This document shows, piece after piece, positions 1-44,269 of a stretch of DNA of 44,269 nucleotides. The stretch covers positions 1 to 44,269 of the forward strand of contig JANWXD010000031.1 of assembly GCA_025055455.1 (NCBI GenBank). Direction: 5' to 3'. This DNA comes from Bryobacteraceae bacterium (GTDB lineage Bacteria > Acidobacteriota > Terriglobia > Bryobacterales > Bryobacteraceae). A program made the translations under genes and the position numbers. How positions within the stretch are numbered: position 1 is the first letter of the stretch; each line of letters opens with the position of its first letter. The notes beneath the pieces are model-generated. The model worked only from the letters and a program-made list of their open reading frames with translations, was not told where the DNA came from and did no database searches.

Positions 1-128
1 TGCCAACAGTCCTGCAGGTTGTCCGGCGACCGCCTACCAGACTACCAAACTCCCCGGATCCCGTCAAGTGGCTGTTGTAACCAACGGGAAACATGAGGGA
101 AATACCGGCGGCCCGCGCGGACCCGCCC

Positions 129-2231
129 TCAGTAGTCCAGCAATCGCTCCATCTGTCGCGCCAGATCCTCCGGCTGGGGCAGAATTTCGTTCTCGAGATC
201 CGGGTTGTAGGCCACCCAAGTGTCGAGAGCCCCTACTCGGCCGACCGGCGCATCGAGGCGATCGAAAAGTTCGTCGGCGATGCGGGCGGCAATCTCCGCG
301 CCATAGCCCCAAGAAACACAATCCTCGTGAGCCACCAGCACGCGACTGGTCTTTTCCACCGAAGCGCGGATGGTTTCCCAATCATACGGAGAAAGGCTGC
401 GCAAATCGATGATCTCCACGGTGCGGTGCGGATCTTTTCTCTCGATGGCGGCAGCGGCTTGCAACGCCTTTTGCACCAGGGCTCCGTAGGTGATCACCGT
501 GAGGCAGTTACCGGGTTTCACGATGCGGGCACGGCCAAACGGGATCATGAAATCTTTGCCCGGATGCGGGGAGCGGTTGTAGGGTTCGCGATACAGCTTC
601 TTGTGTTCGAGAAACAACACCGGATCGTCGCAGCGGATGGCCGTGCGGAGCAGGCCGCAAGCATCCAGGGCGTTGGAAGGCATGACGACGCGCAGACCCG
701 GGATGTGGGTGAACAGCACCTCGCCGCACTGGCTGTGATAGATGGCGCCACCCGACAGATAGCCGCCGATGGCCACACGGACCACAACGGGGCAGGAGAA
801 GGCGTTGTTGGAGCGCCACCGCAGCGTCGCCAGTTCGTTGCGCAGCTGCATCATGGCGGGCCAGATGTAGTCGAAGAACTGGATCTCGGCCACGGGTTTC
901 AAGCCGCGAGTGGCCATGCCAATGGCGCGGCCGACGATGGCCGCTTCCGCCAGAGGCGTGTCGAAGCAGCGCTCCGTGCCGAACTCGCGCTGGAGCCCGG
1001 CGGTGGCCTTGAATACGCCGCCCTTGCCCTTGACCTTGTCGAGATATTGCTCCCGCCCGCAATCGGCCACGTCCTCCCCGAAGACGATCACGCGCGGATC
1101 CCGGCGCATTTCTTCCGCCAGCGTTAGGTTGATCTCCTCCACCATCGTGCGGGGCTTGCCCTCGAACCGCGGGGGTGTGGAAAAGGCATCGGAGGTGGGA
1201 TCGACTTTGTCCGAGTAAAGGTACCGCAGCGCCGAGCCGCGCTCGGGTCCGGGCGCGCGAAGCGCCTTCTCGGTGGCGGCCTCGATTTCCTCTTCCACCT
1301 CATGGGCGATACGCTGCAGAGTGCGCAGGTCGGCGATGCCCTCGGCCAGCAGGAATTCCGGAAAGCGCGCGATGGGGTCCCGTTGGGCTTCGGCGGCGCG
1401 TTCTTCTTCCGGACGGTAGAGGCGTTCGTCGTCGGACAGCGAATGCGAGTACGGCCGAATCACGTGCGCATGCACCAAGGCGGGCCCGTGCCGCTCCCGG
1501 CACCACGCTGCCGCTTCGCGCAATGTTCGGTAGGAGGCGATGTAATCGCAGCCGTCCACCTCCAGGCGCAACAGATGCGGGAAACCGGCAAGCAGGCGAG
1601 AGATGGAGCCCCCGGCGGTTTGCTTCTCGATGGGAACCGAAATGGCGTACTGGTTGTCCTCGATGAGAAAGAGCACCGGCAACCGCTCCAAGCAAGCGGC
1701 GTTCATGGCCTCCCAGAATTCCCCTTCGCTCGTGGAGCCATCGCCGCCCGACACCAGCGTGACCTCGTCGCTGTCCGGCCGCAGCCGACGGCCGGCTTCG
1801 GCGCATCCGACCGCCTGCAGGAACTGCGTTCCCGTGGGAGAGGACTGCGCCACAACATGGAGTCGTTTGAAACCCCAGTGGGACGGCATCTGGCGGCCGC
1901 CGGAAGCCGGATCCGCAGCCGCGCCGACGGAGGCTAGCAACATCTCTTCGGCCGTGGCGCCGAGCATCAAACACATGGCGCGATCGCGGTAGTAGGGATA
2001 AAACCAGTCGTAGCCGGCGCGCAAGACGGCGCCGGCGGCCGCCGACACGGCTTCATGGCCACAGCCGCTGATCTGGAAAAAGACACGGTTCTGGCGTTTC
2101 AGAACGATCTCGCGGTCATCCAACCGGCGGGACAGGAGCATGATCCGCCAGGCATGCAACAACTGATCGGCATCCAGGCCGCCCCAGCGGGACAGCGCTT
2201 CGGCTCGGGTCTCCACGCGCGTGACCGTCAC
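129..2231 (-). CDS. Fused alpha/beta 2-oxo acid dehydrogenase E1 component (thiamine diphosphate dependent)
   Basis: This 700-residue protein joins the E1 alpha and beta subunits of a 2-oxo acid dehydrogenase, which decarboxylates a 2-oxo acid on thiamine diphosphate and passes the acyl group to a lipoyl E2. The alpha half (about 1-345) carries the ThDP/Mg motif GDGS (about 163-166) through IEDN (N193). The beta half starts near residue 360 ([13 protein letters not shown]) and contains [15 protein letters not shown] and the C-terminal transketolase-like domain with [12 protein letters not shown]. It resembles branched-chain (2-oxoisovalerate) E1 more than homodimeric pyruvate E1, but the substrate cannot be read from sequence. 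I chose the GTG start at 2231 because GGAGGGGGAGG lies 6 bases upstream; an in-frame TTG at 2282 would add 17 unlikely residues. The E2 and E3 genes are not in the window. It lies 47 bases downstream of the GTPase gene, on the same strand. Confidence 0.93.
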
Positions 2232-2278
2232 GGCACGCCTCCCCCTCCAGTGTAAACCGGACCGATTCGGTCCCAGGA

Positions 2279-3220
2279 TCAAATGTGGAATTCCAGGATG
2301 TCTTTATCCTCGACGGGGTGATGGCGCTCCACCATCAGACCGTCCCGGCCGGCGTCGAGACGGTACAGGCGCGCAAACTTCAGCCGCTCGGCGAAATCCT
2401 GATGCACCAGGCGGGCAGCATCTTCCACCGTCTGGCCGCGGCGCAGCAGGTACGGCGCCGTCAAGTCCGGTTTCTTGCCCGGGACTTTGGTGTAGACGCG
2501 CACGACTTCGAGGGCTTCAAAGAGCGCGCGCGCAAATCGATCCAGGTTCCGGCCGGTCAGCGCGGAGAGGCAAACGGTGCGGCACCGTGTCCCGTAGAGC
2601 TCGGCCAAGGCCGCAAAGCTCTGCTCGGCCTCGGCCAGGTCCGCCTTATTTCCCACCAGCAGGCGCGGGCCCGGCAACCGGCGCTGCTCCAGCCACTCAA
2701 AGACGAATTCCGTTTGCTCCAGCACGGCCGGATCCGTGGGATCCACCACGAGGACGCTCAGGCTGGCGTAGCGGATCACTTGAGGCAGCCACGGCTCGGC
2801 GTACTCCGCACACAGCGGCGGCAAATCGACGAGCTGGATCGGGACGTCTTCGAAATACATCATGCCCGGGGTGGGGAGGCGCGTGGTGAAGGGATAGGGC
2901 GCGACCTGAGGCCGTGCGTGCGTCAAAGCGCAAACGAGTTGGGACTTGCCGGAGTTGGGCGGCCCGAGCAACGCCACCTGGCCAGCTCCCTCCTTCTTGA
3001 TGACGTAAAAAGGCGTGGCATGTGCCGCGCCTCGCTTCGGCGATTCCTTGCGGACCTGCGCCAGTTTGCGTTTGATGTCGGCTTGAAGCTTCTCCGTGCC
3101 CTTGTGCTTGGGCACGGTAGCGAGCATCCGCTCGAGCGCGGCGATTCTTTCTTCCCGCGTTTGGGCCTGACGGTACTGTTCCTCGGCCGCCAAGAACTCC
3201 GGCGTCAGGTTGGCGGGCAT
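2279..3220 (-). CDS. DRG/Obg-like GTPase with C-terminal TGS domain
   Basis: A 313-residue P-loop GTPase of the Obg/DRG group. After a charged, probably helical N-terminus (1-70) come G1 GPPNSGKS (86-93), the switch I FTT (111-113), a G3 reading DLPP (132-135), G4 NKAD (191-194) and G5-like SALTG. Residues from about 245 to the end look like a TGS domain. Known relatives bind ribosomes or RNA and act in translation or stress. The G3 glycine of the usual DxPG is replaced by proline, which is odd because that glycine contacts the gamma phosphate. ATG start. Only 18 bases separate it from the histidine kinase gene upstream, and the E1 gene follows, so co-transcription of all three is possible. 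The specific function is unknown. Confidence 0.88.
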
Positions 3221-3238
3221 GGCCTTCTGCCCGCCAGC

Positions 3239-5272
3239 TTAACACCGGCCGGTTTCGGCAGAAAGCGCTCGGGGGAAATAGATCGTGATGCGCGTGCCGC
3301 GGCCGGGTGCGCTCTCGACCGCAATCTCTCCGCGGTGCTCCTTGACGATGCCGTAGACGATGGAGAGGCCGAGTCCCGTGCCTTTCCCCGGTTCCTTTGT
3401 CGTGAAGAAGGGCTCGAAGATCCGGCTCCGCACGTCCGCTTCCATGCCGCAGCCGCTGTCGCACAATGACAGTGTGATGTAGTGGCCCGGCCCCAAGCCG
3501 AGGGCCGGCTCGGGGCGCGACAGCTGGGCGGCCCCGGTCTCCACCACCAGTCGGCCGCCCTCTGGCATAGCGTCTCGCGCGTTGAGCGCCAGGTTGATCA
3601 AGACCTGTTCGATCTGGGCGGGATCAGCCACGACGGGGGCACGGCCGGGTTGCAGGTTCAGCACCAGGTCCACGTGGTCCCCGGCGGTGCGGCGCAGCCA
3701 GGATTCCATGCGCGCGACCACTTCGTTGAGATCTATAAGCCGGGGCTCGGCCACCTGGCGGCGGCTGAAGGTCAGCAGCTGTTGGGTCAGCTCCATGGCC
3801 CGCCCTGCGGCTTGGAGAATTTCCCGGGCGGTCGGTTGCAGCTCCTCCGGAGCGAGGTCCCCCGCAGCCAAAAGGTGAGCGTAGCCGGAAATGATCGTGA
3901 GGAGATTGTTGAAGTCGTGCGCCACGCCGCCGGCCAGGCGGCCGACGGCTTCCATTTTTTGCGCCTGCCGCAACTGCTCTTCGAGCTGCTTTCTCCTTCG
4001 CTCGGCAGCTTCCCGCTCCAGAGCGCCAGCAAAGATGCTGCTGAGCGTTTCCAACAAGGCCGCGTCGTCCGGGCTCCAGGACTTTTCGCCGCGCACCGAC
4101 TCGAAGCCGACGAACCCCATCAGCCGCCCGCCCCAGCTGAGAGGCACGGCCAAGACCGACCGAATCTGGCGGGCCTCGAACGCTGCCCGTTCCGCCGCAG
4201 CCTCGGGAGGCAGATCGGCGAGGCGCGAGACGTAGATCGGTTCGCGGCGCTCCAGATGGTCCATCCACCACCGGAATTTGGCCACGGCCACGTCTTGCAA
4301 CCGCTCGCGCTGCGGTGCGATTCCCGCCGCGCACCATTCGTGGGTGTTGCGTACGGTGGCGCCATCCTCGGAGAGCAGGAATAGGTAGGTGCGGTCCACT
4401 CCCATCGCCTCGCCGACCGCCCGCAGCGCTTCCGTCACCGCGGCATCCACCTGCTCGGGCACGCGATTGAGGAAGTCGGCGGAAATGCGCGCGAGGAGCT
4501 TCTCCAATTCCAGACGGCGCCACAGGTACCGTTCGACGTGCACTCGGTCCGTGACGTCCACCGCCACCCCGATCACGCCCGTAACACGACCGCCGGCATC
4601 GCGCAGCGGCGAATACCATACCTCAAAAACACTGCCGTCGACTCCGACCGTGCTCTTGAAAGTGTCTCCGCCCAAGGCACGACGAAAATTCTCCAGGATC
4701 GCGGGGTGGTTGCCGTACAAGTCGAAAATCGAACGCCCGACCACCTGCCCCGGACGCAATCCCAGACGTTCCAGGCCTTTGCCCTCGGAAAGCAGAAAGG
4801 TCCCGCGTTCGTCCAGCGCGAAGAGGACCACCGGCGCGTTGCTCATGACGTCCTGCAGCCGCTCCCGGCTGGTGTGCAGCTCCTGCTCGATGCGCCGGCG
4901 CTCGTGCGCGTCGCAAGCCGTGAGAACGACGGCGGGCGTCGGGCCCCCCAACGGCACGCCCACGCAGGACATCAGGCGCAGCGAGCCGTCGGCAACCCGC
5001 CAGTGAATCTCGCGGCCGGCAGGCCCGCCACAAGCTAGAGCTTCTTCGAGGAGGCTCCGCAGTGCGGCTGCCTCCGCCGTCGGCGTCAACACATCCCACA
5101 TGAAGGCGCCGAGCAGGCGGGAACGACTAGCGCCGCTGATTTCCTCGGCGGCCCGGTTGGCATACGCAATGCGGCCCTGGGCATCCAGCACGGTTACTGG
5201 CACAGAGATAGCGTCCAGGAGGGAGGGACCGTCCCAGCAGCCCAGTTGTGCGTTGCCGCCGCTCGCCACCAC
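3239..5272 (-). CDS. PAS/PAS/GAF sensor histidine kinase
   Basis: A 677-residue cytoplasmic sensor kinase with no clear membrane segment. In order: a PAS domain (about 15-130, [18 protein letters not shown]), a second PAS with PAC (about 135-250), a GAF domain (about 260-425), a HisKA dimerisation helix with phospho-acceptor H452 in VAHDFNN, and a HATPase_c domain (about 550-670) with N-box [17 protein letters not shown] and the [12 protein letters not shown] glycine box. The HDFNN H-box is typical of kinases often linked to redox, light or small-ligand sensing. No receiver domain is fused and no response regulator is adjacent, so it is an orphan here. The start is GTG with a second in-frame GTG immediately after it; an AGG lies 5 bases upstream. 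It is divergent from the astacin protease gene. Confidence 0.92.
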
Positions 5273-5309
5273 GAGCGCCTGTCGGGGCGCGGAGGATTCG
5301 ACGATTTCG

Positions 5310-5339
5310 AATATACCCGCCGCCTTCCCGCTGCCGCAA
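5310..5339 (-). promoter_or_regulatory. Candidate promoter for the PAS/GAF kinase
   Basis: Read on the minus strand, TTGCGG (5339-5334) and TATATT (5315-5310) are spaced by 18 bases and end 37 bases before the GTG start. The -10 matches five of six consensus positions, while the -35 matches only three. It is a prediction from sequence only. Confidence 0.3.
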
Positions 5340-5371
5340 CCGCGCCGTCTCGGTCGACTTGCTTTTCTCGA

Positions 5372-5377
5372 TAGAAT
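5372..5377 (+). promoter_or_regulatory. -10-like hexamer upstream of the astacin gene
   Basis: TAGAAT sits 17 bases before the chosen GTG, with GATAGG as ribosome binding site in between. No good -35 is visible at 16-18 bases, so this is a weak prediction. Confidence 0.25.
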
Positions 5378-5394
5378 TGTCGGATAGGCTTGCC

Positions 5395-7827
5395 GTGTCT
5401 GGCCGGGTGAAGCTCGCCGCTTTGGCGCTGCTCTTTCTCCCTACCGCCCAACCCGCCGGGCAGCCGGACATCCGCACCGTCTGGCACCGAGGCAAGCCGC
5501 TGACCTACGAGGTGGTGGGCGGCTTGGCCCTTTTTCAGGGCGACATCATACTGGGCACCGCGCAAGAGCTCGAGGCCATTGCCGCTTCGGGACGGCGGGA
5601 CGCTTCGGTCCTGAACATCCCGGCGCGGCGGTGGCCCGGCGGCGTGATCCCGTATGTCATCGACTCCGACCTCCCGAATCCTCGCCGCGTGCTGGACGCG
5701 ATCGAACACTGGAACACGAATACCCCGATCCGCCTGATTCCGCGAACGGCGGAAAGCAACTATATTCGCTTCTTCCGTCAAACCGGAACCGGTACATGCT
5801 CTTCTTTCGTGGGCATGGTCGGGGGCGCGCAGCGCATCAATCTGGACGACGGCTGTGGCGTCGTGGCGGTGATCCATGAAATCGGCCATGCGGTTGGCCT
5901 CTGGCATGAGCAGTCTCGCGCCGACCGGGACCGGCACGTGACCATCCTCTTCCCGAACATCGACAAGCGTTACTTGCATAACTTCGTTCAGGAGATCGAG
6001 TTCGGTGAGGACGTCGGTCCCTACGACTACGCCTCCGTGATGCACTACCGGGCGACGACGTTCAGCCGCAATGGCCTACCCACCATCGAGACGATTCCGC
6101 CAGGGATTCCGATCGGAGAAGCGGTCGGACTGTCCCCCGGCGACATCGACGCCGTGCGCTGGATGTATGGACAAACGGCGGGCAGGGTCACTATCGCCAC
6201 CAACCCGCCCGGGCTCGAGGTGGTGGTGGACGGGGCCAGACATATTGCACCGGTTTCGTTCGACTGGGCCCCGGGCAGCGTGCACACCATCGGCGTCGAA
6301 TCACCGCAAGGGGGCGGCGCCACGCGTTACGTCTTCGCCCGGTGGAGCGACGAGGGAGCCTCCACCCATCGCATAACCGTCTCCGAGTCGGTGCGGGTCT
6401 ATACCGCCCACTTCGCGGTCCAGCACCGGTTTTCCGTCGGCGTTTCCCCAGTGGGCAGTGGCAACGTCGTCCTCGAACCAGCGCCCCAGGAGGGATACTA
6501 TACAGCACGCTCGATGGTCCGTATGACGCCCGTGCCCGCGCCGGGATTTTCCTTTCTCGGCTGGGCCGGAACGCAAGGCGGCTCCGCCAATCCCAAGGAG
6601 GTCATGATCCGCGGCGAAAATGCCGTCACCGCTCAATTTACGAGATCCCCCGTCACAACCATCGCCACGAACCCCCCGGGGCTGACCGTGATCGTGGACG
6701 GCACACGCTATACGGCGCCGCAAAGTTTCACGTGGGCGCCCGGCAGCACTCACACGATCGGCGTAAGCACACCTCAGACCAGCGTGGCGGCGCGGTACGT
6801 GTTCCGAGACTGGAGCGACGGGGGGGCACAAACCCACACCATCACGGCTTCGGCCGAATCGCAAACGTTCACGGCCAACTTCACGACCCAATACCTGTTC
6901 ACGATCACGGGCGCGGGCGGCGGCTCGGTCACGCGAACGCCGGATGCGAGCGACAACTACTATGACGAGGGCACGACCGTGGAGCTCCGCGCGGCGCCAA
7001 ACACCGGTTTTGTCTTCGACTACTGGACCGGAGACCTCGGGGGACGCGCCAATCCGCAGACCCTTATCGTGCGGACTCAGCACGTCGTTTCGGCGCGTTT
7101 TCGGCGGCCCTCGACGGCGTCTTTCGCCGTGGTCAACGGCGCCAGTTACGAGGCCGGCGGCGTGGCTCCGGGACAGATCGTCACGCTATTCGGGTCCAAT
7201 CTGGGCCCGGAGACCGCGGTCGGACTGCAATTGGATTCCTCGGGTCGAGTGGCGACGCAGCTTGCCGGCACCCGGATCCTGTTCGACGGGGTGCCCGCTC
7301 CCTTGATCGCCGTGCAAGCGCGCCAGTCCAGCGCCGTGACGCCGTTTTCGGTCGCCGGAAAAACCGTGGTGCTGGTCACCGTCGAGTATCTGGGCCAGCG
7401 GACCCAGAGCCTGTTCGTGCCCGTGGTGACCGCTGCGCCGGGAATTTTCACCCTGGACCAGAGCGGCCGGGGCCAAGGCGCAATCCTCAATCAGGACGGC
7501 GTCACTGTCAACTCACCGGAGAACCCCGCGGCGCGGGGTTCGGTAGTGTCCCTGTTTGCAACAGGCGCCGGCGAGACGGAACCGCCGAGCCAGGACGGCG
7601 TCGTAGCTTGGGGGATCTTGCCAGCCCCCAGACTCCCGGTTGCGGTGCGGATTGGCGGTGCCACCGCGGAGGTGCTTTACGCAGGGGCGGCCCCGGGGCT
7701 GGTTTCCGGCGTGCTCCAGGTGAATGTTCGCGTGCCGTGGAACATCGAGCCGGGCGACTATGTGCCGGTGGAACTCACCGTGGGCCGCGCCACGAGCCTC
7801 CCGGCCGTGACGATGTCGGTGCGCTGA
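5395..7827 (+). CDS. Secreted astacin-like (M12A) zinc metalloprotease with duplicated beta-rich modules and Solibacter-type C-terminal domain
   Basis: An 810-residue exported protease. A short hydrophobic leader (residues about 5-22) is followed by an astacin catalytic domain with zinc motif HEIGHAVGLWHE (161-172; ligands H161, H165, H171, catalytic E162) and Met-turn SVMHY (214-218). Two tandem copies of a roughly 155-residue module follow (about 265-419 and 420-572), each opening with IATNPPG and V-VDG (PEGA-like) and continuing with a segment resembling a Listeria/Bacteroides-type repeat (GFSFLGWAG, GFVFDYWTG). The last 230 residues (from SFAVVNGASYEAGGVAPGQ) are the Solibacter-type C-terminal domain found repeatedly in secreted acidobacterial proteins. 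I chose the GTG at 5395 because GATAGG lies 6 bases upstream; GTG at 5407 is the alternative. Substrate unknown; it probably acts outside the cytoplasm. Confidence 0.9.
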   Translation: MSGRVKLAALALLFLPTAQPAGQPDIRTVWHRGKPLTYEVVGGLALFQGDIILGTAQELEAIAASGRRDASVLNIPARRWPGGVIPYVIDSDLPNPRRVLDAIEHWNTNTPIRLIPRTAESNYIRFFRQTGTGTCSSFVGMVGGAQRINLDDGCGVVAVIHEIGHAVGLWHEQSRADRDRHVTILFPNIDKRYLHNFVQEIEFGEDVGPYDYASVMHYRATTFSRNGLPTIETIPPGIPIGEAVGLSPGDIDAVRWMYGQTAGRVTIATNPPGLEVVVDGARHIAPVSFDWAPGSVHTIGVESPQGGGATRYVFARWSDEGASTHRITVSESVRVYTAHFAVQHRFSVGVSPVGSGNVVLEPAPQEGYYTARSMVRMTPVPAPGFSFLGWAGTQGGSANPKEVMIRGENAVTAQFTRSPVTTIATNPPGLTVIVDGTRYTAPQSFTWAPGSTHTIGVSTPQTSVAARYVFRDWSDGGAQTHTITASAESQTFTANFTTQYLFTITGAGGGSVTRTPDASDNYYDEGTTVELRAAPNTGFVFDYWTGDLGGRANPQTLIVRTQHVVSARFRRPSTASFAVVNGASYEAGGVAPGQIVTLFGSNLGPETAVGLQLDSSGRVATQLAGTRILFDGVPAPLIAVQARQSSAVTPFSVAGKTVVLVTVEYLGQRTQSLFVPVVTAAPGIFTLDQSGRGQGAILNQDGVTVNSPENPAARGSVVSLFATGAGETEPPSQDGVVAWGILPAPRLPVAVRIGGATAEVLYAGAAPGLVSGVLQVNVRVPWNIEPGDYVPVELTVGRATSLPAVTMSVR
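6187..6651 (+). repeat. Intragenic tandem module, copy 1
   Basis: First copy of the duplicated module in the astacin-like protease (155 codons). It begins VTIATNPPGLEVVVDG and ends just before the second copy. Shared anchors with copy 2 are IATNPPG, VDG, APGS-HTIGV, RYVF-WSD, and GF-F--W-G. Confidence 0.8.
6652..7110 (+). repeat. Intragenic tandem module, copy 2
   Basis: Second copy (about 153 codons), beginning VTTIATNPPGLTVIVDG and directly abutting copy 1. The copies are clearly alignable but diverged, so the duplication is not recent. The boundary with the C-terminal domain is approximate. Confidence 0.8.
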
Positions 7828-7842
7828 CGCAGCCGTCGGGTC

Positions 7843-7885
7843 CGCCAAGCTCGTTCTTACGGCGCCTGCGGCTACAGCTTTGGCG
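7843..7885. terminator. Possible bidirectional terminator between convergent genes
   Basis: CGCCAAGCT (7843-7851) pairs with AGCTTTGGCG (7876-7885) if one T is bulged, spanning the 44-base gap between two convergent genes and reaching into the last codons of the VWFA gene. There is no clear U-tract, so evidence for termination is weak. Confidence 0.3.
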
Positions 7886-8810
7886 CGTAATAACCTTTCC
7901 GCGCGCGCACGATGAGATCTTTGCGGTCCTTGACCCGCACCTCGACCTCCTGGTAAGAGCCGTCGGTGCGCAGGGGCTCCGGCCGGTAGAGGATGTTGTA
8001 TTGGTGCCGGAGCTCGTTGGCGATGTTCTCGAACGACTGCGCCAGATCTTCGACCTTGAACGGGAAGAAGGTTGTCCCGCCGGTTTCCGAAGCCAGGTAC
8101 TTCAGCACCTTGTCGCCATCGCTTTCGGTGCGCGAGATGTTCGTGGAGATGCAGTAGATCACCGCGTCCGCCCTTTGGGCCATCTCGAGGGCTTGGTCGC
8201 GGGAGGAGCGGCTCTGGTTATCCTCCCCGTCGCTCAAAATGACCATGGCACGCCGGAATTTGTGCCGGGGTTGGTCCTGCATCAGCTTGTCGCGCGCCGC
8301 GAAAAAGATCGCATCGTACAACGCGGTACCCCCGCCCGGCCGCAGCTCGCGGACGGTCCGGGCAAGGAGTTCGATGTCGTCGGTCAGGTCTGCCTGGAGC
8401 GTCGGTGCGGTGTCGAAACTGATGATGGCCGCCTTGTCCTGGCGCGGCCGGATGACGCTGTTGATGAACTCGATGGCCGCTTCCTGGATGAACCGGAAGC
8501 GGGGCCGGACGCTGTTGCTAGTGTCGATGAGAATCGCCAATCGTAGCGGCAGGTCGGTCTCGGCCGCGAACTCGAGAATCTTCTGCTGCCGCTTGCCCTC
8601 GCGCACGATGAAGTCGTCGCGCGTCAGGTCGGTCACGAAGCGGCCCTTCCGATCCGTTACCGTGAACAGAAGGTTGACACGCGTGACGTCGAGGATGATG
8701 CGGGTCCGCTCGTCGAGATCCTGAGGCGCCGCCTGAGGGTTCGTCTGCGGGCTGGCCCGCGCAGCCCAGAGACCGGCGCTCAGCAGCGCAGCCGCAACCA
8801 GGGGTTTCAT
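7872..8810 (-). CDS. Secreted VWFA-related acidobacterial protein
   Basis: A 312-residue protein with an N-terminal signal peptide (MKPLVAAALLSAGLWAARA) and one von Willebrand factor A domain (about 90-270). The metal-binding MIDAS is complete: DTSNS (96-100), the threonine in GGGTALYD, and the aspartate in SDGEDN. A short beta-rich stretch precedes the VWA domain (VNLLFTVTDRKGRFV, DLTRDDF), as in the acidobacterial VWFA-related family. Such proteins are exported and thought to bind partners through a divalent cation; the partner is unknown. ATG start with AGAGG a few bases upstream. A TATAAT hexamer lies 15 bases before the ATG at the end of the rluD-like gene, so it may be transcribed separately from that gene. 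Confidence 0.92.
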   Translation of the reverse strand: MKPLVAAALLSAGLWAARASPQTNPQAAPQDLDERTRIILDVTRVNLLFTVTDRKGRFVTDLTRDDFIVREGKRQQKILEFAAETDLPLRLAILIDTSNSVRPRFRFIQEAAIEFINSVIRPRQDKAAIISFDTAPTLQADLTDDIELLARTVRELRPGGGTALYDAIFFAARDKLMQDQPRHKFRRAMVILSDGEDNQSRSSRDQALEMAQRADAVIYCISTNISRTESDGDKVLKYLASETGGTTFFPFKVEDLAQSFENIANELRHQYNILYRPEPLRTDGSYQEVEVRVKDRKDLIVRARKGYYAPKL

Positions 8811-8825
8811 GACGCCTCTGCCTCG

Positions 8826-8831
8826 ATTATA
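8826..8831 (-). promoter_or_regulatory. TATAAT -10 hexamer before the VWFA gene
   Basis: A perfect minus-strand TATAAT overlaps the stop region of the pseudouridine synthase gene and lies 15 bases before the VWFA ATG. Transcription from it would give a leader of roughly 8-9 bases. No convincing -35 is seen. Confidence 0.35.
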
Positions 8832-9735
8832 ACCGCGCCATCCACAATTCCAGCTCCTTCGGCAGGGGGGCCTCGACGGTCACCGGCGCGCCGGTCGAGG
8901 GCTGTCGGAACGTGATCCGGTGGGCGTGGAGGAAGTAACGTCCGAGGGGAGCGCGGCCCTCGATGCGGGCCGGCGCCCCGTAAAGCCGGTCGCCCACAAT
9001 CGGGTGACCGATGCTGGCCAAATGAGCGCGAATCTGGTGGGTGCGTCCGGTGCCGATCTTGACTTCGAGCAGCGTGTAGCCGCCGAACCGCCGCAGCACG
9101 CGGTACTCGGTCCAGGCGGGACGGCCGTAGCCCAGCCGCGCTGTCATGCGGATGCGCTTGGCCGGGTCGCGTGCGATGGGTTTCTCAATCCGGCCGCTTT
9201 CCCCTTTTACCTCGCCATGGACCAGCGCCAGGTACCTCTTCTCGATCTGGCGCGAGGCGAACTGCTCGGCCAGCCGCCGATGAGCCGTGTCGTTGCGAGC
9301 CACCAACATCACACCGCTCGTATAGCGGTCCAGCCGGTGCACGATCCCCGGCCGCAGCTCGCCGCCTGCGGTGGAAAGCGCTTCGCCAAAATGATACAGT
9401 AGCGCGTTCACCAACGTGCCGGAGCGGCAACCCGCGCCCGCATGCACCACCATTCCGGCTGGTTTGTCCACGGCCACGACGTCTGGATCCTGGTAAAGGA
9501 TCACGAGGGGCAGCGGCTCGGGCTCGGCCCGGAGAGGCTCGGGCGCCGCCGGCTCCACCTCGATCCGCTCGTCCCCTCGAAGCAGGTAAGACTGCTTCTC
9601 CAACCGCCCGTCGACGCGGACGCGTCCCTTGCGGATCCAGTCCTGGATGCGCGCGCGGCTGTACTGCGGGAATCGGCCTTGCAAGAACCGGTCGAGGCGC
9701 TGTCCGGCATCCGAGGGCTGGGCGCGGAACGTCAT
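8827..9735 (-). CDS. rluD: RluA/RluD-family 23S rRNA pseudouridine synthase
   Basis: A 302-residue pseudouridine synthase. It has an N-terminal S4 RNA-binding domain (about 10-65, AGQRLDRFL and SRARIQDWIRKGRVRVDG), then the RluA-type catalytic domain with the signature HRLDRYTSG; D136 is the expected catalytic aspartate. Further family motifs are VDKPAGMVVH and GRTHQIRAHLASIGHPIVGD. The enzyme isomerises uridine in RNA, in RluD the helix 69 uridines of 23S rRNA; the exact site is inferred from the S4-plus-RluA architecture. I chose ATG 9735, preceded by GGAGG with 7 bases spacing. An in-frame GTG at 9813 overlaps the queE stop by four bases and would add 26 unconserved residues; it is a possible alternative. 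Confidence 0.9.
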   Translation of the reverse strand: MTFRAQPSDAGQRLDRFLQGRFPQYSRARIQDWIRKGRVRVDGRLEKQSYLLRGDERIEVEPAAPEPLRAEPEPLPLVILYQDPDVVAVDKPAGMVVHAGAGCRSGTLVNALLYHFGEALSTAGGELRPGIVHRLDRYTSGVMLVARNDTAHRRLAEQFASRQIEKRYLALVHGEVKGESGRIEKPIARDPAKRIRMTARLGYGRPAWTEYRVLRRFGGYTLLEVKIGTGRTHQIRAHLASIGHPIVGDRLYGAPARIEGRAPLGRYFLHAHRITFRQPSTGAPVTVEAPLPKELELWMARL

Positions 9736-9809
9736 CTCCGATCCTCCGCTCGGGGCGCGACCGGGCTGCGGAGACTCCGGCTGGCGGGAGCGGATCGGCT
9801 CGCCAGACG

Positions 9810-10496
9810 TCACACTCCCCGCCGGTTACCCCACAGCTCGATGTGCAGGCGCGGGCTGAAGCGGAATCCGTGCTCTTTGCACAGCTCCGCCAGCCACGCG
9901 CCGCGCTCGCGCAGGGTATCACGGTCGGCGCCTTCCGGCATCAAGACCACGCGGTCCGCCGGGGCTCCCAGCCGGCCCACCAAGTCCCGAATTTCCTCGA
10001 GATCGGCGGGCGAAGTCACGACGAATTTTAGCTGGTAAGCGTAGGCGCTCATCAGGCGGCGCAGGACCGGCACTTGGATGCGGAGCCGCTCGTGTTGTTT
10101 GGCCCAACGGCCTCCTTCGCGCTCCCACGGCGTCGAGTTGGCCAGCTTGGGGCTGATGCTCATCAAGTCGCAGGCGACGGGTTCGAACACCGTGCCCGCA
10201 GTCTCCACGGTGATGTGCAGTCCCAGTCGCCGCAGCGCCTCGGTTAGGGGCACGATTTCGGGAGCGATCATCGGTTCGCCGCCCGTCACCACGGCGTAGC
10301 GCGCCGCCGGCCAGCGCCGGATCCGAACCAAAATCTCCTCGAGGCCGAGCTCCTCGCCCTCGGGCGCCCACGACGTGTACGGCGTGTCGCACCACACGCA
10401 CCGCAAATTGCAGCCGCTCGTGCGCACGAAGACGCTGGGCGTGCCCGCCAGCATGCCTTCGCCTTGGATCGAGTAGAAGATCTCAGCGATTCTCAA
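9810..10496 (-). CDS. queE: 7-carboxy-7-deazaguanine synthase (radical SAM)
   Basis: A 228-residue radical SAM enzyme of the QueE family, which contracts the ring of 6-carboxy-tetrahydropterin to 7-carboxy-7-deazaguanine on the way to preQ0 and queuosine. The N-terminus reads [12 protein letters not shown], and the [4Fe-4S] cysteines are C29, C33 and C36 in the CxxxCxxC pattern. VVTGGEPM follows as the SAM-binding GGE motif. The start is TTG, overlapping the queC stop by four bases (TTGA), so the two genes are probably translationally coupled. queD and queF are not in the window. Confidence 0.95.
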
Positions 10497-11188
10497 CGGC
10501 GGTATTCCAAGGGATCGGCCCAGCCCGCCTCACGGAACCCCTTCAACCGCAGCAGACACGAGTCGCAGGCGCCACAGGGCCGGCCCGACTCGTCCGGATC
10601 GTAGCAACTGTGGGTGAGGCGAAAGTCCACGCCGAGCTCCGCTCCTAACTTTATGATCTCCGCTTTCGTGAGCTGGATGAGAGGGGTGTGGATCCGAATG
10701 CGGAGCCGGCCTTCCACCGCCGCTTTGAGGGCCAGGTTGGCCATGCGCTCGAAGGCTTGGATATACTCGGGCCGGCAGTCCGGGTAGCCAGAGTAGTCCA
10801 GCGCATTGACTCCTACGAAAATGTCGCCCGCCTCGAGCACCTCCGCCCAACCGAGGGCGCACGCCAAGAAAATCGTGTTGCGGGCGGGGACATAGGTGAC
10901 GGGGATGCCGCCGGCAATCTGTTCCGGGGTGCGGTCCTTGGGCACTTCGATCTGATCCGTCAGCGCCGACCCTCCGAACGCGCGCAAGTCGATGGAGAGC
11001 ACCAGGTGCTGGACGGCGCCGAGCGCCTCGGCGATCCGCCGCGCCGCCTCCAGCTCGATTTTGTGCCGCTGACCGTAATCGAACGACAGGGCGTAACAGG
11101 CGAAGCCGTCGCGCCGCGCCACGGCGAGCGTCGTGGAAGAGTCCACGCCCCCGCTCAGAAGGCACACGGCTTTAGGCGCGGGGCTCAT
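10493..11188 (-). CDS. queC: 7-cyano-7-deazaguanine (preQ0) synthase
   Basis: A 231-residue ATP-dependent enzyme that converts 7-carboxy-7-deazaguanine and ammonia to preQ0. The PP-loop motif SGGVDS is at 12-17, followed by LSFDYGQRH and VPARNTIFL. The zinc-binding cysteines C195, C205, C208 and C211 lie near the C-terminus ([10 protein letters not shown]). The ATG at 11188 overlaps the stop of the MFS transporter gene by four bases (ATGA), and its own stop overlaps the queE start. Three genes (MFS, queC, queE) are therefore tightly joined. The open frame extends far upstream without a stop, but that part is the antisense-like shadow of the transporter and lacks QueC homology. Confidence 0.96.
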
Positions 11189-12375
11189 CCCGGCAGACGC
11201 CTCGCCAGGAAAAATCCCAAAACCGGAAAGGCCAGCAGACCGGCCAGCGTGTCGTGCAAAGACCACTGATCGGAGCACCAGCCGACGAGCGGCACGAAGA
11301 TCAGCCCGGCGGTTCCCCAAGCGAAGCCCATCATTAGGGCGGACACCGTACCAGCCTGCGCTGGGGCCAGCTCCTGCGCCATCACGACGTTCACCGGGAT
11401 GGTGAACAACAGGACGAAGCCTCCCAGGGCCAGTCCGGCCAGGGCCAGCAGGCCGTCGGCGAAAAAGAACAGCAACAGCAGCGGCGCGGAGCCGATCATC
11501 GAGACCTGGATCACCCCGCGCGCGCCGAAGCGATCCGCCAGATGGCCGCCGAGGAAGCCGCCTAGGGCGCCGGAGGCGAGGTACAGCGTCAAGGCATAGT
11601 TGGCCGCCGCCAGGCTGAACCCCCTCTCCAGCTTCAGATACAGCGGCAGCAGCTGCGCGTAGGTGATCTGCACGATGGAGCGGATAAAGACCAAAGCGTA
11701 GAGCAGCGCTAAGGGCCGCCACACCGCCGCCAGCGGGCGCCCATCGAAACTCCGCCTTCGGCCGCACGGCACTTGGTGGCTGCCCCGCAGAAAGACGGCC
11801 AGCAACGCCGAAAGCAAGACCCCAGGAAGGGCCGCCCACCAGCTTCGAGCTAAACCGAGCTCGGTGGCCATCCGGGTAAAGTACGCGGGGCCGAGCGACA
11901 GCCCCAGCGTTCCCGCACTGACGAAAACGGCCATCGCGCGGCCGCGCCCATGCGCGCTCGTGGCGGCGGCGAGGGCGGAGGCCTGAGGATGAAAGGCGGC
12001 GATGCCCGCGCCTCCGGCCAGTACGAGCAGCAGCAGCCAGGCGTAGGACGGCGCCAGGCCCAGCGCCGACAAGAACAAGCCGGCGACCGCCGGTGCCAGC
12101 ACGGTGAACAGCCGCGTGGGAAAGCGGTCCGACAGCCAACCATAGACCGGCTGCAGGACCGACGAGGAAAACACGAACACACCCCCCAAGATCCCGGCCT
12201 GGGTCAGGCTCAGACGCAGCTTCTCGTTCAGCAGAGGCTGAAGGGCGCCGAGGGCGCTCGAATACAAATCGATGACGAAATGCGCGCCCGACAGCAGAAC
12301 AAGAGTCGCTAACCCTGTTTCGGCGCGGGACGCAACGGCTGGGGAGACCTCCGCCAGTTGGGGGTTCGAAGCCAT
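11185..12375 (-). CDS. MFS transporter, fosmidomycin-resistance (Fsr)-like
   Basis: A 396-residue major facilitator with about 12 predicted membrane segments in two halves and a basic central loop (about residues 205-220). The motif A-like [12 protein letters not shown] follows helix 2, with [12 protein letters not shown] as its repeat in the second half. The sequence [14 protein letters not shown] resembles the characteristic FHP segment of Fsr-type exporters. Known Fsr proteins export small phosphonates or other drugs, but substrate cannot be deduced. Its stop codon overlaps the queC start (ATGA), so it belongs to the queC-queE transcription unit, which raises the possibility of a role with 7-deazapurines. 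ATG start; divergent from the glycosyltransferase gene, 55 bases away. Confidence 0.88.
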
Positions 12376-12430
12376 AGTTAGAGGAAACTGCTGTCATTAT
12401 AGGATGCAGGCGCCGGAAGGCCGGACCGGG

Positions 12431-13498
12431 ATGAAGCTCCGCTTTTTGACTTCCACCCCGCTGAACTTCGCCCAGGGCAGCGGCACCTTCGCCGGCATCG
12501 CCACGCTGGCCGCGGCGCTTCGCGGGCTCGGCGCGAAGGTGGAATTACTGGCGCCCGGCGTCCGTCTGCCGGTGTACACCCTGACCCGCCTCGTCTTCAA
12601 CGAGCAACTGCGGCACCGTCCCCCGGAGGGTTGCGACGTCGTGGTGGGCTTCGACATGGACGGCTACCGGATTGCCGGGCGCCGGGGGCCGCTGCACATC
12701 GCCTCGATCAAAGGAGTGATCGCCGACGAGCTGCGTTTCGAGCGGGGCCTGACGCGACTGACCATGCGCGTGCAGGCCGCTTGCGAGCGAGCGCACGTGC
12801 GGCAGGCCGATGCGGTCTTCACGACCAGCCACTATGCCGCCCGGCGGCTCCAGCAGCTTTACGGAATTACCGCCGTGGACGCGGTGATTCCTGAGCCGAT
12901 CGACCTGGCGCGGTGGCGCGAGCGGTTCGCCCGCAACCCGGCGGCGCCGGACCCGCGCAAATTCACGGTTCTGTCCGTGTGCCGCTTTTATCCGCGCAAG
13001 CGGCTCGACGTGCTCCTCGAGGCGGCGGCGCGGCTCCGGGACGAGGTGCGTCGTCTCGAAGTGCGCATCGTGGGCGGCGGGCCGCAATGGCCCCGCCTGC
13101 GCCGCATCTGGCGCCGGTTGCGGCTCGAGGACACGGTCGTCTGGCTGGGCGACCTTTCCGAGAACGAGCTTGCGCGCGAGTACCAGCGCGCCGACGTGTT
13201 CTGCCTGCCGAGCGTACAGGAGGGCTTCGGCATCGTGTTCTTGGAAGCGATGGCGGCCGGCAAGCCCGTAATCGCCGCACGGGCGGCGGCGGTCCCGGAA
13301 GTTGTGCCGCACGGCGTGCTGGTGGAGCCGGACAACGTTGCCGCGCTGGCGGAGGGCCTGGGGCGGCTCTATGCGGACTCTCAGTTGCGGGAGAAGGTGG
13401 CCGAAGAAGGAGTCCAATGGGTCCAGCGTTTCGACGCACCCAAGGTCGCTCGTCGGTTCCTTCAGGAGGTGGAAACGCGGCTCCGCTCCGGGACTTGA
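12431..13498 (+). CDS. Glycosyltransferase family 4 (GT-B fold)
   Basis: A 355-residue GT-B glycosyltransferase. The N-terminal acceptor domain begins [22 protein letters not shown] with the glycine-rich loop usual for the family. The C-terminal nucleotide-sugar domain contains [19 protein letters not shown], an RIVGGGPQ strand, [13 protein letters not shown] and the E-x7-E motif [19 protein letters not shown]. It should transfer a sugar from an activated donor to a glycan, lipid or small molecule in the cytoplasm. I chose ATG 12431, which has GGAAGG ten bases upstream; ATG 12404 would add nine residues and has no ribosome binding site. It stands alone, divergent from the MFS gene and 166 bases before the DegT gene. 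Confidence 0.9.
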
Positions 13499-13664
13499 CC
13501 CCTACTCTGCAGTTGTGTCACGATCCGAAGCCGGCTGATTCCAATATCGAGGGCCGGAGGAACGCGTCGGGCGCGAACTGCGCCGCTAGGGGACAGCCGC
13601 TGTCTGCGGGCCGCCTCGACGGTTGCTTCCGGCAAGTTGGCTTCGATTCCGACAGGGGAGAAAC

Positions 13665-15023
13665 ATGAGGATCCATAACCCCGCCCTCACGCGCCGACAG
13701 GTGTTGAAAGCGGCTTCGAGCGGCGCTGCCGCGGCAGCCGCTGCGCCCTGGCTGCGCGCCGCAAGCGAGCCGGCGATACTAGGCGGCCAGCCCGTGCGGA
13801 CCGCGCCGTTCCCCCGCTGGCCCAATTTCCGCGAACGCGACGAACAGGCTTTGCTGCCGGTTCTGCGCAGCGGCGTCTGGTCCCGAGCCAAAGTGGTCGA
13901 AGAGGCGGAGCGGCGATTCGCGCGCTTGATGGGCGCCAAGTACTGCCTGGCCACCTGCAACGGGACCAACGCCATTTTCACCGCCATCCGCGCCCTGGGC
14001 ATCGGCGCCGGAGACGAAGTGATCACGACGCCCTACACGTTTGTGGCTTCGGTCCTGCCGATCTTACTGGCCGACGCCCTGCCGGTGTTTGTGGATATCG
14101 ATCCGCAGACCTGGCAGATGGATCCGGCCAAGATCGAGGCCAAGATCACCCGCAACACCGTCGCCATCTTGCCGGTGCATATCCTCGGCGGCATCTGCGA
14201 CATGGACCGAATCGGCGCGATCGCCAAGAAACACAACCTCAGAATCATCGAAGACGCCTGTGAAGCTCACGGCGGCGAATGGCGGGGCCGCAAGGTCGGA
14301 ACCCTCGGCGATTTGGGATGCTTCAGCTTTCAGACCGGCAAGACCCTGACCTGTGGCGAGGGTGGTGCGATCCTTGGCGACGACGAGCGCCTCATGGACC
14401 GCTGTCGCTCGTTCCACAACATGGGCCGGCCGTACGGCAGCCTTGCCTCCACCAGTGGCGAGGGGCATCTGATCGTGAGCACCAAGTGCCGCATGGCGGA
14501 GTACCAAGCTTCGATCCTGATCACCCAGATGGAGACGTTCGACGCCGAATGCCAGCGCCGGAGCGAGAACGCCGCGTACCTCACGGAGCGGCTGCAGCAG
14601 ATCCCCGGGATCGTACCCCGGACGGACTACCCGGAAGTGACGCGGACGGCGTTTTACTATTACGGTTTTCGGTATAAGCACGAAGAGTTCGACGGTCTGC
14701 CGCGCGCGAAATTCATCGCCGCGCTGGCGGCCGAAGGTGTCCGCGCCAGCCGGACCCTGGGCGTCATCGAAGGCAAACCCATCAACAAAGAGGGCTGCAT
14801 CAGGGACGCCCTGCGTTCCAAAGCCTATCAGCGGATTTATCCGAAGGAGAAACTAGCGAACTACGCGGCAGACAACGAGTGCCCAGAATGCGATCGGTTG
14901 GTTCCGGAGACGGTGGGGTTCCACCAGAGCATGTTGCTCGGCTCCCGCGATGACATGGACGATATCGTGCGGGCCATCGCCAAGATTTACGAGAACCGCA
15001 GGAAACTCGTATCGCGGCTATAA
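13665..15023 (+). CDS. DegT/DnrJ/EryC1-type PLP aminotransferase with Tat signal peptide
   Basis: A 452-residue PLP enzyme of the DegT/DnrJ/EryC1 sugar aminotransferase family. The fold-type I core includes [45 protein letters not shown] and [14 protein letters not shown], in which K226 is the expected Schiff-base lysine. Before this, residues 6-32 form a Tat leader ([11 protein letters not shown], then an alanine-rich core and WLRAAS), which predicts export of a folded, cofactor-loaded enzyme to the periplasm. Most family members are cytoplasmic, so the leader is the unusual part. The amino donor and acceptor are unknown. Start ATG 13665 has GGGGAG six bases upstream. The 166 bases before it show no recognisable riboswitch or strong promoter. 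Confidence 0.9.
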
Positions 15024-15098
15024 GCCACGAGCGTGCCGAACGAGCCAGCGGCGAGGGGGTCATTCGTCGCCGTGGCCCGATGGGTCAACGGCGGGCCA

Positions 15099-15127
15099 TT
15101 CCGCCTCGCTCCGTTTCGGTGTACAAT
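15099..15127 (+). promoter_or_regulatory. Candidate hfq promoter
   Basis: TTCCGC (15099-15104) and TACAAT (15122-15127) are spaced by 17 bases and would give a leader of about 47 bases before hfq. The -10 matches five of six consensus positions, the -35 only three. Within the leader, GCTGCGCAGC is a perfect 10-base palindrome. Confidence 0.4.
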
Positions 15128-15180
15128 CGGGGAACACGGAAGCTGCGCAGCCTGCGGGACTGCCGGAAAGAGGGAAAACC

Positions 15181-15492
15181 ATGGAAAAGTTACCGCAAAA
15201 TATTCAAGAGGCGTTCCTCAATACGGCGCGCAAAGAGAAGACGTTTCTGACGATTTATCTGATGAGCGGGGTAAAGCTGTCCGGGCGAATCAAGAGTTTC
15301 GACAAGTATTCGGTGGTGCTGGAAAGCAACAACCAGGAGCAACTCATTTTCAAGCATGCCATCTCTACGGTGGTGGTCTCCAAGCCGGGCCACGCGCATA
15401 CTCATCCCGCGGCGGCCCACGTGCACGCCCAGGCCGGCTCGGCGGCCCATGCGGGACAGGGAGCCGGAGCCTCAGAAACGTCGGACGCTTGA
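15181..15492 (+). CDS. hfq: RNA chaperone Hfq with histidine-rich tail
   Basis: A 103-residue Sm-like RNA chaperone that forms hexameric rings and helps small RNAs pair with mRNAs. The core is complete: N-terminal helix [19 protein letters not shown], Sm1 strand region VTIYLMSG-like ([15 protein letters not shown]), [13 protein letters not shown] and the Sm2 motif IFKHAIST, close to the canonical YKHAIS. After residue 70 a low-complexity tail carries six histidines spaced in HAHTH, AHVHA and AHAG, then small and acidic residues. ATG start with GAGGG about 7 bases upstream. hflX follows after 12 bases in the same reading frame, the same order as in E. coli. Confidence 0.95.
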
Positions 15493-15504
15493 GCCAGAGC
15501 CCCC

Positions 15505-16797
15505 TTGCGCGAACGCGCCATCCTGGTCGGGTTGGAACTGACGGGCGGCGGTTATCGGGGCCGCTCATCCGAGGCCGAGGAGCTATTGGAAGAGCTGGCC
15601 TCGCTGGCCGAAAGCGCAGGCGCTGAGGTCATCCACCAGACGTTGCAAACCCGCGCAGCGCCCGAGGCGGCCACGCTCATCGGATCAGGCAAAGTCGAAG
15701 AGATCGCCGGCTTGGTGCAAGCAGGGGGGGCCGACGTCGTGATTTTCGATCGTGACCTGTCTCCCACCCAGCAGCGCAACCTGGAGCGCGCCTTTGGCTG
15801 CAAGGTGATCGACCGCACCCAGCTCATCTTGGACATCTTCGCCACGCGGGCGCGAACCCGGGAAGGCCAACTGCAAGTGGAGCTGGCCCAGCTCAACTAC
15901 TTGCTGCCGCGTTTGGCCGGACGCGGCAAGGAGATGTCGCGGCTCGGCGGGGGCATCGGCACGCGAGGTCCGGGCGAAACGCAGCTGGAAACGGACCGCC
16001 GCCGGATCTATCGGCGAATTCGCAAGATCCGAGAAGAGCTCGAGAGCGTGCGCCTCCACCGTTCCGTCCAACGCAGGCAGCGTCAGTCGGTGCCGCTGGC
16101 CACGGCGGCGCTGGTGGGCTATACCAACGCGGGCAAGTCCACGCTATTCAACCGCCTCACTGGCGCAGGCGTGCTGGCCGATGACCGGCTGTTCGCTACG
16201 CTGGATCCCACCATCCGCCAGTTGGTCCTGCCGTCCCGCCGCCGGGTGCTGCTCAGCGACACCGTCGGGTTCATCCGCAAGCTCCCGCCCACGCTAGTGG
16301 AAGCCTTCCGCGCCACGCTGGAAGAGGTCACCGAAGCGTCGTTGCTCGTCCACGTCGTGGACGCCTCCTCGCCACTGGCGCCGCGCCAAGCCGTCGAAGT
16401 CCGACGTGTGCTGGCCGACATCGGCGCCGGGCGGACGCCGCAGCTGCTGGTGCTCAACAAGACGGATCGGATTTTCGGCGAAGCGGCCGCGCTGAACACC
16501 CTTGCTCAGCGCATCGCCGGCGAAAGCGCCAGCGGACCGACAAGTCGCTGGGTAGCGATCTCCGCTCTGACGGGCGAGGGGGTCGACCGCCTGCTCGAAG
16601 CCATCGACGAAATGCTGCCGCTCGACCCGGTGAGCGCCGCTCGGTTTCGCATTCCAGCCACGGATGGCGCCGCCCTGCACGTGCTCCACGAGTTCGGCCG
16701 TGTCTCCGCCATGCGCTATTGCGACGGCTGTTGTGAGGCCGAAGCCGAAGTGCCGGAATCCGTGAAGCGACGGCTCGCCGCCTATCTTCTGGAGTGA
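15505..16797 (+). CDS. hflX: Ribosome-associated GTPase HflX
   Basis: A 430-residue HflX GTPase, which splits or rescues stalled ribosomes, notably in heat shock. The N-terminal HflX domain (about 1-195) has LIGSGKVEEI, FDRDLSPTQQRNLE and the glycine-rich loop GGGIGTRGPGETQLE, then a coiled helical arm rich in arginine. The G domain has G1 GYTNAGKS (205-212), G3 DTVG (252-255) and G4 NKTD (318-321), and a short C-terminal domain follows. The start is TTG, 12 bases after the hfq stop and in the same frame, with no clear Shine-Dalgarno; translational coupling to hfq is likely. No hflK or hflC follows. Confidence 0.95.
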   Translation: MRERAILVGLELTGGGYRGRSSEAEELLEELASLAESAGAEVIHQTLQTRAAPEAATLIGSGKVEEIAGLVQAGGADVVIFDRDLSPTQQRNLERAFGCKVIDRTQLILDIFATRARTREGQLQVELAQLNYLLPRLAGRGKEMSRLGGGIGTRGPGETQLETDRRRIYRRIRKIREELESVRLHRSVQRRQRQSVPLATAALVGYTNAGKSTLFNRLTGAGVLADDRLFATLDPTIRQLVLPSRRRVLLSDTVGFIRKLPPTLVEAFRATLEEVTEASLLVHVVDASSPLAPRQAVEVRRVLADIGAGRTPQLLVLNKTDRIFGEAAALNTLAQRIAGESASGPTSRWVAISALTGEGVDRLLEAIDEMLPLDPVSAARFRIPATDGAALHVLHEFGRVSAMRYCDGCCEAEAEVPESVKRRLAAYLLE

Positions 16798-16820
16798 CTC
16801 CGTTGCGGGGGCTCTGGGCC

Positions 16821-16842
16821 GCTGCGGCGAACGCGCCGCAGC
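16821..16842 (+). terminator. Perfect hairpin after hflX
   Basis: GCTGCGGCG (16821-16829) and CGCCGCAGC (16834-16842) form a perfect 9-base stem with an AACG loop, 24 bases after the hflX stop. No T-tract follows, so it may be a weak or factor-assisted terminator or an mRNA-stabilising 3' end. Confidence 0.5.
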
Positions 16843-16870
16843 CGAAGCGCCCGTCCCCCCAGGCAGGGTT

Positions 16871-16876
16871 TATATT
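16871..16876 (+). promoter_or_regulatory. -10-like hexamer before pgsA
   Basis: TATATT lies 11 bases before the pgsA ATG. There is no matching -35 and no clear Shine-Dalgarno, so a very short leader is possible. Confidence 0.3.
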
Positions 16877-16887
16877 GGTACGGGCGG

Positions 16888-17553
16888 ATGAATTTCCCCA
16901 ACCTGCTGACCATCCTCCGGATCTTCTTTGTACCTCTCCTGGTGGCGATGCTGGTCCAGGAAGACCTCGAGATTCACCTGGCCGATTTTGCCGTCACGAA
17001 TGAATTTCTGGCGCTTTCGGTCTTCCTGGCCGCCGCGGCCACGGATCTGGTGGACGGCTATCTGGCTCGCCGCTGGGGCCAGGTGACCACGGTGGGCACG
17101 TTGCTCGATCCGATCGCGGACAAGCTGCTCATCTCGGCTGCGCTGATCGCGCTGGTCCAGGTGCACGCCGTGCCCGGATGGATGGTCGTTCTGATCGTGG
17201 GACGAGAGTTCGCCGTCTCCGGCCTCCGCAGCATCGCGGCCGCGGAAGGATACACCATCGAGGCCAGTGAGCTGGGCAAGACTAAGATGGTCATGCAGGT
17301 GGTGGCCGTCAGTCTGCTCACCTTGAGCCTCCACTGGCCCTCCCTCCACGGCGCCGCGATGGCCTGGCTTTGGATCGTAGTGCTGTGTTCCCTCGTCTCC
17401 GCCGCCGGCTACTTCCGCCAGTTCTGGCGGAAAGTGGATGACCGGGTCAAGCGGCGGCGGCGCCGGGAGTTGCTGCGTCTGGAGCGGAAACGGCGGTTGG
17501 AGGCGCTGGCGGCCCGGCGCGAGGCTGCTTCCGGCAAGCCCCGGGTGCTGTGA
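16888..17553 (+). CDS. pgsA: CDP-diacylglycerol--glycerol-3-phosphate 3-phosphatidyltransferase
   Basis: A 221-residue integral membrane enzyme that makes phosphatidylglycerol phosphate from CDP-diacylglycerol and glycerol 3-phosphate, the committed step to acidic phospholipids. The CDP-alcohol phosphatidyltransferase motif is perfect: D53, D56, G57, A60, R61, G70, D74 and D78 in the DxxDGxxAR-x8-GxxxDxxxD spacing. About five or six hydrophobic segments follow the N-terminal NLLTILRIFFVPLL, and the C-terminus is an arginine-rich tail (RVKRRRRREL and RLERKRRLEAL). ATG start. A GT2 gene starts 10 bases downstream. Confidence 0.93.
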   Translation: MNFPNLLTILRIFFVPLLVAMLVQEDLEIHLADFAVTNEFLALSVFLAAAATDLVDGYLARRWGQVTTVGTLLDPIADKLLISAALIALVQVHAVPGWMVVLIVGREFAVSGLRSIAAAEGYTIEASELGKTKMVMQVVAVSLLTLSLHWPSLHGAAMAWLWIVVLCSLVSAAGYFRQFWRKVDDRVKRRRRRELLRLERKRRLEALAARREAASGKPRVL

Positions 17554-17563
17554 CGCCGCGCGA

Positions 17564-18610
17564 GTGGTGAGAGACGGCCCCGACATCTCGGTGATCGTCG
17601 TCAACTGGAACCGCAGGGAACTCCTGCGAGCCTGCTTGGAATCTTTGGCGCGACAGCAGGACGCTGACTTCGAGGTGATCGTCGTGGACAACGGCTCCGA
17701 CGACGGATCTGCCGAAATGGTCGAACGCGACTTTTGCCGGCGCCCCGATCTGCGGGTGCGCCTGATCGCAAATTCCGTCAACCGCGGCTTTTGTGCGGCC
17801 AACAACCAAGGCATCGCGGCGACAGACGCTCCCTTTATCGCGCTTCTGAACAACGACGCCGAAGCCGACCCGCGGTGGCTGGCGGCGTTGCGCCGCTGCT
17901 TCGAGGGACGCCCGCAGGTCGGCATGGCGGCCTCCAAAATCCTCCTCTACGAGGATCCCCGGCGAATCGACAAGGCGGGACACGTGATTTACCTGGACGG
18001 ACAAAATCGGGGACGGGGCTCCGGCGAGTTGGATCGCGGTCAGTACGACCGTCTGGAGGAGACGCTGTGGCCGGACGGTTGCGCGGCGATGTACCGCAGG
18101 GCCATGCTGGAGCAGATCGGCAGCTTTGACGAGGATTTCTTTGCCTACGGGGACGACGCCGAGCTCGGTCTTCGGGCCCGCCTGGCAGGCTGGACCTGTT
18201 TGTACACACCGGAGGCCGTCGTGTGGCATCGTCGGGCGTCCACGCTCGGGTTGACGTCGGCGCGCCGGCTGGAATTGATCGAGCGCAACCGTGTGCTGTT
18301 GGCAGTGAAACTGTTTCCCTGGAGCCTGTTGTGGCTGAACGTCCCGTTCTATGCGGCCAGACTGGTGGCCGGAGCTGTGGCGGCGGCTCGGGGCCGGGGA
18401 GAAATTGCGCGCTACCCGGGATGGCGGGGCAAACTTCAGGTAGCGTCCGCGCTGCTCCGAGGGGATCTGGCCGCGTTGCGGCTGATCCCCAAGATGCTGG
18501 CCAAGCGTCGGCAGCTCCGCCGCATCCGGAAGTTGACGCCCCGCCAATTGCGGCGCCTCTTGCTGGCACAACGAATTCCGTTACGGGTTCTCAGCGAGCA
18601 GGCGCCATGA
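17564..18610 (+). CDS. GT2 glycosyltransferase (rhamnosyltransferase-like)
   Basis: A 348-residue family 2 glycosyltransferase. The GT-A core shows ISVIVVNWNRRELLRACLESL, VIVVDNGSDDGS, NRGFCAANNQGI, LLNNDAEADPRWL as the DxD-like metal site, and SFDEDFFAYGDDAELGLRARL, the ED-type catalytic region of WbbL/rhamnosyltransferase relatives. The C-terminal third has a hydrophobic patch (LFPWSLLWLNVPFYAARLV) that may attach it to the membrane, then a basic tail. Two GTG codons in a row (17564, 17567) are possible starts; no strong Shine-Dalgarno. Its stop overlaps the next methyltransferase start (ATGA), opening a coupled four-gene set likely to build or modify a surface glycan. Confidence 0.9.
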   Translation: MVRDGPDISVIVVNWNRRELLRACLESLARQQDADFEVIVVDNGSDDGSAEMVERDFCRRPDLRVRLIANSVNRGFCAANNQGIAATDAPFIALLNNDAEADPRWLAALRRCFEGRPQVGMAASKILLYEDPRRIDKAGHVIYLDGQNRGRGSGELDRGQYDRLEETLWPDGCAAMYRRAMLEQIGSFDEDFFAYGDDAELGLRARLAGWTCLYTPEAVVWHRRASTLGLTSARRLELIERNRVLLAVKLFPWSLLWLNVPFYAARLVAGAVAAARGRGEIARYPGWRGKLQVASALLRGDLAALRLIPKMLAKRRQLRRIRKLTPRQLRRLLLAQRIPLRVLSEQAP

Positions 18611-19566
18611 CCGCGGTTGCCCCGGAGCCGTGCCCTGCCTGCGGCTCCTCGCAGGCGGATCTGCTGTGTTCGGCCACGGACCGGCTATACCGGACCACCG
18701 ACCGTATTTTCCACGTCGTGGCCTGCCGGTGCTGCCGGCTCATTCGCCTCTCGCCCCGCCCGACCCCTGACCAGCTGCGCTCGTACTATCCGGAGGAGTA
18801 CTGGTTCGCCCCCGATGAAGCCACAGCGGGGCGCCTCGAAGAGGCCTATCGCCGGTTCGTCTTGGGCGATCACGTGCGCTTCGTGCACCGCCCTCTGGAA
18901 GAAGCGGGCCTCTCCGGGCTGATTCTCGACGTGGGCTGCGGCGGCGGTCTGTTTCTTCGCTTGCTGCAAGAACGCGGCTACCGCGTCGCCGGCCTGGATT
19001 TTTCCATCGATGCGGCCATCCTTGCTTGGCGGAGGAACGGCGTTCCCACCGTCTGCGCCTCCCTCACCCATGCGCCTTTCCCTCCCGCCAGTTGCGCTGC
19101 CATTACCATGTTCCACGTCCTCGAGCACCTCTATGATCCGCTCTCCTATCTAGCCGCGGCTTACGAACTCCTGCGGCCGGAGGGCCGGCTCTTCGTTCAG
19201 GTGCCCAACGCCGGCTGCTGGCAGTTCCTCTTGCTCGGCGAAAACTGGAGCGGCCTGGACGTGCCGAGACATCTCATCACCTTTCGCCAGCGCGACCTGG
19301 AAGTATTGCTGGACCGGACGGGATTCGACATTGTGCGCGTGAAGCACTTCTCCCTCCGGGACAATCCGGCCGGCATGGCCACCAGCCTGGCGCCGTGGCT
19401 CGATCCCGTCGCCCGACGCGTCCGCAAAGTTGGCGAAACACCCACGACCCGGTTGTTGAAAGATCTGCTCTACTTCTGCCTGGTTTGCTGCTGCTTGCCC
19501 TTTGCGGTCCTGGAAGCGGCGTGCCACGCCGGATCGACGATCATGATCGAGGCGCGTAAGAAGTGA
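18607..19566 (+). CDS. Class I SAM-dependent methyltransferase with N-terminal Zn-ribbon
   Basis: A 319-residue protein. An N-terminal cysteine cluster (C9, C12, then C40, C42, C43) suggests a small zinc ribbon. The Rossmann methyltransferase domain has motif I LILDVGCGGG (about 105-114), followed by VAGLDFS, FHVLEHLYDP and LRPEGRLFVQVPN. This zinc-ribbon plus methyltransferase plan is common among enzymes of surface polysaccharide and sugar clusters, so a glycan or lipid-linked sugar is a reasonable substrate guess. A hydrophobic C-terminus (LLYFCLVCCCLPFAVLEAAC) may bind the membrane. The ATG overlaps the GT2 stop, and its own stop overlaps the next gene start (GTGA). Confidence 0.9.
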   Translation: MTAVAPEPCPACGSSQADLLCSATDRLYRTTDRIFHVVACRCCRLIRLSPRPTPDQLRSYYPEEYWFAPDEATAGRLEEAYRRFVLGDHVRFVHRPLEEAGLSGLILDVGCGGGLFLRLLQERGYRVAGLDFSIDAAILAWRRNGVPTVCASLTHAPFPPASCAAITMFHVLEHLYDPLSYLAAAYELLRPEGRLFVQVPNAGCWQFLLLGENWSGLDVPRHLITFRQRDLEVLLDRTGFDIVRVKHFSLRDNPAGMATSLAPWLDPVARRVRKVGETPTTRLLKDLLYFCLVCCCLPFAVLEAACHAGSTIMIEARKK

Positions 19567-20252
19567 GCCGTTACCGCTTCCTGCTGCGCCTCCTTCCCGC
19601 ACCGCTGCGGGATCAGGTGCTCTATTTCGAAGCCTTGATCGAGCGCGAGGTGGCCGAATGGGCCGCATCGCTTCCCGCCGGCGCACGGGTGCTCGACGCC
19701 GGCGCCGGCGAAGGCAAATACGCCGGCTATTTCTCGCGACACCGCTACGTGGGCGTCGACCTCGGCATCGGGGATGCGACGTGGGATTATAGCCGCCTGG
19801 ATGTGGTGGCGGACCTCGCCGCACTTCCCTTCCGCGATAGATGCTTCGACGCCTGCCTCAATATCGTCACGCTCGAACACGTGCCGGACCCGCGCGGCGT
19901 GCTCAACGAAATTTACCGCGCGCTGGCGCCCGGCGGCCGCTTGTTGCTCGTGGCGCCGCAGGATTGGGAGGTGCATCAAGCGCCGCACGACTACTTCCGG
20001 TTCACGCGCCACGGCCTGCGGTGGCTGCTCGAGCAGGCCGGTTTCCACCGGATCGAACTGCGCCCCGCCGGCGGCTTTTTCCGACTGCTGTCGCGGCGCC
20101 TTCTCAACGCGCTGCAGTTCTTTCCGCCGCCCCTCCTGCCGGCCGTCGGGCTGTTGCTCGTCCCGCCCGCCCTGCTGGCGCCGGCGTTCGAATTCCTGGA
20201 CCGGGAGCGAAACTTCACGCTGGGGTATCTATGCCGAGCGCAAAAGCCGTAG
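19563..20252 (+). CDS. Class I SAM-dependent methyltransferase
   Basis: A 229-residue methyltransferase of the type 11 group. Motif I is ARVLDAGAGEGKYAG (about 41-55), then YVGVDLGIG, LPFRDRCFDACLNIVTLEHVPDP and LAPGGRLLLVAPQDW. A proline-rich hydrophobic segment near the C-terminus (FFPPPLLPAVGLLLVPPALL) may sit in or on the membrane. It starts with GTG overlapping the previous stop and its last 22 bases overlap the peptidase-like gene. The substrate is unknown; its context points to glycan or lipid modification. Confidence 0.88.
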   Translation: MSRYRFLLRLLPAPLRDQVLYFEALIEREVAEWAASLPAGARVLDAGAGEGKYAGYFSRHRYVGVDLGIGDATWDYSRLDVVADLAALPFRDRCFDACLNIVTLEHVPDPRGVLNEIYRALAPGGRLLLVAPQDWEVHQAPHDYFRFTRHGLRWLLEQAGFHRIELRPAGGFFRLLSRRLLNALQFFPPPLLPAVGLLLVPPALLAPAFEFLDRERNFTLGYLCRAQKP

Positions 20253-21127
20253 TCCTCGTGTACGCGTCTCTAGCCTCGGCCGCCGGCTTCAGCGGCGCTT
20301 CCGCGTTGCAGTACACCGCCCGCGCGGTCGCCTTGGGACCCCGCCCGCCTGGCTCGGAGGCCCACCGCAAGCTCCAGACCTACATCCTGTCGGAGTTGCG
20401 CCGGTTTCGCTGCCAGGTGGAGCAAGATGCCTTCACGGCCCGCACGCCGCTCGGTCCGCTCCCGATGAAAAACATCATTGCCCGGTTTCCCGGCGCTTCT
20501 GGCAGAGCCGTGGCGATCACGGGCCATTACGACACCAAGTCCATGCCCGGCCGGACCTTCGTCGGCGCCAACGACGGCGGCTCTTCGACGGGATTCCTTC
20601 TGGAGATGGCCCGCACCCTCTCGACCCGCCCACGGCGCCACGACGTCTATCTGGTCTGGTTCGACGGCGAGGAGGCCTTGGTCCAGTGGTCGGAATCCGA
20701 CAGCCTCTACGGCAGCCGCCATCTGGCGCGGCGCTGGAGCCAGGACGGCACGCTCCGGCGTCTGATCGCGCTCATCAACGTGGACATGATCGGCGACCGC
20801 GACCTCGGCTTGGTCCGCGAAGCTTTTTCCACCCTGTGGTTGCGGGAAGGGATCTGGCAGATCGCCGCCGAGCTCGGCTATGGGCGGCACTTCTTGAACG
20901 ACGTGGTGGAAATCGAAGACGACCATCTCCCGTTCCTGCGGGCCGGAGTGCCGGCAGTCAACCTGATCGACTTCGACTACGGGCCCGGCCATTCTTGGTG
21001 GCACACCGAGCGGGACACCTTGGACAAACTGAGCGCACGCAGCTTCCAGGTTGTCGGCGACGTCATCCTCGAGTGGTTGCGGCGACTGGAGCGGGAAAAT
21101 CATTCGGCACACGGGGGAAGACAATGA
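20231..21127 (+). CDS. Glutaminyl-peptide cyclotransferase-like M28-family enzyme (secreted)
   Basis: A 298-residue M28-fold zinc enzyme with a probable signal peptide (MPSAKAVVLVYASLASAAG). It carries hallmarks of animal-type glutaminyl cyclases: LGPRPPGS, a GHYDTK strand, GANDGGSS (D115 zinc ligand), FDGEEA (E147/E148), DSLYGSRHLA, EDDHLPFLRAGVP and WWHTERDT (H258). These enzymes cyclise N-terminal glutamine to pyroglutamate; relatives with a second metal are aminopeptidases. DSLYGSRHLA and the DDH-PFLR-GVP block favour the cyclase reading. H99 and D186 are also present, so an aminopeptidase role is not excluded. ATG start, overlapping the preceding methyltransferase by 22 bases. Confidence 0.85.
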   Translation: MPSAKAVVLVYASLASAAGFSGASALQYTARAVALGPRPPGSEAHRKLQTYILSELRRFRCQVEQDAFTARTPLGPLPMKNIIARFPGASGRAVAITGHYDTKSMPGRTFVGANDGGSSTGFLLEMARTLSTRPRRHDVYLVWFDGEEALVQWSESDSLYGSRHLARRWSQDGTLRRLIALINVDMIGDRDLGLVREAFSTLWLREGIWQIAAELGYGRHFLNDVVEIEDDHLPFLRAGVPAVNLIDFDYGPGHSWWHTERDTLDKLSARSFQVVGDVILEWLRRLERENHSAHGGRQ

Positions 21128-21194
21128 CCGGCGCCGGCCGAAGGGCAGCGCTTCACGACCCGCACAACGGTCCCGCCCCAGCAACCAGTCCGCG

Positions 21195-21620
21195 ATGAAG
21201 CTGCGACGCGGCGACTTCTTGCCCGATTTGACGCTCCCTTCCATCGGGGACCGGGCCGCCGTGGCGCTGCGGCCGACGCTGGGACGGACCACGGTCCTGT
21301 TCGTTCCAGATCTCGAAGGGTGTCCCCCATGCCAGCGCTACCTCGACGAGCTCGTTGCACTCGCCGAAGAATTCGCCGTCTGGGAGGCCCGGCTCCTAGT
21401 CGCCGTTCGCCCGCCGCTCGCCTACCGGCTGCCGCACTTTGCCATCCCCGTCCAAGATGCCGACGAACGGTTTGCCGGCGCGCATCTGCCGGCCGTGCTC
21501 GTGGCCGACCGCTACGGACAGCTCTGGGATGCCGTCTCCGCAGGCGCCTCTCATCGCTTTCCGCCTTCGCGGGATCTCGCCGAGTGGGTCAAGTACTTGG
21601 CCACGCTCTGTCCGGAATGA
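21195..21620 (+). CDS. Thioredoxin-fold / peroxiredoxin-like protein
   Basis: A 141-residue protein resembling the AhpC/TSA-thioredoxin group: GDFLPDLTLPSIGD and a strand VLFVPD lead into a CPPC redox motif (C43, C46) at the start of the first helix. The later VLVADRYGQLWDA segment fits the central sheet with a regulatory residue region. It would be a cytoplasmic thiol-disulfide protein, since no leader is visible; the redox partner is unknown. The ATG at 21195 is the only plausible start and lacks a clear Shine-Dalgarno. It follows the QC-like gene after 67 bases and ends in a hairpin shared with the convergent dnaJ. Confidence 0.72.
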   Translation: MKLRRGDFLPDLTLPSIGDRAAVALRPTLGRTTVLFVPDLEGCPPCQRYLDELVALAEEFAVWEARLLVAVRPPLAYRLPHFAIPVQDADERFAGAHLPAVLVADRYGQLWDAVSAGASHRFPPSRDLAEWVKYLATLCPE

Positions 21621-21642
21621 GACGTTCCGGATGATCCCCGCC

Positions 21643-21705
21643 CGGCGGGCTGGGTCTCGGCAGCGACGGAATCCTGACGGACCCTACCCCATCCGCAGCC
21701 CGCCG
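21643..21705. terminator. Long inverted repeat between convergent thioredoxin-like gene and dnaJ
   Basis: CGGCGGGCTG (21643-21652) and CAGCCCGCCG (21696-21705) are a perfect 10-base inverted repeat. Inside it GGGTC (21652-21656) can pair with GACCC (21680-21684). Its place between two convergent stops fits a bidirectional terminator, although no T-tract is present. Confidence 0.5.
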
Positions 21706-21714
21706 CAAGGCCGA

Positions 21715-22839
21715 TCAAGCGAAGTAATCCTTGACCTTGTCGAAGAGACCCTTTTCCTCGTCCGGCTCGGACTCAGCTGGCAGGGTGGCGGCCAGTTCTT
21801 CGAGCAACCGGCGCTGCTGGCGCGTCAGACGCGTGGGGACACGGACGTCGATATGAACCCACAAGTCTCCGCGGCCCGCGCCGTTGACGTCCGGGACTCC
21901 CTTGTGACGGAGTCGGAACCGGGCGCCCGGCTGCGTGCCTTCGGGGATCTTGAGCTTTTCGGGTCCCTCCAGCGTGGGCACTTCGATCTCGCCGCCGAGG
22001 GCGGCCTGCGCAATATTGACGGGCACGGTGCAATGCAGGTCGTTTCCCTCGCGTCGAAACAGTGGATGGGGCTTGACGTGGAGCACGACATAGAGGTCGC
22101 CGGGAGGGCCACCATGAGCGCCCGGTTGCCCTTCGTTGGCCAACCGCAACCGCATGCCGTCGTCTACGCCCGGCGGAATGTTGACCTTGAGCCGACGTTC
22201 CCGGCGTACATATCCGTCGCCACGGCACTCCGAACAGGCTTGGCGCATCATTTGCCCGCGGCCGCCGCAGTGGGGGCACGTCCGCCGCACGGTGAGGAAG
22301 CCCTGCTGGTAGACGAGCTCTCCACGCCCATGACAAGCCGAGCAACGGACAAAACCCTGTCCTGGCTCGGCGCCTTCGCCGCGGCAGCGCGGGCAGGTTT
22401 CCGTCCGCGGCGTCAGAATCTCTGCCGTCATGCCGCGAACAGCCTCTTCGAAGCTGATCTCCAGGTCGTAGCGGACATCCTCGCCGCGGCGCGGGCGTGG
22501 CCGTCCTCGGGTTCCACCGAAGCCGAACAAGTCGCCGAAGCCGAAGAAGTCGCCGAAAATGTCCGTAAAGTCGGCGAAGATGGAGGGATCGAAGGTCGGC
22601 TCGCCAGCAGCCGTGCCTACGCCTGCGTGGCCGTAGCGGTCGTAGGCCGCGCGCTTCTGCGGATCGCCCAGCACACTGTAGGCTTCCGCAGCCTCCTTGA
22701 AACGCTCCTCCGCTTCTTTGTTTCCGGGATTCCGGTCCGGATGATATTTGAGCGCCAGCCGGCGGTAGGCGCTCTTGATCTCCTGCTCGGTGGCGTCGCG
22801 GCCGACGCCCAAGACCTCGTAGTAATCTCGCTTGGCCAC
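21715..22839 (-). CDS. dnaJ: Chaperone protein DnaJ
   Basis: A 374-residue type I DnaJ, the Hsp40 co-chaperone that delivers unfolded proteins to DnaK and triggers its ATPase. The J domain (1-70) has HPD at 33-35. A G/F-rich linker follows ([15 protein letters not shown]), then four CxxCxGxG zinc motifs ([32 protein letters not shown]) and the C-terminal substrate-binding domains. The length is normal for the family. GTG start, 8 bases after the grpE stop. It is the last gene of hrcA-grpE-dnaJ; dnaK is not nearby. Confidence 0.97.
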
Positions 22840-22847
22840 GACCGCGG

Positions 22848-23420
22848 CTAGCTCTCCTCAGGAGCGGGGCTCACCGCCACTCGCACCATGGCCGGACGAA
22901 GCAACCGGCCGCGAAAATTGTACCCGCGGCGCAGCTCCTCGAGCACGGTGTGATCTTCGTGCGCAGCGCTCTCGACCGTTTCGACGGCATGGTGCTGATA
23001 GGGATCGAACTTCTGTCCTACGGCAGGGATGGGTTCTAAGCCCAATCTCGTCAGCGTCTCGTAGAACCGCTGGTAGATGAGCTCGATGCCACGGCTGTAT
23101 TCCTTGTCGGCACACTCGTGCTGCAAGGCCCGCTCGAAATCGTCGAGCACCGGCAGGAGGCTGCGCACCGCTTCCATCGCGGCAAACTCACGGATCTCCT
23201 CCTTTTCCCGGTCCGAGCGCCGGCGGAAGTTCTCGAAATCCGCTTGGCGACGCAGCAGGCGGTCGAACAACTCCGCCTTCTCGGCCGCCAGCCGGTCCCG
23301 CTCAGCGGTGACCGCCGCCAGTTGGGCCGCCGGATCTACAGGGAGCTCGGTCTCCGTGACTGCACCCACTTCGCCTTCGGTTGCCGGAGCGCCGGCCGGC
23401 TCGCCACGCTCTTCGTTCAT
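22848..23420 (-). CDS. grpE: Nucleotide exchange factor GrpE
   Basis: A 190-residue GrpE, which releases ADP from DnaK. The acidic, disordered N-terminus (1-35) precedes a long coiled-coil helix (about 35-95, with [16 protein letters not shown]), and the C-terminal beta domain has [20 protein letters not shown] and [24 protein letters not shown] start with GAGAGGAG about 8 bases upstream. It lies between hrcA and dnaJ, 54 bases from the former, and the set is probably one heat-shock transcript. Confidence 0.96.
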
Positions 23421-23474
23421 AGCGGCTCCTCTCAGATTAGCAAAGCCGGTTCGGTGCGACGGAAATCCCGCAAC

Positions 23475-24512
23475 TCAGGAGGGTACTCGCTGGAGGGCTG
23501 TTCCCACCGAAAGGACCGCCGACATAACGCGTTCGTAATGCATGCGCATGGGCCCGAGAACGGCCACGCGCGCCACCGCACCGCCTCGCGTCGTGACCCG
23601 AATCCCGATCAGGGAAAGCTCCTTCATGGCGGGGTGCACTTCCTCGAGTCCGACGTGCACGCCCACCTCGCCCTCCGGCCGGTCCAACAGCCGGTCTAGC
23701 AACTGGAGGATGCGGCGCTTCTCCTCGAGGGCGCGCAACAAATCCCGCATTTTCTCGCGCGTCATGTGGACGTCGAGACTCAGCAAGTACGACGTTCCTT
23801 CCAGGTGGACCTCGGGATCCAAGTCGATGTCGAGGAGCCCTCTCTGATACAGCGCCCTCAATCGCTGGAGCAGAGCGTCATAGTAGGCGTTCTGCAACCG
23901 CAACCGCTGCTCGAGCTCGGAACGGATGTCCGCCAGCGACCATCCGCTGAAGTGGAAATTCACGTAGTTGCGAATCGAAAGCAGCTCCTCGGCCGAAAGA
24001 TCCGTGTCCAGGGTGACCACCCGGTTGCGCACGGAACGGTCCCGCGTCACCACGATGACCAGCACGCGGCGTTCGCCGAGCGGCATCAACTCCAGACGAT
24101 CCAGCCCCTGTTGCGACAAGGGCACGGCGGCCGCGATGCCTACGTTGCGCGTCAGCTTGGTGAGCAAATGCGAAGAGCGGTCCAAAACGCTCTCCAGGCT
24201 TTCGACGTCCCGGAATGCCGCCTGAAGCCGGGCAAATTCGGCCTCGCTCGGTCGGCGCACCGTCAGCTCCCGAACGAAAAATCGGAAGGCTTTCTCTGTC
24301 GGAACGCGGCCGGCGGAGGTATGCGGCTGCGACAGGTAGCCTTCGTCGCACAGGTCCGCCATGACGTTGCGGATCGTGGCCGCGCTAATCTGGCATCCCG
24401 GCCGCTTGGCGATGGTACGCGAAGCGACCGGCTGGCCCGTTTCGATGTATTTCTTGACAATCGAGCGCAGGATATCCGCCTTTCGGCGCTCCATGAACTG
24501 CTCGCTCAGCAT
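23475..24512 (-). CDS. hrcA: Heat-inducible transcription repressor HrcA
   Basis: A 345-residue HrcA repressor. The N-terminal winged helix (1-85) contains VKKYIETGQPVASRTI, SAATIRNVMADL and GYLSQPHTSAGRVPTEKAFRFFV; the rest is the GAF-like and dimerisation part, with the family C-terminus ELSLIGIRVTTRGG. HrcA normally binds CIRCE inverted repeats and is kept folded by GroEL. I chose ATG 24512 because conserved residues begin there; the frame stays open upstream into the neighbouring gene, and ATG 24494 is an alternative. No CIRCE (TTAGCACTC-N9-GAGTGCTAA) is seen upstream, so autoregulation, if present, uses another or degenerate site. Confidence 0.95.
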   Translation of the reverse strand: MLSEQFMERRKADILRSIVKKYIETGQPVASRTIAKRPGCQISAATIRNVMADLCDEGYLSQPHTSAGRVPTEKAFRFFVRELTVRRPSEAEFARLQAAFRDVESLESVLDRSSHLLTKLTRNVGIAAAVPLSQQGLDRLELMPLGERRVLVIVVTRDRSVRNRVVTLDTDLSAEELLSIRNYVNFHFSGWSLADIRSELEQRLRLQNAYYDALLQRLRALYQRGLLDIDLDPEVHLEGTSYLLSLDVHMTREKMRDLLRALEEKRRILQLLDRLLDRPEGEVGVHVGLEEVHPAMKELSLIGIRVTTRGGAVARVAVLGPMRMHYERVMSAVLSVGTALQRVPS

Positions 24513-24547
24513 GACCACACTGCGCGAGAAAACCCGTCCTGCTTCGT

Positions 24548-24577
24548 ATTCTAAGAAAGGGATTTGCGGAGGGTCAA
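24548..24577 (-). promoter_or_regulatory. Predicted hrcA-grpE-dnaJ promoter
   Basis: On the minus strand TTGACC (24577-24572) and TAGAAT (24553-24548) are spaced by 18 bases, each matching five of six consensus positions, and end 35 bases before the hrcA ATG. The -35 overlaps the stop codon of the upstream membrane protein gene. It is a vegetative-type rather than sigma-32-type promoter. Confidence 0.6.
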
Positions 24578-26565
24578 CCGCGGACGCGCCGCCGGAACGC
24601 CGCACGCAGGCAAGCCGCGATCCCCACACCGAGCGCCAGGTAGGCCGCACCGCGAGCCACTCGCATTTCCATACCGCCGTCGTACGCCAGATGGACGCGG
24701 CAAAGGCCCGAACAACGCGGCTCGATCAGGATCTGTCCGAGAGGATCCGGCTTTAGCGGCACCGGGCGACCCTCCACCGTCGCCCTCCAGCCCGGATGAT
24801 AACTCACTTGAACCGACAAGATCTGATCCGGGGATGTCTCGGCCGTGATTTCCGCCGAGTGGTGGCTGGTCCAGGCGAACCCAGCGCTGGGCAGGCCCGG
24901 ATCTTCCAAGGCGGCCACGTACGGGCGCACCGGGTCCAGATCGGCGCCGTGCGCCGGTGCGCGCCGGGGGAGATCTTCGGGACGGATGACGTGGGCCAGG
25001 GACCGGTTGCGGCGGCCCACGTCGTACACGATGACCCCATCCGCACGCCAGAGCTCGCGGAGCAGCCCCTCGAACTTGCGGGGATTCCGGAACGGTCGGT
25101 ATGCCTCGCGACTGCTCGGACCACTGACCACCACCGCGTCGACTCCGTACGCCTTCAACCATGCCACCGCGACTTCACCCTCGCGCGGACCCGTGCCGTC
25201 GCCGGAGAGGATCTGGTACCGCACGTGCGCCGCCAGTGGGTTGACCGCACCCTGATCGAAGCCGCCGGCAAGCTGCGGGCAGTCGGTGAAAGCATTGAGA
25301 AAGAACCCGATGGAGCCGGGCACCATCACGCGACCCGGACACAGCTTCGCCTCGAGCCAGCGCGCCACCCGGTGTTCGATGGTCTGCTCGACGGCCGCCG
25401 GCCGGATGAGGCTTCGGGCATGCCGCTCATAGCGCACCAGGGCATACAGACAGAGGGCGCCCAGCACACAGCCGAGCGACACACCTGCACGTGCCGGCAA
25501 GCGGCGCCAGCCCGCGCGGAGCGCGAAGGGAAGCAGCAGCGCGAAGCTCATTTCCATTTCTAGGTGATAGCGCTCCGGCTGCGGCACAGCGCGCAGTCCC
25601 GCCCAATGCGCAGCCAGGACCACAGCACTCAACGGGCCGGCGAAGAGCAGCGCGAAGGTGAGCCCTTGGGGCGTCTGGCACCGCCGGCACAGCCATCGCA
25701 GCCCGAGCACGCCGGCCAACACCGCGGCCGCAAACAGCGCCCGGTGCGGGGACAGTTCGCCACTGAGCCAGCGCTCGCCTGCACGAATCGTGAGCACCGT
25801 CGAAGGTGGAATCCAGGGACAGGCCAGCGCGTAGGCCCACACGGCGATAGCCAACGCGGCCACCCACCGCCGCCAGTCCGAGGCGCGCTCGGAGAGTAAC
25901 CACACGCCGACACCGAAGGCCAGTGCCGCCGCTCCGAGCCAGTTCGTCAACGCCACAGAAGCCAGTGCTGCGGCGGCGACGAAGCTGCGAACGAGCCCTG
26001 GGCGTTGCCAGGCCGCCACCAGCAGCAGGAGCGCAACGGGAATCAGCGCCAAGGCCGCCACGTGGGGGCCCTCTCCGTACTGCACGAGCGCTTGGAGCCG
26101 GCGTGGATGCCACAAGCTGCTCGCATCGTGGCGCACCGCCGGGACAAGCCACGCGGACGGCGAAAACAGCGAGTAGAAGACCGCAGCGGCCGCCGCCGGC
26201 CACAGCGTGCCGCAAAGCCGCAACGCCAGCCAGAACAAGCTCACGGGACCTGCCGCATAAAACAGCGCCGCCAGCAGATGATATGCGCGGGACGGCGTCA
26301 GCTCCGTACATGCCGCCAACGCGCCTCCCAGCAAAGGAACCAGCGGCGAATACGCGTTTTGGAACGGCACGCCCCCGTACCAAAGGGGAAACCACGCCAG
26401 ATCGCCCCAGTGGCGCGCCACCCATCGCGTCAGCGCGATGTGCGTTCCCTCGATGGAACCCATCTGGTCCAGCCACTCGACCCATGCGAGGTCCCGCACA
26501 ATCCAGAAATTGAGGCCGAACAACGCCAGCGAGACGGCGACGATCGAGCGGCGTGGGGCGGGCAA
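24574..26565 (-). CDS. Polytopic membrane protein, GT-C/YfhO-like
   Basis: A 663-residue membrane protein with about ten or more hydrophobic helices in the first 420 residues, followed by a soluble C-terminal region and a final helix (AAYLALGVGIAACLRAAF). The early loop WVEWLDQMGSIEGTHIALTRW and later NAYSPLVPLLGG resemble the large extracytoplasmic loops of GT-C type and YfhO/PTPS-related membrane proteins that may transfer sugars from lipid carriers. No family motif proves this. I chose TTG 26565, the first in-frame start downstream of the divergent glpD; a TATAAT hexamer ends only 6 bases before it, so the transcript may be leaderless. The upstream open frame is shadow of glpD. Confidence 0.7.
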   Translation of the reverse strand: MPAPRRSIVAVSLALFGLNFWIVRDLAWVEWLDQMGSIEGTHIALTRWVARHWGDLAWFPLWYGGVPFQNAYSPLVPLLGGALAACTELTPSRAYHLLAALFYAAGPVSLFWLALRLCGTLWPAAAAAVFYSLFSPSAWLVPAVRHDASSLWHPRRLQALVQYGEGPHVAALALIPVALLLLVAAWQRPGLVRSFVAAAALASVALTNWLGAAALAFGVGVWLLSERASDWRRWVAALAIAVWAYALACPWIPPSTVLTIRAGERWLSGELSPHRALFAAAVLAGVLGLRWLCRRCQTPQGLTFALLFAGPLSAVVLAAHWAGLRAVPQPERYHLEMEMSFALLLPFALRAGWRRLPARAGVSLGCVLGALCLYALVRYERHARSLIRPAAVEQTIEHRVARWLEAKLCPGRVMVPGSIGFFLNAFTDCPQLAGGFDQGAVNPLAAHVRYQILSGDGTGPREGEVAVAWLKAYGVDAVVVSGPSSREAYRPFRNPRKFEGLLRELWRADGVIVYDVGRRNRSLAHVIRPEDLPRRAPAHGADLDPVRPYVAALEDPGLPSAGFAWTSHHSAEITAETSPDQILSVQVSYHPGWRATVEGRPVPLKPDPLGQILIEPRCSGLCRVHLAYDGGMEMRVARGAAYLALGVGIAACLRAAFRRRVRG

Positions 26566-26571
26566 GGCTCG

Positions 26572-26577
26572 ATTATA
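26572..26577 (-). promoter_or_regulatory. TATAAT hexamer before the membrane protein gene
   Basis: A perfect minus-strand TATAAT is separated from the TTG start by only 6 bases. No strong -35 is recognisable. If used, the transcript would begin at or very near the start codon. Confidence 0.4.
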
Positions 26578-26592
26578 ACCGCAGCCCCCGTC

Positions 26593-26598
26593 TACACT
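26593..26598 (+). promoter_or_regulatory. -10-like hexamer before glpD
   Basis: TACACT is 7 bases before the glpD ATG, and the region upstream already contains the divergent TATAAT. A leaderless transcript is possible; no -35 is evident. Confidence 0.3.
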
Positions 26599-26605
26599 GG
26601 AAGCG

Positions 26606-28054
26606 ATGGGGCCGGAGGACCGGCGCCGGAACATTGAACGACTGCGCACCGAAACGTTCGACGTTTTGATCCTGGGCGGCGGCATCAATGGCGCGGGGGT
26701 CGCCCGCGACCTGGTCCTGCGAGCCGAAGACGCGGGCCTTCCGCTGAGCGTGGCGCTGGTCGAGCAGCGGCAATTTGCCTCGGGCACCAGCGGCAAGAAC
26801 TCCCAGCTCATCCACGGCGGGCTGCGGTACCTGAAATATCTGGAGTTCGGCCTGGTGCGGGAGAGCTTGCGCGAGCGCCGCATCCTATTGCGCATGGCGC
26901 CCCATTTAGTCGAGCCGCTGCCCTTCCTGTTGCCCATGTACGGATGGGGCCGCCGCCTGTTTTATGAAGCCGGCTTGCGGCTGTACGATGCGCTGGCAGG
27001 CGAGGCGCGCATCGGCCAGCGCCGCAGCCTGTCGGCGGACGAAGTCGCGGTCCTCGAGCCGGCCCTCGCCCAGCGGGGCCTGTCCGGCGGCGCGATCTTC
27101 TACGACTGCCGGGTCCAGGCCGCGCGGTTCGTGCTGGAGAACGTCTTCGACGCAGCCCGCCATGGTGCCGTGGTGGCCAATTACATCCGAGCTGGGCAGC
27201 GCCAGCGCGACGGCGGCCTGTGGCGCGTGGCACTGACCGAAACGCTCACGGGTGAAGTCTTCGAGACCCGAGCCCGTTTCTTGGTGGACGCGCGCGGGCC
27301 GTGGGGAGAAACCGGACTGCGGCTGGTGCGGGGTTCCCATTTGGTCTTTCCGAAAATCACCTCGGGCGAGCGAGCGATCGCCCATTTCGACGCCCAGGGC
27401 CGGATCGTCTTCTTCATTCCGTGGGGTGCGCACCGCCAGCTCACGTTAGTCGGGACCACCGACGTGGACCACACCGCTGGCCCCGAACAAGTCTGGATCT
27501 CCGCCGCCGAGCGGGATTATTTGCTCGCCACGGTGCGCGCCGTCTTGCCGCAGGCGGCCGCGCTAGCGCCGGTGTCCGGATACAGCTCCCTGCGTCCCTT
27601 AGTGGCGGGGGGCGACGGATCGCCCACGACGGCCACGCGCGAGCACCGGATCTGGGCTTCGACCGAAGGTTTGATCCACATCGCCGGCGGCAAATACACC
27701 ACGTACCGGCTCATGAGCGAGCAAGCCGCCGACCTGGTCTGTCGCAGCGTGGCGCCGACTCTGGCGCGCCGGCACGTAACGGAGGATGCCCCTCTGCCGC
27801 CCCCGGCCGGACCGCGCATCGAAGACCTGCCAGTCCCGCAGCAAGCAGCACGGGCCGTCGGCTGCGAAATGGCCCAGCGGCTGGTGGACCTGTTGTTCGT
27901 CTCCACCTACGCCGGCTATGAGCGACAGTGGGATCCAGAGTCGCTGGAACCTTATGCGGCGGCCATGGCCGGGCTGCTGCAATGGGACGCACGCCGCCGG
28001 GAAGAGGAGATCACTCTGGCCTTGCGCCTGGCGGACTGGGGTCCCCGGCCATGA
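26606..28054 (+). CDS. glpD: Glycerol-3-phosphate dehydrogenase (FAD, GlpD-type)
   Basis: A 482-residue FAD-dependent enzyme that oxidises glycerol 3-phosphate to dihydroxyacetone phosphate, usually feeding electrons to quinone at the inner membrane. The N-terminus has FDVLILGGGINGAGVARD (dinucleotide loop at 24-31), then SGTSGKNSQLIHGGLRYLKYLEFGLV, which is the GlpD signature, FDAQGRIVFFIPW, TTDVD and IHIAGGKYTTYRLMSEQAAD. The C-terminal domain is shorter than in E. coli GlpD. ATG start with a -10-like hexamer 7 bases upstream. Its stop overlaps the start of the YihY gene by four bases. Confidence 0.93.
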   Translation: MGPEDRRRNIERLRTETFDVLILGGGINGAGVARDLVLRAEDAGLPLSVALVEQRQFASGTSGKNSQLIHGGLRYLKYLEFGLVRESLRERRILLRMAPHLVEPLPFLLPMYGWGRRLFYEAGLRLYDALAGEARIGQRRSLSADEVAVLEPALAQRGLSGGAIFYDCRVQAARFVLENVFDAARHGAVVANYIRAGQRQRDGGLWRVALTETLTGEVFETRARFLVDARGPWGETGLRLVRGSHLVFPKITSGERAIAHFDAQGRIVFFIPWGAHRQLTLVGTTDVDHTAGPEQVWISAAERDYLLATVRAVLPQAAALAPVSGYSSLRPLVAGGDGSPTTATREHRIWASTEGLIHIAGGKYTTYRLMSEQAADLVCRSVAPTLARRHVTEDAPLPPPAGPRIEDLPVPQQAARAVGCEMAQRLVDLLFVSTYAGYERQWDPESLEPYAAAMAGLLQWDARRREEEITLALRLADWGPRP

Positions 28055-28938
28055 GGCCGCGCGAGTTCGGGGCGCTGTTGCGCTTGTGCGGGGTGCGCGC
28101 CTGGCGCCACAATTGCCTCGGCGTGGCCAAGAGTGCGGCGTATTCGGCACTGCTCGCATTCTTTCCGTTGTTAACCGCCACGGCAGCGTTGCTGGTTCAG
28201 ATCCGCGCCGAGCCGGTCACCCGGGTCGTAGCGCGCGCGCTCGCCCGTGCCCTGCCCCCCGGCACCGAGGGCTTGGCGCTCGAATACTTCCGTGCGCACG
28301 GCCAACGCCCTCACGAGTTGCTCGTGGTCGCTTCCCTGGTCTCGGTCTGGGCGGCGTCGCGCGTGATGACCAGCTTGATGGAGGGCTTCGACGCCGCCTA
28401 CGAAGCGGCGGCACAGCGCCCGTTCCTCCGGCAGCAAGCCGTCGCCATCCTCTTAGTTTTTGCCAGCGCCGTGCCCGCAGTGTTGGCCTCCGTGGTGATT
28501 CTGCTCGGTACGCGAACCGAGCGGGCGGTGATCGCCTGGCTGGGCTTCCTACCAGCGGGTCGGCTGTTCGAGCACTGGGTGGCGTGGGCCGGGACGGCCT
28601 TGCGGTACGCCGTGGCCTTCGGCACCACGGTAGTCGTCACCGCGCTCCTGTACAAACTAGGACCGAACCGCCCCCAGCAGTGGCGCTACGTCTGGCCCGG
28701 GGCCGTGCTGGCCACCCTGCTGTGGCTGGCCGCAACCTTGGCCTTTTCCTGGTACGTGCGCAACATGGCTGAGTACAACATCCTTTACGGCTCCATTGGC
28801 GCCGTCATCGCCCTATTGATCTGGATGTACGTGCTGGCCGTGGTGGCGCTCGTCGGCTGCGAGTTCAACGCCGCCTACGAACAGTTGGCGAAACGCGCGA
28901 CGCTGGCGAGTGCCGCAGGCCACCGCGGCCGGACCTGA
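28051..28938 (+). CDS. YihY/UPF0761-family inner membrane protein
   Basis: A 295-residue membrane protein of the YihY (BrkB-like) family with about six transmembrane segments. Characteristic pieces are AAYSALLAFFPLLTATAALL near the N-terminus, YKLGPNRPQQWRYVWPGAVLATLLWL, and NILYGSIGAVIALLIWMYVLAVVALVGCEFNAAYE at the C-terminus. The biochemical role of this family is not settled. The ATG overlaps the glpD stop (ATGA), so the two are coupled. A second, clearly diverged YihY protein lies at 40691-41626. Confidence 0.9.
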   Translation: MRPREFGALLRLCGVRAWRHNCLGVAKSAAYSALLAFFPLLTATAALLVQIRAEPVTRVVARALARALPPGTEGLALEYFRAHGQRPHELLVVASLVSVWAASRVMTSLMEGFDAAYEAAAQRPFLRQQAVAILLVFASAVPAVLASVVILLGTRTERAVIAWLGFLPAGRLFEHWVAWAGTALRYAVAFGTTVVVTALLYKLGPNRPQQWRYVWPGAVLATLLWLAATLAFSWYVRNMAEYNILYGSIGAVIALLIWMYVLAVVALVGCEFNAAYEQLAKRATLASAAGHRGRT

Positions 28939-28994
28939 TCCGTCACCCACCCGCGCTGAGTCGCCCCCTGCGAGTTTTGCCCGCTCCCCGGCAC

Positions 28995-29000
28995 TACTCT
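28995..29000 (+). promoter_or_regulatory. -10-like hexamer before the NfrB-like gene
   Basis: TACTCT is separated from the GTG at 29007 by 6 bases. This spacing recurs at several genes in the window and supports that start over the upstream TTG. No -35 is evident. Confidence 0.3.
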
Positions 29001-29006
29001 GTTGAG

Positions 29007-30653
29007 GTGCCTGTTAGCCTGCTGACGTGGCTGGACGGCGTCGTCGCTGCGCTGTTGCCGCCGCTGGCGATCTTTCTCATCCTCAGCGGGCTGGACGATT
29101 TGTTTCTTGACTTGGCGCTGTTGCGCCTTCGGCGGCGCCTGCAACTGCCCTATTCCGGGGGAGAAGACCCACCCGAAAAGCGCACCGCCATCTTCATTCC
29201 CCTCTGGAGGGAACACCGGGTCGTGGAAGGGATGCTCGCCCACAACCTGGCGGCGATCCGATACGGAAGCTATGACGTCTTCCTGGGCACATATCCCAAC
29301 GACGAGCCGACGCTCGAGGCCGCACGGCGAGCGGAGCAGCGCTATGGCAATGTTCACCTCGCCGTTTGTCCTCATGACGGGCCCACCTCCAAAGCGGACT
29401 GCCTCAACTGGATCTATCAGCACATGCTCCTGTTCGAGGAACAGCAGGGCGTTCGGTTCGAACTCGTGGTCACCCACGACGCCGAGGATATCATCCATCC
29501 GGACACGCTCCGTTGGATCAACCGCTACAGCCAGGCCTACGACATGGTCCAGATCCCGGTGCTGCCTTTGCCCACGCCCGTGCACCAGCTGACGCACGGC
29601 GTGTATTGTGACGAATTCGCCGAGTATCAGACGAAAGATGTTCCGTTGCGCACGGTGCTCGGCGGCTTCCTCCCCTCTAACGGCGTCGGTACCGGATACA
29701 GCCGCCGGGCACTCGAGGCGCTGGCCGAAAGCGGCGCCAACCGGGTCTTCGAACCTGACTGCCTCACGGAAGACTACGAAAACGGCTACCGCCTCCACAA
29801 GCTGGGATTTCGCCAGCTCTTCGTCGCTTGGCATTTCTCTGATGGCCAGCCCGTGGCCACCCGGGAGTACTTCCCCCAACGCTTCCGGCAGGCGGTGCGG
29901 CAGCGGACGCGGTGGATCCTGGGGATTGCGTTGCAAAGCTGGCAGCGGCATGGCTGGGGGGGCCGGTTCGGCGAACGCTACTGGTTCTGGCGGGACCGCA
30001 AGGGCTTGATCGGCAACCCCGTGAGTCTGCTGAGCAACATCCTCTTCTTCTACGGCGCGGTCACGTGGTGCGCCAGCTATTGGAGCGGGCGTCCTTGGGG
30101 TCTTGCCGAGGCTGCCGGCTCACGCTTCAGCCTGTGGCTGGCCGTGGCGCTGTCGTTGACCGCGGTGCGCACGGCGCTGCGCATGAGGTCTGTAGCCCGA
30201 TTCTACGGATGGGCCTTCGCCCTCGGGACGCCGGTGCGGACGGTATGGGCCAACTGGCTGAACACCGTGGCGACCTTCGGGGCCCTGAGCCGCTACGCGG
30301 TGGCCCGACTGCGCAACCGCCCCTTGGTATGGGTAAAGACCGAACACTCCTATCCCACACGCGAGGCCCTCGTGGCGATGCGTTTGATCACGGCCGATGA
30401 GTTGCGGCAACGGGTGGAGCACGTCGAGCCGGAACGCGTCCGCCGCGAGGTGGCGCGCGCCTTGCCGGCCCGCGTGGTGCGCCAGTGGCGCGTGCTGCCC
30501 TTCAAAGTGGAAAACGGCGCACTGCTGGTGGCCACTCCCGAGGTCCCGCCGCCGGCCTTGCGGGAGGGACTGCGGTCGTTCACGCGCCTGGAGATCCGGT
30601 TCCACTTGGTCAGCGCCGAGAACTACGAAGAACTGGTCCGCCGGTTGCTATAA
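29007..30653 (+). CDS. NfrB-like inner-membrane family 2 glycosyltransferase
   Basis: A 548-residue membrane glycosyltransferase resembling the NfrB (phage N4 receptor B) family. It has N-terminal membrane segments (LLPPLAIFLILSGL), a GT2 catalytic domain with IFIPLWREHRVVEGM, GTYPNDEPT, THDAEDIIHP (DxD region), PSNGVGTGYSRRAL, LTEDYENGYRLHKLGF and the QRTRW product-handling motif, then further helices. The last 110 residues look like a GspE-N/MshEN-type domain, in NfrB tied to cyclic-di-GMP control, but here the nucleotide-binding residues look poorly conserved. I chose GTG 29007 because TACTCT ends 6 bases before it; TTG 28977 is the alternative. No nfrA partner is in the window. Confidence 0.82.
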   Translation: MPVSLLTWLDGVVAALLPPLAIFLILSGLDDLFLDLALLRLRRRLQLPYSGGEDPPEKRTAIFIPLWREHRVVEGMLAHNLAAIRYGSYDVFLGTYPNDEPTLEAARRAEQRYGNVHLAVCPHDGPTSKADCLNWIYQHMLLFEEQQGVRFELVVTHDAEDIIHPDTLRWINRYSQAYDMVQIPVLPLPTPVHQLTHGVYCDEFAEYQTKDVPLRTVLGGFLPSNGVGTGYSRRALEALAESGANRVFEPDCLTEDYENGYRLHKLGFRQLFVAWHFSDGQPVATREYFPQRFRQAVRQRTRWILGIALQSWQRHGWGGRFGERYWFWRDRKGLIGNPVSLLSNILFFYGAVTWCASYWSGRPWGLAEAAGSRFSLWLAVALSLTAVRTALRMRSVARFYGWAFALGTPVRTVWANWLNTVATFGALSRYAVARLRNRPLVWVKTEHSYPTREALVAMRLITADELRQRVEHVEPERVRREVARALPARVVRQWRVLPFKVENGALLVATPEVPPPALREGLRSFTRLEIRFHLVSAENYEELVRRLL

Positions 30654-30683
30654 CGGTTGCCTTCCGGCGGTGAGCGAGCGCGC

Positions 30684-30689
30684 TACAAT
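30684..30689 (+). promoter_or_regulatory. -10-like hexamer before araD
   Basis: TACAAT lies 14 bases before the araD ATG and could start the araD-ankyrin-kinase-regulator transcript with a leader of only a few bases. No -35 is clear. Confidence 0.3.
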
Positions 30690-30703
30690 GAGCTTCGATT
30701 CCC

Positions 30704-31402
30704 ATGCTGGTGCGCCACCTCCGCGAAGAAGTCCTCGAAGCCAACCTCGAGCTCATCCGCCGCGGCCTGGTGATCTACACCTTCGGCAACGCCAGCGGCA
30801 TTGACCGGGATCTGGGTTTGGTGGTCATCAAGCCGAGCGGTGTGCCGTTCGACGAACTGGTTCCCGAAAACCTTGTCGTGGCGGATCTTCAGGGACGGGT
30901 CTTGGAAGGCGACCTGCGGCCCTCCTCGGATTTGCCGACCCATCTAGCTCTATACCGGGCGTTCCCGAGCATCGGCGGTGTCGTGCACACCCACTCGCGA
31001 TACGCCACAGCTTGGGCGCAAGCCTGCCGGGAGATCCCCTGTTTGGGAACTACGCACGCCGATTACTTTCACGGGGCCGTACCTGTGACGGAGCCGCTTA
31101 CGGCGGAGGAGATCGAAGCCGATTATGAGCGTCACACCGGGGAGGTGATCGTCCGGCGGTTCGCGAATGCCGATCCGCTCGAGATGCCAGCGGTGCTCGT
31201 GGCCGGACATGGTCCGTTCTGCTGGGGAAAGTCCCCGCGCGAGGCGGCCGAGCACGCCGTGCTTCTCGAAGAGGTGGCGGCACTGGCCTACTTCACCGTG
31301 GCTCTCGATCCGGCCGCTGTTCCCATCCCCGCGGCGCTGCGCGACAAGCACTTCTACCGCAAGCACGGAGCCGCGGCCTATTACGGGCAACCGCCCCGAT
31401 GA
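30704..31402 (+). CDS. araD: AraD-like L-ribulose-5-phosphate 4-epimerase / class II aldolase
   Basis: A 232-residue zinc-dependent class II aldolase-fold enzyme. AraD interconverts L-ribulose 5-phosphate and D-xylulose 5-phosphate in L-arabinose use. The family motifs are in order: GNASGID, KPSGVPFDEL, PSSDLPTH, the metal ligands in VVHTHSRYATAWAQA, CLGTTHADYFHG and AGHGPFCWG. The length and the GTTHAD block match AraD better than fuculose or rhamnulose aldolases. No other arabinose genes are adjacent, so its pathway is not shown by context. ATG start, without a Shine-Dalgarno; TACAAT ends 14 bases upstream. Its stop overlaps the ankyrin gene start (ATGA). Confidence 0.9.
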   Translation: MLVRHLREEVLEANLELIRRGLVIYTFGNASGIDRDLGLVVIKPSGVPFDELVPENLVVADLQGRVLEGDLRPSSDLPTHLALYRAFPSIGGVVHTHSRYATAWAQACREIPCLGTTHADYFHGAVPVTEPLTAEEIEADYERHTGEVIVRRFANADPLEMPAVLVAGHGPFCWGKSPREAAEHAVLLEEVAALAYFTVALDPAAVPIPAALRDKHFYRKHGAAAYYGQPPR

Positions 31403-32670
31403 AGGTCGCTTTCCGGCCGGTTGGCCCCCGGCTTCCTCGGGCGCTACTGGTCCTGGCGATCAGTTGCCGCCTTTCGGGCGAGGACGCCGATGCGCTCCAC
31501 CGGGCGGCGCGAGCCGGCGACCTGGAGCGGCTCCGTGCGCTGCTGGCCGCGGGCGCCGACGTGAACGCCCGAAATCCGCTCGGGGCCACGCCGCTTCACG
31601 ACGCTGCCTGGAGCGGCAACACGCGTGTGGCAGAATTGCTGCTGGCCAGCGGTGCCGACGTCAACGCCCGACACGCGGAGGCGGGTTCCACTCCCCTGCA
31701 CTATGCGGTGCTGACCAACCGGATCGAAACGGTGGCCCTGCTGCTGGGGCGGGGCGCCGACGTCACGGCGCGGCAAAGAGGAGGCGCCACGCCGCTGCAC
31801 CTTGCGGCGGGCCGCGGCTATGTCGAAGTCGTCCGCCTGTTGCTCGACCACGGCAGCCCGCTCGACGCGAAAGACTCCGCCGGCGCCACGCCGCTTGACG
31901 AGGCCGCTTGGCGGGGTCAAACGGAAGTCGTCCAGCTGTTGGTGGCGCGCGGGGCCGATGTGCGGCTCCGGAACCGGCAGACCGGGGCCACCCCGTTGCA
32001 CCACGCCGCCGCCAAGGGTCACAGCGACGTCGTGGCGTTGCTGATGGCCGCCGGCGCCGACGTTCATGCCCGCGACCATGCGGGAGCCACGCCGCTCGAC
32101 GAAGCGCTGCGTCACCGGCACTACCGCGCCGCCGAAGTGCTGCTGGGCGGGCAGCCCTCCCTGCGCGGTATGGCGGCTCAGGAACTGCTCGCACAAGCGG
32201 TACTGCGCGGGGACGTGGATCTGGCCCGATTGCTGCTCGACAAAGGGGCCGAGGTGACCGCCCCGACAGCCACCGGCTCGACGCTGCTGCATGAGGCGGC
32301 CCTGAAGGGCCACCGGGATATGGTGCGGCTCCTGATCGAGAAAGGCGCACGCGTGGACGCGCGCAGTGCTGAGGGCGCAACGCCGCTCCACGACGCGGCG
32401 GTGGGCGGGCACACGGAGGTGATCGGCCTGCTGCTGGATGCGGGCGCCGACATCGAGGCGCGCCTGGAGGCCTCCGGGGCCACGCCGCTGTTTTTGGCGG
32501 CCTCCTGGGGCCGCGCCCCGGCGGTCGAGGTACTGCTGCGGCGGGGCGCCAACCCCGATGCCAAGACCAAGGACGGTCGTACCGCCATGGATGCGGCCCT
32601 CGAAGGGGGCCACCAAGAAGCGGCGGAATTGTTGCGGCGCGCTAAAGCCGTTCAACCTACAGCCCGATAA
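31399..32670 (+). CDS. Exported ankyrin-repeat protein
   Basis: A 423-residue protein made of about eleven ankyrin repeats (roughly 30-415), each with the TPLH/TPLD and LLL--GADV consensus. The repeat near residues 245-265 (SLRGMAAQELLAQAV) is degenerate and may mark two repeat blocks. Residues 1-22 form an export signal, and C23 (LAISC) could be a lipobox cysteine, although alanine at -3 is not ideal. Ankyrin proteins act by binding partners; there is no catalytic domain. The ATG overlaps the araD stop, and a histidine kinase gene begins 9 bases after its stop, so it may work with that sensory pair. Confidence 0.9.
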   Translation: MKVAFRPVGPRLPRALLVLAISCRLSGEDADALHRAARAGDLERLRALLAAGADVNARNPLGATPLHDAAWSGNTRVAELLLASGADVNARHAEAGSTPLHYAVLTNRIETVALLLGRGADVTARQRGGATPLHLAAGRGYVEVVRLLLDHGSPLDAKDSAGATPLDEAAWRGQTEVVQLLVARGADVRLRNRQTGATPLHHAAAKGHSDVVALLMAAGADVHARDHAGATPLDEALRHRHYRAAEVLLGGQPSLRGMAAQELLAQAVLRGDVDLARLLLDKGAEVTAPTATGSTLLHEAALKGHRDMVRLLIEKGARVDARSAEGATPLHDAAVGGHTEVIGLLLDAGADIEARLEASGATPLFLAASWGRAPAVEVLLRRGANPDAKTKDGRTAMDAALEGGHQEAAELLRRAKAVQPTAR

Positions 32671-32679
32671 CCACAACGG

Positions 32680-34344
32680 GTGACGATCGAGCACGGCCCC
32701 GCTCTGGCCGCGGCCGCCGTGGTGCTCCGCAGCCGGCTCGGGACGCAGCTACCCCGGATCGCCAGGCTGCTTGAGCCGCGCGCCTCCTGGCTGCAACAGA
32801 GATTCCTCCGCTTTTTGCGCCGATCCGGCTACGACGCGCGCCAGTGTAAAGCGCTCGCCGCCATCACACCCGGGGCGTTGGCGCCCTTGTTGCGCCGTCC
32901 GCACTCGCGAGCGTGGCTGGAACCCGTCGAGTACCACGCACGGCGTCTGGCCAAACTGAACGTGCCTCCCGAGCGGGTCCTGGAGGCGCTCAGCGAGTAC
33001 GACCGGCTGCTGGCCAAGCGACTGGAGGCCGACCAGCTCAAGCCAGATACGGAGCTGGCTTGGGCGCTCGACCAGCTTCGGCTGCGTGTCGCCCTCGCGC
33101 TGAATGATTGCTATTACCGGGTTCGGGAAGCGGAGGCGGCGGCGTATCAGGAGTTGTTTCGCGCGGAGCTGGAGTCCGGAAACTTCCGCGACCTCGTGGC
33201 CCGCCTGCTCGACATCCTGCGGCGCTCCTGTCAGGCGCGGGTAGGGGCGTTCTTCAGCTTGGATGCAGTGGGTCGCCGTTGGCGCCTGGAGGCCCGCGCG
33301 GGCATACGGCTGCGAGCGGTGGCTAAAGCGCTGGAACTGCCCGCTCCGAAACGCGATCAACAGCGCTTGTCCCGACCCGTGTGCGGATTGCGCACGCGGC
33401 GGGGATCCTGGCCCGCGCTGGATCCCGCCTGGCGTCGCTACGCCACCTGTTGGTCGGTCCCGGTTCTCACGGGCCAGGGATTGGCGGGCGTGTTTCAATT
33501 CGCGTTTCCCCGCCCCTACGAATGGCTCCCCCGGGAACTGGAATTGCTGATGGCGGCCGCCGAGCGCTGCTGGCTGGCGATGGAAAAAGCAAGGCTCCTC
33601 GAGCACTTGGCGGCCCGAGAGGAGCAAGTGCGGCGGCTGGCGGAGCACATGATGGAGGTCGAAGAGCGGGAGCGGCGCCGCATCAGCGCGGAGTTGCACG
33701 ACGAAGCCGGCCAGTCCCTGCTGTGTGTGCGACTCCAACTAGAGATGCTGGAGCGGAAATTGTCGGAAAGCCCGGCCGAACTTCGCGCCGGGCTGGTGGA
33801 AGCCCGCGCGCTGACCGAACGGACGATCCTCGAGATGCGGCGGCTCATCGCGGACCTGAGTCCGGCCCTGCTCGAACAATTTGGGCTGGCCGCGGCGTTG
33901 AAGCAGTTGGTGGCGCGATTTCGCCGGATTTGCCCCACCAAGGTGAGTCTGCGCCTCAGCCGGCTGAACCGTCTACCGGGCCGCCTGGAACGTCTGGTCT
34001 ACCGCCTGGTTCAAGAATGCCTGAACAACGTGGCCCGGCACTCCCAAGCGCGCCACGTAAACCTCCGCGTGGTCGTTGCCGATAAACACTTAGTGGTGCA
34101 CGTCGAGGACGACGGTGTCGGTTTTGACGTGAAGACGGCGCTGGCCAAACGGGACTCGTTCGGCTTGGCAGGAATGCGGGAACGGGTGACGTGGCACGGC
34201 GGTCGCTTCCACGTCGAGAGCCGGCCGGGTCGCGGCTGCAAGATCCGCATCGAGCTTCCGCGAGAGATCGGCCCCGACCCGGCCGCCGCAACAGGGACGA
34301 GAAAACGGTGTTATGGCCAAGATACGAGTGCTGCTGGCAGATGA
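32680..34344 (+). CDS. NarL-type sensor histidine kinase with unassigned N-terminal domain and GAF-like domain
   Basis: A 554-residue cytoplasmic kinase. Residues 1-160 are helical, rich in leucine and arginine, and unassigned; H86 in EYHARRLAKLNVPPERVL loosely recalls the proximal histidine region of globin-type sensors. A GAF-like domain spans about 165-300. The HisKA_3 helix has H340 in ISAELHDEAGQSLL, and the HATPase_c domain has the N-box QECLNNVARHSQA and VEDDGVGFD. This kinase type pairs with NarL/FixJ regulators, and such a regulator overlaps its last 32 bases. GTG start without a Shine-Dalgarno, 9 bases after the ankyrin gene, so coupling is likely. Confidence 0.9.
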   Translation: MTIEHGPALAAAAVVLRSRLGTQLPRIARLLEPRASWLQQRFLRFLRRSGYDARQCKALAAITPGALAPLLRRPHSRAWLEPVEYHARRLAKLNVPPERVLEALSEYDRLLAKRLEADQLKPDTELAWALDQLRLRVALALNDCYYRVREAEAAAYQELFRAELESGNFRDLVARLLDILRRSCQARVGAFFSLDAVGRRWRLEARAGIRLRAVAKALELPAPKRDQQRLSRPVCGLRTRRGSWPALDPAWRRYATCWSVPVLTGQGLAGVFQFAFPRPYEWLPRELELLMAAAERCWLAMEKARLLEHLAAREEQVRRLAEHMMEVEERERRRISAELHDEAGQSLLCVRLQLEMLERKLSESPAELRAGLVEARALTERTILEMRRLIADLSPALLEQFGLAAALKQLVARFRRICPTKVSLRLSRLNRLPGRLERLVYRLVQECLNNVARHSQARHVNLRVVVADKHLVVHVEDDGVGFDVKTALAKRDSFGLAGMRERVTWHGGRFHVESRPGRGCKIRIELPREIGPDPAAATGTRKRCYGQDTSAAGR

Positions 34345-34978
34345 CCACACGCTGTTCCGCCAGGGCGTCCGCACCTTGGTGGCGGCGGAACCAGACATGG
34401 AGGTGGTGGGTGAAGCCTCGAACGGCGCCGAAGCGGCCGCCAAGGCCGCCGAGCTGCGCCCGGACGTGGTGCTGCTCGACATCAGTATGCCCGGGCCGAG
34501 CAGTTTCGAAACCGCCCGCCAGATCCGCCGCCAGCGTCCCGAAACCAAGGTGCTGTTCCTGACCATGTACGACGATGAGGACTATCTGCTCGAAGGCATG
34601 GAGGTCGGCGCCAATGGCTACGTGCTCAAAGACAGCCCCGCCAGCCAGCTCATTACCGCCATTCGCGACGTCCACCGCGGCGGCAGCTACTTGAGCCCGC
34701 GCATGCTCGGGCAGTTGGTCGACGATTTCCGCTCGCGCATCCGTGCCGCCGACCATCAACCCCGGCTGGCGACCCTGACGCCGCGCGAAAAAGAGGTCCT
34801 CAAGATGCTGGCAGAAGGCAACTCCGTCAAGGAAGTCGCCTCCTTGTTGAACCTCAGCGTCAAGACCGTCGAGGCGCACAAGTTCAACCTAATGCGCAAG
34901 CTCGATATCCACAACAAAGCCCAGCTCGTGCAGTACGCCATCCAGAAAAAAATCATCAAGCTGCCCATGATGGCCTGA
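34313..34978 (+). CDS. NarL/FixJ-family response regulator
   Basis: A 221-residue two-domain regulator. The receiver has the acidic pair D10-D11, the phosphorylation site D56 (VVLLDISMPG), T84 and K106. The C-terminal LuxR-type helix-turn-helix reads LTPREKEVLKMLAEG, VKEVASLLNLSVKTVEAHKFN and ends with the long helix QLVQYAIQKKII. It is expected to bind DNA after phosphorylation by the upstream kinase, whose gene it overlaps by 32 bases. Targets are unknown; the araD-ankyrin genes are obvious candidates. ATG start. Confidence 0.95.
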   Translation: MAKIRVLLADDHTLFRQGVRTLVAAEPDMEVVGEASNGAEAAAKAAELRPDVVLLDISMPGPSSFETARQIRRQRPETKVLFLTMYDDEDYLLEGMEVGANGYVLKDSPASQLITAIRDVHRGGSYLSPRMLGQLVDDFRSRIRAADHQPRLATLTPREKEVLKMLAEGNSVKEVASLLNLSVKTVEAHKFNLMRKLDIHNKAQLVQYAIQKKIIKLPMMA

Positions 34979-35002
34979 CCCGTCCCGCCGCCGCCGGCAG
35001 GG

Positions 35003-35008
35003 TAGAAT
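35003..35008 (+). promoter_or_regulatory. -10-like TAGAAT before the first TIM-barrel gene
   Basis: TAGAAT is 6 bases before the GTG at 35015. A transcript from it would be leaderless or nearly so. No -35 is recognisable. Confidence 0.35.
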
Positions 35009-35014
35009 CGGGGA

Positions 35015-35938
35015 GTGAGCGGTCGACCCTCGCGCCGGGCTCTCCTGGCCGGCCTCGGCGCGCTGGCTTCAGCCCGGTCGCGTTCGGCGCCGCGCCCCAT
35101 CCGTCTGGGCGGGCCAATCTTCCTCAAGAGCGACGATCCCCGCGAACTGGCCCGGGAGCATCGCCGCCTGGGCTACAGCGCCGCGTACTGCCCCGAAGCC
35201 CGGCCGGAAGATGCTGCCCGCTGCCGCGCCATCGAGACGGCGTTCGCTGCCGAGAACGTGGTCATCGCCGAAGTCGGCGCCTGGCGCAATATGCTCGACC
35301 CGGATGCGGAGAGACGCCGCGCCACCTTCGACTACGTCGTCCAGCGACTGGCTTTGGCCGAGGCGGTCGGGGCACGGTGCGCCGTGACGATCGCCGGCTC
35401 CTACAATCCCAAAATCTGGTACGGCCCCCACCCCAAGAACCTTTCGCGGGAGTTTTTCGACGCTACCGTGGAGAACTGCCGGCGTGTGATCGATGCCGTC
35501 AAGCCCCGGCGCACGCACTTTACGATCGAGATGATGGGCTGGAGTCTGCCCGACAGCCCCGACTCCTACCTGGAGCTGATCCGCGCTGTGGACCGCAAGG
35601 GGTTCGCCGTGCACCTGGACGTGTGCAACCTGATCAACAATCCCGCCCAGTTCTACCGCAACTCCGAGCTGATCGAGGAGTGTTTCCGCAAGCTGGGCCG
35701 CTGGGTCGTCTCCTGCCACGCGAAGGACCTGGATTGGGTCGTCGAGATGAACCTCCACTTTGTCGAGGTCGTACCGGGACGGGGCCATCTGGACTACCGC
35801 GCATATTTGCGGGGGCTGGCCGCTCTCCCGGTGGATGCGCCTCTGATGCTCGAGCACCTGACGAGTCCCGACGAGTACGAGGAGGGCAAGCGCTACATCT
35901 TCAGAGTGGCCGCGGAACTGGGCTTACCATTCGCTTGA
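35015..35938 (+). CDS. Exported sugar phosphate isomerase/epimerase-like TIM barrel
   Basis: A 307-residue xylose-isomerase-type TIM barrel. The N-terminus SRRALLAGLGALASA looks like a Tat leader. Barrel pieces include VIAEVGAWRNML, CAVTIAG, the ligand-bearing TIEMMGW (glutamate) and HLDVCNLINN (aspartate), VSCHAKDLDW (histidine, then aspartate), and GRGHLDYRAYLRGL. Together they fit a metal-dependent sugar isomerase or epimerase, possibly acting outside the cytoplasm. Substrate unknown. GTG start; it is 18 bases before a second, related gene. Confidence 0.82.
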   Translation: MSGRPSRRALLAGLGALASARSRSAPRPIRLGGPIFLKSDDPRELAREHRRLGYSAAYCPEARPEDAARCRAIETAFAAENVVIAEVGAWRNMLDPDAERRRATFDYVVQRLALAEAVGARCAVTIAGSYNPKIWYGPHPKNLSREFFDATVENCRRVIDAVKPRRTHFTIEMMGWSLPDSPDSYLELIRAVDRKGFAVHLDVCNLINNPAQFYRNSELIEECFRKLGRWVVSCHAKDLDWVVEMNLHFVEVVPGRGHLDYRAYLRGLAALPVDAPLMLEHLTSPDEYEEGKRYIFRVAAELGLPFA

Positions 35939-35956
35939 AGGAGGAAGCAAGAATCC

Positions 35957-36808
35957 ATGAACCGCAGAGATTTCCTCGCGGCGGCCGCCGCGTTGGCGGC
36001 CGTCAGGGCCAAGGCGGCGCGCCTGCCCATCCGCAAGGCGGTCTGGTACGGGATGCTGCCCAAAGAGCTCAGCGTGGCGGACCGTTTCCGTTTGGCACGC
36101 GATGTTGGATTCGAAGCCATCGAGTGCCCGACGGCCGACGAGCGGCTGGCCGAGGAGTTCAAGAAAGCCTCCGAAGACGCCAAGCTGCCGATCCACTCGG
36201 TCATGAACCAGGCGCATTGGAAGTTTCCGCTGTCATCGGCCGATCCCGCAGTGGTGGCCGAAAGCATGAAGGGCCTGGAAACGAGTCTGCGCAACGCGCG
36301 CTTCTGGGGCGCCGACACGGTGCTCCTCGTCCCTGCCGTCGTCAACCCCCAAACCAGCTACCGGGACGCCTGGACGCGCTCCCAGCAGAACATCCGAAAA
36401 CTGCTGCCTTTGGCGCAGGAGCTGAAAGTGATCATCGCCATCGAGGATGTCTGGAACCGATTCCTGCTCAGCCCGCTCGAGTTCGCGCGCTACGTGGACG
36501 AATTCGAAAGCCCATGGGTGCGCGCCTATTTCGACGTGGGCAACATCGCGTTGTTCGGCTATCCGCAGGACTGGATCCGCACCCTCGGCGCCCGCATCGT
36601 GAAGCTGCATTTGAAAGACTTCCGCTTCCGAAAGATGCAAGCCGAGTTTGTCAACCTGCGCGAGGGCGACATCGACTGGAAGGAGGTGCACAGGGCCTTG
36701 AGCGAGATCGGTTTCCGAGGAGACGCTACCGTGGAGCTCGCGGCGGGCGATGAGGCGTACCTCCGGGAGGTCGTGCGGCGCATGGAACTGATTCTCGAAG
36801 GAGCCTGA
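35957..36808 (+). CDS. Tat-exported sugar phosphate isomerase/epimerase-like TIM barrel
   Basis: A 283-residue TIM barrel with the classical Tat leader MNRRDFLAAAAALAA. The barrel resembles hydroxypyruvate isomerase and L-xylulose 5-phosphate 3-epimerase relatives: VGFEAIECP, IHSVMNQAHW, WGADTVLLVPAVVNP, IIAIEDVWNRFLLSP (metal glutamate), YFDVGNIALFG (aspartate), KLHLKDFR (histidine) and GDIDWKEV. ATG start with AGGAGG well placed upstream. It is adjacent to the other barrel gene, so they may act in sequence on an extracytoplasmic sugar. The exact reaction is unknown. Confidence 0.88.
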   Translation: MNRRDFLAAAAALAAVRAKAARLPIRKAVWYGMLPKELSVADRFRLARDVGFEAIECPTADERLAEEFKKASEDAKLPIHSVMNQAHWKFPLSSADPAVVAESMKGLETSLRNARFWGADTVLLVPAVVNPQTSYRDAWTRSQQNIRKLLPLAQELKVIIAIEDVWNRFLLSPLEFARYVDEFESPWVRAYFDVGNIALFGYPQDWIRTLGARIVKLHLKDFRFRKMQAEFVNLREGDIDWKEVHRALSEIGFRGDATVELAAGDEAYLREVVRRMELILEGA

Positions 36809-36827
36809 TATCGTCCGGAGTAATCCG

Positions 36828-38546
36828 ATGGCCAAGTTTCTGGTGGGACTCGTCGCCGGGTTGATCCTGGCCCTGCTGATCGGCGTGGTCGTCGTGTTCG
36901 CGGCGCTGCGCCTCGCCGAGCGGCCTCCGGAAGTGGCCGACAACTCGGTGCTCGTTCTGCGCTTGGATGGCGAGCTGCTCGAAAAGGCGCCCATGACGAT
37001 CCCCCTGCCGTTCTTCGAGGCGCGCCGTCCGCTCACGGTCGCCGACGTCTGGGACCTGGTGCGCAAAGCGGAGGCCGACGCGCGGATCCGCGCCGTAGTC
37101 GTCATGCCGGCCGGGCTGGCCGCCGGCTGGGGCAAGCTCGAGGAGTTGCGCGCTTTGCTTGCGCGCCTGCGCAAAACGGGCAAGCCCGTGGTGGCTTTTC
37201 TCCGGGAACCGTCCACTCGCGAATACTACGTCGCGGCCGCCGCCGGGCGGATCTACATGCCACCCGAGGACTTGCTGGACATGAAGGGCTTGCGCGCCGA
37301 GGTGCTGTTCTTGCGGCGGACCCTGGACAAGCTGGGCGTACAGGTCGAGATCGAACACGCCGGCAAGTACAAGGACTTCGGCGACCGCTTCACGCGGACC
37401 TCCATGAGCCCGGAGACCCGCGAGGTGCTGAACTCGATCCTCGACGACTTGTATCGCCGCCTGGTCGCCGCCGTCGGCGAGGCCCGGCGCAAGAGTCCCG
37501 ACGCGGTCCGCGCCTTGCTCGACGAGGGGCCGTTCCTGGCCCGGCAGGCCCTCGAAAGAGGTTTGGTGGACGGCCTGCTTTACGAGGATCAAGTCTTCGC
37601 CGAAGTGGAAAGGCTGGCCGGAGGCAAAGCCCTGCGGAAGCTGGCGGCGCGGGACTATCTGCGCGTGCCCGCCTCCTCGCTCCGTTTGAGTGGTCCACGG
37701 ATCGCACTGGTTGCCGCCGAGGGAACGATCGTGAGCGGACGGGTCCCAGGCTTCGGGGACGAGGACGTGATCCAGTCCGGTCCCTTTTCCCAGTTGCTGC
37801 GCCGCGTCGGCGAAGACCCAAACATCCGCGCCGTGATCGTCCGCATCGATTCGCCGGGTGGCAGCGCTTTTGCCTCGGACGAGATCTGGCGTCAGATGAA
37901 CGCCCTCAGCAAAAAGAAACCCCTCGTGATTTCCATGTCCGATACAGCCGCATCCGGCGGCTATTACATCGCCATGACGGGCGACCCGATCGTGGCCTAT
38001 CCGGGCACCTTCACGGGTTCGATCGGGGTCATCTACGGCAAGGTGAATCTGCGCGGCCTGTATGACAAGCTCGGCATGAACAAAGAGCTGCTGACGCGCG
38101 GCCGGTTTGCCGACCTGGACTCCGATTACACTCCTCTGGATGCAGCGGCGCGCCGCAAGTTGCGTGAAGGCTTGGAGGCCACTTACCGGGCCTTCGTCGA
38201 GCGTGTCGCGCAAGCCCGGAGGCGGCGCTTCGAAGAGGTCGAACCCCTAGCCCAGGGCCGCGTGTGGCTCGGTTCGCAGGCCAAGGAGCGCGGCTTGGTG
38301 GACGAGCTCGGAGGCTTGGACCGGGCCATCGAACTGGCAAAGAAAAAGGCGGGGATCCGGCCGGAGGAACCCGTCTCGCTTGTGCTGTATCCTCCCAAGC
38401 GCACTCTCGTGGAACGTCTCTTGCAACCCGAGCGGGAGACGGCATTCGAAGCGCGCCTCAAAGTGCTGCTGCGGCAGGCACGCGCGGCGGCGTGGATCGA
38501 AGGCGGAACGCTGCGCCTGATGCCCTTTGCGATCGAGGTCCGTTGA
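36828..38546 (+). CDS. sppA: Signal peptide peptidase SppA (67 kDa type)
   Basis: A 572-residue membrane-bound Ser/Lys protease that degrades cleaved signal peptides in the periplasm. One N-terminal transmembrane segment (FLVGLVAGLILALLIGVVVV) is followed by tandem S49 halves. The catalytic serine S376 lies in TAASGGYYIA of the second half, and the lysine base is expected in GKYKDFGD of the first half (K182 by alignment with the known YKS motif, or K180). IDSPGG and GSIGVIYGK are further family motifs. The length matches the large SppA class. ATG start with GGAG about 8 bases upstream. Confidence 0.93.
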   Translation: MAKFLVGLVAGLILALLIGVVVVFAALRLAERPPEVADNSVLVLRLDGELLEKAPMTIPLPFFEARRPLTVADVWDLVRKAEADARIRAVVVMPAGLAAGWGKLEELRALLARLRKTGKPVVAFLREPSTREYYVAAAAGRIYMPPEDLLDMKGLRAEVLFLRRTLDKLGVQVEIEHAGKYKDFGDRFTRTSMSPETREVLNSILDDLYRRLVAAVGEARRKSPDAVRALLDEGPFLARQALERGLVDGLLYEDQVFAEVERLAGGKALRKLAARDYLRVPASSLRLSGPRIALVAAEGTIVSGRVPGFGDEDVIQSGPFSQLLRRVGEDPNIRAVIVRIDSPGGSAFASDEIWRQMNALSKKKPLVISMSDTAASGGYYIAMTGDPIVAYPGTFTGSIGVIYGKVNLRGLYDKLGMNKELLTRGRFADLDSDYTPLDAAARRKLREGLEATYRAFVERVAQARRRRFEEVEPLAQGRVWLGSQAKERGLVDELGGLDRAIELAKKKAGIRPEEPVSLVLYPPKRTLVERLLQPERETAFEARLKVLLRQARAAAWIEGGTLRLMPFAIEVR

Positions 38547-38612
38547 GCGGGGCGTCCCCGGAAATTGTCTCCCGGCGGGCGCCTGAGGTAAGCTTGCCCC
38601 ATTGGAAAACCT

Positions 38613-40016
38613 ATGCCGGGAACCCTCTCCACGCTGGCGCGGCGCATGGACCGGCTGTACGAATTCGACCGCGAGCCGGTGGCCGAAGCCAAACTGCAAG
38701 CCGGGCGCCGCTTTGCGGGGTTGTTCGCCGGAGAGCACGTGGCGGCCACGGAGTTCGTCATCGGCGCTTTCTTCGTTCTGCACGGCGTCAGCGCCCGCGA
38801 TCTGATCGTCGGCTTGCTGGTGGGAAACCTGCTGGCCGTGCTCTCCTGGACTTTGATCTGCGCCCCGATCGCCGTGCGCACCCGCCTGACGCTGTACTGG
38901 TACTTGCGCAAGATCGCCGGGCCCGGGATGACGCTCGTCTACAATGTCGCCAACGCATTTCTGTATTGCATCCTGGCGGGCGCCATGATTTCGGTCTCGG
39001 CCACCGCCATCGGACTCGGCTTCGGCGTCAAGACCCCGGCGCTCGATGAACTCATGCCGAACAGCGTGGGCTGGGTGATCTTGACCTTGGGGATCGGCAC
39101 GGCCTTCACCGTCCTGGCCATCCTCGGTTTCGAAAAACTCAGCAAGTTCGCCAGCGTGTGCTCCCCCTGGATCTTCGTGATCTTTCTCGCCGGTGCGATC
39201 GCCTCGTTTCGGCCCCTCGGCATTCATCCCAACTTGGATAACCTCTGGGAGGTGTTGCACACACGGGTGTGGAACGGCATCCCCACCCCCGGCCAGGAAA
39301 AGTTCGGCGTGGCCCACGTGATCTTTTTCGCGTGGTTCTGCAACCTGGCCATGCACGTGGGTCTTTCGGACATGGCGCTGTTCCGCTACGCGAAAAGCTG
39401 GAAGTACGGGCTCTATTCGGCCTTCGGCATGTATCCGGGACACATGCTGGCCTGGATGTGCTCGGGCATCATGGTGGCGAACGTCAACCGCCAGATGGAC
39501 CCGGGGCTGATGGCATATCAGGCGGCGGGGCTGGCCGGAGTGTTTGCCGTCATGCTAGCGGGCTGGACCACCGCCAACCCGACGCTCTACCGTGCGGGGC
39601 TGGCTTTGCAAGTCATCACGCCGGACTGGCCGCGGTGGAAGATCACCTTGATCGCCGGGGTCGCCACCTCGATCCTATCCGTGTTCCCCGTCTTCTTCCT
39701 GCGCTTGCTCGATTATGTGGCCATCTACGGTTTGGTACTGATGCCCGTTGGAGCGGTCGTATTCGCGGAACACTGGATCCTACCCCGGCTCGGTTTGGAG
39801 CAGTACCGCGCCGAAAAGCTCGGCTGGCTGTTCAACTGGCGGGCGATGGTGGTCTGGGTCGGAACTTTAGCCGCCTGCTGGTGGATGCCGTTCCACTTAT
39901 ATTTTCGCTGGCTGCCCGGCTATGTGCTGGCGGTGGCGGCGTACACGGCGCTCCAATATGTGCCCGCGCCGCAACGCGTCAACGTGGTGGCACCGGTCTC
40001 CGGAGGGCGGCCGTGA
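38613..40016 (+). CDS. NCS1-family nucleobase permease
   Basis: A 467-residue transporter with about twelve predicted membrane helices of the nucleobase:cation symporter-1 (cytosine/purine/hydantoin) family. The family-like stretch GWTTANPTLYRAGLALQVI is in the second half, together with FEKLSKFASVCSPWI and LLDYVAIYGLVLMPVGAVVF. It should take up a purine, pyrimidine or related compound with a cation; the substrate is not defined. ATG start with GGAAAA upstream. Its stop overlaps the start of a 55-residue membrane protein gene (GTGA). Confidence 0.88.
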   Translation: MPGTLSTLARRMDRLYEFDREPVAEAKLQAGRRFAGLFAGEHVAATEFVIGAFFVLHGVSARDLIVGLLVGNLLAVLSWTLICAPIAVRTRLTLYWYLRKIAGPGMTLVYNVANAFLYCILAGAMISVSATAIGLGFGVKTPALDELMPNSVGWVILTLGIGTAFTVLAILGFEKLSKFASVCSPWIFVIFLAGAIASFRPLGIHPNLDNLWEVLHTRVWNGIPTPGQEKFGVAHVIFFAWFCNLAMHVGLSDMALFRYAKSWKYGLYSAFGMYPGHMLAWMCSGIMVANVNRQMDPGLMAYQAAGLAGVFAVMLAGWTTANPTLYRAGLALQVITPDWPRWKITLIAGVATSILSVFPVFFLRLLDYVAIYGLVLMPVGAVVFAEHWILPRLGLEQYRAEKLGWLFNWRAMVVWVGTLAACWWMPFHLYFRWLPGYVLAVAAYTALQYVPAPQRVNVVAPVSGGRP

Positions 40017-40180
40017 ATCTCCTCGCGGTGGCCAGCGTCCTGAGTTTGGCCGGGTGTCTGGCGGCACCCGTGGCGTACTTCCTCGGCCTTCTCGAGGTAA
40101 GCACGTATAAGCAAGTTCTATTGGTCTTTTCCCTGGCTTGGTTTGTCGCCGCCACGACTTGGGCTTTTCGCAAGAGCTGA
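40013..40180 (+). CDS. Small membrane protein coupled to the NCS1 permease
   Basis: A 55-residue protein with two hydrophobic helices (about 3-27 and 35-51) and a basic tail WAFRKS. It overlaps the permease stop by four bases (GTGA) and has GGAGG six bases before the GTG start, so it should be translated with the permease. It may be an accessory or stabilising subunit. A lipobox-like LAGC sits at 12-15, but there is no basic n-region, so a transmembrane helix is more likely than a lipoprotein. No family was recognised. Confidence 0.75.
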   Translation: MNLLAVASVLSLAGCLAAPVAYFLGLLEVSTYKQVLLVFSLAWFVAATTWAFRKS

Positions 40181-40199
40181 TCCGGCGCACGACGCCACG

Positions 40200-40655
40200 A
40201 TGCAGGGCGTCCGAATTCGGCCGTTCGTACCTGGCGATCTGGCAGCGATCCTCGAGCTCGAACGCGCCACGTTCGGAGCCAGCGCTTGGCCGCGCGAGAT
40301 GTTCCTCGAAGTGAGCCGAGCCCCATCGGGGCTGTTGCTCGTGGCCGAACGAGGCCGCAGCATTGCTGGGTATGTGGCGGCCCTCCTTCGGGGTCTCAGG
40401 GCCGAGATCGTCTCGATCGCGGTCGCCCGACGGCAGCGCCGCAGCGGCATCGGCACCGCTCTGCTGCGGAGGGCGCTCCGGGAGCTCGAGCGCCGCGGCG
40501 TCCGCTCGGTGGAGCTGATGGTCCGCGTGGACAACTCTGCGGCCATCCGTTTTTACCAGCGCCTTGGATTCCGCCGCCTCGGCCGCGTGCCAGGTTACTA
40601 CGAGGACGGATCCGACGGCCTGCGCATGCGCAGCTTCTTTGGCGGAACTCTCTAG
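40200..40655 (+). CDS. rimI: RimI-like GNAT N-acetyltransferase
   Basis: A 151-residue acetyltransferase of the GNAT superfamily. The acetyl-CoA loop is RRQRRSGIGTALLRRAL, and VRVDNSAAIRFYQRLGFRRLGRVPGYYEDGSDGLRMR is the C-terminal region typical of RimI, which acetylates the N-terminal alanine of ribosomal protein S18. Without the usual tsaB neighbour, the target is inferred only from similarity. The ATG is 20 bases after the small membrane protein gene and lacks a strong Shine-Dalgarno. Confidence 0.85.
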   Translation: MQGVRIRPFVPGDLAAILELERATFGASAWPREMFLEVSRAPSGLLLVAERGRSIAGYVAALLRGLRAEIVSIAVARRQRRSGIGTALLRRALRELERRGVRSVELMVRVDNSAAIRFYQRLGFRRLGRVPGYYEDGSDGLRMRSFFGGTL

Positions 40656-40690
40656 TCCGGCGCCGGCGGAGTGGGCTACGCTGAAAGTGC

Positions 40691-41626
40691 ATGCGCCAGT
40701 TGAGGATGCGAGCGTCCGAGTGGATGGAGCGCGCGCGCCCGACGCTCCGCTACTGGATGGAAACGGAGGTGCACGTCTACGCTTTTGCGGTGTCGGCCTG
40801 CGTGCTCCTTTCCTTCTTTCCCTTCCTCATTGTCATCCTGGCGTTCTGCCGCCACGTCCTCGAGTGGCGCGCTGCCGTGGAGGCGCTCAACCTGGCACTT
40901 TCGGACTATTTCCCCGGCGCGCTAGGCGAGTTCATCCAGCGCAACTTGAGAGTCACCGTGGCGGGGCAGGGGGAACTGCCGATCATTTCCCTCCTGTTGC
41001 TCCTGTTCGTCGCCAACGGGGTTTTCGAGCCGCTCGAAGTGGCCTTCAATCGCGCCTGGGGCGTCCCGCGACACCGCAGTTTCTTCCGCAATCAACTCAT
41101 CAGCTTCGCCTTGATCCTGATCTGCGGGTCCCTCGCCCTGGCTTCGACCACCTTTGCCGCTTTGAACCGCGAAATTTGGAGCAAGGTGCTGGGCCCGAGC
41201 TCCCCGCTGCTGACGCTGTTGGGATTGGCTGCCTTCAAGGTGGCCGCCATTCCCGTGTCCATCCTCATCCTGCTGCTGGTGTACTGGCTGCTGCCCAATC
41301 GCAAGATCGACCCGCGCGACGTGGCGCCCGCCGCGGTGGCGGTAGGCCTGGCGTTGGAGCTTCTCAAGTATGTCAACCTGCTGAGCTGGCCGCTGCTGCG
41401 CGCCAAGCTCGCGCGCGAATACGGCCCGTTCGTCTACTCGGCCTCCATCCTGCTTTGGAGCTTCGTCGCGGCCATGATCGTGTTGGCCGGAGCGGAGTGG
41501 TCCGCGCGCCGGGCTCTGGCGCGCCGCCCGGCGCAACGTGAGCCCGAACCGCTTCCGAGCCCCGCAGCGACGCCATTGCAACTCCACTTGGAAGCGGATA
41601 GACTGGAAGAGAAACTGACCTCCTAA
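40691..41626 (+). CDS. YihY/UPF0761-family inner membrane protein (second copy)
   Basis: A 311-residue membrane protein of the YihY family with about six helices: VSACVLLSFFPFLIVILAF, ELPIISLLLLLFVANGVFEPLEVAFNRAWGV, LISFALILICGSLAL, VSILILLLVYWLLPNRKIDPRDVAPAAVAVGLALELLKY and EYGPFVYSASILLWSFVAAMIVLAGAEWS. Its C-terminus (about 280-311) is charged. It differs clearly from the glpD-linked YihY protein, so the copies are not recent duplicates. ATG start with TACGCT 8 bases upstream and no Shine-Dalgarno. Confidence 0.9.
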   Translation: MRQLRMRASEWMERARPTLRYWMETEVHVYAFAVSACVLLSFFPFLIVILAFCRHVLEWRAAVEALNLALSDYFPGALGEFIQRNLRVTVAGQGELPIISLLLLLFVANGVFEPLEVAFNRAWGVPRHRSFFRNQLISFALILICGSLALASTTFAALNREIWSKVLGPSSPLLTLLGLAAFKVAAIPVSILILLLVYWLLPNRKIDPRDVAPAAVAVGLALELLKYVNLLSWPLLRAKLAREYGPFVYSASILLWSFVAAMIVLAGAEWSARRALARRPAQREPEPLPSPAATPLQLHLEADRLEEKLTS

Positions 41627-41648
41627 CGAGCCTTCAAGGTGCACCGCC

Positions 41649-43037
41649 ATGGCCCAAACCCGCAATCCGACGCGTCGTGATTTTGTGAGAGCCGCCGGGG
41701 CTGCGGCAGCGGCCGCCTCCGCCTTTCCCGCACCGGCGATCCAGAAGGTGCGGGCCGCCAACGAACAGGTGCTGTACGGAGTTATCGGTACCGGCGGGCG
41801 CGGCACGTACCTGCTGCGCCACCTTCGGGGCATCGATAGCGGCCGCTGCGTGGCCGTCTGCGACGTCTACGAACCGAACCTGAAGAACGGCGTCGCCGCA
41901 GCGGGTACGAATCCCGCCGCCTACAAAGACTACCGCGAGTTGCTCGCTCGCAAGGACATCGACGCTGTCTTGATCGCGACGCCCCTCTACATGCACTTTC
42001 TTCCGACCCGCGACGCCTTGCAAGCGGGCAAGCACGTCTTCTGCGAGAAAAGCCTCGTCTTCAAGCCCGAGGAGGTCCACGCCCTTCGGGCCCTGGCCCG
42101 ACAATACCCCAAGCAAGTGCTGCAGGTGGGACTCCAGCGCCGCTACAGCCAGTTCTACCGCACCGTCAAGCAGATGATCGACAAAGGCATGCTGGGCAAC
42201 GTGACGCACATCAAGGCCCAGTGGCATCGCAATCCCGGCTGGACCATGAAGCCCAACCAGCCGCGGGAGCGCAACTGGCGGCTCTTTCGCGAGTTTTCCG
42301 GAGGCCTGACAGCGGAGTTGGCCTCGCACCAAATTGACGTGGCGGACTGGATGTTCGGCGCGCACCCCGAGTACGTCGTGGGCGTGGGAGGCCTCGAATT
42401 CCGGCGGGACGGACGGGATGTCTACGACAATATCCAGCTCATCTTCAAATATCCCAAGGGCCAAAAACTGATCTACACCGCGATCAGCACAAACAAGCAC
42501 CTACCGTTGTTCGGCGGCACGCGCACCGAATTCGGGGAGTGCATCATGGGCACGGAAGGCACCGTCGAGATCACGGTGGGCACCGATGAGGAGCCTGCGA
42601 TCGCGCTCTGGTATTACGAACCGGCCCCGCGAAACGTGACGCCGGCTCGACAGGCCAAAGAAAAGCCGATTATTGCGGGGGCGACGTTGGCGGCCACCGG
42701 GCGCGGCGCCCGCGGCTTCCCGGTCTTGCTCGAAAAAGATCAGTTCCGCGGCAACGAGTCCTTCCTGGAAAAGGAACTCAAGTACGCCCGACGATGGCTC
42801 TACAGCCGGGGGATCATGGTGCCGGAGGAGGATCGGAACCCCGTGGACGTCATGCTCGAAAGTTTCTTCGAGTGTGTTCGCACCGGCGCCAAACCCGCCG
42901 CCGACGTCGAGGTGGGCCTGCAAGATTCGACTGCCGTCATTCTGGCCAACCTGGCCATGGACGAAGGCCGCCGCGTCTACTTCAGCGAAATCGAACAGAT
43001 GGGTCGCGGGGAAGAAACCCCGCGGAGAAGGGCTTGA
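41649..43037 (+). CDS. Tat-exported Gfo/Idh/MocA-family oxidoreductase
   Basis: A 462-residue NAD(P)-dependent sugar oxidoreductase-type protein. It begins with a Tat leader (NPTRRDFVRAAGAAAAAASA). The Rossmann domain has LYGVIGTGGRGTYLLRHL and VCDVYEP, and CEKSLVFKPEE holds the usual catalytic lysine (EKP in many members, EKS here). The C-terminal alpha/beta domain includes GLTAELASHQIDVADWMFG. Many Acidobacteriota and Planctomycetota encode such exported members, probably with tightly held cofactor; the substrate is unknown. ATG start, 22 bases after the YihY gene. Confidence 0.92.
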   Translation: MAQTRNPTRRDFVRAAGAAAAAASAFPAPAIQKVRAANEQVLYGVIGTGGRGTYLLRHLRGIDSGRCVAVCDVYEPNLKNGVAAAGTNPAAYKDYRELLARKDIDAVLIATPLYMHFLPTRDALQAGKHVFCEKSLVFKPEEVHALRALARQYPKQVLQVGLQRRYSQFYRTVKQMIDKGMLGNVTHIKAQWHRNPGWTMKPNQPRERNWRLFREFSGGLTAELASHQIDVADWMFGAHPEYVVGVGGLEFRRDGRDVYDNIQLIFKYPKGQKLIYTAISTNKHLPLFGGTRTEFGECIMGTEGTVEITVGTDEEPAIALWYYEPAPRNVTPARQAKEKPIIAGATLAATGRGARGFPVLLEKDQFRGNESFLEKELKYARRWLYSRGIMVPEEDRNPVDVMLESFFECVRTGAKPAADVEVGLQDSTAVILANLAMDEGRRVYFSEIEQMGRGEETPRRRA

Positions 43038-43047
43038 CCAGGGTGAC

Positions 43048-43641
43048 CTAATACTCGGGTTTCCCCTGGTAGTGAAGTTCGCTCACGTCAAATTCCACCG
43101 TCCGGTAGGGAAACACCGCGGTCGGCAGATAAAGATCGAAACGAAGTCTCCGGAAATCCCGGCGCGCCGGACGGGGAAACACCAGCCGCAAATAGGGATC
43201 CGAAGGGGTCGGCGGGAAATGGCCTACTAAACGGAAACGGTCCCGGTCGGCGATCATCACGCATTCCTGCTCCATGCGGCGGGACTGGCCAGCATCAGCC
43301 AGGGCCGACGGGTTGTCGACTCGCACTGCCAGCACAACGTACTTGCCCTCGTTCTGTCCGAGGAATTCTTCGTATTCTGCCGGCGCCGGATCTTCGGGAG
43401 CCGGAGGGTCCCGTCGGCGCCGCAGCTCCTGCTCGGCCGCTCGGATTGGGCGCGCTGTCGCCAGGTAGACGAACACGCCGGGCACGGAGCCTCCAGGCGT
43501 CCGCACCGCTACGGTCTTGACCCACGGCGAAGCGGCCAGCACTCGGTGGATCTCCTCGTCCGTCCACTCGTGCGGGGGTTTGGCCTCCCAAAAGGGCACT
43601 TGGGCAAGCCAACCGACCAGAGTCAAATAGGCTGACGTCAT
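43048..43641 (-). CDS. Hypothetical secreted protein (acidobacterial type)
   Basis: A 197-residue protein with a hydrophobic N-terminus (about 4-17, possible leader ending near FWEA). After it come HEWTDEEIHRVLAASPWVKTVAV and VFVYLATARPIRAAEQELRRRR, then a proline- and acid-rich linker, and a C-terminal beta-rich part. This layout recalls short Acidobacteriota hypothetical proteins with a WTDEE and SPWVK motif, but no function can be assigned. It is convergent with the oxidoreductase gene and divergent from the epimerase-like gene. ATG start at 43641. Confidence 0.6.
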   Translation of the reverse strand: MTSAYLTLVGWLAQVPFWEAKPPHEWTDEEIHRVLAASPWVKTVAVRTPGGSVPGVFVYLATARPIRAAEQELRRRRDPPAPEDPAPAEYEEFLGQNEGKYVVLAVRVDNPSALADAGQSRRMEQECVMIADRDRFRLVGHFPPTPSDPYLRLVFPRPARRDFRRLRFDLYLPTAVFPYRTVEFDVSELHYQGKPEY

Positions 43642-43658
43642 CTCGCGCCACCTTACGG

Positions 43659-43664
43659 TATTCT
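43659..43664 (+). promoter_or_regulatory. -10-like hexamer before the epimerase-like gene
   Basis: TATTCT lies 8 bases before the ATG at 43673. The 31-base divergent gap leaves little room for a normal leader. No -35 is recognisable. Confidence 0.3.
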
Positions 43665-43672
43665 AGCCGGAG

Positions 43673-44269
43673 ATGACCCAAGGGACCTTTCGCGGACGCC
43701 GCGCCTTCTCGATCGAAAACCCATGGCTCCGCCTTACCGTGCTGGCCGAAGGCGGCCATGTGGCCGAACTGCTCGACAAAGCCAGCGGTGTCAACCCGTT
43801 GTGGATCCCCCCTTGGCCCTCGATCGAGCCATCCGCCTACGACCCATCGGCGCATCCGGAATACGGCACAGGTCCAGAGGCGAAACTCCTTGCCGGGATC
43901 ATGGGCCACAACCTTTGCTTGGACCTATTCGGTCCTCCCTCGACGGAGGAAGCCGCGGCGGGGCGTACCGTGCATGGGGAAGCGTCCGTGGCCTGTTACG
44001 AGATCCATGCCGAAGACGCCGAACTGTGGGCTCGGGCCGTGCTGCCGGTGGCCCGCATCGCGGTGGAGCGCCGCATCCAGCTCGCCCGGGATTGTGCGGT
44101 CATCCGCTTCACCGAGACGCTGGAAAATCTTTCGGCCGCCGACCACCCGTTGGCTTGGACCCAGCACGTGACCCTCGGTCCCCCTTTCCTCGAAAAAGGG
44201 CTCACCCGGTTCTACATCCCGGCCGTCCGCTCCAAAGTCTTCGAGGGCGACTTTGCAGGCGAAAAGGGG
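43673..44269 (+). CDS. Aldose-1-epimerase-like protein (partial, runs off the right edge)
   Basis: The first 199 codons of a gene with no stop before the window ends. The beginning ENPWLRLTVLAEGGHVAELLDKASGVNPLWIPPW resembles the beta-sandwich of galactose mutarotase-like enzymes, and QLARDCAVIRFTETLENLS with HPLAWTQHVTLG (histidine at a typical catalytic place) supports that fold. Mutarotases interconvert sugar anomers, but related folds do other work. ATG with GGAG just upstream. It is divergent from the hypothetical gene. Confidence is limited because the C-terminal half is missing. Confidence 0.7.
   Translation, partial: MTQGTFRGRRAFSIENPWLRLTVLAEGGHVAELLDKASGVNPLWIPPWPSIEPSAYDPSAHPEYGTGPEAKLLAGIMGHNLCLDLFGPPSTEEAAAGRTVHGEASVACYEIHAEDAELWARAVLPVARIAVERRIQLARDCAVIRFTETLENLSAADHPLAWTQHVTLGPPFLEKGLTRFYIPAVRSKVFEGDFAGEKG

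Follow-up and report, generated by a model that had tools for sequence, protein, structure and literature searches.

Bacillus RsbR is described as a non-haem protein in the accessible part of PMC4976288, which also notes that it is still not known to what signals stressosomes with RsbR respond in vivo. It is unsettled which cues globin sensors without haem detect. The sensor kinases NarX, NarQ, and UhpB are membrane proteins, and WhiG is a sigma factor of the FliA clade with non-flagellar targets. For flagellar promoters, the available part of PMC8325347 gives the consensus TAAA at -35 and GCCGATAA at -10. AnkB of Pseudomonas aeruginosa, going by a title cited in PMC7567364, is a periplasmic ankyrin protein needed for full activity of the catalase KatB.

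The locus described here lies in a 44,269-nucleotide stretch of a Bryobacteraceae genome (contig JANWXD010000031.1; the window, below), and its functional unit is a histidine kinase-response regulator pair, with an ankyrin gene as an occasional neighbor and an araD gene as a bystander. Like AfGcHK, the haem globin-coupled histidine kinase of Anaeromyxobacter, the kinase is predicted to carry an N-terminal globin-fold domain, but it lacks the proximal histidine, having L90 instead; the two also differ outside the globin domain: in the window kinase, a GAF domain separates it from the kinase core. Its N-terminal domain is likened to that of RsbR by a predicted globin fold without a haem ligand, whereas RsbR has a STAS domain and feeds the stressosome, and the output here is a GAF-HisKA_3-HATPase_c histidine kinase. 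The pair resembles NarX/NarL in joining a HisKA_3/HATPase_c kinase to a REC-GerE regulator, both with their catalytic residues, but the kinase looks cytosolic. The promoter elements of FliA/WhiG regulons, including the WhiG-RsiG switch, are identical in kind to the one described below, as far as the available part of PMC8325347 goes, although the target here is a two-component pair. Like AnkB, the window ankyrin protein appears to be exported by a crude hydropathy rule, but no catalase was found among 17 window proteins scanned, a subset of its open reading frames. Literature searches for the system as a whole found no paper on it; PMC10950880, from the part available, concerns another system.

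A sequence-only reading had proposed a compact run of four genes, araD, ankyrin, kinase, and LuxR-type regulator, forming one transcript, with an exported ankyrin protein that binds an external partner. That interpretation is partly supported. All four open reading frames are present on the forward strand, their spacings of -4, 9, and -32 bases were reproduced, and Pfam agrees with the gene labels (Aldolase_II; many Ank repeats; GAF, HisKA_3, and HATPase_c; Response_reg and GerE). The run is indeed tight and co-directional, but it is wider than four genes, with no gap above 66 bp from 26606 to 40016. Between 28800 and 36900, sigma-70 promoter-like sites number 1 against 0.7 expected and terminator-like sites 2 against 5.2 expected. 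The pairing of a NarL-type kinase with its regulator held up well in a set of 121 genomes (the genome itself and 120 relatives): the two genes are adjacent in 60 of 61 genomes, a tally made with the best 70 of 84 regulator matches, the 14 weakest being left out.

The araD gene (30704 to 31402; Pfam Aldolase_II, 4e-50) encodes an ordinary L-ribulose-5-phosphate 4-epimerase, by sequence. It scores 335.5 bits against NF006047, above the cut-off of 257, and falls below the cut-off of the stricter TIGR00760 (329.2 of 389.1). Aligned with the E. coli enzyme 1jdi (E = 1.5e-73), it retains D76, H95, H97, D120, H169, and Y227, which we take to be active-site residues. AraD is absent from all 60 other kinase neighborhoods, which extend as far as 8 kb upstream and 4 kb downstream and in some cases stop at contig ends. 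Its linkage is thus not conserved, and a four-gene operon that includes it was ruled out; AraD is best regarded as a metabolic gene that would lie upstream of the pair by happenstance in this species. A shared sugar pathway for AraD and the TIM-barrel proteins encoded downstream, with the latter as L-ribulose-5-phosphate 3-epimerases, was also set aside, because those proteins score below the cut-offs of the corresponding models and bear export-like twin-arginine N termini, and because the best araA match in the genome is itself under its cut-off (20.2 of 24 bits).

The kinase (32680 to 34344, forward strand, GTG start) is a predicted soluble sensor histidine kinase of 554 residues, with the order globin fold, GAF, HisKA_3, HATPase_c by Pfam and structure prediction. 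The GAF domain covers residues 170 to 300 (33187 to 33579; Pfam, 1.1e-7), and the kinase core, at 33670 to 34266, consists of HisKA_3 (residues 331 to 396, 3.9e-14) and HATPase_c (residues 437 to 529, 2.3e-14). The catalytic residues H340, N450, and D477 are present; every NCBIfam model listed for the kinase stays below its cut-off. No transmembrane segment was found (maximum 19-residue hydropathy in the window kinase, 1.36), and since the kinase looks cytosolic, direct contact with an exported ankyrin protein would not be possible. Together with the predicted globin fold of the N-terminal domain, this makes the ankyrin protein unlikely as an external sensor for the kinase.

Residues 1 to 165 (32680 to 33174) were modeled by AlphaFold with a pLDDT of 90.1 and a pTM of 0.81. 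A search with Foldseek gave the RsbR N-terminal domain 2bnl as the top match (E = 0.06), with no match at E ≤ 0.001; VIA-align returned Z scores of 8.6 to 10.7 in rows that are mostly globins, among them the AfGcHK globin domain 5ohe (Z = 9.6). Pfam Protoglobin matches 12 of 37 members weakly, at best with 6.6e-5; the window domain itself has no match to this model, and the kinase is not among the matches in its own genome. These models predict a globin fold nearest to the non-haem RsbR. At the place of the proximal (F8) histidine stands L90, and leucine occupies it in all 54 aligned rows, with no histidine, and in 41 of 41 rows of a second set; its placement opposite the invariant protoglobin histidine comes from a weak profile alignment (probability 2.2%, P = 0.021). 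H86 was ruled out as a haem ligand, as it occurs in only 12 of 54 rows and lies four residues ahead of the F8 place. The domain thus seems, from its residues, to be a globin-shaped sensor unable to hold haem. A profile of it found 5 in 396 genomes of the phylum.

The regulator (34313 to 34978, forward strand) is a NarL/LuxR-type protein of 221 residues, with Response_reg (1.3e-27) and GerE (3.7e-21) domains and the residues D10, D56, T84, and K106; among the best 25 of 99 NCBIfam models, none matches it at cut-off.

A predicted promoter of the FliA/WhiG (sigma-28) type, CTAAAG-N16-CCGATA, was recognized by its pattern and conservation at 32642 to 32669 on the forward strand, overlapping the end of the ankyrin gene; its last base lies 10 nt ahead of the kinase GTG. 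The window has CCCGATAA at -10, so that a -35 TAAA and a -10 (G)CCGATAA, as putative sigma-28 determinants, stand close upstream of the kinase. The spacing, TAAA-N16, is one longer than in E. coli sites and identical to that before FliM of a relative. The 100-bp regions upstream of 53 kinases both yielded the motif and served for its count: the element occurs with at most one mismatch in 30, against a mean of 0.04 and a maximum of 1 in Markov shuffles, and 18 of the 53 lack it even at two mismatches. A separate comparison with shuffled sets used 12 random starts for each of them and 25 for the real set. Control genes of the same loci carry it in 2 of 512 cases, one of them a shortened kinase call (G069). 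Among 24 further named loci outside that set, some of them near-duplicates of one another or of the 53, it is present in 14 with at most one mismatch and in 23 with at most two. Since the kinase is preceded by its own element, conserved and flagellar-like, a separate transcript that depends on sigma-28 is probable for the pair, which argues against a single four-gene transcript as the main mode.

Chance clustering would account for the locus differently, as an orphan two-component pair among unrelated neighbors, with CTAAAG-CCGATA a regulator-binding site or a coincidence. Gene turnover around the kinase is high, as this would predict, and a partial inverted repeat surrounds the spacer in many sites. 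Exact matches, moreover, are no commoner than those of the reversed control pattern: 182 against 197 summed over 73 genomes, which makes chance a possible source of most of those found elsewhere. On the side of a promoter, the counts are 158 against 144 in 45 genomes of the family and 5 against 31 in 15 genomes of the order that lack a strong FliA-type sigma gene. In the genome itself, the window element is the sole exact match to CTAAAGN{15,18}CCGATA, and the reversed control also has one. The element stands far above shuffles and control genes and agrees with flagellar promoters in both sequence and spacing. Flagellar genes follow it in relatives: exact matches lie before FliM (twice), MotA, FlgD, FlbD, and FlgM, that is, 6 of 15 downstream open reading frames scanned, these being picked by eye from 30. 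We therefore consider chance clustering improbable. The inverted repeat was not established as a real feature: with at most one mismatch, it occurs in 5 of 30 kinase sites and 1 of 29 others, within the range of shuffles (mean 1.3, maximum 6). One of the flagellar matches (L318) comes from a genome of another family of the class.

The ankyrin gene (31399 to 32670, forward strand; Pfam Ank families) encodes a protein of 423 residues that is probably exported, in keeping with the sequence-only reading: an N-terminal hydrophobic segment is found by the crude rule in 38 of 46 orthologues, the window protein included. As a Dot/Icm-type effector it was rejected, its NCBIfam scores being far under the cut-offs and due to ankyrin repeats alone. 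Neighbor counts were made on 52 testable loci, the window included. In 20 of these, from divergent relatives, the ankyrin gene stands no more than 400 bp upstream of the kinase, with order and strand kept, and the order ankyrin-kinase-regulator recurs in seven named loci (L184, L199, L203, L205, L214, L216, and L225), partly from the same genomes. The order proposed earlier is supported for these three genes and not for AraD. In 30 of the 52 the gene does not adjoin the kinase within 6 kb, and elsewhere it adjoins redoxin, citrate synthase, amidohydrolase, or MurB genes.

These counts bear on two readings that tie the ankyrin protein to the pair. In the first, a four-gene operon, the exported ankyrin protein would capture an external partner and pass the signal on to the kinase, with some part for AraD. 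The tight spacings and the recurrent ankyrin linkage speak for it, but given the absence of AraD beside other kinases, the many unlinked ankyrin genes, a kinase that lacks a membrane segment, and a putative separate promoter before it, we regard this operon as very unlikely. A three-gene sensory or output module without AraD, with co-transcription from upstream adding to the internal promoter, is a better, though still rather unlikely, candidate. The conserved order and strand speak for it, as do G056 and G071, where the kinase gene begins within the ankyrin gene and no promoter element is present, so that co-transcription is likely there. The linkage is, however, scattered over the kinase tree (13 changes), and 12 of the 19 linked regions of the 53-region set, the window included, retain the internal element between the ankyrin and kinase genes.

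We favor, with moderate confidence, a sigma-28-promoted pair in which a cytosolic, haem-less globin kinase acts through a regulator that tunes the genes of a particular cell state. The pair would have a sigma-28-type promoter of its own, set across the ankyrin gene's end, and the sequence of this promoter suggests that the pair is switched on once a FliA/WhiG-type sigma factor is active. The haem-less globin and GAF domains may then respond to something inside the cell, possibly a small hydrophobic ligand, redox state, or a partner protein, and the residues present suggest that the signal would pass from H340 of the kinase to D56 of the regulator, which would adjust genes of that cell state. 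The ankyrin protein would not be the sensor; it would either belong to the envelope independently of the pair or be one of its outputs. On this model, a haem-less globin domain seems to control a simple soluble pair, and assays on such a pair should be much less demanding than on the megadalton stressosome; the conserved sigma-28-type promoter offers a direct handle on the timing of the pair's action. The promoter also suggests a soil lineage that couples a globin-like sensor to a motility or cell-state sigma factor.

The candidate partner sigma is either a sigB paralogue, found just beyond the neighborhood in some relatives, or flagellar FliA. The genome has two FliA/WhiG-type sigma genes among the matches listed, both above cut-off (C51:63144-63803 and C68:23137-23796), with sigB on a different contig from the pair. 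At least 17 of 60 relatives have such a gene no farther than 5 kb from the kinase, and in all 13 compared by sequence it is the sigB paralogue, G054, G068, G069, and G038 having been left out of this sigA/sigB comparison. In a tree, 18 nearby sigma genes (11 from these genomes and 7 from named loci) cluster with sigB, apart from flagellar sigA. The sigB gene is apparently a non-flagellar paralogue; its own upstream regions carry the exact element in 1 of 16 cases. In two other families of the order (20 genomes), the kinase occurs in 4 of the 5 genomes that have a strong FliA-type sigma gene and in 0 of the 15 that lack one (Fisher P = 0.001, uncorrected for kinship); within the family, its association with flagellar FlhA was not significant (53/4 versus 13/3, Fisher P = 0.17). 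Extended to the whole order, the model becomes a sigma-28-gated circuit, in which FliA or sigB drives the haem-less globin kinase and regulator, and these retune envelope and export in a motile or other sigma-28-defined state; we put this forward tentatively, as somewhat less than an even prospect.

Recurrent linkage suggests as possible regulator targets the ankyrin protein upstream and the three gene products that follow the pair on the forward strand. These are a TIM-barrel (AP_endonuc_2) protein with a twin-arginine-like N terminus (35015 to 35938; Pfam, 1.8e-22), present in 11 of the 52 loci; a second TIM-barrel protein with a twin-arginine-like N terminus (35957 to 36808; Pfam, 5.7e-38), present in 23; and an SppA-like peptidase (36828 to 38546; Peptidase_S49, 3.2e-75), likewise present in 23, the window being counted each time. 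Export-signal TIM-barrel proteins or SppA follow the pair in 27 of the 52 loci.

The four genes that the sequence-only reading had grouped, encoding an AraD-like protein (30704-31402), an ankyrin protein (31399-32670), a histidine kinase (32680-34344) and a LuxR-type regulator (34313-34978), were found at those coordinates on the plus strand, and their spacings of -4, 9 and -32 bases were confirmed. The co-directional run is longer than four genes: between a glycerol-3-phosphate dehydrogenase-like gene at 26606 and a gene ending at 40016, both included, all gaps are 66 bp or shorter. The window spans a whole contig (C70) of a draft genome of 3.95 Mb in 145 contigs. The gene at 28977-30653 encodes a family 2 glycosyltransferase that carries an MshEN domain at its C terminus; it scores above the NF011305 cut-off and resembles NfrB, a c-di-GMP-activated glycosyltransferase. 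The 467-residue ORF at 38613-40016 gave no Pfam match at an E value of 0.01.

The genome and 120 relatives (n = 121) were searched with each of the four proteins, which gave matches, at the thresholds used, in 61 genomes for the kinase, 74 for the regulator, 54 for the ankyrin protein and 54 for AraD. Kinase and regulator are adjacent in 60 of the 61 genomes that have both, 59 at ≤400 bp and one at 706 bp; in the exception, G085, they lie on separate contigs, the kinase close to a contig end. Fetched neighbourhoods (61 loci, including the window) were tallied by tblastn, counting only loci with enough flank. The regulator lay downstream in all 52 loci with ≥3.5 kb of downstream sequence, the first TIM-barrel gene (35015-35938 in the window) in 11, the second (35957-36808) in 23 and the SppA-like peptidase gene (36828-38546) in 23; 27 of the 52 had at least one of these last three. 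A co-directional ankyrin gene lay upstream within 6 kb in 22 of the 52 loci with ≥1.4 kb upstream, and within 400 bp in 20. Because the ankyrin linkage requires 13 changes on the kinase tree (59 rows) and the TIM-barrel/SppA linkage 8, both are loose. AraD was found in none of the 60 other kinase neighbourhoods, and in other genomes it was never within 6 kb of the ankyrin gene (0/29), the kinase (0/30) or the regulator (0/36). Near full-length kinases in a second set of named loci (L184-L226) come mostly from records labeled Bryobacterales, Bryobacteraceae, Candidatus Solibacter, Sulfopaludibacter or Acidobacteria without further specification; the title of one record, L196, is Acidimicrobiia bacterium.

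Judged by its sequence, AraD is an ordinary L-ribulose-5-phosphate 4-epimerase. It scores above the NF006047 cut-off and below that of TIGR00760, and aligns to the E. coli enzyme (1jdi) across nearly its full length (E value, 1.5e-73), the aligned residues including D76, H95, H97, D120, H169 and Y227 (window numbering), which we take to be the active site. We regard it as a bystander at this locus. Both adjacent TIM-barrel sugar isomerase-like proteins (35015-36808) have twin-arginine-like N termini, and their putative export would set them apart from the cytosolic substrates of AraD.

The ankyrin protein had been proposed to bind an external partner within a sensory set that includes the kinase and regulator. 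Direct contact would be impossible if the ankyrin protein is exported, as its N terminus suggests, and the kinase is cytosolic; no transmembrane segment was found in the window kinase. The ankyrin protein is more likely an envelope protein in its own right, or an output. Away from the pair, its orthologues often adjoin genes of four families (redoxin, citrate synthase, amidohydrolase and MurB). In three genomes, G006 (contig C8), G008 (locus L281) and G022 (locus L286), the orthologue directly adjoins a LuxR-type regulator that is more distantly related (54-58% identity), and no kinase match was present there at the threshold used.

A motif search of the 250-bp regions preceding 53 kinase starts recovered an element with the consensus CTAAAG, a spacer of mostly 15 or 16 bases, and CCGATA (log-likelihood under a palindromic model, 112.8; three shuffled sets reached 25.3 to 29.0). 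In the 100 bp upstream of the kinase, 12 regions match it exactly, 30 with at most one mismatch and 35 with at most two, counted over the same 53 regions, window included, on which the motif was found; Markov shuffles gave means of 0.04 (≤1 mismatch) and 0.81 (≤2). Of the 512 control genes from the same loci, 2 had a site with at most one mismatch, one of them a truncated kinase call, and 13 a site with at most two. The named loci gave 39 usable regions, 24 of them new to the set (a few being near-duplicates), of which 14 matched with at most one mismatch and 23 with at most two. In the window, the predicted promoter is an exact match at 32642-32669 on the plus strand, overlapping the ankyrin gene's final codons and ending 10 nt before the GTG of the kinase. 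It is the sole exact match to CTAAAGN{15,18}CCGATA in its genome, where a reversed control pattern also occurs once, and the 73 genomes searched together hold 182 matches to the pattern versus 197 to the control. Since these genome-wide counts do not exceed the control, the argument rests on presence beside the kinase. Pattern and control were about equally frequent in the 45 family genomes (158 versus 144); the pattern was scarce in 15 order members that lack a strong FliA-type sigma factor (5 versus 31, raw counts that ignore base composition). In 25 of the 30 regions with no more than one mismatch, 8 to 14 nt separate the end of the -10 box from the inferred kinase start, so that the predicted transcript would have a leader of just a few bases and be nearly leaderless. 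A second TAAA-N-CCGATA match, at 34058-34084 within the kinase gene, seems a consequence of coding (V-N-L-R-V-V-V-A-D-K). G001, G020 and G066 have weaker sites, with two mismatches, upstream of the regulator. The spacer of many relatives contains a CCTTAG-like stretch, making an inverted repeat with CTAAAG that may be a site for the regulator.

According to an excerpt of PMC8325347, the flagellar consensus, common to FliA and WhiG, has a -35 TAAA and a -10 GCCGATAA. An excerpt of PMC4183435 describes, in E. coli, an intragenic FliA promoter within flhC that drives the downstream motAB-cheAW. We fetched 30 loci with exact element matches, two of which (L332 and L343) are kinase sites, and scanned 15 of the 30 downstream ORFs. 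Six were flagellar (FliM twice, MotA, FlgD, FlbD and FlgM), five of them from genomes of the window's own family, with spacers like that of the kinase. Among the rest are sigma-54-activator, HDOD, Hpt, roadblock, transporter and TonB-receptor proteins; two ORFs had no match.

In the genome itself, at least two sigma genes of the FliA/WhiG type score above the cut-off. The first, sigA (contig C51), adjoins genes for an FlhA-like (FHIPEP) protein, an SRP54-type GTPase and a FliN-like protein, the FlhA-like gene scoring 765.8 bits, just below the TIGR01398 cut-off of 772.1; the neighbours of the second, sigB (L388, contig C68), are not flagellar-looking, as judged by eye from the ORFs. At least 17 of 60 relatives, including G046, G053, G013, G011 and G023, carry a FliA/WhiG-type sigma gene within 5 kb of the kinase, 16 of these genes being downstream and convergent and one (G027) 80 bp upstream on the same strand. 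Such a gene is also near the kinase in 13 of 43 named loci, whose genomes partly overlap the relatives. Where sequences were compared, the pair-flanking gene is the sigB paralogue (about 61-76% identity), and on a tree 18 such genes cluster with sigB. In the order outside the family, the kinase is present in four of five genomes with a strong FliA-type sigma factor (best E value between 1e-64 and 1e-70) versus none of 15 without (between 1e-29 and 1e-34; Fisher test, 0.001, ignoring kinship), and in two of two genomes with FlhA versus 2 of 18 without (Fisher test, 0.03). Within the family, the kinase-FlhA association was not significant (Fisher test, 0.17).

Pfam assigned GAF, HisKA_3 and HATPase_c domains to the kinase and left residues 1-165 without assignment. 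These residues, aligned with 36 named relatives, gave a confident all-helical model (pLDDT, 90.1; pTM, 0.81). The top Foldseek hit for the model was the N-terminal domain of RsbR (2bnl; E value, 0.06), and no hit reached E ≤0.001. The 50 rows shown by VIA-align had Z scores of 8.6 to 10.7, which helical models may attain through arrangement alone. Globins predominate among these rows, joined by a small number of phycobiliproteins and related sensor domains (Z scores: 2bnl, 9.9; AfGcHK, 9.6; HemAT, 9.5). Pfam Protoglobin matched weakly in 12 of 37 domain members, the window domain not among them. Leucine 90 aligns with the invariant proximal histidine of the relatives' true protoglobins, in a weak profile alignment (probability, 2.2%; P = 0.021), and of the 59 rows in the genome set, the 54 without a gap at this position all have leucine, as do 41 of 41 rows in the named set. 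The best reading of the model is a globin fold lacking a haem ligand, and we infer that haem is absent from the domain. The regulator has D10, D56, T84 and K106.

The model that we propose starts from gene anatomy, conservation and the promoter sequence, all directly observed. A FliA/WhiG-type sigma factor would transcribe the pair, the haem-less globin and GAF domains may sense an internal cue, the kinase would pass phosphate to the regulator, and the regulator would act on genes belonging to the same cell state. In its workings the pair would resemble a two-component system whose sensor is of the globin type; its kinase differs from haem globin-coupled kinases by the ligand test, with leucine 90 in place of the proximal histidine, and from the stressosome protein RsbR by its output. 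No paper on such a system was found in searches of open-licence papers. Another family of the class has a relative of the globin domain (E value, 2.5e-16), within an open frame of 605 residues (locus L316, on contig C6 of genome G373).
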